A DNA stretch of 64,000 bases, taken from positions 62,001 to 126,000 of the forward strand of contig JABABA010000004.1 of assembly GCA_014238415.1 (NCBI GenBank), read 5' to 3'. The notes under the pieces were generated by a model. The model did not search any database, was not told where the DNA came from, and saw only the letters and a list, made by a program, of their open reading frames with translations. The DNA is from Planctomycetota bacterium (lineage in GTDB: Bacteria; Planctomycetota; UBA1135; GCA-002686595). Both the position numbers and the translations under genes were made by a program. Position 1 is the first letter of the stretch. The number at the start of each line of letters is the position of its first letter. Shown here piece after piece: positions 1 through 64,000 of the stretch.

Positions 1-711
1 TGTCCAAAGCAGCGCATCGAGGCTAAAGCCGAGGAGAGCCGATAGGTCGAGCCCTAAGTCGAGGGAAGATCTCAAGTGAAGTATGCGCTCCCAACTTGCC
101 TCTCTGTTGATCAAACCCACCAAGAGAATTGCTGGTAGCAGTCCTTGCAACACACTCAAGCGCGGGGCGGCTGGAATTGCTCCTCCCTTTTCTCGTGGCC
201 AAGCTAAAGCACAGGTTGCGGTCAAGAGTGCAAAGGGATGCACCAGTAGCGACAAGCCCGCGATCCAGCCCAGCATGGTCGCGCCGAGCCTGGATCCGCG
301 AGCTCCCGCCAACCCTGCCGTAGCGGAACTCAATCCAACCAGCAGCATCAGTCCCTCACGATTCCAACCCAGAGACGCCAGAAATATTCCAGGGACACAG
401 TGTAGCGCCAGCCATGCTTTCTCCGCCACACGACTATCACGCCCGAGCATCTTGGCAAGAATGTTCAAAGGTACAAGGCAGAGAGTCGTAGCGATCAATC
501 CGGGCAAACGCAGTAAGAGCAATTGCAACGGTCCGGTCCCACTGATCATGGTTGCCGCCAGGGCGCTGAACACGTCTGCACCGCTCAGTGGGGTGCCGCT
601 GCGCGCATTGGCCCACAAGAGAGCCTCCTCTCCGTTCACCGGCCAATAGGCCGCACCAATCAATTTCGCCAGGCTTACGATCAGGATCAATCGGAGAAGA
701 CGGCTGTGCAT
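1..711 (-). CDS. Multi-pass membrane protein, glycosyltransferase family 39 (PMT/ArnT)-like, N-terminal part; truncated by left window edge
   Basis: Not in the ORF track because it has no stop in the window. Reverse-complement from ATG at 711 reads open for 237 codons to base 1: MHSRLLRLILIVSLAKLIGAAYWPVNGEEALLWANARSG...GPLQLLLLRLPGLIATTLCLVPLNILAKMLG...; hydrophobic, GT39-like start. Confidence 0.6.
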   Translation of the reverse strand, partial: MHSRLLRLILIVSLAKLIGAAYWPVNGEEALLWANARSGTPLSGADVFSALAATMISGTGPLQLLLLRLPGLIATTLCLVPLNILAKMLGRDSRVAEKAWLALHCVPGIFLASLGWNREGLMLLVGLSSATAGLAGARGSRLGATMLGWIAGLSLLVHPFALLTATCALAWPREKGGAIPAAPRLSVLQGLLPAILLVGLINREASWERILHLRSSLDLGLDLSALLGFSLDALLWT

Positions 712-725
712 GGCGGAAAAGCAGG

Positions 726-744
726 CGCCCCGCAGAACGGGGCG
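726..744 (-). terminator. Possible intrinsic terminator/attenuator hairpin between sigma factor and GT39-like gene
   Basis: Perfect 7-bp stem CGCCCCG (726-732) / CGGGGCG (738-744), loop CAGAA; on the minus strand followed after 5 nt by TTTT. Confidence 0.4.
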
Positions 745-787
745 TCTGTGTGGTCAGCCTAGCAAGGCCGGTGAAGCGATTGCAGCG

Positions 788-1696
788 CTATCCCAGCAGT
801 GTGTTTGTCTTCCCATCGAGCAGGCCCTTGAGGCGGCTCATCACATTGCTGTGGATCTGGCAGACGCGGCTCTCGGTCAGAGATAGCATCTCTCCGATCT
901 CGCGCATGGTGTGCCCCACGCGATAATACTGTTCTACGATGAAGCGTTCCTTGTGGGTCAGGGAGCGAGTCATGTAGAGCATCAAATCGCTCTTCTTGAG
1001 TTCGTCCATGGGGTCGATGGAGGTCTTGTCCTCAAGCACATCGGCCTTTTCAAGGGAACTGTCGTCGTCCCGGTCCTCCCAGCGGTCCGAGAGGGAGTAC
1101 ATGGACTTGGCGGTAGCCTTGCCGATTTCTACGGCCAGTTCCACATGGTTCATGTCCAGGGCGTCGGCCAACTCGGCGTGGGTCGGCTCGCGGCCGTATT
1201 CGCCGGTCAGGCGTTGCAGAGTCTTGTCGATCTTGCTGGCCTTGAGCCGTACCAGACGGGGTACCCAGTCCTGGGAGCGTAGTTGGTCCAGGATCGAGCC
1301 GCGAATACGGGTTGTGCAGTAGGTCTTGAACTTGATGCCGCGATCGGGATCAAAGCCACGGATCGCGTCCATCAGGCCGAAGAGGCCGGCAGAGATCAGA
1401 TCGTCCGCTTCGATGGACTTTGGCAAGGTCTGCAGAAGGCGCTCGGCGATGTACTTGACCAGCGGGTAGTGGCGTTCCATCAGGACATTGCGAACACGTT
1501 CGAGGTCCTGCTTGTTCTCAGTTTCCCTGGCGCAGCTATAGAGTGCCCAGAGATCCTCGGTGACAACTTCTTCAATTGATCCCTTTAGGATCTCCTGGGC
1601 TTCCTTGATTGCCTTGGCCTTGGCCTTGGGGGACAGGGGCGGTTTAGGCTCGTAGGTGGTTCGGTTGCCCTGGGGGCTGGTTTTGGATGTGCTCAT
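788..1696 (-). CDS. RNA polymerase sigma factor, FliA/WhiG family
   Basis: Sigma-70 region 2 (LISAGLFGLMDAIRGFDPDRGIKFKTYCTTRIRGSILDQLRSQDWVPR) and region 4 (TMREIGEMLSLTESRVCQIHSNVMSRLK). Confidence 0.9.
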   Translation of the reverse strand: MSTSKTSPQGNRTTYEPKPPLSPKAKAKAIKEAQEILKGSIEEVVTEDLWALYSCARETENKQDLERVRNVLMERHYPLVKYIAERLLQTLPKSIEADDLISAGLFGLMDAIRGFDPDRGIKFKTYCTTRIRGSILDQLRSQDWVPRLVRLKASKIDKTLQRLTGEYGREPTHAELADALDMNHVELAVEIGKATAKSMYSLSDRWEDRDDDSSLEKADVLEDKTSIDPMDELKKSDLMLYMTRSLTHKERFIVEQYYRVGHTMREIGEMLSLTESRVCQIHSNVMSRLKGLLDGKTNTLLG

Positions 1697-1738
1697 TATA
1701 TTCTCTCTTCTCTCTGTATCTTCTTGGGATATGTCCCC

Positions 1739-2302
1739 TCAGTATTTCTTCAATGCGTGACACGGCACGTCCAACTTCTTGTTTCCTTCCAGAAAGCCCA
1801 GCTCGATGGCGAAGCAGCAGGCGATAGGATCGCCTCCTACGCGGCGCACGAGCTTGAGGCTGGCCGCCATGGTGCCGCCAGTGGCGAGCAGGTCATCCAC
1901 CATCAAGATACGCTTCCCATCTGCGGCATCTAGGTGGATCTCGATTGTGTCAGTGCCATACTCCAGTTCATAGCTCTCCGAAGCAGTTTTCCATGGGAGC
2001 TTTCCCGGTTTACGAATCGGGATGAAGCCTTTGCCTACCTGTACCGCTAAGGCCGTCCCAAATATGAAACCTCGTGATTCGATGCCGCAGATCAGGTCGT
2101 AGGACTTTGGGTCCACCATTTCGGCCATGCCTTCGATCGATTGGCGCAGGCCTGTAGCATCTTGCAGAAGCGGTGTGATGTCCTTGAAGATGATTCCCGG
2201 TTTGGGGAAATCAGGCACGTCGCGGATCAGGGAGTCGATCAAGGTTCTGCTCTTGGCATCGGAAGAGAGAGGTGTTGCCTGGGCATGGGTACACCAGGTC
2301 AC
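1739..2302 (-). CDS. apt: Adenine phosphoribosyltransferase
   Basis: DFPKPGIIFKDITPLL, GIESRGFIFG, PRTase motif ILMVDDLLATGGTM. Confidence 0.93.
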   Translation of the reverse strand: MTWCTHAQATPLSSDAKSRTLIDSLIRDVPDFPKPGIIFKDITPLLQDATGLRQSIEGMAEMVDPKSYDLICGIESRGFIFGTALAVQVGKGFIPIRKPGKLPWKTASESYELEYGTDTIEIHLDAADGKRILMVDDLLATGGTMAASLKLVRRVGGDPIACCFAIELGFLEGNKKLDVPCHALKKY

Positions 2303-2345
2303 CTTGTCTCATCGGAGGCAAGCGGGTGGGCCTTGAACATAGGCT

Positions 2346-4046
2346 CTACATTTCTGTCGGAGCTGGAACCCCCAAGATGCCTAACCCATTGCTGACAACC
2401 ACTTTACAGCTATTTGCCAGGGCAAGGCGAGCGCCTGTGACTCCTTCCTCCTGCCCCAGAACGCGACACTGTGCAATCCAGGAATTGATCATGCGCGAGA
2501 GGCCCAGAAGGTACTGGGTCAGAAGGCTTGGCTCGGCCTCACTGGCGGCCCGTACGAGCACGCTGGGGTAGCGGCCCAATTCCAGGATCAATGTTGAGTC
2601 CGCAGCTACAGCCTCAAAGTCGCATTTTCCGGAGCCCTCTCCGGCGGCCGCGGCCTTGCGTTCAATCGACGCCAGCCGTGCATGGGTGTATTGCACATAG
2701 GGGCCTGTGTCGCCTTCAAATGCCAGGACCTCTTCCCACGTGAAGGCGATGTCTTTGACTCGCTCGCGTTTGAGATCGTTGAACACCACTGCGCCCATGC
2801 CGACCATCTCGCCTACCGCCTCGGGATCGGTCAGATTGGCGTTCTTCTCTTTGATGACTTCCGTCGCACGACGTGAGGCCTCGTCGAGCACATCTTGCAA
2901 GAAGACCACCTTGCCATGCCGCGTGCTCATGCGTCCTTCGGGCAGACGCACCATGCCGAAGTCGACGTGTTCCATACGCGGTTCCCATTCAAGGCCCATG
3001 CGGTCAAGCACATGCTTTAGTTGGCGGAAGTGCAGTCGTTGGTCGCCGCCTACCACATACAGGCAGCGTTCAAAGGAGTAAAGTTCCCAGCGGTGGAAGA
3101 CCGCGGCCAGATCCCTGGTGGCGTAGAGGGTTGTGCCATCAGTCTTGCGCAGGATGCAGGGGGGCAGGTTTTCTCCGAATTGCTTGAGGCTGACCACCAG
3201 CGCTCCTTCGGATTCTTCGGTGATGCCAGCGTCTACGATGCGCTGGACGGTTTGATCCAGATAGGATTCGTAGAAAGCCTCTCCGCGCACTTCGTCAAAG
3301 CTCACGCCCAAACGTGCGTATACCCTGTCGAATTCGCTTAGGGACAAGGCCGTCATCTTGCGCCAGACAGCCCGTACGGGTCCGTCTACGCCACTTTCCA
3401 GTTCTCGGAATGCTGTTGCTGCGGCTTCCTTGAGGGTAGGGTCGGCTTCCTCTTCCTCGTGGTAGCGTACATACAGTTTGAGTAGGGCGGGAATCGGGTC
3501 GTTCTCCAGATCCACCTCCTCGCCCCAGCGATCCAATGCTGCTATCAACTTGCCGAATTGGCTGCCCCAGTCTCCTATGTGGTTGATGCCGACCGTGGTG
3601 TAGCCCAGGGCATCGTGCAGGCGCTGAATTGCCGCGCCGATCACTGTCGAGCGAAGGTGTCCCACGCTCATGGGTTTGGCGATATTCGGAGAAGAGAGGT
3701 CAATCACGATCGTCTTGCCAGCGCCTTGTTCGCTGTGCCCAAACGTGCTCCCGGCCTCAAGAATCGATTCGATGACTGATTTGGCCAGAGTCGGTCGGTC
3801 AATGCGAAAATTCAGATAGGGACCCGTGGCCTGGACCTCGATGCCTTTAAGTGTTTTGGTTAGACCTTCTGCGAGTTCCTGTGCGATCTTCGGCGGAGCC
3901 TTGCGCAGGGTCTTGGCCAAGGGAAAGCAAGGGAAGGCGAAGTCCCCGAGTTCCGGATTGCGGGGTGTTTCGAGGTTCAGGTCTTCCAGGGCCAGGCTGG
4001 TTTCTTGAGCCAGGGCGCTGAGAATCGCATCGGTGAAGGCTTGCAT
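2346..4046 (-). CDS. argS: Arginyl-tRNA synthetase (start placed at MQAFTDAIL within the longer ORF)
   Basis: SSPNIAKPMSVGHLRSTVIG (HIGH-type signature), GDWGSQFGKLI, ARLASIERK, C-terminal LGILGVPAPTEM. Confidence 0.93.
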   Translation of the reverse strand: MQAFTDAILSALAQETSLALEDLNLETPRNPELGDFAFPCFPLAKTLRKAPPKIAQELAEGLTKTLKGIEVQATGPYLNFRIDRPTLAKSVIESILEAGSTFGHSEQGAGKTIVIDLSSPNIAKPMSVGHLRSTVIGAAIQRLHDALGYTTVGINHIGDWGSQFGKLIAALDRWGEEVDLENDPIPALLKLYVRYHEEEEADPTLKEAAATAFRELESGVDGPVRAVWRKMTALSLSEFDRVYARLGVSFDEVRGEAFYESYLDQTVQRIVDAGITEESEGALVVSLKQFGENLPPCILRKTDGTTLYATRDLAAVFHRWELYSFERCLYVVGGDQRLHFRQLKHVLDRMGLEWEPRMEHVDFGMVRLPEGRMSTRHGKVVFLQDVLDEASRRATEVIKEKNANLTDPEAVGEMVGMGAVVFNDLKRERVKDIAFTWEEVLAFEGDTGPYVQYTHARLASIERKAAAAGEGSGKCDFEAVAADSTLILELGRYPSVLVRAASEAEPSLLTQYLLGLSRMINSWIAQCRVLGQEEGVTGARLALANSCKVVVSNGLGILGVPAPTEM

Positions 4047-4161
4047 GCTGGGCGGTCCCGTGAAGGAGTCCCTGATGGTCGGGACTGAATGGTCAGGATA
4101 GCGACCGGGCGGGTCGGGGGCCCAAGACTCAGGCGGCAAAAGTCGGGTAGCGCTACCGCCC

Positions 4162-6084
4162 TCAGGCGAAGCTCTCCCATTCTTCGTTGGCTTTCTGTAG
4201 CTCCTGCTCCACCTCTGCTATTCGGTACTGCGTATCTCGAAGCTTCTCGCTGCTGGAGTAGACCTCTTTTTCGGTCATGGCCTTGTTGAGTTCTGCGAGT
4301 TCGCTTTCGAGCTTCATGATTCGCGCCTCGATCTTTGCAAGCTTCCAGGGGTTGGACTTCTTGCGGGGTTTCCTGGGCGCAGCCTGCCCGTCGGGCTTGC
4401 GGCTGGTCGCCTTGGCCTTAGCTTCTTCTTGCTTGCGTACAACACTCGCCATTCGCGCTTTCTCGGCGTTGTTCGCCTCAAGCTCGTCTTGTTTTGCCGC
4501 GCGCCAGGAACTGTAGTTGCCCTCGTGCTCAAGGACGCCGTTGTCGTGTACCTCCCAGGTGTGGCTAGTCAATCCATCGAGAAATTCACGATCATGGGAG
4601 ATGCAGACGATGGCTCCTTGAAACCTCCCGAGCATCTCTTCAAGGGCTGTGCGTCCGGCCAGATCCAGGTGGTTGGTGGGTTCGTCCATAGCCAGCCAAC
4701 TGGGCTTGGTCAGGACCATCAAGGCCAATGCCATCCGTGCGCGTTCTCCTCCGGAGAGCGTGCTGATCTCCTTGTCCACCCCTTCACCGCGAAACAGGAA
4801 CATGGCCAGGTGACTGCGAATCTCCAGGTCCGTCATTTTTGGATAATGACGCAAGATCTCGCTAAAGGGCGTGCTGTCCGAGCGGAGATGGCTTGTGTCT
4901 TGGTCGAAGTAGGCGCACTCTTCCCCGTGGCCGCGGGCTACCTCGCCTGCCAAAGGTGCCATGGCTCCGGCCATGATCTTCAAGAGGGTCGTTTTGCCGG
5001 ACCCGTTGTGTCCAATCAAACCGATGCGCTGACCCCGGCCAAGGCGTAGGTTTACCTGAGACAACAGAACATTGTCACCATATCCCGCTTTGATGTGCTC
5101 CAGTCCCAGGACCTTCTCTCCGCCCCTGGCAGCCTCCGGAGGTTTGATGATTGGTCGGCGTACATCGTGGTGCGGTTGCTTCAACCGCGTGATGTGTCCG
5201 AGTTTCTTGAGCCGTCCTTTTGCCTCTGCCGTGCGCTGGGAGCCCATGTGCTTCTTGATGAAGCTCTCTTCTTTGCGCAGCATTTCGCGCTGCTGCTCAT
5301 AGGCCTTCCGGTCGGTCTCGTAGCGTTCGGCTTTGAGTTCAACGTACTTTTTGTAGTTACCAGGGAAGGAGTTCAACTGTCCAAATTCCAACTCCAGGAT
5401 GCGTTCCACCGAGTTGGTCAGAAGGCGGCGGTCGTGTGATACAACCAGAATCGCGCTGTGTATTTCACGCAGGTACTTTTCAAGCCACTCAATGCCTTCC
5501 AGGTCCAAGTGGTTGGTTGGTTCGTCGAGCAACAGTAGATCGCCTCCACCGACCAGCGCGCGCGCCAGGCTGACGCGGTTTTTCTCGCCTCCTGACAGGT
5601 TCTTGGCCCTGCGATCCCAAAGGCCCTTGGTGAGTCCAATGCCGGAAAGGACCTTTTCAACCTTATGCTCCAGATCCCAGCCGTCGAGGGTCTCCATTTC
5701 GCCGGTCAAGCGATCGTGTTCACGCATCAAGCGTTCGAGTTCGACGCCTGTGGCGGAGCCCATTTTCTCTCCCACATGCTCCAATTCCTTCCCTACTTGT
5801 CTTGCCACGTCGAGACCGCTCTCCACATGTGCACGCACCACTTCATCGGGCCCAAAAACTGGCCGCTGGGGCACAAAGGACATGCGCGCTCCCTTGCGGA
5901 TCACTACGCGCCCCCAGTCAGGCGTTTCCTCCCCGGTGATCATGTGGAAGAGAGTCGTCTTTCCTCCGCCGTTGCGACCGACGATGCCTACCTTTTGACC
6001 GGGGTTGATTGACAGGGATGTGCCGCGCAGCACTTCCTGGGGTCCAAAGTGTTTCTTGAGGTCTTCGAGAATCAACAGTGACAT
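4162..6084 (-). CDS. ABC-F family ATP-binding protein (duplicated ABC domains, C-terminal coiled coil)
   Basis: Two Walker A motifs (GRNGGGKTT, GHNGSGKTT), two LSGGE signatures, two DEPTNHLDL Walker B motifs, no membrane segment. Confidence 0.92.
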   Translation of the reverse strand: MSLLILEDLKKHFGPQEVLRGTSLSINPGQKVGIVGRNGGGKTTLFHMITGEETPDWGRVVIRKGARMSFVPQRPVFGPDEVVRAHVESGLDVARQVGKELEHVGEKMGSATGVELERLMREHDRLTGEMETLDGWDLEHKVEKVLSGIGLTKGLWDRRAKNLSGGEKNRVSLARALVGGGDLLLLDEPTNHLDLEGIEWLEKYLREIHSAILVVSHDRRLLTNSVERILELEFGQLNSFPGNYKKYVELKAERYETDRKAYEQQREMLRKEESFIKKHMGSQRTAEAKGRLKKLGHITRLKQPHHDVRRPIIKPPEAARGGEKVLGLEHIKAGYGDNVLLSQVNLRLGRGQRIGLIGHNGSGKTTLLKIMAGAMAPLAGEVARGHGEECAYFDQDTSHLRSDSTPFSEILRHYPKMTDLEIRSHLAMFLFRGEGVDKEISTLSGGERARMALALMVLTKPSWLAMDEPTNHLDLAGRTALEEMLGRFQGAIVCISHDREFLDGLTSHTWEVHDNGVLEHEGNYSSWRAAKQDELEANNAEKARMASVVRKQEEAKAKATSRKPDGQAAPRKPRKKSNPWKLAKIEARIMKLESELAELNKAMTEKEVYSSSEKLRDTQYRIAEVEQELQKANEEWESFA

Positions 6085-6114
6085 GGCCAGGCCTCCAAGA
6101 GGAAGCCGAGCAGT

Positions 6115-7080
6115 CTACTGATCTTCGATCTCGGCAGCATCGTCGGATTGGCCCCCATATCCCAATCGATAGAGATCTGCCTCGGCAGCGATGGTGCCAA
6201 AGGCGGCCCAGGCTCCCCGTTCGGCCACGAGGGCCAGGGCCGCGCGGGCGCCACGGGTGTCTCCGCCCATCTGGGTACGCCAGGCTGCTACGCCGTAGGC
6301 CACGGTGGCATCGGCGACACCATCATGACTGGCTTCGAGGACTTTGCTCACGGAGCCTCGGCCGCTCATCAAGAGACATAGGTCCCGATAGGACCGGTTC
6401 TCCAACACGATCCAGCTGGGCTCCACCGGCCGCAGGGTTTCTGCCGCTGCTCCAAAGTTGCCTGTCAGGCGCTGGGCGTGGGCCAGCCAGTAGCGTGTGG
6501 CCACCTCCATATCCTGGTTTGGGCAGCGTGCCAGGCACATACCCCAAATCCTGGTTGCTCCATCCATTCTTCCTTGAAGGTGCAAGCTCAAGGCCCAGTG
6601 ATAGAGGATGTTCGTATGGTCAGTGCTGCGGGGCAGGTTGTATTCGTTGGGGGCTCCGTCCGGTTCGAGTGCATCGGGATGATTCGATGCCCGTTGCCAG
6701 GCCGCAGACAGGTCTACTTCCGCCCGTACAAACTCCCGCAGGGTGATCCAGCGGTGACCTCGGTGGCGGAGGAGGCGATAGGAATTGGGATGTTCTACCA
6801 GAGCGCTTGTGTACCAATCGACCGCATCTCGGTAGCGCCCCAGGTAGGCAAGTCGCCTGCCGACCCAGATCGCGTTGGCTTCGGTTCGGTCATCTGCGTG
6901 TTGCCGCCGGGCCTCGGCCAATCTGGATTCCATGCGCTGGGCCCTGTCGGGTGAGAGTTCAGGACGCAGGAGTTCACGGCCCAACAGAGACGTGCCTTCC
7001 TGAAGCGTGTTGTTGGGCGCAACGCAAGCGCTCCCTCCCAGGAGTGCCAGCAGAATCCAGTGAGTGACGACAGAACGCAT
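6115..7080 (-). CDS. Putative lipoprotein with TPR-like repeats
   Basis: Start at MRSVVTHWILLALLGGSAC gives a signal peptide with lipobox (LLGGSAC); helical TPR-like body. Confidence 0.6.
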   Translation of the reverse strand: MRSVVTHWILLALLGGSACVAPNNTLQEGTSLLGRELLRPELSPDRAQRMESRLAEARRQHADDRTEANAIWVGRRLAYLGRYRDAVDWYTSALVEHPNSYRLLRHRGHRWITLREFVRAEVDLSAAWQRASNHPDALEPDGAPNEYNLPRSTDHTNILYHWALSLHLQGRMDGATRIWGMCLARCPNQDMEVATRYWLAHAQRLTGNFGAAAETLRPVEPSWIVLENRSYRDLCLLMSGRGSVSKVLEASHDGVADATVAYGVAAWRTQMGGDTRGARAALALVAERGAWAAFGTIAAEADLYRLGYGGQSDDAAEIEDQ

Positions 7081-7093
7081 GCCCAATAGATTA
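7081..7093 (-). promoter_or_regulatory. Candidate -10 element TAATCT, 7 nt upstream of the ATG at 7080
   Basis: Minus strand GACTAATCTATTGGGCATG. Confidence 0.4.
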
Positions 7094-7139
7094 GTCGGGA
7101 TCTCGCCGATGTGTTCCTCTGAGTGCGGTTCGTTCTGTT

Positions 7140-7153
7140 TACAATTCTCATCC
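7140..7153 (+). promoter_or_regulatory. Candidate -10 element TACAAT, 8 nt upstream of the ATG at 7154
   Basis: GTTTACAATTCTCATCCATGG. Confidence 0.45.
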
Positions 7154-8002
7154 ATGGCCGCCCCTCCCCCCGACACCCGCAGTCAGCGCGCCAAAGTGGT
7201 CTCGATTCGTCCCTCGGGCAGTGATGGGGTCGTACTGACTGTGCGGCCCTCCACGGCTTTTGGCCGTTTGGATGCCGGGCGGTTTTTCATGCTGCGTGGG
7301 GATGAGGAGTCTTCGCCGGCGATTCCGCGGCCCTTTTCCCTCTATCGCCAGGACGACAGGGGCAACCTTGAGTTCCTGATCAAGGTGATAGGTCCGGGCA
7401 CCGAGGCCCTGGCCCAGAGCCGGGTGGGCGAAGAGATCGTGATAATCGGTCCCCTCGGCCACGGCTGGCCTGAACTACCGCAGGACGGCAAGCCTCTGGT
7501 CATGTTGGCCGGTGGCATCGGCTCAGCGCCTTTCTACATCGCCTTGCAGCAAGCTCTGGCGGGCACGGAGCAAAGGCCAGCGGTTGATCCCGGCCAATTG
7601 CATCTGATCTATGGGGGCCGTACCAAGGGCCTGCTTTATGACATCGAGAAGTTCGAAGAACTGGGCATAGCGGTCACCCCCTGCACCGATGACGGCAGTT
7701 TTGGATTCCATGGGAATGTGGTCCAGGCTTTGGAAGATCATTGGAGGCAGTCACGCCTTCCCGGTGATGTGCGTTTGTGGACCTGTGGCCCGGAACCAAT
7801 GATGCGCGCAGTGGTCAAGGTCGCCGAAGACCGTGACCTGCAATGCTGGTTTTCCTTGGAGACCTACATGGGTTGCGGAGTGGGAATCTGCAACGGGTGC
7901 GCGGTGTTCACCTGCAAGGAAGGCTCTCTCGGCTCTTGGCCAGTGGCCAAGTGTTGCGTTGATGGCCCGGTGTTTGCGGCCTGCGATGTGCAGTTGACCT
8001 GA
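7154..8002 (+). CDS. pyrK: Dihydroorotate dehydrogenase electron-transfer subunit-like (PyrK family) ferredoxin reductase
   Basis: FAD/NAD domains (IPRPFSLYR, LAGGIGSAPFYIALQ), [2Fe-2S] motif MGCGVGICNGCAVFTC...KCCVDGPVF. The track ORF starts at 7064, but 7154 avoids overlap with the divergent gene. Confidence 0.85.
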   Translation: MAAPPPDTRSQRAKVVSIRPSGSDGVVLTVRPSTAFGRLDAGRFFMLRGDEESSPAIPRPFSLYRQDDRGNLEFLIKVIGPGTEALAQSRVGEEIVIIGPLGHGWPELPQDGKPLVMLAGGIGSAPFYIALQQALAGTEQRPAVDPGQLHLIYGGRTKGLLYDIEKFEELGIAVTPCTDDGSFGFHGNVVQALEDHWRQSRLPGDVRLWTCGPEPMMRAVVKVAEDRDLQCWFSLETYMGCGVGICNGCAVFTCKEGSLGSWPVAKCCVDGPVFAACDVQLT

Positions 8003-8006
8003 ATGC

Positions 8007-10850
8007 TCAGTCCTTTTTGGGCGGGAGTTTTGGCAGGTCGGTCAGCGGCCCTTCGAAGCTCTCAAGATGCGCTGCTATCTCCTGAAGGGCAATCTCAAGG
8101 GTGCGCTGTACCGCGGGTCGGATGCTGTTGATATCGGTCCCAGGGCCGAGAGCATCGATGTTCTTGAGGGCATTGGCGAGATGGGGCTGTGCCAGATCGG
8201 GGCGACCTTCCTTACCAAGGAGCAGTCCCAGGTTGTGCAGGGTCCAGAAGCTGGCTGGGTTGCTCTCCAAGCTCGATTCGTATTCCCCGATTGCTTCTGC
8301 CGGACGCTTCAATTTTTCGAAGAGGCTGCCCCGCACCTGCCGTACCAGGCTGATGCTTTCCAATCGGTCGGGATGGTTGGCCCACAGGTCAGGCAGGCTC
8401 AGGACTCGTTCGGTCCAGCGCAAGCTCCCGCCCCAGTCCCCGCGTGCCTGTTCAAGCTGCGAGAGAGCCATCATTGCGTCTGCGTCGCTGCCTACGAATT
8501 GGGTCAAGGCATTGCTCAGAGTAGCGCGTATTTCGCCGGGAGGGGAACGCCGATAGGCGACCTCCAGCATGCCCCTTGCTTGCTGAACAGTCGCATTGTC
8601 CTCCAGCAGCAGACGCGCTCCATTGTAGTGAGCCTCGAAACTCTCCGGCATCAGCTCGCAAGCCCGACCAAAGGCGTCGATGGCCGCTGCTCGCTGACCC
8701 TGACGCATGAGTACTTCTCCACGCATGCGATGAGCAGGTCCCAGGTTGGGCTCCGAGTGCAGGGCGCGATCAAACCAGTCCAGGGCCCGGGTCAGGTTGC
8801 CCTTTGAGTAATCCAGATGTCCTTGCACCAGGAGGACTTGTGGGTCCTGTGGAAAGTCAGAGTTCAATGCAGCAAGCACTTTCTCGGCTTCCACATTGCG
8901 CCCTGCGTCGATCAGGCTCATGGCAAGGTGCCGCCGTGTTCGCTTGTCCGGACGTAGGGCTGCGGCTTCCTTGAAGGCACTGGTTGCTTCATTCAGTTTG
9001 TTGACCTTCTGCAGGCACTGGCCCAGGTTGAACCAGGATTGGGGGCTGCGCGGATTGAGCCTGGTCCCCTCGCGAAGTTCGGGTTCTGCGTCGGCGAGGT
9101 TTCCTGCTGCCATCAAAGCAACGCCCAGTCCCGTGTGCGCTTCGGAGCTTTGGGGTACTGCTTGGATCACTGCGCGGAAGGTCGAAATCGCCGTGTTGAA
9201 TTCCGGCGCGGGGGAGATCATGGCGGTCAGCAAGTAGCACCATGCCTGGCCCAGATTGCCATCCACCCGTTCCATGGCGCTGACCATGATGCGCGGATCT
9301 GGGCGTGGGTTGGCTTGCCGGTCGTTGATGACCCCCAGGAGTTCTTGCAGGCGGTCGCTGACCGGTGCCTCCGGACCAAGTTTGGGATGCTTGTCCCCAT
9401 AGTCGTGACCCAGAACCAGGGACTGCAGAAAGGCCGCCATTGCTTCATCGCGCAGTGAGTCTTCGACGCTGATGCGGTACTTGGTAAGCAACACCCTGCC
9501 GAGGCCCAACCATGCTGCAGGTACATCCGGCGTTTCCAGGGTTGCCTTGCGATGGAATGTCTCGTCGTCGGTGTAGAGGCTGGCGCGTTCATTGCCTATC
9601 AAGCCCATGACCAGGGCCAAGAGGGGAGCTGCCAGCAGCAGGTGTTTCGGTCTGACAATCTGAGCTAGCGTAGCCAGGACAATTCCCATCATGGGCAGCA
9701 CCGCCAGATAGGCGTAGCGGTCGGCGATGGGGAAGGCGCCGGCGTTCTCGGGCAGGATCAAGACCGGGACCACTGCCAGAGGCAGGGCCAGGATTGACGC
9801 AATCCACCAGATTGAGCGGCGCTGGATGCCCCACGCAAGCAGGCCTGTGAACAGGGCGAGCCCGATCATGGCCTTGATCCATTCGGGTTCGTTGAAGGCC
9901 AGAACCGGCCTGACCATATGGAAGAATGGCAGATTCTGGGGCCAGAAGATCGAGAAGGTCCAGGTTCCAAGCGCTTCTGCTCGGAGTTGCAGGCTGCGGG
10001 TGAAGTCGAGACCCAATCCAACCAGGGCTCCACCCAAGCCTCCCGAAGGTGAGTCGAAGACGGACCAACGGAGTAGCCACCAAGTAACCAGGCACGTCAG
10101 TACGGGCGTCCAGATACGCAAGATCGATGGGCGCGGTCTTTCCTTGTCCGTTTCGCAACGAAGTAGCAGCCAATCGAGCAGGAGCAGAAGTGGCAGACCC
10201 ACAAGTGCTTGTTCTTTGGCGATCAATCCGAGGAAAAGGAACGCAGCAGTCAGCAACGGGGTCCCCCGGGAACCGCGCCCACGCCAGCGCACGTGTGAAT
10301 TCAAGGCCAGCAAGACCATGAGCCCCGCCAGGGGATCGTTGACAGCGGCAATCCAACTGGCGGCTTGTACCTGAAGAGGATGAAACGCGAACAACAGGGC
10401 GATCAGAAAACTGGCTGTGTGGTGGCGCAGCAGTGCCGCTAGCAGCCTCCAGGCCGCGCAAAACGCCGCCAGGTGCAGGAGGCCTGAAATCAGGTGATGG
10501 CCCCAAGCTTCGCCCCCGCCGATACTTCTTCCCAAAGCCAGGGTGATTACTGTCAGAGGTCGCCAGAATCCGACCTGCCCGGACAAGTGTGGGTCTGTAA
10601 ACCCCCACAGGGGTTCTCGCCAGACTGTTATCGCCGTGTTCAGATCTCGCACCCAGGGGTTGTCCACCACAAGGGAGATGTCGTCATATACGAAGGACCC
10701 GTTCAGGGCGGGCATGAGTACAAGGGCGAGGCCCAGACTCACCATTCCGATCAAGGCTGCGATCCAAGATCGTTCCAACTCTGATCCCGGCATCCGCTGC
10801 ACCCAGAGGGGCAGCGGGCTGGTTTGTTCTGAGTTTGTAGGGGCCGTCAT
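8007..10850 (-). CDS. TMTC-like membrane protein: multi-pass N-terminus plus C-terminal TPR array
   Basis: NGSFVYDDISLVVDNPWVRD...GFWRPLTVITLALGRSIGGGEAWGHHLISGLLHLAAF...FAFHPLQVQAASWIAAVNDPLAG, then repeated TPR motifs. Confidence 0.8.
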   Translation of the reverse strand: MTAPTNSEQTSPLPLWVQRMPGSELERSWIAALIGMVSLGLALVLMPALNGSFVYDDISLVVDNPWVRDLNTAITVWREPLWGFTDPHLSGQVGFWRPLTVITLALGRSIGGGEAWGHHLISGLLHLAAFCAAWRLLAALLRHHTASFLIALLFAFHPLQVQAASWIAAVNDPLAGLMVLLALNSHVRWRGRGSRGTPLLTAAFLFLGLIAKEQALVGLPLLLLLDWLLLRCETDKERPRPSILRIWTPVLTCLVTWWLLRWSVFDSPSGGLGGALVGLGLDFTRSLQLRAEALGTWTFSIFWPQNLPFFHMVRPVLAFNEPEWIKAMIGLALFTGLLAWGIQRRSIWWIASILALPLAVVPVLILPENAGAFPIADRYAYLAVLPMMGIVLATLAQIVRPKHLLLAAPLLALVMGLIGNERASLYTDDETFHRKATLETPDVPAAWLGLGRVLLTKYRISVEDSLRDEAMAAFLQSLVLGHDYGDKHPKLGPEAPVSDRLQELLGVINDRQANPRPDPRIMVSAMERVDGNLGQAWCYLLTAMISPAPEFNTAISTFRAVIQAVPQSSEAHTGLGVALMAAGNLADAEPELREGTRLNPRSPQSWFNLGQCLQKVNKLNEATSAFKEAAALRPDKRTRRHLAMSLIDAGRNVEAEKVLAALNSDFPQDPQVLLVQGHLDYSKGNLTRALDWFDRALHSEPNLGPAHRMRGEVLMRQGQRAAAIDAFGRACELMPESFEAHYNGARLLLEDNATVQQARGMLEVAYRRSPPGEIRATLSNALTQFVGSDADAMMALSQLEQARGDWGGSLRWTERVLSLPDLWANHPDRLESISLVRQVRGSLFEKLKRPAEAIGEYESSLESNPASFWTLHNLGLLLGKEGRPDLAQPHLANALKNIDALGPGTDINSIRPAVQRTLEIALQEIAAHLESFEGPLTDLPKLPPKKD

Positions 10851-10985
10851 CGGGGTAACTAGGGCAGTCGCCGGTCCACGATACGCACTGATCGGGCCGA
10901 TTGAGGTGTTGATCCTGACAGTGGGCCCATTTCTGATGCATAGGCGTGCTCGGCATATACCTGGACCAGCCCGAATCCAGGGAGT

Positions 10986-11000
10986 TAGGATAGTGCGCTC
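10986..11000 (+). promoter_or_regulatory. Candidate -10 element TAGGAT, 9 nt upstream of the ATG at 11001
   Basis: AGTTAGGATAGTGCGCTCATG. Confidence 0.45.
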
Positions 11001-11825
11001 ATGATCTTCTTTCGACGGACCGCCCTTGTTCTGCTCCTGTTGAGCACGGCTGCATGCTGTTGCCTGGGCAGCATTTCCGATGAGCCGCCGCCGGTGGAGG
11101 ACAAGCTGAGCGGGGATCCCCGCTGGCGGGAAGAGGGCCTGTTCGAGCGCGTGTTGGTTTTGGGTGCGTCGGCTTCGGCGGGGTTCGGATTGAATCAGGA
11201 TCTGGGCACAGTGACCTCAGCAGCACTGAGTCTGGATAGTTCCAAGGTCTTGACAATAGCCTCCTCCATGTTCTTCATGCGGCCCTTGACCAATGGCCGC
11301 ACTGCTATGGAGCATGCGCTAGAGTTTGACCCGACCCTTGTGATCGCCCTCGACTTTCCTTTTTGGTTCGCTTATGGGAGCCGACGGGAAGAGCAACGAA
11401 TGGGATTCCTGATCCGTGGCTTGGATCTCATGGATCGTCTCGATTGCCCGATCATCGTCGGGGGCATTCCCGACATGACCGCGGCTATTGGTTTGATGTT
11501 GAGTGCGAGACAGGTTCCAGCGGTCGACACCCAAGAGCAGTTGGACCTCAAAGTCCAGGAGTGGGCCGAAGCTCGGCCTCGCGTGGCTTTCTATGATCTG
11601 CGCGGTTCCCAGACCAGACTGGACCAAGGGCCCAGAGAACTCTTCGGGCAACCTTGGCCCCCCGGAGGGGAAGAGATTCTGCAACCGGATCGTCTGCATC
11701 CGACCCTTGTGGGCCTTGTGGGCCTATGTCTCGACGCCCTTCTTGAGGTGGGCCTGGGAAATCACATTGAACGTACTCCAATTGAAGTCCTGGCGGCGGC
11801 CAAGGAACTACGCAGGAATCGCTAA
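11001..11825 (+). CDS. Secreted/lipoprotein SGNH-hydrolase-like protein
   Basis: N-terminal signal with Cys cluster (LLLLSTAACCC), GDS-like VLVLGASAS, C-terminal DRLHPT (DxxH). Confidence 0.55.
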   Translation: MIFFRRTALVLLLLSTAACCCLGSISDEPPPVEDKLSGDPRWREEGLFERVLVLGASASAGFGLNQDLGTVTSAALSLDSSKVLTIASSMFFMRPLTNGRTAMEHALEFDPTLVIALDFPFWFAYGSRREEQRMGFLIRGLDLMDRLDCPIIVGGIPDMTAAIGLMLSARQVPAVDTQEQLDLKVQEWAEARPRVAFYDLRGSQTRLDQGPRELFGQPWPPGGEEILQPDRLHPTLVGLVGLCLDALLEVGLGNHIERTPIEVLAAAKELRRNR

Positions 11826-11828
11826 CTC

Positions 11829-12569
11829 ATGGACTGGATCACACAACCTGAAGCCTGGGTCGCTCTGGCGAGCCTGACCGCCCTCGAAATCGTACTTGGG
11901 ATCGACAATATCGTCTTTATCTCTGTGCTGGCGGCGCGGCTTCCCCCTGAAGATCAGCACCGTGCGCGCATCATTGGACTAGCAATGGCCATGGCCGGAC
12001 GCATCCTGCTGCTGCTGGCGGTTTCGTGGGTCATGGGTCTCAATCAGCATCTATTTGAGCTCATGGGCCATGACTTTTCCGGCCGCGATCTGATCATGCT
12101 GGGTGGTGGACTGTTCTTGCTGACCAAAGGCACCAAGGAGATTCATCACACAATGGAAGGGATTGTTGAGGATGATACGTCTGCGGCGCCCAAGACCATG
12201 CGCAGCGTCTTGATCCAGATCTTCGTGCTTGACGTTGTGTTCTCCTTGGATTCGGTCATCACTGCGGTCGGCATGGTGGATCACATCGTCGTGATGATTA
12301 TCGCGGTGATGATCGCGGTGGGCGTGATGATGTTGGCTGCAAGCAGGGTCGGTGGCTTCATCGAGAAGCACCCCACTGTCAAGATGCTGGCCTTGTCATT
12401 CCTGATGCTGGTTGGCGTGACCTTGGTAGCGGACGGTCTTCGCTTCCATGTGCCTCGGGGGTACATCTATTTCGCCATGGGCTTCTCCCTTCTTGTAGAG
12501 GTCCTGAACTTGCGCATGGCTCAGCGGCGCAAGGCCAAAGCCAAAGCCAACTTAAACGCCAAGAACTGA
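11829..12569 (+). CDS. TerC family integral membrane protein
   Basis: LTALEIVLGIDNIVFISVL, QIFVLDVVFSLDSVITAVGM, RVGGFIEKHPTVKMLALSFLMLVG. Confidence 0.92.
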   Translation: MDWITQPEAWVALASLTALEIVLGIDNIVFISVLAARLPPEDQHRARIIGLAMAMAGRILLLLAVSWVMGLNQHLFELMGHDFSGRDLIMLGGGLFLLTKGTKEIHHTMEGIVEDDTSAAPKTMRSVLIQIFVLDVVFSLDSVITAVGMVDHIVVMIIAVMIAVGVMMLAASRVGGFIEKHPTVKMLALSFLMLVGVTLVADGLRFHVPRGYIYFAMGFSLLVEVLNLRMAQRRKAKAKANLNAKN

Positions 12570-12582
12570 GTCGATTGGACGC

Positions 12583-13920
12583 CTAGGGACAGAAGGGAAT
12601 CGACAGGGCATCGGAGAAGTCGCTTCCCGCTCCCGCCGGATCCCGGTACCAAAGCTGGAAGTTCCAGGTCTGCCCCGCCTGAATCTGACCTGCCGGATCT
12701 GGCGGGGTACTCAGGTCGAGGGCATAGAGCACGTCCCCTGCAGCACTTGCCTGACTCACACCAAGTCGGTAGAAGGGTCCTCCTACGCACAGCGTTCCAC
12801 CAGCAACCTGTGCGCTGGTCTGGTTCTGACCGTAGAAGAATATACTGAATTGGCTTGCTGCGACGCCTCTGGCGGTGAGCACCAGATCGTTGGCCTGTAC
12901 GCTTTTGGAGCCGTTGACTCCAAGCACTGCACCATCACCGGAACTGTTGGCGGTGGTGGGGCAGTAGTTGCTGACCGCTGAGCAGGACAGGGTAATGGGC
13001 CATGCGTTCGACAGGGCCTCAAAGCCAGACAGGGTGTTGCGCACCAGCACATCACCGCTACCCGCGTCAGGAGGGGGCACGACAGTAATGCTGGTACCGT
13101 CTGAGTTGACTCCGGTGACTTTAGGGAAAGTGCCCCAAGAACTGGGCCCTTTGCTGGAGAACCAGACTTCGTTGCCTGTGCCGCTGAAGCCTGAACCGAT
13201 CAAATGCACACGCAAGCCATCGAAGGACGCGCTGGTGATGATGGGCTTGCTTGTGCTCGCAGGTCCGTAGATTGCTTGCACGCCCTGGCGGTCATCGAGG
13301 GTCAAAGACCGCCAACTGGTGGTGCCTGCCGTCATGGACGAGAACATGGTGCTGAAGATCTGGGTCGAGTGGCCTAGACCAAGTGCGTGCCCCATTTCAT
13401 GGGTTGCGGCAGACTGCAGGTCGTAGGTATTCGGGCTGATCGATCCAGGACCGTCATCCCAATTCCAATTCTCGTAGTAGCGAATGCGCCAGCCGCCATT
13501 GGCGAACTCAGTAAAGGCTAGGAGTCCGGTGTCGCTGGCGTGCAGCACGGAGTGGGTATTGCCCCAGATTGGCCCGGGGCTCGTGGCCAGACCCTGGTAG
13601 CTGAAATCAAAATTCGCGCCACCGCTGCCGATACCATCGAACTGGGCTGGGTCGCCGGACCCATCACCGTGCAGGGTGCTGCCCCATTCGGCTCCGGCCT
13701 TCCAAATAGCCATGGTTGCTCCCAGGGCACCTGGAAAGTTCGCGTGGGGAGTAGTGTTGTCGTTGGCGGTGACGTCTTCGAAGTCATTGAAGACGCGGAA
13801 GTCACGAGTCCCGAAATCGAGGTTGTGACCCAGTAGGGTATAGCTGTCGCCGCCCGGCACCAGAGCCAGAGCCAGGATGGAGCCGATCAGAACCAAGGGG
13901 GGGATTGTGCGTACTCGCAT
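12583..13920 (-). CDS. Secreted matrixin-type zinc metalloprotease with IPT/TIG-like and C-terminal surface domain
   Basis: Zinc motif HEMGHALGLGHS, Met-turn region STMFSSM, TIG-like KPIITSASFDGLRVHLIGSGFS, C-terminal WNFQLWYRDPAGAGSDFSDALSIPFC. Confidence 0.8.
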   Translation of the reverse strand: MRVRTIPPLVLIGSILALALVPGGDSYTLLGHNLDFGTRDFRVFNDFEDVTANDNTTPHANFPGALGATMAIWKAGAEWGSTLHGDGSGDPAQFDGIGSGGANFDFSYQGLATSPGPIWGNTHSVLHASDTGLLAFTEFANGGWRIRYYENWNWDDGPGSISPNTYDLQSAATHEMGHALGLGHSTQIFSTMFSSMTAGTTSWRSLTLDDRQGVQAIYGPASTSKPIITSASFDGLRVHLIGSGFSGTGNEVWFSSKGPSSWGTFPKVTGVNSDGTSITVVPPPDAGSGDVLVRNTLSGFEALSNAWPITLSCSAVSNYCPTTANSSGDGAVLGVNGSKSVQANDLVLTARGVAASQFSIFFYGQNQTSAQVAGGTLCVGGPFYRLGVSQASAAGDVLYALDLSTPPDPAGQIQAGQTWNFQLWYRDPAGAGSDFSDALSIPFCP

Positions 13921-13932
13921 CTTGGTGGAGAA

Positions 13933-14529
13933 TCAGAAGTTGCGGTTTTTGTTCTTACGCTTTTGGGCTTTGCGCTCTTGTTTGACTCGATCGAGTTCCT
14001 TGACATTCTTGCGCAGGACCAGGAGGCGCTGGTTGAGTTCCACTGCGTAGCCTTTGCCGCGCCCAAGTACGATGGCTCGGCCGCGCTTGTCTTCAAAGGT
14101 GCGAAACAGACCCCCATGGGAGGTATAGAGCGCGTTGCCGCTGAAGCCGCCCCCGAGATCATCGCAAACCTTCCAAAAGGCTACTATCCGACTGCCGATG
14201 CGCTGATCCTCGGCGCTGGGTGCTTCCGAGTTCCAGACGCCTGTGTCTTCATCAACAAAACCTCCGGGGAAGCTGACCTCGATCGTTTGCGATTGGCCGG
14301 AGATCAGGTTTTCACCTTCAATGGTCAAAGTGGTGAAGAACATGTCCACGCCGTCTTTGGTTTCTGGCAGGTGGGTTACATGACTGGCTGTGATTGTGCC
14401 ATGTACAGCACCGTCGGTGCGCTCGACCATCTGTTCCAGGGTGAGACGCAGAATCTGACCCGTGAGGAGTGGTGTAAGCGCCATCAGGAGCAAGGCTGCG
14501 TAGGGAAGAATCTTGTATGCAGGCTTCAT
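13933..14529 (-). CDS. Secreted protein of unknown function with basic C-terminal tail
   Basis: Signal peptide MKPAYKILPYAALLLMALTPLLTGQ; tail KQERKAQKRKNKNRNF; 12-bp gap to the matrixin gene, same strand. Confidence 0.55.
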   Translation of the reverse strand: MKPAYKILPYAALLLMALTPLLTGQILRLTLEQMVERTDGAVHGTITASHVTHLPETKDGVDMFFTTLTIEGENLISGQSQTIEVSFPGGFVDEDTGVWNSEAPSAEDQRIGSRIVAFWKVCDDLGGGFSGNALYTSHGGLFRTFEDKRGRAIVLGRGKGYAVELNQRLLVLRKNVKELDRVKQERKAQKRKNKNRNF

Positions 14530-14640
14530 CGGTTCACCATTGTGATCTTGATTGCGGATGCAGCGGGAGCAGCCGCAAAGGCTTACCCATCTAGCATACC
14601 CCTCTGAGGAGCATGCGGGAGGGTCAAGTGGTTACTTGTC

Positions 14641-16893
14641 TCAGTCCCCATCAGGGCCTTCCTGTGCCCCTAGGAGGCCCTTAGCAGCCTCCCGCAGTGA
14701 CTCCAGGCGTGGGTCAGATGTCTCGAATCCCTGTAGATGTTTCAGGGCTGATTGAGGATCCAGGGATTCAATGTCCGCCGCAGCCAAGGCGAGTTCCAAT
14801 TCCAAGGGCCTGCCCCAAGCTGTGCTTATGGGCGCCAGGTACTCTTGAATCGCCTCGACTCTGCGTTTTTCAACCAGTACCCGCGCAATACCAAAGACTG
14901 TCTCTTCAACGAAGCGCCCATTTGCTCCCGCCCGCACAGTTGCCGTCAAGTCGGTCATCTGCTTGTTGTTGATTTCGAAGGCTTCGGCTCGGGATTCGAA
15001 AGGGCTGGAGGGTTTCTGGGCTCGCAGGATGGTAGCCAGTGCGCGCAGGAAATCAGCACGGGGCTGGATGGCATCGCTTGTCTCTTCTCCAGCAGCGCAG
15101 CGTTCCAGCAGGAGTGCTCGATAGAGATTTGGCCAGGCTGCAGGACGCTTGCTCAAACGCTCCAAAGCGATCGGCTTCTGTGTGACGGGTCCTGGGGTGA
15201 ACCAATCCTCATCTCGGTCAGCACCCGCAAGCTGTACGCCAACACAGAGGTCAAATACCCCATCCGCCACCAGCAAGATGCGCTTAGGCAAGCGCATGCG
15301 CGCCACTGCCGCGCCCCCGTCGAGCCATGCCATCACCCGGGTTCTTGGGGGCAAGTCGGTCAGAAGTGGAAGATTGGGTGTGCGTTCGGGAATTGCGGGC
15401 ACGAGGACCAGGTCATAGGCACCGTCCTGAAGGCGTTTCCAGGCGTCGCCGGGTGCCAAGATCTCTCCGGAAATCCGACCAGCTGGGGCCTGTTCAAAAA
15501 GTTCCTTTTCCAGACGGGGCATGGCCTCGTAAAAGAAGGCCGTCCTGTCGGCGTGATCAAAGCCCAGGTCAATCAAACCCAGAGACCTGGGAAGGTCAAG
15601 TTGTCCCACAAGCAAGGCGCTTGGAGTTTCGGCTGCGAAGGTAAGGTCCTTTGCGCTGCGGGCCAGGATCTTGGCATCGATGTCTGCGCGCACATTGGCG
15701 CCGGTCAGGGCACGTTGGTCAAGGGTTACTCGTGGGTTGCCTTCATGGCCGGGGGTCAAGGCGATCTCACCCACGCTGTGTTCCACCACCCACTCGGGTT
15801 GTGTGGCGAAACGCACCCACGCTTTGAGCACTGGCGCGGGTCCTGGGGCAAACCACCAGAGGGCAATGCCTCCGCAGACTGCGGCCAGAATGGTCGAGTT
15901 CTGGGGTCTCCAGATTGCTCCCACCAGGGCCATGCAAGTGCCGCCAGCCACCGCGATGGTTGGCCAACTGGAAGCAAAGGCAGCATCCGGGCGGGTGCAG
16001 GCCTGGGAAATCAACGGTTCGATAGCGATGCCTATTCCAGCGCCTGCCAGCAGCGCCAGGAACATGCGCCCTTGATGTGCAAGATGCAGCAAGGATCCCG
16101 AGAGCAGGGCCAGAGGTCCCAGGGCCACAACGGTGATCAGGAGGTCGAAAGCCCATGTTCCTGCGTCCGCCACATCTAGTCCCACCAAGCCCACGACTTC
16201 ACGTAGACCCGAGGGCCGTGTGAGGCTGGCGGTGGAACGCAGGCTCAACGCGCAGACCAAACCACCGAGGCACAGACAGATCAGCAGGCGCGATGCTTCT
16301 CGTTCTCCCTCTTGCTTGCCGAGCCAAGACCCCAGCACCCACAGGGATAGGGTTGTGAGTCCAAGAAACGTGACCACCATTATCGCCTGGTCTGCTCCAT
16401 CGGACGGCAACATGCGTGTGATAGGTGTGGCGATCGCAGTTAGGGCGAGGCCAAGGCCAATCCCTCCCAGGGCAACAGGCAAGGTCTCTCCAAGTGTCGG
16501 CAGGGGGTCCGGCTGTTCTCTTGCGGCAGGGGCCTGGCTCCGTCCCTTGAGAATCAAGAGGGGCAGGATCGCAAGCAAGATCCACGGTCCCGGTCCAGAT
16601 GCACTGGCCGCGCTGATGGGTTGCATCAAGCCGCAGGCTGCGACGCCCAGGGTCAAACCACCCATCCAAGGCAGCGCTCCGCGCGGTCCCGCGAACATTC
16701 TGGGGACTACTGCCATGGCGAGCCCGATAATTGTCAGGGCTGCTGCTACCAGGGTGTGGGTGCGCAGGGGGTTGTCCGCCGGTATTTCGAACAGGTGGGT
16801 TCCTTCAGACCAGCCAAGGCCCCAGAGCAACCAAGCGGACAGGAATCCAAGCAGAAACAGCACAGCGCCGAGGGTAGGGGGCTGGCAGGCCAA
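14641..16893 (-). CDS. Large multi-pass membrane protein with soluble C-terminal region, unknown function
   Basis: Many hydrophobic segments in the N-terminal half. TTG start; the in-frame upstream codon series hits TAA before any other start. Confidence 0.6.
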   Translation of the reverse strand: MACQPPTLGAVLFLLGFLSAWLLWGLGWSEGTHLFEIPADNPLRTHTLVAAALTIIGLAMAVVPRMFAGPRGALPWMGGLTLGVAACGLMQPISAASASGPGPWILLAILPLLILKGRSQAPAAREQPDPLPTLGETLPVALGGIGLGLALTAIATPITRMLPSDGADQAIMVVTFLGLTTLSLWVLGSWLGKQEGEREASRLLICLCLGGLVCALSLRSTASLTRPSGLREVVGLVGLDVADAGTWAFDLLITVVALGPLALLSGSLLHLAHQGRMFLALLAGAGIGIAIEPLISQACTRPDAAFASSWPTIAVAGGTCMALVGAIWRPQNSTILAAVCGGIALWWFAPGPAPVLKAWVRFATQPEWVVEHSVGEIALTPGHEGNPRVTLDQRALTGANVRADIDAKILARSAKDLTFAAETPSALLVGQLDLPRSLGLIDLGFDHADRTAFFYEAMPRLEKELFEQAPAGRISGEILAPGDAWKRLQDGAYDLVLVPAIPERTPNLPLLTDLPPRTRVMAWLDGGAAVARMRLPKRILLVADGVFDLCVGVQLAGADRDEDWFTPGPVTQKPIALERLSKRPAAWPNLYRALLLERCAAGEETSDAIQPRADFLRALATILRAQKPSSPFESRAEAFEINNKQMTDLTATVRAGANGRFVEETVFGIARVLVEKRRVEAIQEYLAPISTAWGRPLELELALAAADIESLDPQSALKHLQGFETSDPRLESLREAAKGLLGAQEGPDGD

Positions 16894-16952
16894 TATCGAC
16901 CTCGAGGTTTAGATTGATGGCATGGGCCGAGGTCCTTGGCGCGCTCCAGGGC

Positions 16953-16965
16953 TAGGATGGTCAGG
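16953..16965 (+). promoter_or_regulatory. Candidate -10 element TAGGAT, 7 nt upstream of alternative mutY start GTG 16966
   Basis: GGCTAGGATGGTCAGGGTG. Confidence 0.35.
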
Positions 16966-18051
16966 GTGAGCGGCACTTCGATTCAAACCGACCCGCGCCT
17001 TGGGTCGATCTTGCTTCACTGGTATGACCAGCATGCCCGGGACCTACCATGGCGCCGTACCCGAGATCCCTACGGGATTTGGATCAGCGAGGTCATGTTG
17101 CAGCAGACCCGGGTGGAGGTGGTGCAGGAGCGTTGGAAACGGTTCTTGACGCGCTTTCCCGATGTGTCCGCCCTGGCGCGGGCAGCGGAAGAAGAGGTCG
17201 TGGTTGAGTGGGCCGGGCTAGGGTATTACCGTCGCGCCCGGGCGATTCACAGGGCTGCTTGCTTGATTGTGGACCAGCATGCAGGGGTTTTCCCAACAGA
17301 CCTCAGGGATGTGTTGGATCTGCCAGGGATTGGTGCATATACCGCTGGTGCTATCACCTCGATAGCTTTCGATCAGCAAGAGGCATTGGTTGACGGAAAT
17401 GTTGAGCGGGTATTCGCGCGGTTGTTTCAGTTGGATGAAGTCAGCTCCAGTGCGTCTTTGAAGCGCCGGTCCTGGGACCTGGCTCGCTCATTGGTGCCGA
17501 AGCGCCGGCCCGGTGATTGGAATCAAGCGCTGATGGAATTGGGCGCAACAGTTTGTACGCCCAGCGCGCCTGATTGTGGAGCCTGCCCTGTACGAGAGAT
17601 CTGCGCTTGCGATGGGATCAAGACAGCACTCACATTCCCACGGCCAAAGGTGCGGCCCGAGGTCATAAGGCTTCAGGTTGAGTGTCTCTTGATTTGCCGT
17701 GGGGAGGAGGTGCTCTTGGTGCGGCGCGCGGAAGGGGGACGCATGGGGGGCCTCTATGAGTTGCCTACTCGCGAGATTGAGTGGGACAGTGCCGTGCCGC
17801 CGGGGATTTTTGCTCCAGAATGGCCCGCGGGACTTGAGCAGGCGCGAGGGAAGGCTCTCGCCCGGGTTTCGCACACGATTACACGGCACCGCATACAGGC
17901 CACGATTCGCCGTGGAATCGGCCCCAGGCAGTCAAACCCGGGGGTTTGGGCCGGGCCTGAAGAGTGGTCCCGGCTGGGTTTGACTGGTATGACTGCCAAG
18001 GCCCTTTCGAAGTCTGGCTGCGAGATCGTTACCCTTCCGGCGGACAACTGA
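16957..18051 (+). CDS. mutY: A/G-specific adenine glycosylase
   Basis: LPWRRTRDPYGIWISEVMLQQTRVEVV, DLPGIGAYTAGAI, [4Fe-4S] motif CTPSAPDCGACPVREIC. A GTG at 16966 is an alternative start. Confidence 0.92.
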   Translation: MVRVSGTSIQTDPRLGSILLHWYDQHARDLPWRRTRDPYGIWISEVMLQQTRVEVVQERWKRFLTRFPDVSALARAAEEEVVVEWAGLGYYRRARAIHRAACLIVDQHAGVFPTDLRDVLDLPGIGAYTAGAITSIAFDQQEALVDGNVERVFARLFQLDEVSSSASLKRRSWDLARSLVPKRRPGDWNQALMELGATVCTPSAPDCGACPVREICACDGIKTALTFPRPKVRPEVIRLQVECLLICRGEEVLLVRRAEGGRMGGLYELPTREIEWDSAVPPGIFAPEWPAGLEQARGKALARVSHTITRHRIQATIRRGIGPRQSNPGVWAGPEEWSRLGLTGMTAKALSKSGCEIVTLPADN

Positions 18052-18053
18052 CC

Positions 18054-18977
18054 ATGAGCGCGGACCAGATGAGTACAGAGCAGGCAGGGTTGACGGCCGA
18101 GGGTGTGACCCTGGTCGTGCCCGTTTATGACGAAGAGGATGGAATCGAGGGGGTAGTGCGGCGGCTCTCGGCACTCGAACTGGGTGCCCCCCTGGAGTTG
18201 TTGGTAGTCGATGATGGTTCTACTGACGGGACTCGCGCCAAGCTGTCGCAATTGGAACGGGAGGTTGCTTGTCTGCGCGTAATAGAACACGGATACAACC
18301 GGGGTTATGGAGCTGCTCTGAAGACCGGTTTCCGTGAGGCAGCCTATGGAGTCGTGGTGATCACTGATGCGGATGCGACCTATCCCGAGGACCGCATTCG
18401 TGATCTGCTTGACTGCGTAGACCGGGGAGCTGAGATGGCCGTGGGAGCGCGCACCGGCGAATCGGTGCACATTCCTTTGGTGCGTCGTCCAGCGAAATGG
18501 GTCCTACGCAAGTTGGCCAGCTATCTGGCTGGAGTGCACATTCCTGATTTGAATTCTGGCTTGCGTGCTTTTCGCCGAGAGCTGGTGGAAACGTACGTGG
18601 GTATTCTTCCCGATGGGTTCAGCTTTACAACCACCATTACCCTCGCGTCCCTGACCAATCACCACAAGGTCGAGTATGTCACCATCGACTATGCCCATCG
18701 TAGCGGCAGCTCGAAGATCAGGCCAATTCAGGACACGCTGCGCTTCACCTCCTTGATTATTCGTACGGTGTTGTACTTCAATCCGCTCAGGGTCTTCTAT
18801 CCGCTCTTTGCATGTCTGTCCCTGCTCTTGGGGGCGAGTTTCTACTACGACGTTTTCCTGGTGGAAGGCGCGCCAAACCTGAGCGATAAGACGGTGGTCT
18901 TGTTCCTGGCAAGTGTGCAGGTGCTTACCCTGGGGTTGGTGGCGGATTTGATCGATAAGAAAGCGCGGCTGCGCTAG
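18054..18977 (+). CDS. Glycosyltransferase family 2 (polyprenyl/dolichyl-phosphate sugar transferase-like) with C-terminal TM segments
   Basis: TLVVPVYDEEDGIEGVVRRLSAL, LLVVDDGSTDGT, NRGYGAALKTGF, ITDADATYPED. Confidence 0.9.
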   Translation: MSADQMSTEQAGLTAEGVTLVVPVYDEEDGIEGVVRRLSALELGAPLELLVVDDGSTDGTRAKLSQLEREVACLRVIEHGYNRGYGAALKTGFREAAYGVVVITDADATYPEDRIRDLLDCVDRGAEMAVGARTGESVHIPLVRRPAKWVLRKLASYLAGVHIPDLNSGLRAFRRELVETYVGILPDGFSFTTTITLASLTNHHKVEYVTIDYAHRSGSSKIRPIQDTLRFTSLIIRTVLYFNPLRVFYPLFACLSLLLGASFYYDVFLVEGAPNLSDKTVVLFLASVQVLTLGLVADLIDKKARLR

Positions 18978-18994
18978 GGCTCTATTGGCCTAGC
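18973..18994 (+). terminator. Weak terminator-like inverted repeat at 3' end of GT2 gene
   Basis: GCTAGG (18973-18978) / CCTAGC (18989-18994), 10-nt loop; no strong T-tract. Confidence 0.25.
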
Positions 18995-19023
18995 TTAGTT
19001 GGCCCTTGCCCCCGTTTTCAGGC

Positions 19024-19035
19024 TAGAGTTGAGGC
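19024..19035 (+). promoter_or_regulatory. Candidate -10 element TAGAGT, 6 nt upstream of the ATG at 19036
   Basis: GGCTAGAGTTGAGGCATGG. Confidence 0.4.
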
Positions 19036-21213
19036 ATGGAACCTATCAGCCGGTTTGTCGTACTGCTCAGCTTCTTGGTCCTCATGGGGGCTGCTTTTTC
19101 TCAAGACCAAGATCCTGGGTCGGCGCTTGATGAACTCAAGCGCTTGCGGGATGACGCTGAAGCGGAGTTGGTCTGGAAGGTGGTGGAAGGCGGCGACCGT
19201 GCTGCAGCGGAAGGTCTGGTAGAAGCCTACGGGCTGATGGCCAGCACCTGGATGAGGCGTGAGATTATTCGGGCACTGCCACGATTTGACGGCAAGACAG
19301 GCGCAGAGAAACCCGCCTTGGATCATCTTTTCAGTGTGGCACAGACTTCCTAAGATCGCATCCTGCGCGAGGAGGCCTTGCAGGGTCTGGCTGCGGCAAG
19401 CAATCTGGGGAAGGGTTACCTTGCGCGCATCGTCCAGTCCCCCTCTGCGGACATGGTGCGTATACGGGCCTTGGAGATGCACACCCGGGTCTCGGACAAG
19501 TCTGATCATGCCTGGTACCTGGCTTTCTATGAGGACCGGGGCGGGGCGGCTGACCAAAAGCCTAAGAAGCCAAAGCGCAGCCGGCGTTCAAAGAAGAAAG
19601 AAGACGAGGACCCTCCTCAATTGGTGGTTCACCGTCTGTCTCAGATTCGTGCCTTGAGCTTTGAGATGATCGCCTCCACTTTGAAGGAACGAGATATCCT
19701 TAGCGCTTTTGAGACTGAGCCCGCCATGGAAGTGCGTTCCGCCATGCTGCGCGATCTTGAGCGGCGTGGAAACAAGGACCTGGGCAGACTCGCCCGGGAC
19801 CTGGTGGAGGCCGTTGCTCTGCGGGGAGACATGCGGGCGGAAGCTGCTGCGATTCTATCTCGTTCCGAGGGTGCTCGCGTGGCGGACCTGTTCATCGACC
19901 TCGGTCGCAAGCAGGCTGTGACTCCTGTAGTACTGCGCATTGCCATGGCCAAGTTGTTGGCGGATATGGATGATCCCAAGGTGGACAAGAAGACCGCCAA
20001 GATGCTTGGTCGCGGAAAGCCCCATGAAAAGCGTTTTGCTCTGATTGCAACCCGCGGCACCAAGGACGAAAAGGTGCTCAAGAAGATCGCTCGGGGTTTG
20101 ACTGACAGGGATCCCAGTGTGGTTGTCTTGACTCTGGAGATCCTCGGCGAAGCCAAATACGAGGATGGGATCAAGGCTATGGAGAAAGTCCTCGACAAGG
20201 GCAAGACAGAGCTTGTGTTGACCGCTGCCATGAAGGCTCTTAGCCAGATTCGAGGCCGGGACGATGATTGGAGCGCGCGCCTTGAGGCGTTTGCCCGAGG
20301 CGAGCATCGCTTGCTGCGTAATGCTTCGATTCGTGCTCTAGGAGAGGGGCGCAAGTTGCTCGATCTGTTCACGGACACTTTGGAACACCCGGACTGGTCA
20401 ACTCGTTTGGCTACTCTGAATGCTCTTGAATTGGTGCGCACAGCCCCTGTAGTGGGCATCATCGTCGAGCGTATGGGTCAGGAAGATGGTCGCATGCTGC
20501 GGGAGTGTGCTGCCTCCCTCTGGCGTTTGACCGGCGAGCCTTATCGCTTGCGCACCAAAGCCTGGAAGGGGTGGTACGACGACAACAAGGATTCAATCGA
20601 GATAGTCAGCTCTGCGAAACTGGCGCGACTCGAAGAGGATGAAGAAACCCGTCGTCTCAAGGAAACCTCGCGTGTCGAGTTCTTTGGTATTCGCATCGAA
20701 TCCAAGAGCGTGATTTTTATTCTGGACATTTCCGGCTCCATGCTTGAGCAGCTGCGTAGCCGCTATGTGGGCAAGAAAGGTGAGCCACGTATTGATCGGG
20801 CCAAGAGCGAGCTGATCAAGGCCATCGAGAGCCTTGAAGAGGGCGCGCTATTCAATGTGGTGGCTTTCAATGGCGGTGTGCTGCCTTGGAAAGAGGGCCT
20901 CTCTGCGGCTACAGGGTCTACCCGTGCGGAGTGCGGCGAGTGGATCAACAAGCTCGGTGCCCTTGGGGGCACCAACCTCTTTGATTCTCTTGAGCTCGCC
21001 TTCCAGGACGAGGATGTTGACACGATCATGATCCTCTCTGATGGCGAACCGACCGCTGGTCGGATGACCGAGTCCAGTGGAATCCGGCGAGAGGTGATGG
21101 ACTGGAACAAGGACCGCGAAATTCGCATTCATACGGTGGCCATGGGCGGCTCTCTCAAGATCCTGGAGTGGTTGGCTGAGGATTCCGATGGAGAACATGC
21201 GCGCCACGACTGA
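19036..21213 (+). pseudogene. Signal-peptide HEAT-repeat / von Willebrand factor A protein interrupted by one in-frame TAA (19351-19353)
   Basis: ORFs 19036-19353 and 19378-21213 share a frame and the bases between are open; conceptual read-through ...DHLFSVAQTS*DRILREEALQGLAAASNLGKG.... VWA MIDAS VIFILDISGSM, GGTNLFDSL, ILSDGEPT. Confidence 0.7.
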
Positions 21214-21289
21214 TTCTCCTGAGTAGGAGGGACCAGGATTCCGTTCAGCCCTTCCATGGGGCCGCGCGCCTCGGCAGACTCTCCTTCTC

Positions 21290-22282
21290 TTGGCACCCAC
21301 TCTTCGATTCCTGATTTCGATTGCTCTGGCGGGCGGGCTTCTGATCTTGCTGCTGGTCTGGTCGGACTTGTCTCTCGCCGGGGTCTGGGAGAGCCTGGAA
21401 AGATTGGGCTGGGGAGTTTGGCTAGGGACCCTGGCTCTTCAGGCGACTCTGTATCTGCTGCGCGCCCTGCGCCTGCGCACTTTGCTCAGTCCAGATTTGC
21501 CGAGGCCTGTTGGAGGCTTGCTGGCGGTTTCCGTGGTTCACACCCTGATGGCCTACCTACTTCCTGCACGCTTGGGCGAGGCTAGCTTGCCCCTCTACCT
21601 TGCGCGCAGTCTTGGCCGTTCCAAGTCCGAGGGCGCTGCGGTTCTGCTCCTTGTCCGCTTGCTCGACTTTGCCTGCTTGGTTGGCACCATGGCGGTGGTC
21701 TGTTTCTTGCTCGGGGCCAACGCAAAATACCCCGAGTTGACTTGGTTGACCCCTTTGGGCCTGGCGCTCGTGGTTCCAACTGTGTTGTTTGCCCTCTTGA
21801 TTGTGCGCAGTAGCCTGTTGGTCGAATTATTGACCGGCCTGCTCTCGATCCTTCGTTTGCAGCGGTGGCCAATGGGGCAGCGTGTGCTGAACTTCTCTCA
21901 ACGGGTGGGCGAGGATGTGAGTCGAAGGGACGGCAGAAGGCTCTTGATGGGGGCTGTCTGGACCTTGCCCCTGTGGTTGGGGATCTTCAGCTTCTGGGGC
22001 TTGCTGGCTGTGCATACCGGTCTTGTGGACTTGGGTCTCTTGGAGGCAACTTTCGGGTCTTCATTGACGGTGCTCTCGACCTTGATTCCCCTCAATGCCT
22101 TCGCGGGGGTCGGCTTTCAGGATGCGGGCTTTGCTTTTGGGTTTGGCGTGCTCGGGGTAGATCCAACCCTGGCCGCATCCAGTGCTGTTGCCACCCATCT
22201 GGTCTACAGCGTAAACCTGTTGCTCTTCGGCGTTCTTGGGCAGGTATTCATGCCCAAGGCCACGGAACTCAAGTCGACTTGA
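21290..22282 (+). CDS. Lysylphosphatidylglycerol synthase TM region / UPF0104-like membrane protein
   Basis: Multi-pass; VSVVHTLMAYLLPARLGEASLPLYLARSLGRSKSEGAAVLLLVRLLD; GVGFQDAGFAFGF. TTG start; no in-frame ATG/GTG between the upstream stop and 21290. Confidence 0.75.
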   Translation: MAPTLRFLISIALAGGLLILLLVWSDLSLAGVWESLERLGWGVWLGTLALQATLYLLRALRLRTLLSPDLPRPVGGLLAVSVVHTLMAYLLPARLGEASLPLYLARSLGRSKSEGAAVLLLVRLLDFACLVGTMAVVCFLLGANAKYPELTWLTPLGLALVVPTVLFALLIVRSSLLVELLTGLLSILRLQRWPMGQRVLNFSQRVGEDVSRRDGRRLLMGAVWTLPLWLGIFSFWGLLAVHTGLVDLGLLEATFGSSLTVLSTLIPLNAFAGVGFQDAGFAFGFGVLGVDPTLAASSAVATHLVYSVNLLLFGVLGQVFMPKATELKST

Positions 22283-23393
22283 GCGCCATGGGAATGGCCT
22301 CGGCCACTCGCTGCCCAACACATTCCGCGCCCTTGGGCGTGAAATGGAAAGAGTCATAGAAGTGATCGAAATCCAGGGGCAGGTCGTCTATCAATCCAAC
22401 CTCGGTCAGCCCGAGCTCATGGGCGACGCGTGTCTGCACGGAGTCGAGTGTTCTCAGCAGCTGGTGTGCGACCGGGAGGGTGTAGTAGCTGTCCAGCTCG
22501 CCTTCGTATGGTCTCCCTCGGCCGAAATTCCACAGTCGCCGTTTTTCCTCTTCGGTGAATTCTCGTTCCAACCAGGGCTGGCGTACGATCATCACCTGTG
22601 CGCCGTGTTTGTGGGCAGCATCGATCATGCGCCGCAAGTTGCGCTCAAAACACTCGACCATGGGCGCGGGATCAGGGACATGGTCAATCCAATGGGTGGC
22701 ATTGGCACGCATGGCGCGATTGCGCGCGATAGTTCGGCCCACACTCTCACGGTGTTCTACCGGATGGAAGAAACGGCGTGTCAGACGTATGGCCAGTCGA
22801 CGTAGCGCGCAATCCTTGATCGACCATCGGTACTGCGTTTCGGGATTCTGCTGAAAGAGGAAATCAAGGGGCAGATTTTCGTCCTCAACCAGTGCTGGTG
22901 TGTCCTTTTCGAGCCAAGAAACCACATCCGCTGCCCCCACGAAGGTGATCACAAGGTCGAGCTTGGGGTACCGCGGCAGGCATTTTTCCAATACCTTTGC
23001 AAGTGATGCGCAGGTCAAGAGCGAGCGCGAAATGTTGCCCACATGAACCGTGTCTCGATAGTTTTTGGTCAAGCTGCGCTCAGCGACCGCGGGCCAGGCG
23101 TGTGATTGATCCAGTAGGTAACACTCCGCCCCGCTACCTCCGGCCACCAGAATCCTCAATGCATCGGTTTCCTGGGTGGGCGGTTCGGATCCTCGTTCGC
23201 CCCGGGAGTTGATTTCCAATCGAGTCGGGGAAGGCAGGTCCGGCAAGACTTCCTGGTCCAACTGAAAGCGCTGGCGCATGTAGGGTACAAAAGGAAAGTA
23301 GCCGCCACGCGCCAGCCATATTCGGGCGATCATCTCGGCAACAGGTGCCGTGAGGACCAGTACCCCTACCAGTATCAGTACATCGTCCATCAT
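22269..23393 (-). CDS. Membrane-anchored SGNH-hydrolase-like protein
   Basis: N-terminal TM segment, RILVAGGSGAECYLLDQ, C-terminal FYDSFHFTPKGAE. Confidence 0.6.
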   Translation of the reverse strand: MMDDVLILVGVLVLTAPVAEMIARIWLARGGYFPFVPYMRQRFQLDQEVLPDLPSPTRLEINSRGERGSEPPTQETDALRILVAGGSGAECYLLDQSHAWPAVAERSLTKNYRDTVHVGNISRSLLTCASLAKVLEKCLPRYPKLDLVITFVGAADVVSWLEKDTPALVEDENLPLDFLFQQNPETQYRWSIKDCALRRLAIRLTRRFFHPVEHRESVGRTIARNRAMRANATHWIDHVPDPAPMVECFERNLRRMIDAAHKHGAQVMIVRQPWLEREFTEEEKRRLWNFGRGRPYEGELDSYYTLPVAHQLLRTLDSVQTRVAHELGLTEVGLIDDLPLDFDHFYDSFHFTPKGAECVGQRVAEAIPMALKST

Positions 23394-24928
23394 GTTCCGT
23401 TCCTCCGTCTGCGATCACGCAGGATCTGCAACGGATCCACATGGGGATCTTCACGCCAGACAAAGAAGAGGGCCGAAAGCGTCTGGGCTGCCACAAAGGC
23501 CAGGCCCACAGTGAACAGAGGCCAGAATCCACTCGCCCCTGGCCCCAGCTTGACCAGCAGCAGCAATCCCAATCCAGGTAAGAGTCCAGGCCCTACTCGT
23601 CCGAGTGAATAAGCAGTCCATTCCATGGGTCGCACTTGGAGGGTCCTGCCCGCTCCAGCGATGAAGAACAGCGAGAAGATCACATTTGGAATCGCCGTTC
23701 CGAGAGCTACACCCCAGATTCCGTGAGTACGCACAAGAATCAGGGATAGGGCCAGGTTTCCAATGCCCATAGCGAGCAACCCCAATGCCGGACCACGGGG
23801 ATTGCCCGAGCCAAGCAGAATCGGCAAAGCGACTCCACGTACGGGCAGGAACAACAGGAATGATGCCATCAGTACCTGTAGTAGGGGTCCTGCCGCCGGA
23901 TCGTATTCATCTCCCAACCACCAGTCGAGAAACTCCGGCCCAAAAACTAGCAGATATGAGCCCAAGGTAAGGACTATGAACACTGCCACTTTGGACCACT
24001 TGAACAACAAGTCTCGCAACTCGTTCTCTTCATTGCGCGCGCGCATGGCTGCCGCTGCTGGCATGACCACCATGCCAATCGCAAGCAATAGATTGATCAG
24101 CGGATCGAACACCTTGTTCGCCATGCCATAGACCGCTACATCTTTGGGCAGCATGTGGGCTGCGACCACCAGTGCATCTACCTTGAATGCCAGCAGAGCG
24201 CCCATGTTCAGCAAGAAGGCAAAGATCCCAAAGGACAGCAGCTTGCGAGCCTGGTCCATGGAAAGGGCCGAGGGCCGGAAGTGCATTCCTTTATGGCGCT
24301 TGCGAGAGACCATCAAGGCTGTGGTGAACTCAAAGACTGCTACTGCTACTTGTACCAGTGCCAGAGTGCGCAGGGATGTGTCCCAGGTCAAAGCTCCAAT
24401 GGTCAAGCCGAGGCGCAACAACATGCCCGCTCCCATGATCAAGTTGCGGGGCACAAAGTCCTGAAAGGCCTCAAAGACTGCATAGGGCAGGCGCAAGCAG
24501 AACCCTGCCGCAAGGTTGATCAGAACGATGGCAAGGGCCGTGCGCGTGTCCAGGATCGCAGCCCCATCCAGGGACCAGCGCTCGCTCTCAAGCAGTCGGT
24601 CCTCAAAGCCCCACCACATGAAACCGCCAGCCGTCAGGGCTGCGCCTGCCAGGATCAAGGTCAGAGTCAGGCTTTGACCCAGGGCCTCTTTGGCTCCGCG
24701 CTTATCATCGCACCCGATCGCCCTGCTGATCGCGCGCACAGTAGCCACGGGAACCCCCAGAATCATCAACTGCAGGGGTCCAGCTGCCGCGATGACTGCC
24801 TCCCAAATACCAAAGGTCTCCTGGCCAAACACGTTCAAGGTGAAGCGCGCCAGGATCATGAAGACCAGGATCTGGAGGACATTGAGGGCCCAGTTGGAGG
24901 AAATGTTCTTGAGCACAGGTCTTGTCAA
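23390..24928 (-). CDS. Polysaccharide flippase (Wzx/MATE-like)
   Basis: About 12-14 TM segments; N-terminal NWALNVLQILVFMILARFTLNVFGQETFGIWEA; overlaps the SGNH gene by 4 bp. Confidence 0.75.
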   Translation of the reverse strand: MTRPVLKNISSNWALNVLQILVFMILARFTLNVFGQETFGIWEAVIAAAGPLQLMILGVPVATVRAISRAIGCDDKRGAKEALGQSLTLTLILAGAALTAGGFMWWGFEDRLLESERWSLDGAAILDTRTALAIVLINLAAGFCLRLPYAVFEAFQDFVPRNLIMGAGMLLRLGLTIGALTWDTSLRTLALVQVAVAVFEFTTALMVSRKRHKGMHFRPSALSMDQARKLLSFGIFAFLLNMGALLAFKVDALVVAAHMLPKDVAVYGMANKVFDPLINLLLAIGMVVMPAAAAMRARNEENELRDLLFKWSKVAVFIVLTLGSYLLVFGPEFLDWWLGDEYDPAAGPLLQVLMASFLLFLPVRGVALPILLGSGNPRGPALGLLAMGIGNLALSLILVRTHGIWGVALGTAIPNVIFSLFFIAGAGRTLQVRPMEWTAYSLGRVGPGLLPGLGLLLLVKLGPGASGFWPLFTVGLAFVAAQTLSALFFVWREDPHVDPLQILRDRRRRNGT

Positions 24929-24973
24929 TATCGGTTGTGGAAAGGGCCAGATCCCCTCTCACATGGGGGGAAA

Positions 24974-25714
24974 TCAGCGTCCGAGTGCTTCTCCGAGGGG
25001 GCCGCTCTTCATCTTGATCGCCCGCCAGAGGTGGTCGTACCCTGCATTGTTCAGGTGCAAGGGGTCGCTGCTGAGGTTCGGGTCGAGGGAGCCATCGGCC
25101 AGAGTCAATGGGCTGGTATCGACCGTGATGAAAGGGATGCTGCGGATACGGCAGAGTTCACCCAGGTTGGCGTTTGCTTCTTTCAGGGCCTCAACCCGTG
25201 ATTTCTCCATGCTCACCTCGGGCAGCAGAGCCAGAACGGCGATGGGCGCGGAGGGCCAGAGGAGAGTCGCTCGATCGATGATGCTGGCCCCCAGGTCTCG
25301 GATCTGTTCTGGGCTGGCACCTCCAAAGCGATGATCGATGGAGGTCATGTAGAGCACAATACCGCCGGGTTGCGGTGGAATGCCGATGCTCAGGCGTTCG
25401 AGCAACTCGCGCCCGGATTCAAAGGCGACGCCCCGGTTGACGGTTGAGTCCGTCGGTGCGAGTCGCCCAAGGGGCATGCGTTCGATGGTTGAGGACCCAA
25501 AAAACACAACTGGGTGGTCTCCAACGATGGTTTCTCCGCGAAAAAGGTCCAAACGTTGTTGGCGGTGTTCCGCTTGGCGGCGGGTCTCTCGAACCTGATG
25601 GGGCTCGAAGAGATTACGCAGCCGCCAGCCTCCAGGTACCCAGCCAGCCCAGGCGAGGCCCATGTAGCAGACTCCCATGAGGGTCAGGATCGAGGCTGCT
25701 CGGCGGAAAGGCAT
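24974..25714 (-). CDS. SGNH/GDSL hydrolase family protein with N-terminal TM anchor
   Basis: VVFFGSSTIERMPLG (block I), VNRGVAF, DPLHLNNAGYDHLW (block V). Confidence 0.8.
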   Translation of the reverse strand: MPFRRAASILTLMGVCYMGLAWAGWVPGGWRLRNLFEPHQVRETRRQAEHRQQRLDLFRGETIVGDHPVVFFGSSTIERMPLGRLAPTDSTVNRGVAFESGRELLERLSIGIPPQPGGIVLYMTSIDHRFGGASPEQIRDLGASIIDRATLLWPSAPIAVLALLPEVSMEKSRVEALKEANANLGELCRIRSIPFITVDTSPLTLADGSLDPNLSSDPLHLNNAGYDHLWRAIKMKSGPLGEALGR

Positions 25715-25891
25715 GGCCGTCCCAAGCGTGACGCCTGGCGTAGGCAAGGGCAAGGGCGCGAGAGGGGGAATATCAGGGTGGCGACCCCTCTGAGAGCTCC
25801 CAGAATGCCTATCAGGCAAATTGCAACATCCAACCCCTTGACGGATCAGGAGGTGATGTCTTGACTATATCGTGGTCCTCTCATCCCAAAT

Positions 25892-26653
25892 GTGATTGCC
25901 TGCCACTGGCTGCCTGTCCTAATCAAGGTTGGCCCGTTCGACCCAACCATGTTGACTCACGCCTCCCGCTTGGAGCACGAGGAGAAGTACCTCTTGCCTG
26001 CCGCTCGTAGTCAGACCGCTCTCGGTTTGCTGCGGCGGGGACTTCGTGAAGATTCCGATTACCCTCGTGGAAGGATCCACAGCGTTTACTTCGACACACC
26101 TGACTGGAAGCATCTCGAAGAGAAGTCCGCTGGCAACAGGCACAAGACCAAGCTGCGTGTGCGCTGGTATGGTCAGATCGGAAGCAGCAGACCGTCGGGC
26201 GGCTGCTTTGTTGAGGTCAAGGTGCGGCTCGGATCGGCCCGTAGCAAGCTCCGTCTGTCCGCCGCTCCCGAAGCAGCGATCCTAGCTGGGGCACCCCTTC
26301 AGGATCCGGTTTTTGGCGATTTGAAGGCGTTACTTGGGGAGTTGGGTATTCCTGCCTCTGGTACCCTGCGACCTGTCTTCGAAGTGGTCTACGACCGGTA
26401 CAGGTTTGTAGATCCTATCAACCTTGATCGCATCAGCCTCGACACGAAGATCCTGATTTCGCGCACGAATACGCTGGTGTGCCACGGGCGAACGGGTGTT
26501 CCCCTCAATAACGCGGTAGTGGAGGTCAAGGGTCCTGGTGGCCGGCTACCCCGCATCTTGGAGCGTGATCGGCGTTTGAACTTGCGGCGTTCCTCTTTTT
26601 CGAAATACGAGGCCTGTTACATGGCCGCGATCAATAACGCACAGTGCACTTGA
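25892..26653 (+). CDS. VTC-domain (polyphosphate polymerase-like) protein
   Basis: RLEHEEKYLLP, HSVYFDTPDW, KTKLRVRWYG, CFVEVKVR, FEVVYDRYRF, VVEVKGPGG, RRSSFSKYEACYM. Alternative start ATG 25949. Confidence 0.85.
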   Translation: MIACHWLPVLIKVGPFDPTMLTHASRLEHEEKYLLPAARSQTALGLLRRGLREDSDYPRGRIHSVYFDTPDWKHLEEKSAGNRHKTKLRVRWYGQIGSSRPSGGCFVEVKVRLGSARSKLRLSAAPEAAILAGAPLQDPVFGDLKALLGELGIPASGTLRPVFEVVYDRYRFVDPINLDRISLDTKILISRTNTLVCHGRTGVPLNNAVVEVKGPGGRLPRILERDRRLNLRRSSFSKYEACYMAAINNAQCT

Positions 26654-27342
26654 CTATGGAAGAACTCATCAAGCAACTGACAGACTTTGGAGAGCGGGGG
26701 TTGGCTCAGACGGGACTACCCGTTCTCGCCCTCGCCATGGCTGTTTCTCTGGTTTCATCGTTGTTCATCGCTCACCTCTATCGGGTCTTCTATCAGTCCC
26801 GAGCGATTGGCAGTGGAGTGCAGAAGTCATTTCCCATGCTGGGTCCCTCGATCACAGCGGTCTTTATCACTATCCAATTTTCACTGCCCCTATCTTTGGG
26901 GTTGCTTGGCGCACTCTCCATTGTCCGGTTTCGAACGCCAATCAAGGAGCCCGAAGAAATTGCCTTCATCATGCTGGTAGTGGCCGCGTCCTTGTGCTGT
27001 GCGACTTTGAACATGCTCTTCTTGGTGATTATCTTGGCCACGGCGACAGTGGCTTTGATCCTGACCCAACGTTTTGACAAGAGCGCTCGACGCCTCTCTG
27101 CGGGTTTGGTTGTGGTACGTGTGTCTCGGGGGGAGGGCGCTGCAGCTGTGTTGGCTTACCTAAATGAGCAAATCACGAGGGGCTCTGTCGACAGCATGGT
27201 TGAGGAAGGCGACCAGGTAGTGATTTCCTATGGTTTTGTTTCTATTCCTGAAAGCGCAGTACCGGAATTGCGTCAGGGTCTTCATGAGGTGGCCGCAGAC
27301 GCCGAGGTGAACCTCTACTTTGATCAGGGAGCTACCCTCTAG
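26644..27342 (+). CDS. DUF4956 family membrane protein
   Basis: LGLLGALSIVRFRTPIKEPEEIAFIMLVVAASL signature, 4 TM segments. Likely start ATG 26656. Confidence 0.88.
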   Translation: MHLTMEELIKQLTDFGERGLAQTGLPVLALAMAVSLVSSLFIAHLYRVFYQSRAIGSGVQKSFPMLGPSITAVFITIQFSLPLSLGLLGALSIVRFRTPIKEPEEIAFIMLVVAASLCCATLNMLFLVIILATATVALILTQRFDKSARRLSAGLVVVRVSRGEGAAAVLAYLNEQITRGSVDSMVEEGDQVVISYGFVSIPESAVPELRQGLHEVAADAEVNLYFDQGATL

Positions 27343-27347
27343 AGCTA

Positions 27348-28985
27348 ATGAAGTCGCCGCGAACAGCGCTTCTGCTCGGGCTTCTGGCCATAGTCCTGAA
27401 TGCTCTTGATGGGACCAGCGTGGTCCATGCAGGCAAGCGTGTCTTGAGCCGAAGTAGTGTGCGTGCGGACCTGCTTGATGGGGGCACACTCGGAAAGAGC
27501 CTACGCAAGATGAATCTCGTGGGTACGGCGGCCCCCGACTTTGAGTGGGCCTGGGGTCTCAAGAACCGCGATCCACGGCTTGAGGTTCTCTCCGGCGATC
27601 AACCCAGTACTCCTGAGGCCTTGCTGGTTGGCGAACAGCTGCTGGATGGGTCGGCGTCAATGCTGGCTATTTCCCTGGCGATCGCGCCAGAGCATCTAGA
27701 AGATCCCGATCGCGGCATCCTGGCCAATGCTGATGTGAGACTGGAGAGGCCAGGCTCCGTTGCTTTGTTCCGAGGCCAGGAACTTTTGTTGCATACTCGC
27801 TGTGGAATTTCTTTGCACGGTCACGCCTTCAAATATGAGCGGGGTTGGGCCAGCTTCAAAGTCTTTCTGCGTGATGAACTCGGTCTGGCTCAACTTCCGC
27901 AGGGCGTAATCCAGAGCCCCCTTTCGAGTCCGGTCGACCGTTTCCTGGTGAGAGGTGCGTCCTTCACATCCTCAAACCTCTCATTCGAGGTAGCCAACAG
28001 GATCGGAAGCCCAGCTCCTGGAATGGAGCTCTGCCGTTTGATTCTCAATGGTGAAGATCAGGGGCTCATGTCCTTGACCGAACACTTGACCAGACGCTCC
28101 ATGGGCCGACGCTTGGGGCACGACGACTTTGATTTCTATCGTGCCCGAGGGGCTCATACAGTTCGAGATATCCAGGCTGAAGAGGCTTTGGAAGAATGGG
28201 CCCGGGAGCTCACGCCCTCAGAGTTCACCACCCAGATTGTGGGTGACCTTATCGACCTGGACAACCTTGCGCGCCATCTCTTTGCGATCATGTGGTGTGG
28301 CGTAGATGATTGGGCTCAGGGTGCACGCGTTCGAGATCGTCGTGTTGATCACCCTCGCTGGTCTTGGGTGCATTGGGACATGGATCGAGCCTTCAATCGG
28401 TCCTTTCCCGGCCAGGTTATTCGACCCTGGCAAAAGGCCGGTATGGACCTCGTTCTGGGTGTTCGTGAGGTTGAACAAGAGGGTGATAGGCCAAGGACCT
28501 TCATTGATCAGCAACATAGTCTTAGAGCCCTCTTGTTCAAGGGCATGATGGCCAACGACCAGGCCTTTCGGGATCTCTTCTTGCGGATTGCGGCCACGAG
28601 CATGAATCACCTGATTACTGAAGAGTGGATGGAGCCATTGATCTTGGAGCTTGGAGAGGGGCTTGAGGGCAAGGAGCATGGTAGGGCTATTGGGCCAGCC
28701 CGGTCCTTCATGAAACACCGCAGTCACTGGATGCGGGATGACATCTGTGCCCTGATGGGGCTTGGCCCGCAGGTTCGTATTCGCCTTCGAGCTCCCATGG
28801 GAACACAGTTGGAAGTGGATGGTCATCAGGTGGGGGCCCGGTACACGGGTTGGTATTTCCCTGGTCAGATGGTCCGCGTGACCTCTTTGGAGTCAATTCG
28901 TTGGATGGTTGATGGGGTGAGCTCTCGTGGCACTGAGATCGAGGTCGAGGCACAAGGGGATATGCTCATCTTCGCGCGGCCTTAG
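27348..28985 (+). CDS. CotH kinase family protein (secreted)
   Basis: Signal peptide; GISLHGHAFKYERGWASFKVFLRDE, LDNLARHLFAIMWCGVDDWAQG, WSWVHWDMDRAFNRS. Confidence 0.8.
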   Translation: MKSPRTALLLGLLAIVLNALDGTSVVHAGKRVLSRSSVRADLLDGGTLGKSLRKMNLVGTAAPDFEWAWGLKNRDPRLEVLSGDQPSTPEALLVGEQLLDGSASMLAISLAIAPEHLEDPDRGILANADVRLERPGSVALFRGQELLLHTRCGISLHGHAFKYERGWASFKVFLRDELGLAQLPQGVIQSPLSSPVDRFLVRGASFTSSNLSFEVANRIGSPAPGMELCRLILNGEDQGLMSLTEHLTRRSMGRRLGHDDFDFYRARGAHTVRDIQAEEALEEWARELTPSEFTTQIVGDLIDLDNLARHLFAIMWCGVDDWAQGARVRDRRVDHPRWSWVHWDMDRAFNRSFPGQVIRPWQKAGMDLVLGVREVEQEGDRPRTFIDQQHSLRALLFKGMMANDQAFRDLFLRIAATSMNHLITEEWMEPLILELGEGLEGKEHGRAIGPARSFMKHRSHWMRDDICALMGLGPQVRIRLRAPMGTQLEVDGHQVGARYTGWYFPGQMVRVTSLESIRWMVDGVSSRGTEIEVEAQGDMLIFARP

Positions 28986-29010
28986 GTCTAGGATCGACGC
29001 TTCTCCGCGC

Positions 29011-29027
29011 TAGACTGGGGCACCTTC
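29011..29027 (+). promoter_or_regulatory. Candidate -10 element TAGACT, 11 nt upstream of the ATG at 29028
   Basis: CGCTAGACTGGGGCACCTTCATG. Confidence 0.35.
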
Positions 29028-29789
29028 ATGGCCCAGAGCAACGCACAGGCCCAGATCGAGCTGCACAAGGAGCTAGCACCGCGCTACGCCTTTCGCTATT
29101 CGTTTCCTTTCTCCCGGCGCTTCCAGCAGGATTGGCACGCGGAGATGATCTCTCATGTGCCCTCCGGCGCCCAGCGCATTTTGGACCTGGGATGTGGCAC
29201 GGGTTTTTTCCTGGCCGAGTTGGAGGCTCAGCATCCTGGAGCGGTTGGCCTTGATATCTCCCATGCCATGTTGAGGGTCTCGGACCAGTATGTGCCTGGT
29301 GTTCGGCTGGTGACTGGTGATGCGGAGAAGCTGCCCTTTCAGCCGGCCGCCTTCGATGTGGTTTTTTGCAAGGGCAGTCTTCATCACGTGCGCGATCATG
29401 TTGGGTTCTTGACCCATTGCAAGAATGGGTTGGGAGGTCAAGGGGTCTTGATCATGAGCGAACCCTGCAATGACAATCCCTTCATCCGTTGGGCCAGGGC
29501 TCTGATGTATCGCAAGTCCCCGCATTTTGATGTTGGGGATCAGGGGTTCACTCGCAGTGGGATCATCAACCTCTGCGAACAGGCAGGTTTTGAGGTGGTG
29601 CTGGCCAAGAAGTATGGCATTTTTGCATATGTCTTTGCGGGTTTCCCAGACCACGTGGGGATTCTGCGCTACCTGCCAGGAAACGATCTCTTGACGCGCT
29701 TCTTTCTGGCACTTGATCGGGTGCTATGTGCGTTGCCGGGGTTCTCCTTGCTGGGGTTCCATATTGTGATCGTAGCTCGACCGCGTTAG
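29028..29789 (+). CDS. Class I SAM-dependent methyltransferase (type 11)
   Basis: RILDLGCGTGFFLAELEAQHPGAVGLDIS, VRLVTGDAEKLPFQPAAFDVVFCKGSLHHV. Confidence 0.9.
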   Translation: MAQSNAQAQIELHKELAPRYAFRYSFPFSRRFQQDWHAEMISHVPSGAQRILDLGCGTGFFLAELEAQHPGAVGLDISHAMLRVSDQYVPGVRLVTGDAEKLPFQPAAFDVVFCKGSLHHVRDHVGFLTHCKNGLGGQGVLIMSEPCNDNPFIRWARALMYRKSPHFDVGDQGFTRSGIINLCEQAGFEVVLAKKYGIFAYVFAGFPDHVGILRYLPGNDLLTRFFLALDRVLCALPGFSLLGFHIVIVARPR

Positions 29790-29876
29790 GGCTTCCTGAG
29801 GACAGAGGGGTCAGGACCTGACTGCACGCCATCTGAGTCGGACAGCCAGGGTCTTTTGCATGGCCTTTGTGGCGAT

Positions 29877-30362
29877 TCAAGAACTGTCGCGGTGACCTTC
29901 CACGCCGGTGCACTCGATCCCGTTGCGCTTGAGCAGGGCTGTCGTGACTCCAGGTCCGGGCACCGCAATCCCGTCCACATGGGTGGTGCAGACCCCGCAC
30001 GATGGCGATCGTTCCTTGAGGAAGGCGCGGGTCAGTTGGTGTTCCTGGCAGAGTTCAAGAGCTCCTCGTGCTCCTGCCATGAACTCATCCGTCACATTCC
30101 TGCCCTCTGCGGTTCGAAGACCAGTCTCGCCATCCAAGACCGCTGACGCGTCGTCCCTCTCTATCCAGGCCGCAGGCCGTGGAGTCGACAGGCCTCCATG
30201 CTCTTCGGGACAGAATGGCACCGCCCTCATACCCTCTTGAGTCAATTGCTGCTCCAGGGCCCGATCCCGGTTGTGCCCCCCGTCATAGCGGCAGGTCTGG
30301 CCGAGCAAGCAGGCGCTGACCAGGACCTCCTGGAGGGGAACTTTCGTGGGATCCGCAGACAT
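29877..30362 (-). CDS. DUF523 family protein
   Basis: VSACLLGQTCRYDGGHN, PFCPEEHGGLSTPRPAAW, LKERSPSCGV. Confidence 0.9.
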   Translation of the reverse strand: MSADPTKVPLQEVLVSACLLGQTCRYDGGHNRDRALEQQLTQEGMRAVPFCPEEHGGLSTPRPAAWIERDDASAVLDGETGLRTAEGRNVTDEFMAGARGALELCQEHQLTRAFLKERSPSCGVCTTHVDGIAVPGPGVTTALLKRNGIECTGVEGHRDSS

Positions 30363-30374
30363 GACCCCATCCTA
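30363..30374 (-). promoter_or_regulatory. Candidate -10 element TAGGAT, 6 nt upstream of the ATG at 30362
   Basis: Minus strand GGGACTAGGATGGGGTCATG. Confidence 0.45.
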
Positions 30375-30547
30375 GTCCCTCCTGTGGCCGCCATAGCAAG
30401 TTCAGGCGCACAGCACCACTTGACGGCAAACGGGGCCCGCTCCTATCCTCTTGCCCCTTCTGTTGCGAGGCTGGTTACGGCTGCCGGCAGAAGGGGTAGC
30501 CTCAGGGTCCCCAAGAGCCCGTTTCACCCCCCCCAGAGTTTCGCCCC

Positions 30548-31645
30548 ATGCGCCCGGTCCAAGTCCTATTCCTTCCTCTTGCTCTCGTTCTTCTGCCCTC
30601 TCTTCAGGCGGACACGATTCATCTGACTGATGGCACTTCGATTGAGGAGGTAAAGGTCAAAGAAGAGACTCTGCAGGGCGTGACCTACAAGGAAGGGCGT
30701 GAGGAGACTTTGGTGCAGAGTAATCGCATCCGCTCGATCACCTTCAGTCCCTTGCCGGCATTGATTGACCGTGCGGAGGCGGGTCTTGATGAGGATCAGT
30801 ACATGGGTGCGGTGATGGGCTACGAGGAGTATATCGCCCAGAACAGCGAGCCCGAGCGCAAGTATCCCTGGGCTCTGCCCTATGCCTATTATCGTGTGGT
30901 TGAACTGCAGCAGACCATGCGTGAATGGGATGCGGTGGTTGTCGCGGTTGATCGCTTGCTGCTCAAAGCAGGGACCTCGCGGTATGCACCTCTGGCGATG
31001 ATCAAGAAAGCAGAAGCACTCTATGATGGGGGCAAGCCCAAGCAAGCCATCGCAGTCCTTGATGAGCTGACCCAGTTGAGCAAGAGTGCCCAACTCGGTG
31101 GGCGCTGGGATATTGAGGCCGACTTGCGCCGGTTGCTATTTGACACCCGCCTGAAAGGGCAGGAGCGAGTCAGGAAGCTCGAAGCGGTGTCCTCTCGTGC
31201 GGGCGGTCTGTACAGGTCCGCCTGGGGCCGAGCTGAAGTGGCTATTGGCGAGAGCCTGCTCAAGGACAACGATCAGGCAGGTGCCGAGAAAGTCTTCCGT
31301 GCGGTCATCAAGGAAGACGGTTCTGATCGATACTCTCGTGCTGCTGCCTGGTCAGGTGTGGGCGCCTGTTTGTTCAACCGAGCCGCTGCCGCTACCGAGG
31401 CTGGTGAGGACGGGGCAGCGGCCATCTGCCGCGAGTCGGCCTTGGCACACATGCGTGTGTTGGTGCTTTATCGTGACCAGACTCGGTTCCTTTCCGGGGC
31501 GCTTTATTGGGCTGGTCGCAGCTTTGATCTGATTGGCGATGAGGAGAGTGCCGATAGGGCTCAGCGGCTCTATCGCAAGGTGATTCGTAATCACAAGGGG
31601 ACGCGTTGGGCTGAAGAGGCCCGAGCGTTCTACAAGAAGCGCTGA
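30548..31645 (+). CDS. Secreted TPR-repeat protein
   Basis: Signal peptide MRPVQVLFLPLALVLLPSLQA then DTIHLTDGTSIEEVKVKEETLQGVTYKEG and TPR-like helices. Confidence 0.65.
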   Translation: MRPVQVLFLPLALVLLPSLQADTIHLTDGTSIEEVKVKEETLQGVTYKEGREETLVQSNRIRSITFSPLPALIDRAEAGLDEDQYMGAVMGYEEYIAQNSEPERKYPWALPYAYYRVVELQQTMREWDAVVVAVDRLLLKAGTSRYAPLAMIKKAEALYDGGKPKQAIAVLDELTQLSKSAQLGGRWDIEADLRRLLFDTRLKGQERVRKLEAVSSRAGGLYRSAWGRAEVAIGESLLKDNDQAGAEKVFRAVIKEDGSDRYSRAAAWSGVGACLFNRAAAATEAGEDGAAAICRESALAHMRVLVLYRDQTRFLSGALYWAGRSFDLIGDEESADRAQRLYRKVIRNHKGTRWAEEARAFYKKR

Positions 31646-31868
31646 ATTCCCGGCCGTTGGTTTGGAAAAGGTCAGCTCAGCAGCTGCCCCAGTCAGAATC
31701 ACCCGCGGACCTGCTCGGTTTCCGGCTATTTTCTTGGTGCCGGGAAAGAGACGAGGCAAGGGCTCTGATGAGCGTTTCGGGAAGCTTCACTGGCAGATTG
31801 GGCCCCTCGTATCCACTCTTTCGGGGTGGCTGGGGTGACACCTGCTGCTGGCCTGGGTCGCGGGTCAG

Positions 31869-32591
31869 ATGAAAACCCAATGTGATTGTGGTCTCTTGCC
31901 CTGCATGAAGACCAATTCGAATCTCACCGAGGCGGAGTCCGTAGAGCCTCCCCGCGCACCAAGGGTCTCCGAGTGGGAGAGCTATACTCAACAGCATTCG
32001 TGGCTCGTGGGCCGTCTCGTAGCGGGTGGTTGCCACAAGCAGGATGCAGAGGATGTGGCTCAGGAGGCTCTCATGAAGGCCTGCCTGCGCACCCGAGAGG
32101 GCCGCGACTTGCACAGGAAGGAGGGTTGGCTGTTGGTCGTGGCCCGGAACATCGCTCGCGACCGTGTGCGGCGCTCGCGTCCTTTCGAAAGGAATACGGT
32201 GCAATTCGAGAACATCGAACAGGTCGATCCCTCGGCCTCTCTGATTGAAGAGAAGCGCCCCGAAATCCGCGCCGAGCGAGTCTCCAGCCTGTTACGCAAG
32301 ATGTTTGAGGCCTACTGCAGCTTGCGTGATCGAGATCGAGTCGTGCTTTGTGCATGGTGCCTTACAGAGGGTGATGCGGGACGTACCGCCAAGGCTCTCG
32401 GCCTGCGCCGCAAGGCGATCAAGGTGTGTATCTTCCGGGCTCGTCAGCGCCTGCACAGGCGCCTGGTGCGGCAAGGAGGTGAGGACCAGGTCCCGGGACT
32501 GGACCAGATGTTGCGGCTTACCCGCCGGGTGCAGGCGCCTTCCAAGGGGCATGTACACGGCGACGGGGGGCTACAGTGCGCCGATGGCTGA
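31869..32591 (+). CDS. ECF-type RNA polymerase sigma factor
   Basis: Region 2 QDAEDVAQEALMKACLR...KEGWLLVVARNIARDRVRRSR; region 4 GDAGRTAKALGLRRKAIKVCIFRARQRLHRRL. Alternative start 31905. Confidence 0.8.
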   Translation: MKTQCDCGLLPCMKTNSNLTEAESVEPPRAPRVSEWESYTQQHSWLVGRLVAGGCHKQDAEDVAQEALMKACLRTREGRDLHRKEGWLLVVARNIARDRVRRSRPFERNTVQFENIEQVDPSASLIEEKRPEIRAERVSSLLRKMFEAYCSLRDRDRVVLCAWCLTEGDAGRTAKALGLRRKAIKVCIFRARQRLHRRLVRQGGEDQVPGLDQMLRLTRRVQAPSKGHVHGDGGLQCADG

Positions 32592-33154
32592 TTCTCCCGT
32601 TGTTGGCCCTCGCTGTTCTTCCGGTACGGTGGCACGGAGGCGAATCAAGGGCGTCCTTGCGGCCCCAACCTCATCTGCGGGTGCGTACTCGTGTGGCGGC
32701 TCGTGCAGGGAACAAGGCTGCGCCCCTGGAACTGGTGGAACAAATGCTCGAGTTGGAGAGCAGCAACGGTCTCGACGGCGCTCTAGCGGCTGAATGGCTT
32801 TTAATTGGACGTTTGTTCGGGTACCTGGGGCATCAAGAGGCTGCACAGATCGTCTTCCGCTGGGTCGAGTGCCGTGCGAGGGAAGGTGGATGGCGTGCGC
32901 GCGCGGCTCATGAGGCGCTTAAACTGCTTGCGCGCACCCCGAACACCGTAACCAGCGAGGATTGGGTTGCTCTGGGGCTGGCACACGCCCTACCGGAGGA
33001 GTTGATCGAGCAAGTTGCAGTGAGATGTGCCAAAAAAGGGGACTCGCTCTCGCGAGAGAGCCTCTTGCAGGCAGTTGAGAAGCGGCGCACGGGGGATAAT
33101 GGATGGAATCCACCTCGCTTGCGTCGAGAATTACGTGTTCTGCTGGGTGACTAG
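32576..33154 (+). CDS. Secreted helical protein of unknown function, overlapping the ECF sigma gene
   Basis: GTG start inside the sigma 3' end; signal peptide MRRWLILPLLALAVLPVRWHGG; alpha-helical body. Confidence 0.5.
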   Translation: MRRWLILPLLALAVLPVRWHGGESRASLRPQPHLRVRTRVAARAGNKAAPLELVEQMLELESSNGLDGALAAEWLLIGRLFGYLGHQEAAQIVFRWVECRAREGGWRARAAHEALKLLARTPNTVTSEDWVALGLAHALPEELIEQVAVRCAKKGDSLSRESLLQAVEKRRTGDNGWNPPRLRRELRVLLGD

Positions 33155-33748
33155 CACCTAATCACATGGTTGTGAGGGTGTTGTGTCGTGCGGACAGCGT
33201 GCAATTTGTCTGCAAGCGACAAGTGTGGCACGAAAACTGCATCATGGAAGAAGATATCGTGCTGGTGCGCCAGTTATTGGCCTCCAGGTTTCAGCTTTTG
33301 CAGCCATGGCTCGTCCATAGACCCAAGAATTTTTTCATTCCAATCGCAATCGATCCTTTCGTTGGGGCTTTTGTTGGGGTATGAAACATGTTCTCTGGTG
33401 ATCTGAGTCTTCACCTTCAGGTGTTGCGTCATGCGTAACGCAGGGAGCGAAGACGAGGTGACCTGGGGAAAGCCACAACATCGGATGGGGCGGCCTTGCC
33501 ATTTGGAGAGGTCGTCCCGTCTTATGTTTGCAGGGCAAGTTTCCTGTTGTGGCCTGTTTGCCTTGGTGCCGAATTCAACCCTAGAGGCCTGTTGGAGGCC
33601 AAATGGGGATGATTTGCAGTTCAGCCGATTGTCAGTTCGAACTCTGCTCAAGCCAGGAGCGTGGTTCACTGGGCCGCTGGATGAGCAGGCGAGGAAAGAG
33701 GCAAACTAACCCGCGAGATGTGAAGAGCCTTCGTTTGGCCCGGGTCTT

Positions 33749-35050
33749 CTAGCGTCCGACGCCGTGATATTTGAAGCCCATCTTCTCCAGAGTTTCCTTG
33801 GGCCAGACGTTCCGTCCGTCGAAAATAATTGGCTGATTGAGCCCTTTTTGGATCGCTTCGAAGTCTGGTCTGCGAAATTCGTTCCATTCCGTCACCAGGA
33901 TAAGGGCATCGGCTCCATCTATTGCGCTCATGGGGTTCGGAGCGTACGTGATGCGGTCCCCAAGATGATGTTGACGGCAAAAGTCCATGGCCTCGGGGTC
34001 GTGAGCGGTGATCGTGGCTCCAGCGGCCAATAATTCTTCGATTACAACCAAAGAAGGAGCCTCGCGCATGTCATCCGTATTGGGTTTGAATGCCAGGCCC
34101 CAGATACCGAAGCGCTTGCTGGACAGATCTGCGCCGAATTCGGCTTTGACCTGGCGTACCAGAAGGTGTTTCTGGTCCTCATTGACCGCTTCTACTGAGC
34201 GTAGAACTTTGAAGTCCAGATCGTATTTGCCCGCCGTGCTGACCAGAGCCTTGACGTCCTTGGGAAAGCATGAACCACCATAGCCAACTCCTGCGAAAAG
34301 GAATCTTGAGCCGATGCGCTCATCAGAACCGATTCCAGCGCGTACCTGGTCGATGTTGGCCCCGACCTTTGCGCACAGGCTGGCGATTTCATTCATGAAA
34401 GAAATGCGCGTGGCCAGCATGGCATTTGCCGCGTACTTGGTTAGCTCGGCTGAAGGCACGTCCATCTGCAGGATCGGATTGCCTGTGCGCACAAAGGGCT
34501 CATAGAGTTCAGCCATTATACGTGCCGCGCGGTCGGAGTTCGCACCGATGACCACCCTGTTGGGCTTGAGGAAGTCTCCGATGGCAGCGCCCTCTTTCAG
34601 GAACTCCGGGTTTGAGACCACATCGAAGGGGTGCAGGGCCACTTCTTCAATGGCTCGGGTCACTTTTTCGGCGGTGCCTACGGGGACCGTTGACTTGTTC
34701 ACGATGACTGCATAGCCGGTCATGTTCTCGGCAATCAAGCGCGCGGCGGCCAGCACGTACTTCACATCTGCGCCGCCGTCTTCACCTGGTGGCGTGCCTA
34801 CTGCAATGAAGACTACCTGGGCATTCGGGATGCCTTGGGCATAGTCGGTGGTGAAATTCAGGCGCGAGTCGCGCATGTTTCGATGCAGCAGTTCTTCTAG
34901 GCCAGGTTCATAGATGGGGACCTTGCCCTCATTCAGGTCATCAATCTTGGTCTGGTCGATGTCGATGCAGGTGACGGTATTTCCGCTTTCCGCGAAGCAG
35001 GTGCCCGCGACTAATCCGACATATCCGGTTCCAACAACAGCAATGCGCAT
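33749..35050 (-). CDS. ugd: UDP-glucose 6-dehydrogenase family
   Basis: MRIAVVGTGYVGLVAGTCFAESGNTV, GVGYGGSCFPKDVKAL, FGIWGLAFKPNTDDMREAPS. Confidence 0.95.
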   Translation of the reverse strand: MRIAVVGTGYVGLVAGTCFAESGNTVTCIDIDQTKIDDLNEGKVPIYEPGLEELLHRNMRDSRLNFTTDYAQGIPNAQVVFIAVGTPPGEDGGADVKYVLAAARLIAENMTGYAVIVNKSTVPVGTAEKVTRAIEEVALHPFDVVSNPEFLKEGAAIGDFLKPNRVVIGANSDRAARIMAELYEPFVRTGNPILQMDVPSAELTKYAANAMLATRISFMNEIASLCAKVGANIDQVRAGIGSDERIGSRFLFAGVGYGGSCFPKDVKALVSTAGKYDLDFKVLRSVEAVNEDQKHLLVRQVKAEFGADLSSKRFGIWGLAFKPNTDDMREAPSLVVIEELLAAGATITAHDPEAMDFCRQHHLGDRITYAPNPMSAIDGADALILVTEWNEFRRPDFEAIQKGLNQPIIFDGRNVWPKETLEKMGFKYHGVGR

Positions 35051-35140
35051 GGGGTTATTCTCCCGGTGGGGGGGGGGATTCCTTCCTGGGGGTCCATAGG
35101 TTATCGTCTTGGGGCGGGTTTCCCACCCGTCAGCTTCCTG

Positions 35141-35217
35141 GGGCGATTAGCTCAGCTGGTTAGAGCGGCTCGTTTACACCGAGTAGGTCGGGGGTTCGAG
35201 TCCCTTATCGCCCACCA
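35141..35217 (+). tRNA. tRNA-Val (anticodon UAC), CCA encoded
   Basis: GGGCGATTAGCTCAGCTGGTTAGAGCGGCTCGTTTACACCGAGTAGGTCGGGGGTTCGAGTCCCTTATCGCCCACCA folds as a cloverleaf; loop TTTACAC. Confidence 0.97.
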
Positions 35218-35242
35218 GGAAGCGGGGCACTGGTATAGGTCT

Positions 35243-36430
35243 TCAGCGGGCCGGTTCCGACTCTGGGTCCAGCAACCAGGCCTGGTGCCCCTCCTCCAGA
35301 CGCCCTATGGCCAGGATCGCCCGGCGGCTCCCTCGCCCCCGAAAACGCCGGGCCAGCACTTCTGCGGGGTCCGGATGACCTCGTTTCCAAATCTCCAAGG
35401 GGCCCACATCGTGGTCAGCCAGCATGCGGCGCACCCGCCGTGGGTCAGCCCGGGTGCTGGCAAGGACCCGTCTGCACTTGAAGAAAGGAGAAGAGGGCTG
35501 CTCTTCGCCCCCGACCCAGGCCAGCTGAGGAGCTAGGGGGCGCAGGCCGTGGCGGCTGGCCTCGAGTTCGAGCAGGCCACTGCGAAGGAGGGCGGGATCG
35601 GGATTGGCGAGCCAGTCAATGCTCTGCACATGCCTGGGGTCCATGGGGGCCATCCTGATCGGTTCGCCTTCAAGAACCTCCTCACTTTTGCCACCTGTGA
35701 GGGCAACCACTCGACGAGGGGGGCCGTCCCATGCTGCAAGTCCACTGAACAGTGCGACTTCTTTCAGTTCGCGCTCGAAGCTGACCCAGCAGAGGGTGCC
35801 AAAACTGAGCAGGTCTTCCGTCGGGGTCAGTGAGGGGGGGAGCTTCAGGCATCCCATTCCCGCCTGCTTGAGGACCTCCAGGCACTTCTCCATGGAAGGG
35901 GACCAGGTATCGGGATCCAGACTGCGCCGGTTGTTCTTACGCCGATCCGGATCGATCAGAACTCCCGCAGGACGCGCAGCGCGCTCAGTGGCATCGCAGC
36001 GCAGTACAAGGGAGCGCGCCCCGGGACTTGCAACTTCATTTAGATTGTGCGCCGCACAGGCAACAGTTCTTGGATCCAGATCGCTTGAAATCAGGTTTTG
36101 ACCTTGATCCAGAAGGGCCAGGCTGTCTGCTCCAAGGCCGCAGGTAGCGTCCCAAAGTGGTCCCCGAGCAGGGGTCCTGGTCAGTTCGCGAGCGCGCCAG
36201 GCAGCGACCATTGGATGGGTTGCTTGCTCAAGTCCCTTGCGTGTCAATAGTAGGAATCGATTGTCTCCGCGTTGGCTGAAAGCTCTGCGGCGCAGGAAGT
36301 ACTGTTCGCTAGCTGCTAAAGCCTGTTCGACACTTAGGGTTTTCCGCAATAAAGATGCGACTTCAAGATCTGTTGCATTTTTTGGAAGATCGTCCAAGAA
36401 ACGCAACGCCCTGTGTCCGAGGATGGTCAT
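35243..36430 (-). CDS. Class I SAM-dependent methyltransferase with THUMP-like domain
   Basis: LWDATCGLGADSLALLDQGQNLISSDLDPRTVACAAHNL, VLIDPDRRKNNRRS. Confidence 0.75.
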   Translation of the reverse strand: MTILGHRALRFLDDLPKNATDLEVASLLRKTLSVEQALAASEQYFLRRRAFSQRGDNRFLLLTRKGLEQATHPMVAAWRARELTRTPARGPLWDATCGLGADSLALLDQGQNLISSDLDPRTVACAAHNLNEVASPGARSLVLRCDATERAARPAGVLIDPDRRKNNRRSLDPDTWSPSMEKCLEVLKQAGMGCLKLPPSLTPTEDLLSFGTLCWVSFERELKEVALFSGLAAWDGPPRRVVALTGGKSEEVLEGEPIRMAPMDPRHVQSIDWLANPDPALLRSGLLELEASRHGLRPLAPQLAWVGGEEQPSSPFFKCRRVLASTRADPRRVRRMLADHDVGPLEIWKRGHPDPAEVLARRFRGRGSRRAILAIGRLEEGHQAWLLDPESEPAR

Positions 36431-36532
36431 TAAGAGAGAAGAGAACGATCTGCGAGAGTCGACCTCAAGAGAGAGCGCAAGCGTTTGTGCTGAGGTGCGT
36501 TGGCCGCAGAAAAACTAAAGGAGAATATCAAC

Positions 36533-38413
36533 GTGATTCGAGTTCTGCTCGTGGAGTCTGACTCCGCAGAACGGCTTGTTCTATCGAGCCGACTATCCGA
36601 TTTTGGATATCAGGTCAGTGTCGCTGATTCAGGATTCAGCGCCCTTTCCATCGCTTCTGAGGAGCATACTGAAGTGGTGCTCCTGTCCGCAGCCCTTGAC
36701 GGGGAGCTCGGCGCTACTGAGGCAACAAAGAGCCTCAGGGACATCCTAGTGCATTCAGGAGTCCCTATTCTGGTCTATCGCCAGGGCGGGATCTCAGCCG
36801 AGCGTGTGCAAGAGTTTTATCAAGCTGGCTGTGATGCAATTCTTGATCGCTCTGAGATGGCAGCAATCCAAAGTGTGCTGGGGGCCTATCAACGGACCTT
36901 CCGCCGCCTCAATGAGCTTGGCGTCCAGAACCGCATAGTAGCCGGGCAGGTTCGGCGCATGGAGGAGGAGCGGGCACAACAGGCACCTGTGGCGGAGCCC
37001 ATGTCCCAAGGGTCTTCTCCAAGGCCTGTAGGCCTGGTGGTCGTTGACAGCCAGGGAATCGTGCGCCATGCAGATCGTGGAGCGCTCAGCATAGTCAGTT
37101 CAAAGTGTATCGGGCAGCGTCTGGGAGCAATATCTCCTGGCACTGGCCTTGAGGGGTTTGTCCGTGATGCGCACCTGGGCAGCCAGCGGAGCTTTCGAAT
37201 GGAGTTGCGCAGTCGTGGAGATCTACCTAATCGCTTTCTCGGTGTGCATGTCGTTTCCACAGCGCTTGGTTCGCAGAACGGCGAACCCAGTCTACGGGTC
37301 GTCCTGTTTCATGAGCGCGACGCCAGACAAGAAGAAACGACCAAGGACAGCTCCAGCACCGGTATCGCCGAGAAGGACTTCGATGAGCTCTTGCTGATGG
37401 CGCACCGTTACTACACTCCTGCAGCAATAATTGGCTCCGGGCCGACTACCCGTGCCCTGAAGAGTTGTGTGGCGCGTACGGCCAAGCGATCTGGGTGCGT
37501 GCTGATTCGTGGTAACCAGGGGTCCGAGCGTGACTTGATCGCTCGAATCCTGCACTACTCGGGCAGTTCCAATGGCACATTGGTCAACTTCTCCTGTGGC
37601 GGTGTTCCTGTCACGAGCGAGCAGGCGATCCTTTTGGGGGGAGTTGTCAATGGCAAAGCACGGTCTGGCCATCTGACCGCAGGAACAGCAGGCACTCTGA
37701 TCTTGGAGAACGTGGAGAAGCTCGATCCCAGCGTGCAGGCCCAGCTTGCCAAGTTGTTGGACCGTGGGGTCCATGACAAGGGACAGGGGATTGAACGGGT
37801 CGCTATGCGCCTTGTGGCCACTTCTACTGAAGACCTTGAGGAACTCGCCGACCGTGGTGAATTTGATCCAGTGTTGCTGGGTCACCTCTACCACCATCGA
37901 ATCGATATTCCTGCCATGTGTGATCGTCAGGAGGACCTGCAAGAGATTGTGCAGGGGATTCTGGACGAGAACGGCGACTCAAGGGGTGTGATGCGCGCTA
38001 GTACCCAGGCTCTGGACCTGTTGGCTGAGCAACAGTGGCCGGGTGACCTTGAGGAACTCAGATCAGTGGTGTCCAGCGCTGCAAATCGTTGCGAGGGAGA
38101 TCTACTCGATGTTGCGCAGTTGGCTCCCGTCCTGGGCCTTGATCCCTTGCATGCGCGAGCCCGAGAGGTCCAACGTGTGCCCGTTGCACATGTGGCACAA
38201 CCTGCGGCTATTCGTCATCAGCCAGGTTCTTCTGGCAGAGGTGGTCCTTGGGCCATCACGGAGGAGGACCCCATCAGTCTCGACCATTACGAGATGAAAG
38301 CACTGTTGCGCGCATTGAATGCAACCCGTGGCGACAAACTTGAGGCAGCGCGTCTGCTCAAGCTTGGCAAGAGCACCCTCTACCGAAAACTCAAACGATT
38401 TGGGATTCGTTGA
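36533..38413 (+). CDS. Degenerate NtrC-like regulator: pseudo-receiver, PAS-like, pseudo-AAA+ and intact Fis-type HTH
   Basis: Start with AAGGAG SD at GTG 36533. Receiver-like IRVLLVESDSAERLVLSSRL; AAA-like AGTLILENVEKLDPSVQAQLAKLLDRG; HTH ALNATRGDKLEAARLLKLGKSTLYRKLKRFGI. Confidence 0.85.
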   Translation: MIRVLLVESDSAERLVLSSRLSDFGYQVSVADSGFSALSIASEEHTEVVLLSAALDGELGATEATKSLRDILVHSGVPILVYRQGGISAERVQEFYQAGCDAILDRSEMAAIQSVLGAYQRTFRRLNELGVQNRIVAGQVRRMEEERAQQAPVAEPMSQGSSPRPVGLVVVDSQGIVRHADRGALSIVSSKCIGQRLGAISPGTGLEGFVRDAHLGSQRSFRMELRSRGDLPNRFLGVHVVSTALGSQNGEPSLRVVLFHERDARQEETTKDSSSTGIAEKDFDELLLMAHRYYTPAAIIGSGPTTRALKSCVARTAKRSGCVLIRGNQGSERDLIARILHYSGSSNGTLVNFSCGGVPVTSEQAILLGGVVNGKARSGHLTAGTAGTLILENVEKLDPSVQAQLAKLLDRGVHDKGQGIERVAMRLVATSTEDLEELADRGEFDPVLLGHLYHHRIDIPAMCDRQEDLQEIVQGILDENGDSRGVMRASTQALDLLAEQQWPGDLEELRSVVSSAANRCEGDLLDVAQLAPVLGLDPLHARAREVQRVPVAHVAQPAAIRHQPGSSGRGGPWAITEEDPISLDHYEMKALLRALNATRGDKLEAARLLKLGKSTLYRKLKRFGIR

Positions 38414-38415
38414 TC

Positions 38416-39150
38416 ATGAGCACGGAAAGGGCACTGGACAACAGTTTGAACAGCTCCGTCAAAGGGGCCTCTCGTATCCTGCTAGTGGATGATGACCCCG
38501 GCGTAGGCACATTTATTGGGGAACTCATGCTAAATGCCGGCTACCAGTTCGACAGAGTTGGATCAGCCTTCGAGGCGCGCCGTGTTCTGGCCGAAGAGGG
38601 CCCGGCAGTGAACTTGATCTTGTTGGACATCGCCTTGCCGGACAAGAATGGTTGGGATGTCTTGCGCAACCAGCGCATGGGGGGAGATCAGACTCCGGTG
38701 ATATTTCTCTCGGCCCAATACGCTGTGGCCGACCGTATCCGTGGTCTGGAATTGGGTGCGGATGACTTTATCCAGAAACCGTTTCGCCCCGAGGAGTTGC
38801 TTGCTCGGATCCGTGCTGTTCTTCGTCGACACGAAATGTTGCCGAGCTATCGGGTTGGACCACTGAGCTTGGATCTTAGCCATCAAACCGCCAATGTCTC
38901 TGGACGACGGATTGACGTGTCTCAACGAGAATTCCAGGTTCTGCTGGCTCTGGCGCGTGCGCACGGGGGCATCTGTTCTCGTGCCCAGTTGCTAAGAGAT
39001 GTCTGGGAGTTGGATTCCGATCCGGGCACCAAGCTCCTGGAGGTACAGATTACCCGTCTGCGCAGCAAGCTGGCCCCAGAAGGCCGGGGCATGATCCAGA
39101 CCGTGATCGGTCAGGGTTATCGTATTGGATGGCTCCCTAGGGCATCATGA
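38416..39150 (+). CDS. OmpR-family response regulator
   Basis: ILLVDDDPGVG, LILLDIALPDKNGWD, GADDFIQKPFRPEELLARI, winged helix QREFQVLLALARAHGGICSRAQLLRDVW...VQITRLRSKL...IGQGYRI. Confidence 0.93.
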   Translation: MSTERALDNSLNSSVKGASRILLVDDDPGVGTFIGELMLNAGYQFDRVGSAFEARRVLAEEGPAVNLILLDIALPDKNGWDVLRNQRMGGDQTPVIFLSAQYAVADRIRGLELGADDFIQKPFRPEELLARIRAVLRRHEMLPSYRVGPLSLDLSHQTANVSGRRIDVSQREFQVLLALARAHGGICSRAQLLRDVWELDSDPGTKLLEVQITRLRSKLAPEGRGMIQTVIGQGYRIGWLPRAS

Positions 39151-41200
39151 GATCCGTGGGTGGCCCGGCTCCAGCAGCAGGGCTGCTTGAGCGCGTGCCT
39201 GTGTTGTAGAGCGTTGCGCGCAGGCTGTCGAAGTCACAGACCGCTTGGGCTGCCGCGAGATCGAATTCGATCAGGCGTATCGTCATGTCCTGTCTACCTT
39301 GCCAATAGAGATCTGTGCGCGCCAATACATGTCGTGGCGGAACTGTCACAACTTGTCCATAGGGGTTGATGAAGAAGGGTGTGTTGCGACCGCGTTTGCG
39401 CAACCTGATTTCCAGGTCAAGGATCTGAGGCATGGCGGGCTTTGGACTGTTCTTGGCGGCTGTCAATTCCACTCGAACCTTTCCTCCTACAATCTTGAGT
39501 TGCAAGCGCGGTTGAGCTTCGAGAGTCCGTTTCCGTAGCATGTGGAAGGGGCGGTAGTTTGCGCCTGGAGCCAAGAGGGGAACGGTGACCAACTCATAGT
39601 TCGCAAGGGGACCCCTGCTTTCGGGATCTCCGGCATCCGGGCCTTTCAAAAAGTCAATCCAGGCGCGCTCCATTCCCGGCAGGGGTGCGAGGTCTTCGTG
39701 CAAGCTCGGATCGATTTCACCCAGAATGACAAGATCTGCATCCTGCAGGTGATCCAGGTGCAGTTCTTCCCGCGCGCCAAAGGGGGATTGGGGGAGAGAA
39801 GTGCTGTTTGGAATGCGGCCGGTCAAGTCCCATACCCGGTTGCCGCGGGTTGGTAGGAGTTCGCCCTCAGCGGCGGGCTTGATACCTGCCAGATAACCCG
39901 TGGCTCCTGGCCAGGCGGTTGCGATGGTCAATTCTGGCGGTGTGTGGTCCCGTAGGAAAATTCCGAGAGCGCGCATGGATATTGTGTGATCAATCTCTGC
40001 CTGCAGCGCGAGCCGCCCTTGCTGTCTGGGGCTCGGGTTGGGGCCCACCTGATCCTGGGGGAAGTAGGCCGCCAGGGGCATGGGACCCCTGGGAATCATC
40101 CATTGGGTCATTGAACTCTTCAGTCGTAGGGGGCCAACATCCGCAGGGAAGCGGCTGGCCATGGCGCCAGCGCCCGCTACTCCAACCAGCGCCAGCCAGG
40201 CAAGGGTCTCCATCAGCCGTGATTCTGTGTCCAGCGCCACCAGGATGCCTTGTTGCAGGCACACGCAGAGCAGGGGCAGGGCGGGGGCCAAGGAGATATG
40301 CATGGCTGGGTCGGAGCCGCCTCCCATGATCACCAGGGCGATCCAACCTGTCGCCATCAGGAGCGCTCTTGCGCCATGACCTGAAAGACGCCCGCACAGG
40401 AAGGCTATCAGTGGGAAGGGAATCAGGATCGGTGTCACCCAGGCTACCAGGGCGTCTCGGGTGGAACTGATCCCATCTGCAAGGGTGCTGGCATCCGGTG
40501 TGAACAGTTGTTGGAGCCAGGTGCCATAGAGTGAGGTGCCGTCAAAGCGCTCCATGCGCATCATTAGCAGGAGGGCAATCAAGCCAGGGACAAAAGACCA
40601 AAGCGGTGCGGGTCTTCCACCATCCCTGCGGGGACGCAGCCGTTCATAGAGGCTGAGGATCAGCAGCAAGCCGAACATGGGTGCTCCCTCAGGTCGCAAG
40701 GCGATCAGGACTGGCAGGCAGAATGCCATGGCCGTCCAACGCCGGCGTTCAAATCCCACCCAAGCTGCGCTCAGGAAGAGAGTTACCGCGGCCCATTCCG
40801 TGCCACTGATTGCGGTTGCGGCCAAGGTGGCGTTGGCCACCAGCAGCAGGGGCGGAATCACTCCCGCCACCCGGTCCACGGAGAAGCGTGCGGTGGCTCC
40901 CAAGGTCAACAGGGCGCAGAGCACTCCCACTACTTGGGCGAAAAGGGTTACGGGCAGGTAGAGCCTCTCGGCAACTGCTGTCAGTGCAATCCAGAGAGGC
41001 GAAGGATAGGCCTCCCAGCCAATTGGTTCGCCCACGTTCCAGACAACTTCGCCGAAGTGCACCCAGTTGCGCGCCAGCCTGAAAGCCACATGGGCCACCT
41101 CGCGCGCGGGCCCGATTTCGCCGAATCCATCCACGTGGATAGCGAGGGCGTGTGCCAGCAGCACTGCCATCGCCAAGAGGAGCGCCATTACCCGCTTCAT
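39137..41200 (-). CDS. Multi-pass membrane protein, GT39/PMT-like, with large extracytoplasmic C-terminus
   Basis: Start at MKRVMALLLAMAVLLAHALAIH; about 10 TM segments then a soluble domain. Confidence 0.6.
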   Translation of the reverse strand: MKRVMALLLAMAVLLAHALAIHVDGFGEIGPAREVAHVAFRLARNWVHFGEVVWNVGEPIGWEAYPSPLWIALTAVAERLYLPVTLFAQVVGVLCALLTLGATARFSVDRVAGVIPPLLLVANATLAATAISGTEWAAVTLFLSAAWVGFERRRWTAMAFCLPVLIALRPEGAPMFGLLLILSLYERLRPRRDGGRPAPLWSFVPGLIALLLMMRMERFDGTSLYGTWLQQLFTPDASTLADGISSTRDALVAWVTPILIPFPLIAFLCGRLSGHGARALLMATGWIALVIMGGGSDPAMHISLAPALPLLCVCLQQGILVALDTESRLMETLAWLALVGVAGAGAMASRFPADVGPLRLKSSMTQWMIPRGPMPLAAYFPQDQVGPNPSPRQQGRLALQAEIDHTISMRALGIFLRDHTPPELTIATAWPGATGYLAGIKPAAEGELLPTRGNRVWDLTGRIPNSTSLPQSPFGAREELHLDHLQDADLVILGEIDPSLHEDLAPLPGMERAWIDFLKGPDAGDPESRGPLANYELVTVPLLAPGANYRPFHMLRKRTLEAQPRLQLKIVGGKVRVELTAAKNSPKPAMPQILDLEIRLRKRGRNTPFFINPYGQVVTVPPRHVLARTDLYWQGRQDMTIRLIEFDLAAAQAVCDFDSLRATLYNTGTRSSSPAAGAGPPTDLMMP

Positions 41201-41215
41201 GCGTGTGCCAAGGTA
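41201..41215 (-). promoter_or_regulatory. Candidate -10 element TACCTT, 9 nt upstream of the ATG at 41200
   Basis: Minus strand CACTACCTTGGCACACGCATG. Confidence 0.3.
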
Positions 41216-41252
41216 GTGTCTTGGCGGTCCAGGGTCCAACTGCTCTTGATTC

Positions 41253-42455
41253 TCAGGAGTCGGGGTGGATCCGCTCCATGTGGGCTGCACGCACTACCGT
41301 TTCTTCAATGGCGCCCAGATTGAGGTCCGCTTCGACGGTCTCGCATTCATCAGCCCGTGCCCTGAGGGCTGGCTTGCGGGGTTGGAATACCGTGCAGCAG
41401 TCGGGCTCCTCACGAATTGATACCTCGTAGGTGCCGATGTGCTTGGCCAGCCTGATTACTTCTTCCTTGTCGTAGGTGATCAGGGGGCGCAGGACCTGCA
41501 CATTGGCTGCGGCTCCGATGCATGCCAGGTTTTCGAGGGTCTGGCTGGCTACCTGACCCAGGTTTTCGCCGGTAATCAAGGCGCCTGCCTTAGAGCGACG
41601 CGCAAGATGGGAGGAAATGCGTTGCATTGAGCGGCGGTAGAGAATCGTACGCAGGCTCTCCGGGGCTCCATTACGAATCGTCTCCTGGATCTCAGCGAAC
41701 TGCACCTCGTTCAATTCGCTGGGGCCTTGCCAGTTAGCCAGTACGCGGATCAGGTCGCGGATTTTCATGCGTGACCCCTCACCGATGTAGGGCGGGCTGT
41801 GAAAACTGACGAAACTGACTTTGAGCCCACGTTTCATGGCAGACCAGGCGGCCACGGGGGAATCAATTCCGCCTGAGAGCAAGCAGAGGCCCCGGCCGAG
41901 GGTCTTGACGGGCAGGCCTCCGGGCCCAGGCAGGCGGTCCAGAAAGGCGAACACGCCTTCAGGACGCAGGTCGATGTTGAACTCGATATCCGGGTTCTTC
42001 ATCTGCACCAGCACAGGTGAGTCGTCGTCCAACATACCCTCAGCTATGGCAATAGCCAGGTCGCCAGACGTCATCGGAAAGTCCTTGTCCGCACGTTTGA
42101 CTGTGACCCGAAAGGTTGGCCGGGCTTCTGGTGGATACTCCTGCAGTTTGTTTGCCAAGAGCGTGCGACCCATGGCAATCATGGAGTCCAGGTTGCGTTC
42201 TGTATTCCAGGCGGGAGAAACCGATTTGGTGCCAAAGGTCTGGGCGCAGGCCTTCATTGCTTCGCGCCAGCGGCCTTCTGGTTGGATTTGGATGCGTCCC
42301 CAGCGGCGCGTAATTGTGCCGCCCCCCAGCGGCTTCAGGGCGCCGTGCAGATTGCGCACCAGTGTGTTTTCGAAACTCGCCCGATTTCCTCCCTTGAGGG
42401 CCAGCTCCCCATAGCGCAACAGCAATACATCTGGAACTCGCAGCTCGGTGATCAT
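41253..42455 (-). CDS. thiI: tRNA 4-thiouridine synthetase ThiI (short form, no rhodanese domain)
   Basis: THUMP region, PP-loop LLSGGIDSPVAAW, ITGENLGQVASQTLENL, EPDCCTVFQPRKP. Confidence 0.93.
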   Translation of the reverse strand: MITELRVPDVLLLRYGELALKGGNRASFENTLVRNLHGALKPLGGGTITRRWGRIQIQPEGRWREAMKACAQTFGTKSVSPAWNTERNLDSMIAMGRTLLANKLQEYPPEARPTFRVTVKRADKDFPMTSGDLAIAIAEGMLDDDSPVLVQMKNPDIEFNIDLRPEGVFAFLDRLPGPGGLPVKTLGRGLCLLSGGIDSPVAAWSAMKRGLKVSFVSFHSPPYIGEGSRMKIRDLIRVLANWQGPSELNEVQFAEIQETIRNGAPESLRTILYRRSMQRISSHLARRSKAGALITGENLGQVASQTLENLACIGAAANVQVLRPLITYDKEEVIRLAKHIGTYEVSIREEPDCCTVFQPRKPALRARADECETVEADLNLGAIEETVVRAAHMERIHPDS

Positions 42456-43618
42456 GGGGATAGCTTCTCCAAGCTCCTTGCGACCTTGTGCAGGGCATTG
42501 GCTGCAATGCCGATATCATTGGGAGTGGTTTCACGGGAAAAGGAAAAGCGTGCAATTTGGCGTGCCGAAGTTGCGTCCAAGCCCAATGCCAAGAGAGCTG
42601 GGCTGACCTCTTTCGATGTGGACTGGCAAGCTGATCCCACTCCGATGAAGACCCCGTGTTTTTCCAGATGATGCTGCCAGACTTCCGCTGGTGGTCCGGG
42701 CAAGTGCACCGCACAGATTGAATTCACGCATCCCTTCGTCTGCAAGATGTGCGCCCCGTCCATGCTGTCCTGATACACCAGGGAGATACCGGTCAAGGCC
42801 TCTTCCAGTTCGCGATGGCAGACTTCGGCGCTCTCCTTGAACGCTTGGCGACCCTCGTGTGCCAGATCTGCAGCCAGGGAGAATGCTGCGATGCTGGGTA
42901 CATTTTCTGTCCCAGGGCGCATGCCTTTTTCCTGCGAGCCACCAAAGAACAGTGGCCCAGTCTCTGAATTCGGGCCCATGACCAGTGCTCCCTGTCCCTT
43001 CGGTCCGTGAATCTTGTGGGCCGAAATTGCCAGACTGTCGATCCCAAGGTCTTCCAGGTCCAAATCCATCTTGCCGAGGGCCTGCACACCGTCGCAATGA
43101 AAGTGCACTTCCCCGCAGCGCGCCTTGGCCAGGCGGGCTAGCTGCTTTACCGGATAGTGCGTACCAAGCTCGTTGCTTACCAGCATCTGCGTCACCAGTA
43201 GCACCTCTTCGTTCATGCGCTCGGTGGCGTGATCCAGATCCAGTTGTCCATCGCGGGTCAGGCGGAGCGTCTCCACATCGAAGCCTTGCTTGGCTAGTTG
43301 AGCTGTCGCCAGGCGCACACTGGCGTGTTCGGTGGGCCCCATCAAGATGCGTCCAGGCCCTCGCTTGGGGACGCTACCCAGGATGCCCAAGTTGTTGGCT
43401 TCGGTGCCTCCCGAGGTAAACACGATGCCATTGGGCGCAGCGCCCACACAGCGCGCCAACTGTCGACGTGCGTGCTCCACCGTCTGTCGAGCCTGGATTC
43501 CAATCGCATGGCGCGAGGACGGATTGCCATGGACCTCATCCAGATGTTGAATCAGGCAATCGCGCACCCTGGGGTCCAAGGGGCTGCTGGCGGCAAGATC
43601 TAATAGGACAGGCTGCAT
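42452..43618 (-). CDS. Cysteine desulfurase (IscS/NifS-like)
   Basis: LDLAASSPLDPRV, GNPSSRHAIG, VFTSGGTEANNLGIL, ISAHKIHGPKGQGAL, GVGSACQS. Confidence 0.92.
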   Translation of the reverse strand: MQPVLLDLAASSPLDPRVRDCLIQHLDEVHGNPSSRHAIGIQARQTVEHARRQLARCVGAAPNGIVFTSGGTEANNLGILGSVPKRGPGRILMGPTEHASVRLATAQLAKQGFDVETLRLTRDGQLDLDHATERMNEEVLLVTQMLVSNELGTHYPVKQLARLAKARCGEVHFHCDGVQALGKMDLDLEDLGIDSLAISAHKIHGPKGQGALVMGPNSETGPLFFGGSQEKGMRPGTENVPSIAAFSLAADLAHEGRQAFKESAEVCHRELEEALTGISLVYQDSMDGAHILQTKGCVNSICAVHLPGPPAEVWQHHLEKHGVFIGVGSACQSTSKEVSPALLALGLDATSARQIARFSFSRETTPNDIGIAANALHKVARSLEKLSP

Positions 43619-43685
43619 GGGATCAGCCTTGCAGGATACCGTTGAAGAGGTGCCCTTGGGCGGGCTTGCGGTGTTGCCGATCCCT

Positions 43686-44666
43686 TTAGGGAAAGGGATT
43701 TGCCGTTCCGCCCCTTTGCACTGTGAGTGGTGTCTCCGCACCAGTGCCCCGTGCTCGCCAGCGAACGAGCCAGTTTCCTGCGGGCACATGGTTCCAGCGC
43801 ACCCGGCCTTCTGCATCAGTTTCAGCGGGTGGCAAGTTGGGCCCTTGGCCGTTGGCAGGGAGGGCCAGCACCAGAGCGCCGGCAATAGGCTCTCCATCTG
43901 CATTGCGCAGCATCCCGGCAATTGTTCCTGTATGTGTGATCAGCGGCAAGGGCTCAGGCCCCGGATGGGTCAGGCGCAGAGGGGATTCTCCCAGGGGTTG
44001 CAGGAGATCCCAATCGAGACCTACGGTTCCACCCTGTGCCAGCAGGCGCAGGGTCCAGGTTCCATGTTGCAGGTCCTTCACGGTGATGCGGGTCATCTCA
44101 CCGAGGGTGATTCGTCGGGGAGCGCGGTGAGTGGTCTGGGGCGCGCCCACCGGATCGAAGACCAGAACCATGTTCTCGGGTGAGTCGGTGGGTTGTGTCA
44201 GGAGCAGTTCGAGTTCCAGGTCCGACGAGGTCACGGCAGGTTGCTCCGGGGGAGTCACCAATTGGTTGCTGATTGTGATCTCCTGCACACCTGCACCGAC
44301 CTTTACCGTGACCTTGGTGGGTAGGCGGTGCAGCACCAGCACCGTGAGTTCCGCCTCGCCCGGCATGAGTTGGGGCAGCAGGAAACGACCTTCTTGATCC
44401 GTGCTGTCGCGACGCACTCGGGCGCCCTGGGTTGTGATCACCGTGGCGGCGGGGATCGGTTGGCCATTGACATCAGCAACGATGCCCGAGAGGTCCGTAT
44501 CTCCAAGCCCCAGATCTGGTGCCTCGAGAGCCTCGAACGGCGCGACCTCTCCAAATGGAGCTGCCTTGGGCGCTTCGCGGGTCAGGATCCAGATCACCGA
44601 GCCAAGAGCGAAGATGAAGACCAGTCCTGGAAAGCCAATGGTCAGATACCAGAGCGGGCGGTTCAT
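43686..44666 (-). CDS. Membrane-anchored carboxypeptidase-regulatory-like domain protein
   Basis: N-terminal TM; LSGIVADVNGQPIPAATVITTQGARVRRDSTDQEGRFLLPQLMPGEAELTV repeat fold. Confidence 0.7.
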   Translation of the reverse strand: MNRPLWYLTIGFPGLVFIFALGSVIWILTREAPKAAPFGEVAPFEALEAPDLGLGDTDLSGIVADVNGQPIPAATVITTQGARVRRDSTDQEGRFLLPQLMPGEAELTVLVLHRLPTKVTVKVGAGVQEITISNQLVTPPEQPAVTSSDLELELLLTQPTDSPENMVLVFDPVGAPQTTHRAPRRITLGEMTRITVKDLQHGTWTLRLLAQGGTVGLDWDLLQPLGESPLRLTHPGPEPLPLITHTGTIAGMLRNADGEPIAGALVLALPANGQGPNLPPAETDAEGRVRWNHVPAGNWLVRWRARGTGAETPLTVQRGGTANPFP

Positions 44667-45250
44667 TGGGATCTTCCTCGGTGCTCGGCCAGGCGGTTGT
44701 CGCTCAGCTCTTCCAGGAGGGCCGAGCGCAATTCTTCGCAGGGGGCGAAATCCGCGCATTCCAGGGCCTCCAAGACCCCGTGGAACTGTCTCAGATCTCC
44801 TCCACCGGCCCTTTCCAGCCGCAGCAGATGAACTCCTAGCTGCAGCTTGTCACAGATGTGCACAAAGGTCGCCTCGCGCGTCTCTTGGGATCCATATTCC
44901 TTGAAAAGAGCCTCTGGGAGGTCTCCCAAGGGAGTCACGAGTTCCTCTGCGAGGGCATCTTCCATGATCTTCTTGGCTCCAGGGGGCAGGTGGCGAGCCG
45001 CCGGAGTTGGCAGATCTCCCGAGGCTGCTTCTGGGGCATCGTGGAGCACCGCCATGGCGAGACACCGGCCGAGATCCAGGGGCGGTTCCACTTCTGGGGC
45101 CAGCGTCAGGGCCAGCCAGGCTACTCCGAGCACATGTCCCGCCACAGATTCGCCTCCTGGAGCCCCCGCCAGCAGCCAACCCGTGCGGGGCAGGACCTCA
45201 AGGGAACCCAGGGAAAGCAGGGCTTCGAGTCGTTTTGGGGGGAAGGTCAT
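44663..45250 (-). CDS. HD-domain phosphohydrolase (YfbR-like)
   Basis: GHVLGVAWLALTL, AMAVLHDAPEAASGDLPTPAARHLPPGAK; start at MTFPPKRLEALL. Confidence 0.75.
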   Translation of the reverse strand: MTFPPKRLEALLSLGSLEVLPRTGWLLAGAPGGESVAGHVLGVAWLALTLAPEVEPPLDLGRCLAMAVLHDAPEAASGDLPTPAARHLPPGAKKIMEDALAEELVTPLGDLPEALFKEYGSQETREATFVHICDKLQLGVHLLRLERAGGGDLRQFHGVLEALECADFAPCEELRSALLEELSDNRLAEHRGRSQ

Positions 45251-45258
45251 GGGTTGCG

Positions 45259-45288
45259 TGGACGCTGCACCTGTGGCCCCCTTATACT
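45259..45288 (+). promoter_or_regulatory. Candidate sigma-70 promoter for tpiA operon: TGGACG -18 nt- TATACT
   Basis: -35-like TGGACG (45259-45264), -10 TATACT (45283-45288), in the divergent intergenic region. Confidence 0.45.
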
Positions 45289-45372
45289 GCGCCGCTCGAC
45301 GGGTTGATCCAACAGTCTGAGCAAGACCTCTTGCTGTACCCCTAGGGAGCACCCCTGACCCCTCACGACCCC

Positions 45373-46143
45373 ATGCGTAAGCCTCTTGTAGCCGGTAACT
45401 GGAAGATGAACCTCGATCGCCGGGCTGGTGTGGAACTGGCCGGTGCGGTGCGTTCACATCTGGACGGATTGCAGGGGGTGGATTCTGTGATCTATCCGCC
45501 TTTCGTCTATATCGAAGAGGTGGCCCGGGCCTGCGCCGGGACTGCTCTTGTAGTGGGTGGCCAGAATATCTGCGATCAGGAAGTGGGCGCTTTTACCGGC
45601 GAGGTCTCTGGCGCCATGCTGCGTGATGTGGGAGCCACCGTTGTGTTGGTGGGACACTCCGAGCGTCGGCATGTGTACGGAGAAACCGATGAGCTGTGTG
45701 CTCTCAAGGTGAGGCGCGGTCTGGCCAGTGGGCTTGATGTGTGTCTTTGCATTGGTGAGACCCTTGAGCAACGAGAAGCGGGCCAGACCGAACAGGTTTG
45801 CAGCACTCAGTTGCATGGCAGCTTGAACGGTCTCAGCACAGAAGACATGGCCAAAGTGACCATCGCCTATGAACCGGTCTGGGCCATTGGTACCGGCGAG
45901 ACCGCATCTCCAGAACAAGCCGGAGCGGCCCATGCATATGTGCGTGGTGTGCTTTCCGGTATTTTCAATCAAGCCGTTGCGGATGCCACGCGCATCCTCT
46001 ACGGCGGTTCCGTCAAACCTTCCAACGCTGCTGATCTCCTGAGCGTCCCTGATATCGACGGGGCACTTGTGGGCGGTGCAGCGCTCACCGCTGAGAATTT
46101 TCTGCCTATCCTCGACGCCGCTGCTGAGGTCTGTGTCCGATGA
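45373..46143 (+). CDS. tpiA: Triosephosphate isomerase
   Basis: PLVAGNWKMN, VGHSERRHVYGE, IAYEPVWAIGTG, ILYGGSVKPSNAADL. Confidence 0.97.
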   Translation: MRKPLVAGNWKMNLDRRAGVELAGAVRSHLDGLQGVDSVIYPPFVYIEEVARACAGTALVVGGQNICDQEVGAFTGEVSGAMLRDVGATVVLVGHSERRHVYGETDELCALKVRRGLASGLDVCLCIGETLEQREAGQTEQVCSTQLHGSLNGLSTEDMAKVTIAYEPVWAIGTGETASPEQAGAAHAYVRGVLSGIFNQAVADATRILYGGSVKPSNAADLLSVPDIDGALVGGAALTAENFLPILDAAAEVCVR

Positions 46144-46418
46144 CCCTACTGACTCCCCTTCTTTACATTCTGTTCGTCTTGTCCGCGATCATCCTGGTGG
46201 TGGTTATCTTGCTTCAAGAGGGCAAGGGCGGTGGTTTCTCTGATGCGCTCGGTGCCGCTGGTCAGCAGACTTTTGGCGTCAAAGCGGCTGGGATCCACAA
46301 GTTCACCATGGCTGTGGCCATTCTGTTCTTTGCCAGTGCTCTAGGCATCCACATACTGAACAAGGGTGCCAGTCAGGGCGACGGTGGGCTCTCCATCAAT
46401 GCCCCGGACGACGAGTAA
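46140..46418 (+). CDS. secG: Preprotein translocase subunit SecG
   Basis: VVVILLQEGKGGGFSDALGAAGQQTFGVKAAG plus second TM. Confidence 0.92.
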   Translation: MTLLTPLLYILFVLSAIILVVVILLQEGKGGGFSDALGAAGQQTFGVKAAGIHKFTMAVAILFFASALGIHILNKGASQGDGGLSINAPDDE

Positions 46419-46430
46419 CGGGAGCTGTCC

Positions 46431-47303
46431 TTGATACGCTCGATGACGGGTTTTGGGGCAGGTACCGCAGAAGGTGCCGGTCTTGCCGTGCGGGTAGAGC
46501 TGCGTAGCGTCAATCATCGTCATCTGACGATACAGTTGCGCATGCCATCGGGGCTGGCGTCGTTGGAATCGGAGGTTGAGGGCCGTATTCGCGGGCGGCT
46601 GTCCCGTGGGGCCATCGGGGTTGCGCTGACCATTACGCCCTTGACTGGTTCCGAGAAAAGCTTGATTGATCAGGATCTTGCTGCGCGTCTGTTGCAGGAA
46701 TTAGCCAGCCTGGCCAAGGAAGCAAAACTCCACATGCCTGATGCGGGTTCTGTGCTTTCCCTACCAGGAGTCCTGACCACCAGCGATAGCCCTGCTCCTG
46801 AGGATGTGGGTGAGACCTTGCTTGAGGCTCTGGACATGGCTCTCAGCGATCTTCTCAATGCGCGAGAGCGTGAAGGTGCTGCGCTCTTGGCGGACCTGGA
46901 GGAGAACCTGGTGCACACGGAGGATTTCGCGGCCCAGGCGAAGAAACTCATGCCCCAGGTGCAGGATCGCCACCAGGAGGCCCTGCGTGAGCGTGTCGGG
47001 CTCCTGCTCGGAGATAGCCAGGGAGTTTCAGAGCAGGATCTGGCCCGGGAAATCGCCGTGTTGGCGGATCGTCTGGATGTGGCCGAGGAACTCACCCGTC
47101 TCGATGCACATGTGGAACATTTTCGTGGCAAGTTGACTTTGGACGAGCCCGTGGGCCGCAGCCTCGATTTTCTGTCGCAGGAGCTGCTGCGTGAGGCCAA
47201 TACCCTGGGCTCCAAGTGCAATGATGCTCACGTCGCGCACTTGGTGGTGGAACTCAAGGCTGCTATAGAGCGCTTGCGCGAGCAGGTTCAGAATGTGGAG
47301 TGA
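46431..47303 (+). CDS. YicC family endoribonuclease
   Basis: MIRSMTGFGAG, VELRSVNHRHL, C-terminal KLTLDEPVGRSLDFLSQELLREANTLGSKCND. Confidence 0.95.
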   Translation: MIRSMTGFGAGTAEGAGLAVRVELRSVNHRHLTIQLRMPSGLASLESEVEGRIRGRLSRGAIGVALTITPLTGSEKSLIDQDLAARLLQELASLAKEAKLHMPDAGSVLSLPGVLTTSDSPAPEDVGETLLEALDMALSDLLNAREREGAALLADLEENLVHTEDFAAQAKKLMPQVQDRHQEALRERVGLLLGDSQGVSEQDLAREIAVLADRLDVAEELTRLDAHVEHFRGKLTLDEPVGRSLDFLSQELLREANTLGSKCNDAHVAHLVVELKAAIERLREQVQNVE

Positions 47304-47889
47304 CCCTGTGACTGAAGCAGTACAAGGTGGCGGAAAGATGTTGCTTGTGTCCGGGCCCTCGGGGACGGGCAAGAGCACGATATGCAAGCGATTGGGTGAG
47401 GACCCGCGAGTTGTATTCTCGGTATCTGCTACTACCCGTGAACCACGAGCGGGTGAGGTCAATGGTCGTGACTATCAGTTTGTCAGCAAGGTTGGTTTCA
47501 GTGAGATGATCCAGGCAGGTGAGTTCATCGAGCACGCGGATGTGTTTGGCAACATGTATGGCACCCTGCGCGCTCCCATGAGGGATGCGATAGCAAAGGG
47601 CCTGGTTTTCTTGGTTGAGATCGACGTCCAGGGTGCTTTGCAACTAAAGACCCTCGATACTCCGGGGATCTATGTGTTCATCAAGCCGCCAAGTCTTGAA
47701 GTCTTGAAAGCGCGCCTTTCGGGCCGCGGAACCGAGTCTTCCGAGGTGCTTGAGCGGCGCTTGCAGAAGGCCGAAGACGAGATGCGTGAGGCTGGCAAGT
47801 ACGATCATGTGATCGTCAACAATGTGTTGGAGGATGCAGTGGAAGAACTGCGCTTGATCAGCGGTTTGGCGCAGGAGCCAACCTCATGA
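47293..47889 (+). CDS. gmk: Guanylate kinase
   Basis: LLVSGPSGTGKST, SVSATTREPRAGEVNGRDYQFVS, IDVQGALQLK, FIKPPS. Confidence 0.96.
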   Translation: MWSDPVTEAVQGGGKMLLVSGPSGTGKSTICKRLGEDPRVVFSVSATTREPRAGEVNGRDYQFVSKVGFSEMIQAGEFIEHADVFGNMYGTLRAPMRDAIAKGLVFLVEIDVQGALQLKTLDTPGIYVFIKPPSLEVLKARLSGRGTESSEVLERRLQKAEDEMREAGKYDHVIVNNVLEDAVEELRLISGLAQEPTS

Positions 47890-48422
47890 GTCGTATTCTG
47901 CTCTGCTGCGGTGCTTCTGCGGCCCTCTACAAAGCCTGTGATCTGGCCAGTCTGCTGACTCAGAATGGCAATCAAGTGCGCACCGCCATGACACTCAATG
48001 CTGGAAAACTGGTTTCGCCCCAGCTCTTTGAAGCGCTTACCTCACAGCCTGCAGCAACTTCTGAGTGGGGACCCGAACGGCGTACAGGGATGGATCACAT
48101 TGATCTGGCCCGTTGGGCGGAGAAAGTCGTGGTGGCTCCGGCCAGCGCAGACTTGCTTGCGCGCATGGCCCTAGGCGTGGCCAATGACCTGGTGACCACT
48201 ACGCTGTTGGCGGTGGATCGTTCTGTGCCGCGGCTCCTCTGTCCGGCTATGAACCCCAGCATGCTCTCCGCACCTGCTGTGGTGCGTAACTTGAGTCAGT
48301 TGCGCGAGGATGGTTGGCAGGTGCTGGAGTCGGAGGTGGGACACCTGGCTTGTGGTGAGGATGGACAGGGACGTCTGGCGGATCCGGGACAGATTGCCGA
48401 GGCGCTCTCCGCTCTCTCGTGA
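47886..48422 (+). CDS. coaC: Phosphopantothenoylcysteine decarboxylase (stand-alone flavoprotein CoaC)
   Basis: HIDLARWAEKVVVAPASADLLARMALGVANDL, CPAMNPSM, GHLACGEDGQGR. Confidence 0.85.
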   Translation: MSRILLCCGASAALYKACDLASLLTQNGNQVRTAMTLNAGKLVSPQLFEALTSQPAATSEWGPERRTGMDHIDLARWAEKVVVAPASADLLARMALGVANDLVTTTLLAVDRSVPRLLCPAMNPSMLSAPAVVRNLSQLREDGWQVLESEVGHLACGEDGQGRLADPGQIAEALSALS

Positions 48423-48436
48423 ACCTTGGAAATAGC

Positions 48437-49051
48437 ATGCGCATCCTGATTACCGCTGGACCAACTCGCGAGTACATCGATCCGGTGCGCTACCTTTCGA
48501 ATGAATCCAGTGGCAAAATGGGTTTTGCCTTGGCCGCCGCAGCCAGACGCCGGGGTCACGAGGTGGTCCTGATCGCGGGACCGGTCTGCTTGCCCACTCC
48601 CAAGGGGGTTGAACGCATCGATGTGATCAGTGCTCGGGACATGCTGAAGGTACTGCGCGATCAGTTCAAGGTCGCTGATGCTCTGGTCATGGCTGCCGCG
48701 GTGGCGGACTTCAGGCCGCGCAGACGGCTGCGGGGCAAGTGGAAGGCGAAAGAGGGCTCGGGCAAGCTCAACATCGAGTTGCTGGAAAATCCGGACCTGC
48801 TCAAGTCCGTTGCCCGGCGCAAAGGCGAGCGGAAGGTGGTGGCATTCGCCCTTGAGACTTCAGAGGGCAAGCGTCGCGCTCGGGCCAAAATGGTGGCCAA
48901 GAACGCGGACTTCATCGTGCTCAATGGGGTGGCCGCCCTAGGTGGGGACCGTATCAGCGTGACATTGCTGGATCGGGAAGGAAATGAGTTCGAAATGCTC
49001 CAGAGAACCAAGGCAGAGGTGGCTCGAGTGCTGATTGAGCTGCTTGAGTGA
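48437..49051 (+). CDS. coaB: Phosphopantothenate-cysteine ligase (stand-alone CoaB)
   Basis: ILITAGPTREYIDPVRYLSNESSGKMGFALAAAARRRGHEVVLIAGPV, AAAVADFRP. The track ORF starts at 48419. Confidence 0.88.
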   Translation: MRILITAGPTREYIDPVRYLSNESSGKMGFALAAAARRRGHEVVLIAGPVCLPTPKGVERIDVISARDMLKVLRDQFKVADALVMAAAVADFRPRRRLRGKWKAKEGSGKLNIELLENPDLLKSVARRKGERKVVAFALETSEGKRRARAKMVAKNADFIVLNGVAALGGDRISVTLLDREGNEFEMLQRTKAEVARVLIELLE

Positions 49052-49187
49052 AGGGGATTGTGGCCGAGCGTTGAATTGACCTCTCCTGGAGGGGATATTG
49101 GGGGCATGAGGGGGGGCTTTTGCCCTCTCGGCCGACGCGCGCCTTTTGCCCGCGGCGACCACGGATCCAACGAGGGGAACAAGAGGA

Positions 49188-51716
49188 TTGGCCCGGAAGA
49201 AGAGTCGTAGAAAGAAGGCGTCCAAAGGGCGCGTGCGTGAGATCTTTAGGAGCCTCATGCTGGGTGCCCCCTTGGAGGAAACCACAGCTGCGCGAATCCG
49301 CGAGCTGACAGGTTTGGGCATGATCGGTCTGTCGATCTGGCTGCTAGTAGCCATGGTCAGCTTTCAGGTTCAATCCGAGGGCGCAGTTTCTGGGGTCGAG
49401 AACCACGGCGGCCAGGTTGGTTGGCATTTGGCCAATGCGGCCTTCTTGTCCATGGGGCTGGCAGGTTATCTGGTCAGCTTGCTCAGCTTCGCCTGGGGAG
49501 CAATCTTGATCACCCACCGGGAGATCAGTTTGCCTGCGGTGCGGGTGCTGGGAACCATATGCTTCCTGATCTCTTTCTCTTTCCTTCTGCACCTGGGCTT
49601 CGGTTCCGATGTTTCCCAGGCCGCTGCCATGGGAGATCTCAGTAATTGGCTGCCCTATGGCCCTGGCGGTTGGTTGGCTTACATTGCTGTCCCCACCTTG
49701 GAACAGCGTTTCGGTGGTGTAGGGATATGGATCTTGTTGCTGACTACAACGGCCATTTCGTTTGTCCTGGCAACAGATCGGGCCTTCTTTCCAGCGATCT
49801 CCGCCTTGAGCACCTGGCTGACTGAGCGGCGCGAGCAGTTGGGCCAGTCATTGGTGCCGGCGATTGGTTCTTGGTGTAGCGACCTTGCGCGGGGGCTTTG
49901 GGACTTTCTGCGCGGAGCCGATCTGGAAGGGGCGATTGCCTCCAAGAAGCCTGCTGCAAGGAAGTCCGTAGATAAGAAGAAGAACAAACGGTACGAGCCT
50001 GAATTGGAAGACGAATACGAATACGAGGACGAAGAAGAGGAAGAAGACGAGGAAGAAGACGAGGAAGAGGACGAGCTGGACGAGTACGAAGAGGACGAGT
50101 ACGAAGAGGAAGAGGAAGAAGGCGATTGGGAGGAAGAGGAACTCGAAGAAGACGAACCCATCGTGCCCTCCAAGCCCATGGCCCTGCCGACTCCAGCCAA
50201 GCAGCCGGTCTATGAGCCGCCTACACCTCCTCCGGGCCCCTGGACCTTGCCTCCGACGGATCTGCTGGTGCCTCCTTCAGGCGCTGGCAGTACCGACAAT
50301 GAGTTTCTTGAGCGCAATGCGCTCGCTCTCGAGCGGGCCCTCAAGAGCTTCAAGGTCATCGCAGAAGTGGTTGGGGTTCAGGTGGGGCCAGCCGTGACCC
50401 TTTTTGAGCTCTCGGTTTCCGAAGGCACTCGTATGAACCGTGTGACCAACCTGAGTCAGGAAATCGCCGCGACCCTGCGTGCCAAGAGCGTGCGCATCAT
50501 TGCGCCGATTCCTGGCAAATCCACCATCGGCATTGAGATCCCCAACACCAAACGCCGCAAGGTACGCATCTCAGAGTTGATCAGCCAACGGGCCTACGAC
50601 AAGAACTTCATGGCTTTGCCGCTCTTCCTGGGAATGGATGCAGAGGGTCAGCCGATTGTGGAGGATCTGGCGCGCATGCCACACCTGTTGATTGCCGGCA
50701 CCACGGGTTCGGGCAAGTCAGTTTGCATCAATACGATTGTGGCCAGTTTGCTGCTGACACGTTCGCCCCATGACGCGCGTCTGATTCTTGTAGACCCCAA
50801 GATGGTCGAACTGATGATGTTTGCCGGGGTGCCGCATTTGGAACTGCCCGTGGTGAATGACATGCGTCAGGCCACCAATGTACTCAACTGGGCTGTGGAG
50901 AAAATGGAGGCGCGATACGAGCTCTTCAAGAACGCACAGGTCAAGAACATCAAGGGCTACAACGCTCTGGGAGAGGAAGAGCTTCGTGAACGTCTCGGAG
51001 ACGGCTTCAACGAAGAGCGGACTCCGCGCCATGTGCCCTATATCGTGCTGATTATTGATGAAATGGCCGACCTGATGCTGCAGTCCAAGAAGGATGCTGA
51101 GGCCGGCATCACCCGTCTCGCGCAGAAGTCGCGAGCCGTGGGGATCCACGTGATCGTGGCCACTCAGCGTCCGTCGACCGACGTGATAACGGGTGTGATC
51201 AAGGGCAACCTGCCCACTCGGATAGCCTTCCAGGTAGCGTCGAAGATCGATAGCCGTGTGATTCTGGATGCCTCTGGTGCGGACAAGTTGTTGGGCGAGG
51301 GAGACATGCTGTTCAGTCCGCCCCAGTCCAGTCAGCTAAGGCGGGTTCAGGGCGCCATGATCGAAGACGAGGAGCTACAGAGGATTGTGGACTTTGTCAC
51401 CAAGGAGGCGCCCCAGACCTTCAATCAGGAACTGGTCCAGTCCGCAACCGGGACTGCGGCCGCAGGAGAATTGAGTGAAGGAGGCGACAAGCTTGATGAC
51501 CTCTTTGTTGATGCTGTACGCGTGGTGCTCAAGTCGCGGCGCGGCTCGGCGAGCTTGCTGCAAAGGGCATTGGGCATTGGCTATACCCGTGCTTCACGAT
51601 TGATCGACCAAATGACTGATGCGGGCATCGTTGGTTCCCACCAGGGCTCCAAGTCCCGCGAAATCTTGATGACCCTTGAAGACTTCGAGGAGAACATCGC
51701 TAACGCAGAGGCTTGA
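49188..51716 (+). CDS. ftsK: DNA translocase FtsK with hyperacidic linker
   Basis: TM segments; Walker A AGTTGSGKSVCIN; IVLIIDEMADLM; ATQRPSTDVITGVIK; gamma winged helix SASLLQRALGIGYTRASRLIDQMTDAGIVG. Start uncertain (TTG 49146 or 49188). Confidence 0.95.
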   Translation: MARKKSRRKKASKGRVREIFRSLMLGAPLEETTAARIRELTGLGMIGLSIWLLVAMVSFQVQSEGAVSGVENHGGQVGWHLANAAFLSMGLAGYLVSLLSFAWGAILITHREISLPAVRVLGTICFLISFSFLLHLGFGSDVSQAAAMGDLSNWLPYGPGGWLAYIAVPTLEQRFGGVGIWILLLTTTAISFVLATDRAFFPAISALSTWLTERREQLGQSLVPAIGSWCSDLARGLWDFLRGADLEGAIASKKPAARKSVDKKKNKRYEPELEDEYEYEDEEEEEDEEEDEEEDELDEYEEDEYEEEEEEGDWEEEELEEDEPIVPSKPMALPTPAKQPVYEPPTPPPGPWTLPPTDLLVPPSGAGSTDNEFLERNALALERALKSFKVIAEVVGVQVGPAVTLFELSVSEGTRMNRVTNLSQEIAATLRAKSVRIIAPIPGKSTIGIEIPNTKRRKVRISELISQRAYDKNFMALPLFLGMDAEGQPIVEDLARMPHLLIAGTTGSGKSVCINTIVASLLLTRSPHDARLILVDPKMVELMMFAGVPHLELPVVNDMRQATNVLNWAVEKMEARYELFKNAQVKNIKGYNALGEEELRERLGDGFNEERTPRHVPYIVLIIDEMADLMLQSKKDAEAGITRLAQKSRAVGIHVIVATQRPSTDVITGVIKGNLPTRIAFQVASKIDSRVILDASGADKLLGEGDMLFSPPQSSQLRRVQGAMIEDEELQRIVDFVTKEAPQTFNQELVQSATGTAAAGELSEGGDKLDDLFVDAVRVVLKSRRGSASLLQRALGIGYTRASRLIDQMTDAGIVGSHQGSKSREILMTLEDFEENIANAEA

Positions 51717-51721
51717 ATCAA

Positions 51722-53362
<1,641 letters not shown>

Positions 53363-53404
53363 AGCGCCCCCTAGCGGGGCATTGGCTTTGATCCCAAGTA
53401 TCCT

Positions 53405-54748
53405 TTGTCCACCAGCACCAATCGAGCTGAGGTCGTCTCCCTCGTACACCTCGGATGTGCGAGGAACCTGATTGACTCAGAATTGATCCTCGCTCGTTTG
53501 GCAGAGCAGGACCTGCTGGTCTCTGGGGATTCCGATCTGGCGGGGACTGTGGTGCTCAACACATGCTCCTTCATCGGGCCCGCACGGGACGAATCCTATG
53601 AGGCTCTGGCTACCTTGCTTGAGCGAAAGCAGGCAGGCGATCTGGACCATGTGGTTGTGGCTGGCTGCTTGGTGCAGCGCTACAAGCGGCGCTTGAGTGA
53701 AGAATTTCCGGATGTGGACCTTTGGTCTGAGATCTCTGACTATCGCGCCATGGCCAAGGCCGTGCGTTCAATGGTCGACGGTAACAAGTACGCTAGCTAT
53801 CTCGACAGTCCAGGCCTGAGGCCCGCTGACCGCGAGGATGCGCGCATGTTGGCAACTCCTGGTTCCTATGCCTACCTGCGTATCAGCCATGGTTGTGACC
53901 ACAGCTGCGGGTTCTGCGCAATCCCTGGGATTCGTGGACCCCATCGCAGCAAGAGGCCAATCGACCTTGTGGCAGAAGCCCAGGACCTGATTGGCGGGGG
54001 AGTCAAGGAACTCGTGCTGGTAGCCGAGGATTCCACCGCTTGGGGCCGCGACATTGGCTTGGAGCTTCCACATCTGATCGAATCGCTCGCTGAACTGGAT
54101 GGTGACCACCGATTACGCGTGATGTACGCTTATCCCAATCGCTTTCCCTGGGAGCTGACGCGCCTCCTGAAAGACCATCCTCGGGTTGAACCCTATCTGG
54201 ATATTCCTGTGCAACACGCCGCGACCAATGTGCTACGCGCCATGGGTCGTGCGGGTGATGGCGCTCAGGTGCGCCGAATTTTGGATCGGCTGATGGAGGA
54301 GGTTCCGGGTATCACCTTGCGCACTACTGTTCTGTTGGGCTATCCCGGTGAGACCGATGCCGATGTGGACGAATTGCTCCAGATGGTCGAGCACTATCAG
54401 TTCACGCGACTGGGCGCCTTCACCTACTCTGATGAGGAGGACACGCCAGCATTTGGGAGCGATGGAGAGGTGCCTAGTGACGAAGCTGACGCTCGCCTGG
54501 CGGCGGTCTTAGAGGTCCGGGATCGAAATCTCGCCCATTTGCAGGGCGAACTTGTGGGTCAGACCCTTGAGGTTCTCATTGATGAGGGCTCTGATGAAGG
54601 CGGTACGGCCCTGGGCCGCACATGTATGGATGCGCCAGAGGTCGACCCCCGGGTGATTGTGCAAGGTGATGTGGCCGTCGGCCAACGGATACAGGTTGCC
54701 ATTGATGGGGTCCTCGAGAACTTTGATCTGACTGGGAGAGCAATTTGA
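53405..54748 (+). CDS. rimO: Ribosomal protein S12 methylthiotransferase RimO
   Basis: SLVHLGCARNLIDSE, NTCSFIGPARDES, radical-SAM SHGCDHSCGFCAIPGIRGPHRSK, AEDSTAWGRD. Confidence 0.93.
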   Translation: MSTSTNRAEVVSLVHLGCARNLIDSELILARLAEQDLLVSGDSDLAGTVVLNTCSFIGPARDESYEALATLLERKQAGDLDHVVVAGCLVQRYKRRLSEEFPDVDLWSEISDYRAMAKAVRSMVDGNKYASYLDSPGLRPADREDARMLATPGSYAYLRISHGCDHSCGFCAIPGIRGPHRSKRPIDLVAEAQDLIGGGVKELVLVAEDSTAWGRDIGLELPHLIESLAELDGDHRLRVMYAYPNRFPWELTRLLKDHPRVEPYLDIPVQHAATNVLRAMGRAGDGAQVRRILDRLMEEVPGITLRTTVLLGYPGETDADVDELLQMVEHYQFTRLGAFTYSDEEDTPAFGSDGEVPSDEADARLAAVLEVRDRNLAHLQGELVGQTLEVLIDEGSDEGGTALGRTCMDAPEVDPRVIVQGDVAVGQRIQVAIDGVLENFDLTGRAI

Positions 54749-55359
54749 AAGGAGTCTTCCGCTATTGGCCCAACCGTATCACTGCCATGCGCTTTGTCGG
54801 GTCGATTGTTCTCTTTGGGATCCTGCATACCCTTGCAGATGTACCCAAGGATTCGATCCACGAACACCGCGCCGTGGTACAGGCGGCCTTCTGGTTGTTC
54901 CTGATCACCGCTGCCAGCGACTACCTGGATGGCTATCTGGCACGCCGTGACCATCATGTGACTGCTTTTGGGCGCATTGCAGACCCCTTCACCGACAAGG
55001 TCTTGATCCTGGGAGCCATGGTCTTTGCTGCAGTCAGTCCATGGATGCGCGAATTGATCCCCGCCTGGATAGTGGTAACTATTCTCGCGCGTGAATTCTT
55101 GGTGACCGGTATTCGGGGTTATGTAGAGAGCGTAGGCGAGGAATTTCCGGCGGACGGTCTTGGCAAGATCAAGATGATTGTGCAGTGCGTTGCCGTGGGC
55201 GGAGTGCTTTGGATTCATGCTTTTCCCTGGCCTGATGCGTGGCGCGAGGGTTGGGTGATCGTGACCAAGATTCTGGTCTGGATTACTCTTCTGACAACCG
55301 TGGGATCTGGTGCGAGCTATGTACTCAAGGCCCGCAAGATCCTGGGCGGTACCAGCTGA
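54745..55359 (+). CDS. pgsA: CDP-diacylglycerol-glycerol-3-phosphate 3-phosphatidyltransferase
   Basis: PNRITAMRF, SDYLDGYLARRDHHVTAFGRIADPFTDKVL (CDP-alcohol phosphotransferase motif). Confidence 0.93.
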   Translation: MKGVFRYWPNRITAMRFVGSIVLFGILHTLADVPKDSIHEHRAVVQAAFWLFLITAASDYLDGYLARRDHHVTAFGRIADPFTDKVLILGAMVFAAVSPWMRELIPAWIVVTILAREFLVTGIRGYVESVGEEFPADGLGKIKMIVQCVAVGGVLWIHAFPWPDAWREGWVIVTKILVWITLLTTVGSGASYVLKARKILGGTS

Positions 55360-55847
55360 TGGATCGTCTTCGAATGGGTCTGATCAGTGCTGGATTTCTG
55401 GGCTGCGCTCCGGTGGCGCCCGGGACTTTTGGCACCTTGGCGGGGGTCCTCGCCGTTTGGCTCATGCGTTCTACTCAGCCCTACCTGGCCGCTCTGTTGG
55501 GCTTGTGCGTGGTGCTGTATCTGCTCGGTCGTGCCCTGGCCCCATGGGCAGAAGAAGCCTATGGGAAAGATCCGGGGTGTTTTGTCCTGGACGAGGTCAT
55601 TGGGTACCTGATCACTGTGGCCTGGATCGCTCCGCCGAGTCTTTTCGCCATGGGGGTGGCCTTTGTTCTCTTTCGCTTCTTCGACATTCTCAAGCCATGG
55701 CCTGTGCGTTGGTTTGAGCGTCTGGGGGGCGGGGATGGAATCCTGCTCGATGATGTGGCTGCGGGCCTCTATGGGTTGGGAGTGATGGCTCTCTTGCGTT
55801 ACTTCCTTCCAGGCGGCGACCTCTGGGTCCACAATGGTGTGCTATGA
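55359..55847 (+). CDS. pgpA: Phosphatidylglycerophosphatase A
   Basis: GLISAGFLGCAPVAPGTFGTLAGV, FVLDEVIGYLITV, FRFFDILKPWPVRWFERLGGGDGILLDDVAAGLYG. Confidence 0.92.
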   Translation: MDRLRMGLISAGFLGCAPVAPGTFGTLAGVLAVWLMRSTQPYLAALLGLCVVLYLLGRALAPWAEEAYGKDPGCFVLDEVIGYLITVAWIAPPSLFAMGVAFVLFRFFDILKPWPVRWFERLGGGDGILLDDVAAGLYGLGVMALLRYFLPGGDLWVHNGVL

Positions 55848-57232
55848 GCAGGACCCGATCCCAAAGCTCGGCCCCTGGCATGGGCATGGCAGCACGCTTT
55901 GCTCTTGTGATGACAGGTTTCTTGGTGGTGGCCATGGTTCTGGCCGGTCTTGTCTTGTTGCCCAAGACCCAAGAAGTGGTGGATCGTTGCGTTGACGGTG
56001 CTCTCAGGGTTGCAGTGCGTGCCCAGACTGAGGTGAATCAAACCGGAGCAGACCTCCAGCCCACGCCCGGCTCGAAAATGAGCAGGGCCAAGGGTGTGCT
56101 GCGCTTTGACACCAAGATGCCCAAGGGGACTTTCTCTGGGCGTGAGGCCGCGGTCTATGAGTACGAGGGAGATAACGGGGTCAGTATCGTGGCTCCTGCA
56201 ATCGAGGAGAGCCCCCGGAAAGATCTGACAGGTCTGATTGTCATCGTCGGAGCCCTGGTGGTGCTCATGGCCGGCTTGATCGCCATAGGCGTAGCCACTC
56301 AGACATCAAAGCCTTTGGCCATGTTGGTGGACGATGTGCATGCCCTGGGAAGGCGCGGCTTGCGTCACTCTGTGCGCGAGAGTGGCCCCAAGGAGGTTTT
56401 TTTATTGGCGCGGGCGATCAAGAACATGGCGTCTGAACTGGATTTTGCCCAGGACGCACAACTTGAGCTGAGTGTGCGTGAACGCGAGCAAGAGGTTGGC
56501 CGTGAGGTCAGTGCTGCCCTGCGTCCTGCCAGTACGCCCACTGCTGAGGGTTGGTCATTTACCGAGGAGTGCATCGAAGGTACCGAGATCGCCGGGTCAT
56601 TTCACACCTACATCGAGGAGCAGGATCGCATCCTGACCGTGCTATGTGACACCGGGGATGGGGTGCCCGGTGCACTGGTGGGAGCCACGGCGCGGGCCTT
56701 CATACGATCCGCTCTCCAGGAAAAAGCTGGATTGACTGATGCTCTTGCCAGTGCCAACCTGGAGTTGCACCGGGATATACGCAGAGGTCTCTCGGTGACA
56801 GCAGTTGTAGTGGACTTGCAGCCCAGTACCGGGAGTTTCAAGATCATCTGTGCGGGCCATCGGATCGCACCTCTGTATTGGAACGAAGAAACCTCCAAAC
56901 TCTCGCGTCTGCAACCGGAAGGAATCGCTTTGGGATTTGACGCAGGGCCTGTGTTCGAGCAGCGTCTGGAAGTGCGTGAAGGAGTCTTGGCCGCGGGGAG
57001 TGCCCTGATCCTGGCCAGCAGCGGCCTGGTCGAACAGCCTAATGAAGAGGGAGAAGAGTGGGGCGAAGAGGCTTTTCAGAAAACAGTGAACGCCCATGTG
57101 CGCCGTGGGATCCAAAATGCAGCTCAGGGGGTCATTGAGACCTGCCTCAACCGTGCCGGCGATCCCGAATCTGAAGCATCCGGTGACCCCATCCCCAGCG
57201 CTACGCTGTTGGTCATCGCCAAGGAGAAGTGA
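55844..57232 (+). CDS. Membrane-bound PP2C/SpoIIE-family serine phosphatase
   Basis: Two TM segments, HAMP-like linker, DTGDGVPGALVGATARAFIRSAL, SVTAVVVDLQPSTGSFKIICAGHRIAPLYW. Confidence 0.85.
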   Translation: MSRTRSQSSAPGMGMAARFALVMTGFLVVAMVLAGLVLLPKTQEVVDRCVDGALRVAVRAQTEVNQTGADLQPTPGSKMSRAKGVLRFDTKMPKGTFSGREAAVYEYEGDNGVSIVAPAIEESPRKDLTGLIVIVGALVVLMAGLIAIGVATQTSKPLAMLVDDVHALGRRGLRHSVRESGPKEVFLLARAIKNMASELDFAQDAQLELSVREREQEVGREVSAALRPASTPTAEGWSFTEECIEGTEIAGSFHTYIEEQDRILTVLCDTGDGVPGALVGATARAFIRSALQEKAGLTDALASANLELHRDIRRGLSVTAVVVDLQPSTGSFKIICAGHRIAPLYWNEETSKLSRLQPEGIALGFDAGPVFEQRLEVREGVLAAGSALILASSGLVEQPNEEGEEWGEEAFQKTVNAHVRRGIQNAAQGVIETCLNRAGDPESEASGDPIPSATLLVIAKEK

Positions 57233-57522
57233 AACCCGTGCAACTCACCGAATTTCAACGTCTGATCGAAGAGATCTACTTCAAGAAAGACTCAGCCCGT
57301 GGGCTTGAGGGCACACACATGTGGTTTTGCGAAGAGGTCGGCGAATTGACCCGCGCCTTGCGTCGGGGCCAGACTGAAGATCTGGAAGGGGAGTTCGCCG
57401 ATGTGCTTGCGTGGTTGGCCAGCATGGCCTCGCTGGTTGGCATTGAACTGGAAGCCGCCGCGTGCAAGAAGTACGCCGAGGGCTGCCCTCGTTGTAGCTC
57501 CACACCCTGTTCCTGCGGGTGA
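57229..57522 (+). CDS. MazG-like nucleotide pyrophosphohydrolase with Cys-rich C-terminal tail
   Basis: MWFCEEVGELTRALRRG...LEGEFADVLAWLASMA (EExxE/ExxD motif); tail CPRCSSTPCSCG. Confidence 0.85.
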   Translation: MKPVQLTEFQRLIEEIYFKKDSARGLEGTHMWFCEEVGELTRALRRGQTEDLEGEFADVLAWLASMASLVGIELEAAACKKYAEGCPRCSSTPCSCG

Positions 57523-59762
57523 AGCAGGAGGAAATGCTAGGAGGAGCCAGTCATGGTGTCCTTGCAAGTGTGGCCCTGAAGCGGCCGATGCGCTCGGAGT
57601 ATACCTATGCGGTGCCTGCTGACATGGCAGATGGTCTTGCCGTGGGCATGCGCGTGGCCGTGCATTTCGGGGGACGTCGAGAGGTGGGCATAGTGGTCGA
57701 CCTGCCCTCTAGCACGGATGTGCCCGCCTCCAGGCTGAAGAATGTCTCGGCGGTACTCGACAACGAGCCGGTGCTCGACGAGGACCTGTTGCATGTGACC
57801 CGCTGGATGGGAACCTACTACGGTTGTTCCTGGGGTGAGGCACTGGCTGCCGTTCTGCCTGCAGTCCTCAAGCGTGAAGGGGGACGCCGTCAGATCACTC
57901 GCCTGAGCCCAGCGGAGGGTATAGGTGCACTTGATCTCGCCACGCTTGAAGATAGATACGAGGCGCAACATCGCGTTCTGCGGACCCTGCTCGACGCCGG
58001 TGGCCCTCTTGATCGCAATGACCTGGTGCGCAAGCTGAACATCTCCCTTTCGCCGATTCAGACCTTGATCAAGAAGGGCTGGGTGATTGCCGAGCAGGCA
58101 GATGCTGTGACTGATGCTCTCAGCGGTGCGCCTGCGGAGAATAGGACCGAGCCCGAAGAACTCATGGCTCAGCAGGCGACGGCCATTGAGGCGATCTCCA
58201 AGCCCTTGAAAGCCCGAGAATTCGAGACCTTCTTGTTGCGAGGCGTTACTGGCAGTGGCAAGACCGAGGTCTACCTGTCGGTGATCAAGGAGTGTCTGGA
58301 ACTGGGTCGGGGCGCGATCGTGCTGGTTCCAGAAATTGCCCTGACTCCCCAGACAGTCAGCTGGTTTCGCAGCCGCTTCGGTCAAGTGGCCGTGCTGCAC
58401 AGCCGCATGACCGATGCCCAACGCCATGACGCTTGGAAATCCGTGCGCCAGCGCGAGGTGCGCGTGGTGGTGGGTGCCCGGTCTGCTCTTTTTGCTCCCA
58501 TGCCGGATCTGGGCGTGGTGGTTGTGGACGAAGAACACGAACCCTCTTTCAAGCAGGGTTCCACGCCCCGCTACCACGGTCGCGACCTGGCAGTGGTGCG
58601 AGCCAGGCAAGCGGGGGCGGTCTGTATCTTGGGATCTGCGACCCCTTCCCTCGAGTCCTGGGAAAACGCCAGAAATGGACGCTACACACTGATCGAAATG
58701 CCAGAGCGGGTTCAGGGGGGCAAACTCCCCGAGGTTGAGGTGATCGACCTGAACAGCGTCAAGATGAGTGGACCATTCTCCGCACCCCTGGCATTGGCTA
58801 TCAAGGAAGCGGTCCAGAGGGGAGAGCAGGTGATTCTCTTCCAGAATCGGCGTGGCTTTGCTCCGGTGCTCTGGTGCAACTCTTGCAGGTCCGTGGTCAA
58901 GTGCGAGCAGTGTGACGCCTCCATGGTCTTTCACCGCAAGCTGAAGCGCGTGGTCTGTCACGGTTGCTGTGCAGAGCAGAGACCGCCGAAGCAGTGCCCC
59001 ACCTGCAGCGCTCCAGGTATGCGCTTCTTGGGGGAGGGATCGGAACAGGTTGAGTCTGCAGTGCAGCTACTTTGTCCCGATGCTCGCGTGGCGCGCATGG
59101 ACTCGGACAGCATGCACCGCCAGGAGGACTATGAAAGAGTGCTAGGCAAGTTTGGCGCCCGTGAGATCGACATACTCGTGGGGACCCAGATGATTGCCAA
59201 GGGGCTCGACTTTCCCGGCGTGACATTGGTGGGCATCGTCAGTGCCGACTCCGCCTTGCACCTGCCGGATTTTCGGGCTGCTGAGCGGACTTTTCAGTTG
59301 TTGTGCCAGGTCTCAGGTCGAGCCGGCCGTGGCGTCCTGTCGGGCCGCATTCTGGTTCAAACCCACTTTCCCAATCATCCCGCCATTCTGTGTGCCGCAG
59401 GCCACGACTTTCCTGCTTTTGCCAGCCATGAGCTTCCTCTGCGTGAGGAACTCAGCTATCCCCCCTACGGACGGGTGATCCTGGTCCTGCTGGATGATGA
59501 AGATCAGGCTCTTGTGGATCGGATCGGAGCCCACCTGGCCGATGTCCTGGATCATCACTTGAGTGACGAACTGGTTGAGATCCTCGGCCCGGCTCCAGCT
59601 CCGATTGCTCTCCTGAGAAACCGCCACCGCCGGTTCTTCTTGCTCAAGACAGGTGCCAGGGGCGAAGGTCTCGATCAGGCGCGGGACCTGTTGCTGGACT
59701 TCGCCAACAAACACAACCGACCGCGGATCACAGTTGATGTGGATCCGGTTTCGATGCTCTAG
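57519..59762 (+). CDS. priA: Primosomal protein N' (PriA helicase)
   Basis: LLRGVTGSGKTEVYL, VVDEEHEPSFKQ, CNSCRSVVKCEQC...CHGCC...CPTCSAPGMRFLGEGSEQVE, GTQMIAKGLDFPGVTLVG. Confidence 0.95.
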   Translation: MKQEEMLGGASHGVLASVALKRPMRSEYTYAVPADMADGLAVGMRVAVHFGGRREVGIVVDLPSSTDVPASRLKNVSAVLDNEPVLDEDLLHVTRWMGTYYGCSWGEALAAVLPAVLKREGGRRQITRLSPAEGIGALDLATLEDRYEAQHRVLRTLLDAGGPLDRNDLVRKLNISLSPIQTLIKKGWVIAEQADAVTDALSGAPAENRTEPEELMAQQATAIEAISKPLKAREFETFLLRGVTGSGKTEVYLSVIKECLELGRGAIVLVPEIALTPQTVSWFRSRFGQVAVLHSRMTDAQRHDAWKSVRQREVRVVVGARSALFAPMPDLGVVVVDEEHEPSFKQGSTPRYHGRDLAVVRARQAGAVCILGSATPSLESWENARNGRYTLIEMPERVQGGKLPEVEVIDLNSVKMSGPFSAPLALAIKEAVQRGEQVILFQNRRGFAPVLWCNSCRSVVKCEQCDASMVFHRKLKRVVCHGCCAEQRPPKQCPTCSAPGMRFLGEGSEQVESAVQLLCPDARVARMDSDSMHRQEDYERVLGKFGAREIDILVGTQMIAKGLDFPGVTLVGIVSADSALHLPDFRAAERTFQLLCQVSGRAGRGVLSGRILVQTHFPNHPAILCAAGHDFPAFASHELPLREELSYPPYGRVILVLLDDEDQALVDRIGAHLADVLDHHLSDELVEILGPAPAPIALLRNRHRRFFLLKTGARGEGLDQARDLLLDFANKHNRPRITVDVDPVSML

Positions 59763-60898
59763 ACCCCTGAGCGCTGCGCCAGTACGAGGTCGCGGAACCG
59801 CGCGAAGAGATGGGTCGAGTCCAAAGGCCCGGGTGCAGCTTCAGGGTGATACTGCACGCTGAAGACCGGCAGTTGACGATGGCGCATACCAGCCACCGTG
59901 TTGTCGTTCAGATTGACATGGGTCAACTCCAATTCGTCGGGAATCGACTCACGATCCACCGCATAGGAGTGGTTTTGCGAACTGATTTCCACCTGTCCCG
60001 TGGTTTCATCCCGAACCGGATGATTGGCTCCGTGGTGCCCGAAGGGCATTTTGAAGGTCTTGGCACCGAAGACGATGGAGAGGATCTGATGGCCCAGACA
60101 AATACCGAAGACTGGTTTCTTTTGTACCAGTACGCTGGCGGATTCGATCACGCTCCTGGCTCCGGACGGATCACCTGGGCCGTTTGATAGAAACACGCAA
60201 TCAGGATCGAGGCCCAGGATTTCGTCTGCGCTGGAGCTTGAGGGTACCACCGTCACATCAAAACCAACATGCACCAGGCTGCGCAAGATGTTGTACTTGA
60301 CGCCCGTATCAATGGCCACGACCTTCAGACGTTCGCCGTGTGCCTGGGGCAACTCCGTCGGATAGCTCTCGTCATAGCCCTCGCTCCATGAATAGGGCTT
60401 GTCACAGGACACGAGAGCAGTCAGATCCCGGCCTGCCGTACCCTGAACTTGTCGGGCCTTTTCCACCAGGGACTCGGGGTTGTCATCTTCGGTGGAAACC
60501 AGGCAGCGTAGCGCGCCCTGCTTGCGCACGATACGAGTCAGGCTGCGGGTGTCGATGCCATCAAGGGCGACGATGCCCTGCTCGGTGAGCCACTCGGGCA
60601 GAGACATCTGGGAGCGATGGTTTGAGGGTGTCGTGCAGACTTCGCGTACTACAAAGGCTTCGGGCCAGGCCTGTCGGGACTCGGAGTCCTCATTGCAGAT
60701 GCCGTAATTCCCGATCATCGGGTAGGTCATGCTCACCACCTGCCCCGCGTAGGAGGGGTCGGTCAGGATTTCCTGGTAGCCGGTCATGGCGGTGTTGAAC
60801 ACCAACTCGCCGCCCTTCTCACCCGCTGCCCCAATGCTGCGTCCTTCGTAGACTTCGCCGCTCTCAAGGGCCAGCCAGGCTCGTTTCGATGGGTTCAT
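59759..60898 (-). CDS. carA: Carbamoyl-phosphate synthase small subunit
   Basis: EGRSIGAAGEKGGELVFNTAMTGYQEILTDPSYAGQ, PVFGICLGHQILS, GHHGANHPV, FSVQYHPEAAPGP. Confidence 0.96.
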   Translation of the reverse strand: MNPSKRAWLALESGEVYEGRSIGAAGEKGGELVFNTAMTGYQEILTDPSYAGQVVSMTYPMIGNYGICNEDSESRQAWPEAFVVREVCTTPSNHRSQMSLPEWLTEQGIVALDGIDTRSLTRIVRKQGALRCLVSTEDDNPESLVEKARQVQGTAGRDLTALVSCDKPYSWSEGYDESYPTELPQAHGERLKVVAIDTGVKYNILRSLVHVGFDVTVVPSSSSADEILGLDPDCVFLSNGPGDPSGARSVIESASVLVQKKPVFGICLGHQILSIVFGAKTFKMPFGHHGANHPVRDETTGQVEISSQNHSYAVDRESIPDELELTHVNLNDNTVAGMRHRQLPVFSVQYHPEAAPGPLDSTHLFARFRDLVLAQRSGV

Positions 60899-61656
60899 TG
60901 GGGGCTCTCTGCTCTGGTTCGGTTGATGGTCGCTGCTGCGTAGCCCGCGCCGAAGCCATTGTCGATATTGACCACCGTGACTCCGGCCGCGCAGGAGTTC
61001 AGCATACCGAGTAGGGCGGCGACTCCCCCAAACGCAGCGCCATATCCCACGGAAGTGGGGACAGCGATCACTGGTTGGTCCACCAGGCCGCCCACCACGC
61101 TGGGCAGGGCACCTTCCATGCCTGCCACGACCACCAGGGCACGGGCTTCCCGCAGGCGCTCCGTGTGGCGCATCAGGCGGTGCAATCCGGCAACCCCCAC
61201 ATCCGCCAGATGTTCTGCCCTGGCTCCCATCAAGCGGGCGGTGTGCAGGGCCTCCAGGGCCACGCTGCGGTCGCTGGTTCCGGCGCTGACAACCAACACC
61301 AGGCCCTCGCCCTCGCGGGGCTCCCGGTCCACCCAGATCAGGTGAGCGTCTTCTTCATGTTGTGCGTCTGGAATCGCTTCCAGAACTGCCTGGGCGCCCT
61401 CGCTGCTTGCGCGCGTGACCAAGACCCGAGGATGGTGGGTCAGCATGGCCTGAGTGAGTTCGGCTAGTTGTGATGGGGATTTTCCAGCGCCGAAGATCAC
61501 CTCCGGTTGCCCGCAGCGCGCTCCCCTCTGCAGGTCCAGTTGGCTGTGCCCCAGATCCTGTGCGGGCCAGTGGGTCAGGGAATGCATGGCATCCGCGACA
61601 GAGGTTCCTCCGTCACGCACGGTCTTCAGCAAAGCCTCGAGGTCCGTCTTTTCCAC
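60895..61656 (-). CDS. larB: LarB family (AIR-carboxylase-like) protein; start placed at GTG 61656
   Basis: CGQPEVIFGAGKSPSQL, VVSAGTSDRSVALEALHTA, VVAGMEGALPSVVGGLVDQPVIAVPTSVGYGAAFGGVAALLGMLNSCAAGVTVVNIDNGFGAGYAAA. Confidence 0.9.
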   Translation of the reverse strand: MEKTDLEALLKTVRDGGTSVADAMHSLTHWPAQDLGHSQLDLQRGARCGQPEVIFGAGKSPSQLAELTQAMLTHHPRVLVTRASSEGAQAVLEAIPDAQHEEDAHLIWVDREPREGEGLVLVVSAGTSDRSVALEALHTARLMGARAEHLADVGVAGLHRLMRHTERLREARALVVVAGMEGALPSVVGGLVDQPVIAVPTSVGYGAAFGGVAALLGMLNSCAAGVTVVNIDNGFGAGYAAATINRTRAESPQ

Positions 61657-61670
61657 CGGCGGGGATTGTA
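61657..61670 (-). promoter_or_regulatory. Candidate -10 element TACAAT, 8 nt upstream of larB GTG start 61656
   Basis: Minus strand GTACAATCCCCGCCGGTGGAA; same hexamer and spacing as at pyrK. Confidence 0.4.
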
Positions 61671-61710
61671 CGTTGAACCTCCTGGGAGGGGGCAAGCCTG
61701 GGGGATCAAC

Positions 61711-62727
61711 TCAGCGAGGCGAAGCATCCAGATCCAGGTCCGCAGCCCGGCCCGCTTCAAACAAGTGCCAGCCCAAGCCCGCAATCATCACCGCATTGTC
61801 TGTGCAGCGATTCGGTGGCGGAAAGTGGGTCTCGACGCCGTGGGGCTCGCTGGCTGCGGCGAAGACCTCCCGCAGGCGCTGATTGCAGCCTACGCCGCCA
61901 GCCACCAGCACCCGATCCAGGTGGTTGTCCTGGGCTGCGCGCAGGGTCATCTTGACCAACGCGTCCACAACCGCTTCCTGAAATGATGCTGCCACGTTGG
62001 CGGGATCGGTGATGTCCTCGGGTGCTGGGGTAGCAGCCAAGGCGTCCCCGCCTCGCAAGTGATAGAGCACGGCAGTCTTGAGCCCACTGAAGGAGAATCC
62101 GATGCTTCCGTCTTTGGGCCGATAGCGTGGGAACGAGATTGCGCGCGGGTCGCCTTCGGGGGCCAGCTTTGCAATCGATGGGCCCCCCGGATAGGACAGG
62201 CCCAACATGTGCGCCACCTTGTCAAAGGCTTCGCCGGCGGCGTCGTCCAAGGTGTTCGCCAAGGGCTTCATGGACAGGGGTCCTTCGGCCAGATAGAGAG
62301 CTGTGTGTCCACCTGAAACCACAAGCGCGATGGCGGGATAGGGAGGTGTGGGCAAGTCCATGGCCGCGGCATAAACATGCGCTTCGATGTGGTCGACTCC
62401 CACAAGTGGCAGGTCAGTTGCAAGAGCCAGACCCTTCGCCGCGCCTACTCCCACCAACAAAGATCCGATCAGGCCAGGTTTGGTGGTCACTGCGATCCCC
62501 GCAAGGTCTGTGAGCTCCAGCTGTGCTTCTTCCAAGCAACGATCGAGTACTGGCAGAATCTGATCGAGGTGGCTGCGGCTGGCGATCTCAGGGACTACTC
62601 CGCCCCAGGGCGCGTGCTCACTGATCTGGCTGTGGATCACGCTGGCGATTTCCTTGCGACCTGCCTCCACTATCGCAACCGCGGTTTCATCGCAAGAGGA
62701 TTCAATGCCCAGGATGAGTTTCGACAT
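61711..62727 (-). CDS. tsaD: tRNA N6-adenosine threonylcarbamoyltransferase
   Basis: LGIESSCDETAVAIV, VVPEIASRSHLDQILP, HIEAHVYAA, VVSGGHTALYL, VAGGVGCNQRLRE. Confidence 0.97.
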   Translation of the reverse strand: MSKLILGIESSCDETAVAIVEAGRKEIASVIHSQISEHAPWGGVVPEIASRSHLDQILPVLDRCLEEAQLELTDLAGIAVTTKPGLIGSLLVGVGAAKGLALATDLPLVGVDHIEAHVYAAAMDLPTPPYPAIALVVSGGHTALYLAEGPLSMKPLANTLDDAAGEAFDKVAHMLGLSYPGGPSIAKLAPEGDPRAISFPRYRPKDGSIGFSFSGLKTAVLYHLRGGDALAATPAPEDITDPANVAASFQEAVVDALVKMTLRAAQDNHLDRVLVAGGVGCNQRLREVFAAASEPHGVETHFPPPNRCTDNAVMIAGLGWHLFEAGRAADLDLDASPR

Positions 62728-62731
62728 GGAA

Positions 62732-64000
62732 TCAATTCCCTACGGCCAGTTCGTTGCCCAGCAAGATGTCCAAACCTGTTTCAAGCGCGCTATCAACCGG
62801 CGCGGAGGGCAAGAGCTCAATACCCAATTGTGCCTCCCAGGCACGAATCAGGGCCTCCTCTTGCGAATCTGGGTAGTGCGAGCCCAGGTAGTTACTGATT
62901 CCTCGGCGCTCGCCTGCGGAGACCACAAGAGCCACATCGGGCTGGATTCCGAAGGTGCGATCCTTTCCTATGGTGCGTTCGAAGTTGCGACCGCTGGGGC
63001 TGTAATAGTATGCGCTGGTGACTTTGGCCCGCGCACCCCAGGGTTCAAAACGCCTGATGGTCTGCACCACTCCTTTGCCGTAGGTACCTTCGCCCACCAG
63101 CACTGCCCGGCGATGATCTTGCATGGCAGAGGCAAGCACCTCGGATGCGCTGGCGGAGGAGCGGTTGACCAGTATCACCAGAGGCAGATCGGGGTGGCTG
63201 ACCTGATCGGCGAGCGCACGTTCGACTCGCTTGGTTCCGTTACCACGGGTCTCCACAATCACGCCTTCGCTGATGAACATGCGCGCTATGTCGATGGCAG
63301 CCTGGAGGACACCGCCGCGATTGTCACGCAGGTCCAGAATGAGCCCGGCCAGGGGGGTTTCCTCTTCGAGATGGGTCATGGCAATGATCAACTCGCCGTG
63401 AGTTTCCCGAGAGAATGAATGCACTGAAATCCAAGCGATGGGTGGAGTGTCTGAGATCATGCGAACATGTCGCAGGCTGGGGTCAACCAGACCCGCAGCA
63501 TCCACTTGCAACTTGCGTTTCATTCCGTCCGGATCGACCAGTTCGAGGGTTACTGGCTCTCCGGATTGAGGGGCCAGGGCCTCTCGGAAGCGCCCATCTT
63601 CCCAGGCTGATGGGTCTTCCCCGTCGATGGTCAGGACTCCATCGCCTACGGTCAACCCAGCCAGGCGGGCTGGGGAGTTGGGCAGGGTAAAAAGCACATG
63701 CCGACGGGTTTCAAGGGTGCGAAACAAGGCGCCAATCCCCTCGTAACGCCCGCCAGTTTCACGCTCCAACTGCACCGCTTCCACTGGTGGGTAGAAGCGT
63801 GAATAGGGATCCAGGCTCTCAAGCATGCCCGTCAAGGCCGCGTCGAGAAGTTCTTCATCGTCCACCTGACGCACAAAGGCATCCCTGGCGTAGGAACTCA
63901 CCAGTTGATAGCGGGTCGTATCCTGTCGATCTCCGCGTTGCAAGATCGCTTGTACCAGGGTCAACAGCAATACGCCGGTAGCTACGCCGAGGAACCAGCC
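62732..64000 (-). CDS. S41-family C-terminal processing protease, N-terminus truncated by right window edge
   Basis: PDZ and S41 motifs: LILDLRDNRGGVLQAAIDIA, LVNRSSASASEVLASAMQDHRRAVLVGEGTYGKGVVQ. Frame stays open to base 64000 (WFLGVATGVLLLTLVQ = probable signal/TM). Confidence 0.9.
   Translation of the reverse strand, partial: GWFLGVATGVLLLTLVQAILQRGDRQDTTRYQLVSSYARDAFVRQVDDEELLDAALTGMLESLDPYSRFYPPVEAVQLERETGGRYEGIGALFRTLETRRHVLFTLPNSPARLAGLTVGDGVLTIDGEDPSAWEDGRFREALAPQSGEPVTLELVDPDGMKRKLQVDAAGLVDPSLRHVRMISDTPPIAWISVHSFSRETHGELIIAMTHLEEETPLAGLILDLRDNRGGVLQAAIDIARMFISEGVIVETRGNGTKRVERALADQVSHPDLPLVILVNRSSASASEVLASAMQDHRRAVLVGEGTYGKGVVQTIRRFEPWGARAKVTSAYYYSPSGRNFERTIGKDRTFGIQPDVALVVSAGERRGISNYLGSHYPDSQEEALIRAWEAQLGIELLPSAPVDSALETGLDILLGNELAVGN

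Follow-up and report, generated by a model that had tools for sequence, protein, structure and literature searches.

Activators of sigma-54 (bEBPs) are generally viewed as bound to ATP hydrolysis. A defect in the GAFTGA loop was reported in 2011 for VpsR, YplP and about 110 homologues, and the bEBP homologues TyrR, DhaR and HupR, all with an altered GAFTGA, act with sigma-70 (PMC3162934). The NtrC proteins of Rhodobacter capsulatus and Caulobacter have a receiver-AAA+-Fis layout with GAFTGA deleted and serve sigma-70 promoters, that of Caulobacter requiring ATP binding and hydrolysis, and VpsR of Vibrio cholerae uses its receiver Asp to sense phosphate (PMC10274813). FleQ of Pseudomonas aeruginosa has a phosphorylation-incompetent receiver and, at the pel promoter, plays a sigma-70 role that does not depend on ATP (PMC10723142); like VpsR, it binds c-di-GMP and acts on sigma-70 promoters (PMC10723142, PMC10274813). 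GAFTGA-less activators are already known, and the planctomycete regulator analysed here is an extreme variant of them; a literature search, with most subscription journals outside its scope, returned no description of its family.

The regulator is encoded on the forward strand at 36533-38413 of the window, that is, the whole 64,000-nucleotide stretch of DNA under analysis. Its frame is open from a GTG at 36533 to the TGA at 38411-38413 (626 codons), and a Shine-Dalgarno sequence (AAGGAG, 36518-36523) lies on the same strand 9 bases 5' of the start and is kept in six genus members. The 626-residue product consists of a pseudo-receiver (residues 1-118, 36533-36886), a coiled coil or linker (residues 119-163, 36887-37021) and a PAS-like domain (residues about 164-262, 37022-37318), the latter two delimited on an AlphaFold model, followed by a degenerate AAA+ core (residues 297-462, 37421-37918; Pfam and Foldseek), its lid (residues 463-535, 37919-38137; Pfam and alignment) and an intact Fis-type HTH (residues 581-626, 38273-38410; Pfam, conservation and dN/dS). 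The PAS-like domain, second only to the HTH in conservation, was absent from the description given in an earlier note on this DNA.

That note had claimed a receiver devoid of phospho-acceptor Asp, Thr and Lys, degenerate Walker A and Walker B motifs, no GAFTGA and an altered sensor II, and the residues bear out each of these readings. The receiver strand VVLLSAA places Ser52 at the phospho-Asp position, VPILVYRQ has Arg83 where Thr/Ser is standard, DAILDRS replaces Lys with Arg106, a mild change, and Ser9 stands for the acidic-pocket Asp. Within the AAA+ core, Walker A reads GNQGSERD (37511-37534), with Arg333 for Lys; loop 1 (LGGVVNGKARSGHL, 37634-37675) is shortened in the alignment and lacks GAFTGA; Walker B reads TLILEN (37694-37711), with Glu392-Asn393 in place of Asp-Glu; and both arginine-finger positions are gone, Asp445 and His451 standing for the two arginines in FDPVLLGHL (37862-37888). 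In the lid, sensor II reads WPGDLEELR, with Glu507 for Arg. The protein thus lacks the phosphorylatable Asp of NtrC-class response regulators, and of the features that define a sigma-54 activator it has a predicted NtrC-type AAA+ fold with lid, whereas the GAFTGA loop for sigma-54 contact, the Walker A Lys, the Walker B Asp-Glu, the arginine fingers and the sensor II Arg are all replaced; it should therefore not be called a sigma-54 activator. With GAFTGA-less homologues of the TyrR/VpsR kind it shares bEBP descent, GAFTGA loss and a retained Fis HTH.

The overall fold appears to have outlived these motifs. Pfam recognizes Sigma54_activ_2 (61 bits), AAA_lid_14 (33 bits) and HTH_8 (35 bits) above their cut-offs, while Response_reg scores 24.8 bits, under the cut-off of 30.2. 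The AlphaFold model contains the receiver, the coil, the PAS-like domain (165-261), AAA+ with lid and the HTH at a mean pLDDT of 79 and a pTM of 0.47, so that the domains are placed better than their mutual arrangement. The Pfam search yielded no PAS profile match in the window protein itself; among family members, PAS_8 was found in 10 of 27 and PAS_4 in 7 of 27 at E ≤ 0.1 (best E about 2e-4). Foldseek matched the modelled AAA+ domain to NtrC1, FleQ, PspF and ZraR with TMt values of about 0.7-0.89, reaching 0.89 against NtrC1. The AAA+ domain as predicted is still NtrC-like, lid included, contrary to the refutation that the note had envisaged, namely a model without such a fold.

Orthologues were compared across Planctomycetota, mostly metagenome-assembled, the set including Planctomycetes bacterium Pla163 and Pla86, whose genomes are complete and likewise hold degenerate and tandem-copy forms of the regulator. 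The window carries, at 33749-43921, ugd, a THUMP-like methyltransferase-like gene, the regulator, a glycosyltransferase-like membrane protein gene, thiI and nifS, an order found family-wide. Contigs span the locus in about 45 family genomes, the majority of which show this neighbourhood; between the regulator and the membrane protein gene there can be an OmpR-type regulator and sometimes a second degenerate copy. Such second copies (L038, L039, L040, L041, L042 and L049) are in tandem in G007, G008, G022, G024 and G026 and on a separate contig in G016; they are often more degenerate still, one being without most of the Walker A region. An ECF-type sigma factor-like ORF at 31869-32591 of the window also shares its neighbourhood in many relatives, with poor conservation (about 30%).

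The motif loss is common to all six genus members having the gene: in five congeners these very residues are gone as well, mostly through identical substitutions, which is far beyond chance. Since the standard residues are found in same-order homologues outside the family and in most bEBPs that the window's genome encodes, and sigma-54 is present, the loss is particular to this gene. On a tree of 66 regulator sequences, with the fewest changes counted in both directions, GAFTGA changed a single time, against 3 changes for the receiver Asp, 4 for the finger Arg, 6 for sensor II Arg, 8 for Walker A Lys and 10 for Walker B Glu. One fully canonical syntenic orthologue (L027/L107), with GASGTGKE, GAFTGA, FLDE, FRDDLYYRL and an intact receiver, diverges close to the base, its branch being short, and the window genus lies at the far end on a stem of length 0.88. 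Between them, most syntenic orthologues have lost GAFTGA, with Walker and finger losses following, which together with the canonical L027/L107 describes a progressive series. The note had warned that canonical orthologues would reduce the case to isolated decay; this does not hold, since the loss is clade-wide, although one early-branching orthologue is indeed canonical and many are intermediate.

Selection still acts on the gene. For the whole regulator, dN/dS within the window genus is 0.13-0.20, compared with 0.09-0.19 for neighbouring genes, and close pairs in this genus yielded 0.12-0.18 for AAA+, 0.08-0.11 for PAS and 0 for the HTH (dN 0), every domain being under purifying selection; neutrality of AAA+ was rejected with P values from 1e-9 to 2e-6. 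The preserved HTH (35 bits, invariant among close relatives) and the intact frame of no simple pseudogene (626 open codons, a conserved start and the dN/dS just given) are thus as the note had them. Columns at least 90% conserved number 17 in the family versus 55 in canonical homologues of other families for AAA+, 21 versus 2 for PAS and 18 versus 7 for the HTH, counts that are indicative, as the canonical homologues are few (9) and lie at a greater distance. They point to a probable shift of constraint from AAA+ to PAS and HTH.

Two related genera have dispensed with the AAA+ domain. In g23 (G028, G071 and G072) and g65 (G095 and G101), the same slot encodes a protein of about 235-255 residues without PAS and AAA+. 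Its C-terminal part is the HTH of the regulator family (hhalign probability 99.5%), preceded by a linker with the family signature DDxPIxLxxYE. The N-terminal part is in g23 a degenerate receiver (hhalign 98%; Foldseek receiver matches) that reads LILVNAQF at the phospho-acceptor strand and so lacks a phosphorylatable Asp; in g65, HTH_8 was recognized by Pfam and the receiver read from the alignment. The short forms of g23, the genus tested, are under purifying selection (dN/dS 0.14-0.16). In the ugd tree, g23 and g65 both fall inside a 15-row clade containing the window genus, each beside a different sister. Two separate deletions are preferred, and one shared origin of the AAA-less proteins is disfavoured without being rejected (p-AU 0.068 on the ugd tree).

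Upstream DNA offers candidate targets for the HTH. In eight relatives, all with an intact receiver Asp, TTCCCA-N4-TGGGAA occurs upstream of the regulator with at most one mismatch, G063 being counted among them from a reading of its sequence; the palindrome emerged from looking through the sequences and not from a prior hypothesis. Leaving G063 out and ignoring kinship, it accompanies 7 of 17 intact-Asp regulators versus 0 of 15 others (Fisher p 0.008). The shorter TCCCA-N4-TGGGA lies 5' of the regulator in 7 of 37 lineages, as against at most 3 in shuffles. These palindromes suggest that the shared HTH recognises a specific site and that the regulator controls its own gene. A clean TTCCCA-N4-TGGGAA is absent upstream in the window genus, the window's best match having 4 mismatches (P 0.49). 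The window carries instead a dyad, AGCGCAA-GCGT-TTGTGCT (36474-36491), as a putative genus operator; its genus form, AGCRCAA-N4-TTGTGCT, is similar in geometry to the palindrome and has one mismatch-free copy in each of the genomes G000, G001 and G005, at the regulator locus.

Searches beyond the locus returned no usable regulon. Most other genome-wide sites of the genus dyad fall inside open frames; the palindrome was dropped as a regulon marker, the relaxed, shorter pattern giving 4-7 sites per genome where present and the L212/L229 pair resembling terminator stems. At L217 and L223 (G014 and G013), a further NtrC-like protein whose AAA+ motifs are degenerate adjoins a membrane glycosyltransferase-like gene that has TCCCA-N4-TGGGA at its start; a single pair in two genera was too little to define a regulon. 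The regulator leader gave no signal of RNA structure (z 0.53).

On the same strand, only 2 bases past the regulator stop, begins an OmpR-type response regulator gene (38416-39150) with Asp and Lys intact, probably a co-transcribed partner. Such a gene adjoins the degenerate regulator in the window genus, G008, G019, G024, G026 and L120, all of the Asp-lost clade, and phosphorylation input may have moved to it. Inspection of open frames at 30000-45000 of the window revealed no histidine kinase for this orphan. Genome loss of sigma-54 was rejected as a cause of the decay, with rpoN (G000:C11:316071-317612) and GAFTGA-type activators, paralogues of the regulator, present in the window's genome. 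Most genomes of the family have two divergent rpoN genes, and g23 and those members of the window genus (g1) having the regulator mostly have a single one; a strict tie between decay and loss of the second paralogue was dropped, as g65 has two copies.

We consider it quite probable that the product is a stable transcription regulator descended from a sigma-54 activator, which binds DNA through its Fis HTH independently of phosphorylation, ATP and sigma-54, probably at housekeeping promoters. The note had proposed such phosphorylation- and ATP-independent DNA binding on an NtrC scaffold, and the predicted fold, purifying selection, the invariant HTH and AAA+ deletion in two genera lend it support; we infer the lost activities, DNA binding, promoter class and input signal alike. 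The ancestor would have been a receiver-PAS-AAA+-Fis activator. In the window genus, its descendant would no longer take phosphate, hydrolyse ATP or contact sigma-54 and, most likely dimeric on DNA through the HTH, would act as a repressor or a class I/II-type activator at sigma-70-type promoters. Its activity may be set from within, by the PAS-like domain or pseudo-receiver, or through contact with the OmpR-type regulator, the dead AAA+ shell serving putatively as a dimerisation and spacing scaffold. On balance, and with less assurance, we favour the broader view that this one syntenic slot records the full conversion of a sigma-54 AAA+ activator to a simple DNA-binding regulator: GAFTGA was lost, then the phospho-Asp and ATPase residues, then PAS-AAA+ was excised, once or twice independently, with the HTH staying and control perhaps moving to the PAS-like domain and the newly adjoining OmpR-type regulator.

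Since AAA+ is kept and constrained in the window genus though related genera deleted it, the domain may still bind a ligand. It could then be a sensor that has lost its ATPase, a nucleotide such as c-di-GMP controlling DNA binding as in FleQ and VpsR, both c-di-GMP-binding regulators of sigma-70 promoters (PMC10723142, PMC10274813) and the latter among the structural matches; with the Walker A Lys and sensor II Arg gone and the whole domain dispensable in two genera, this is unlikely. Fold retention, in a genome with at least seven bEBP-type AAA+ proteins, would also suit a dominant-negative subunit that damps canonical activators in mixed rings. Yet the protein has lost interface residues, the arginine fingers among them, and the invariant HTH and AAA-less orthologues point to a DNA-based function, which leaves this role very improbable. 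We give equally little credence to a DNA-bound helper that, its own AAA+ being inactive, assists another activator at sigma-54 promoters: the genome retains sigma-54 and canonical activators, but GAFTGA was lost once near the clade base and never regained. Least credible of all is a decaying gene whose frame happens still to be open, as the many motif losses and the long stem might suggest; a conserved start and Shine-Dalgarno sequence, open frames in six genus members and a dN/dS far from neutrality argue decisively against a pseudogene.

The annotation "sigma-54-dependent regulator" probably misdescribes most members of this planctomycete family. Because orthologues in one conserved neighbourhood sample the steps, both the order of losses and the residual use of an engine-dead AAA+ shell become testable, and Pla163 and Pla86 may offer an experimental entry.

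Among known systems, VpsR is like the regulator in structure (Foldseek match, PDB 7v2b) but keeps its receiver Asp and c-di-GMP binding, whereas the regulator has lost the Asp and all ATPase motifs and has a conserved PAS-like domain between receiver and AAA+; to our knowledge, VpsR has none. TyrR, with its ACT-PAS input, DhaR and HupR differ from it in their input domains, and the loss in the regulator appears more complete. The NtrC proteins of R. capsulatus and Caulobacter keep the phospho-Asp, where the window protein has Ser52, and FleQ keeps an active ATPase and sigma-54 loop, the motifs for both of which are here replaced. Regulators of the RegA/PrrA/ActR type consist of a working receiver and a Fis HTH; the g23 and g65 short forms share this AAA-less architecture but arose in an NtrC-type gene slot and have a degenerate receiver. 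Judged by its sequences, the planctomycete family goes beyond the TyrR, VpsR, NtrC and FleQ cases, in that all features are lost together and the AAA+ domain itself is deleted in related genera.
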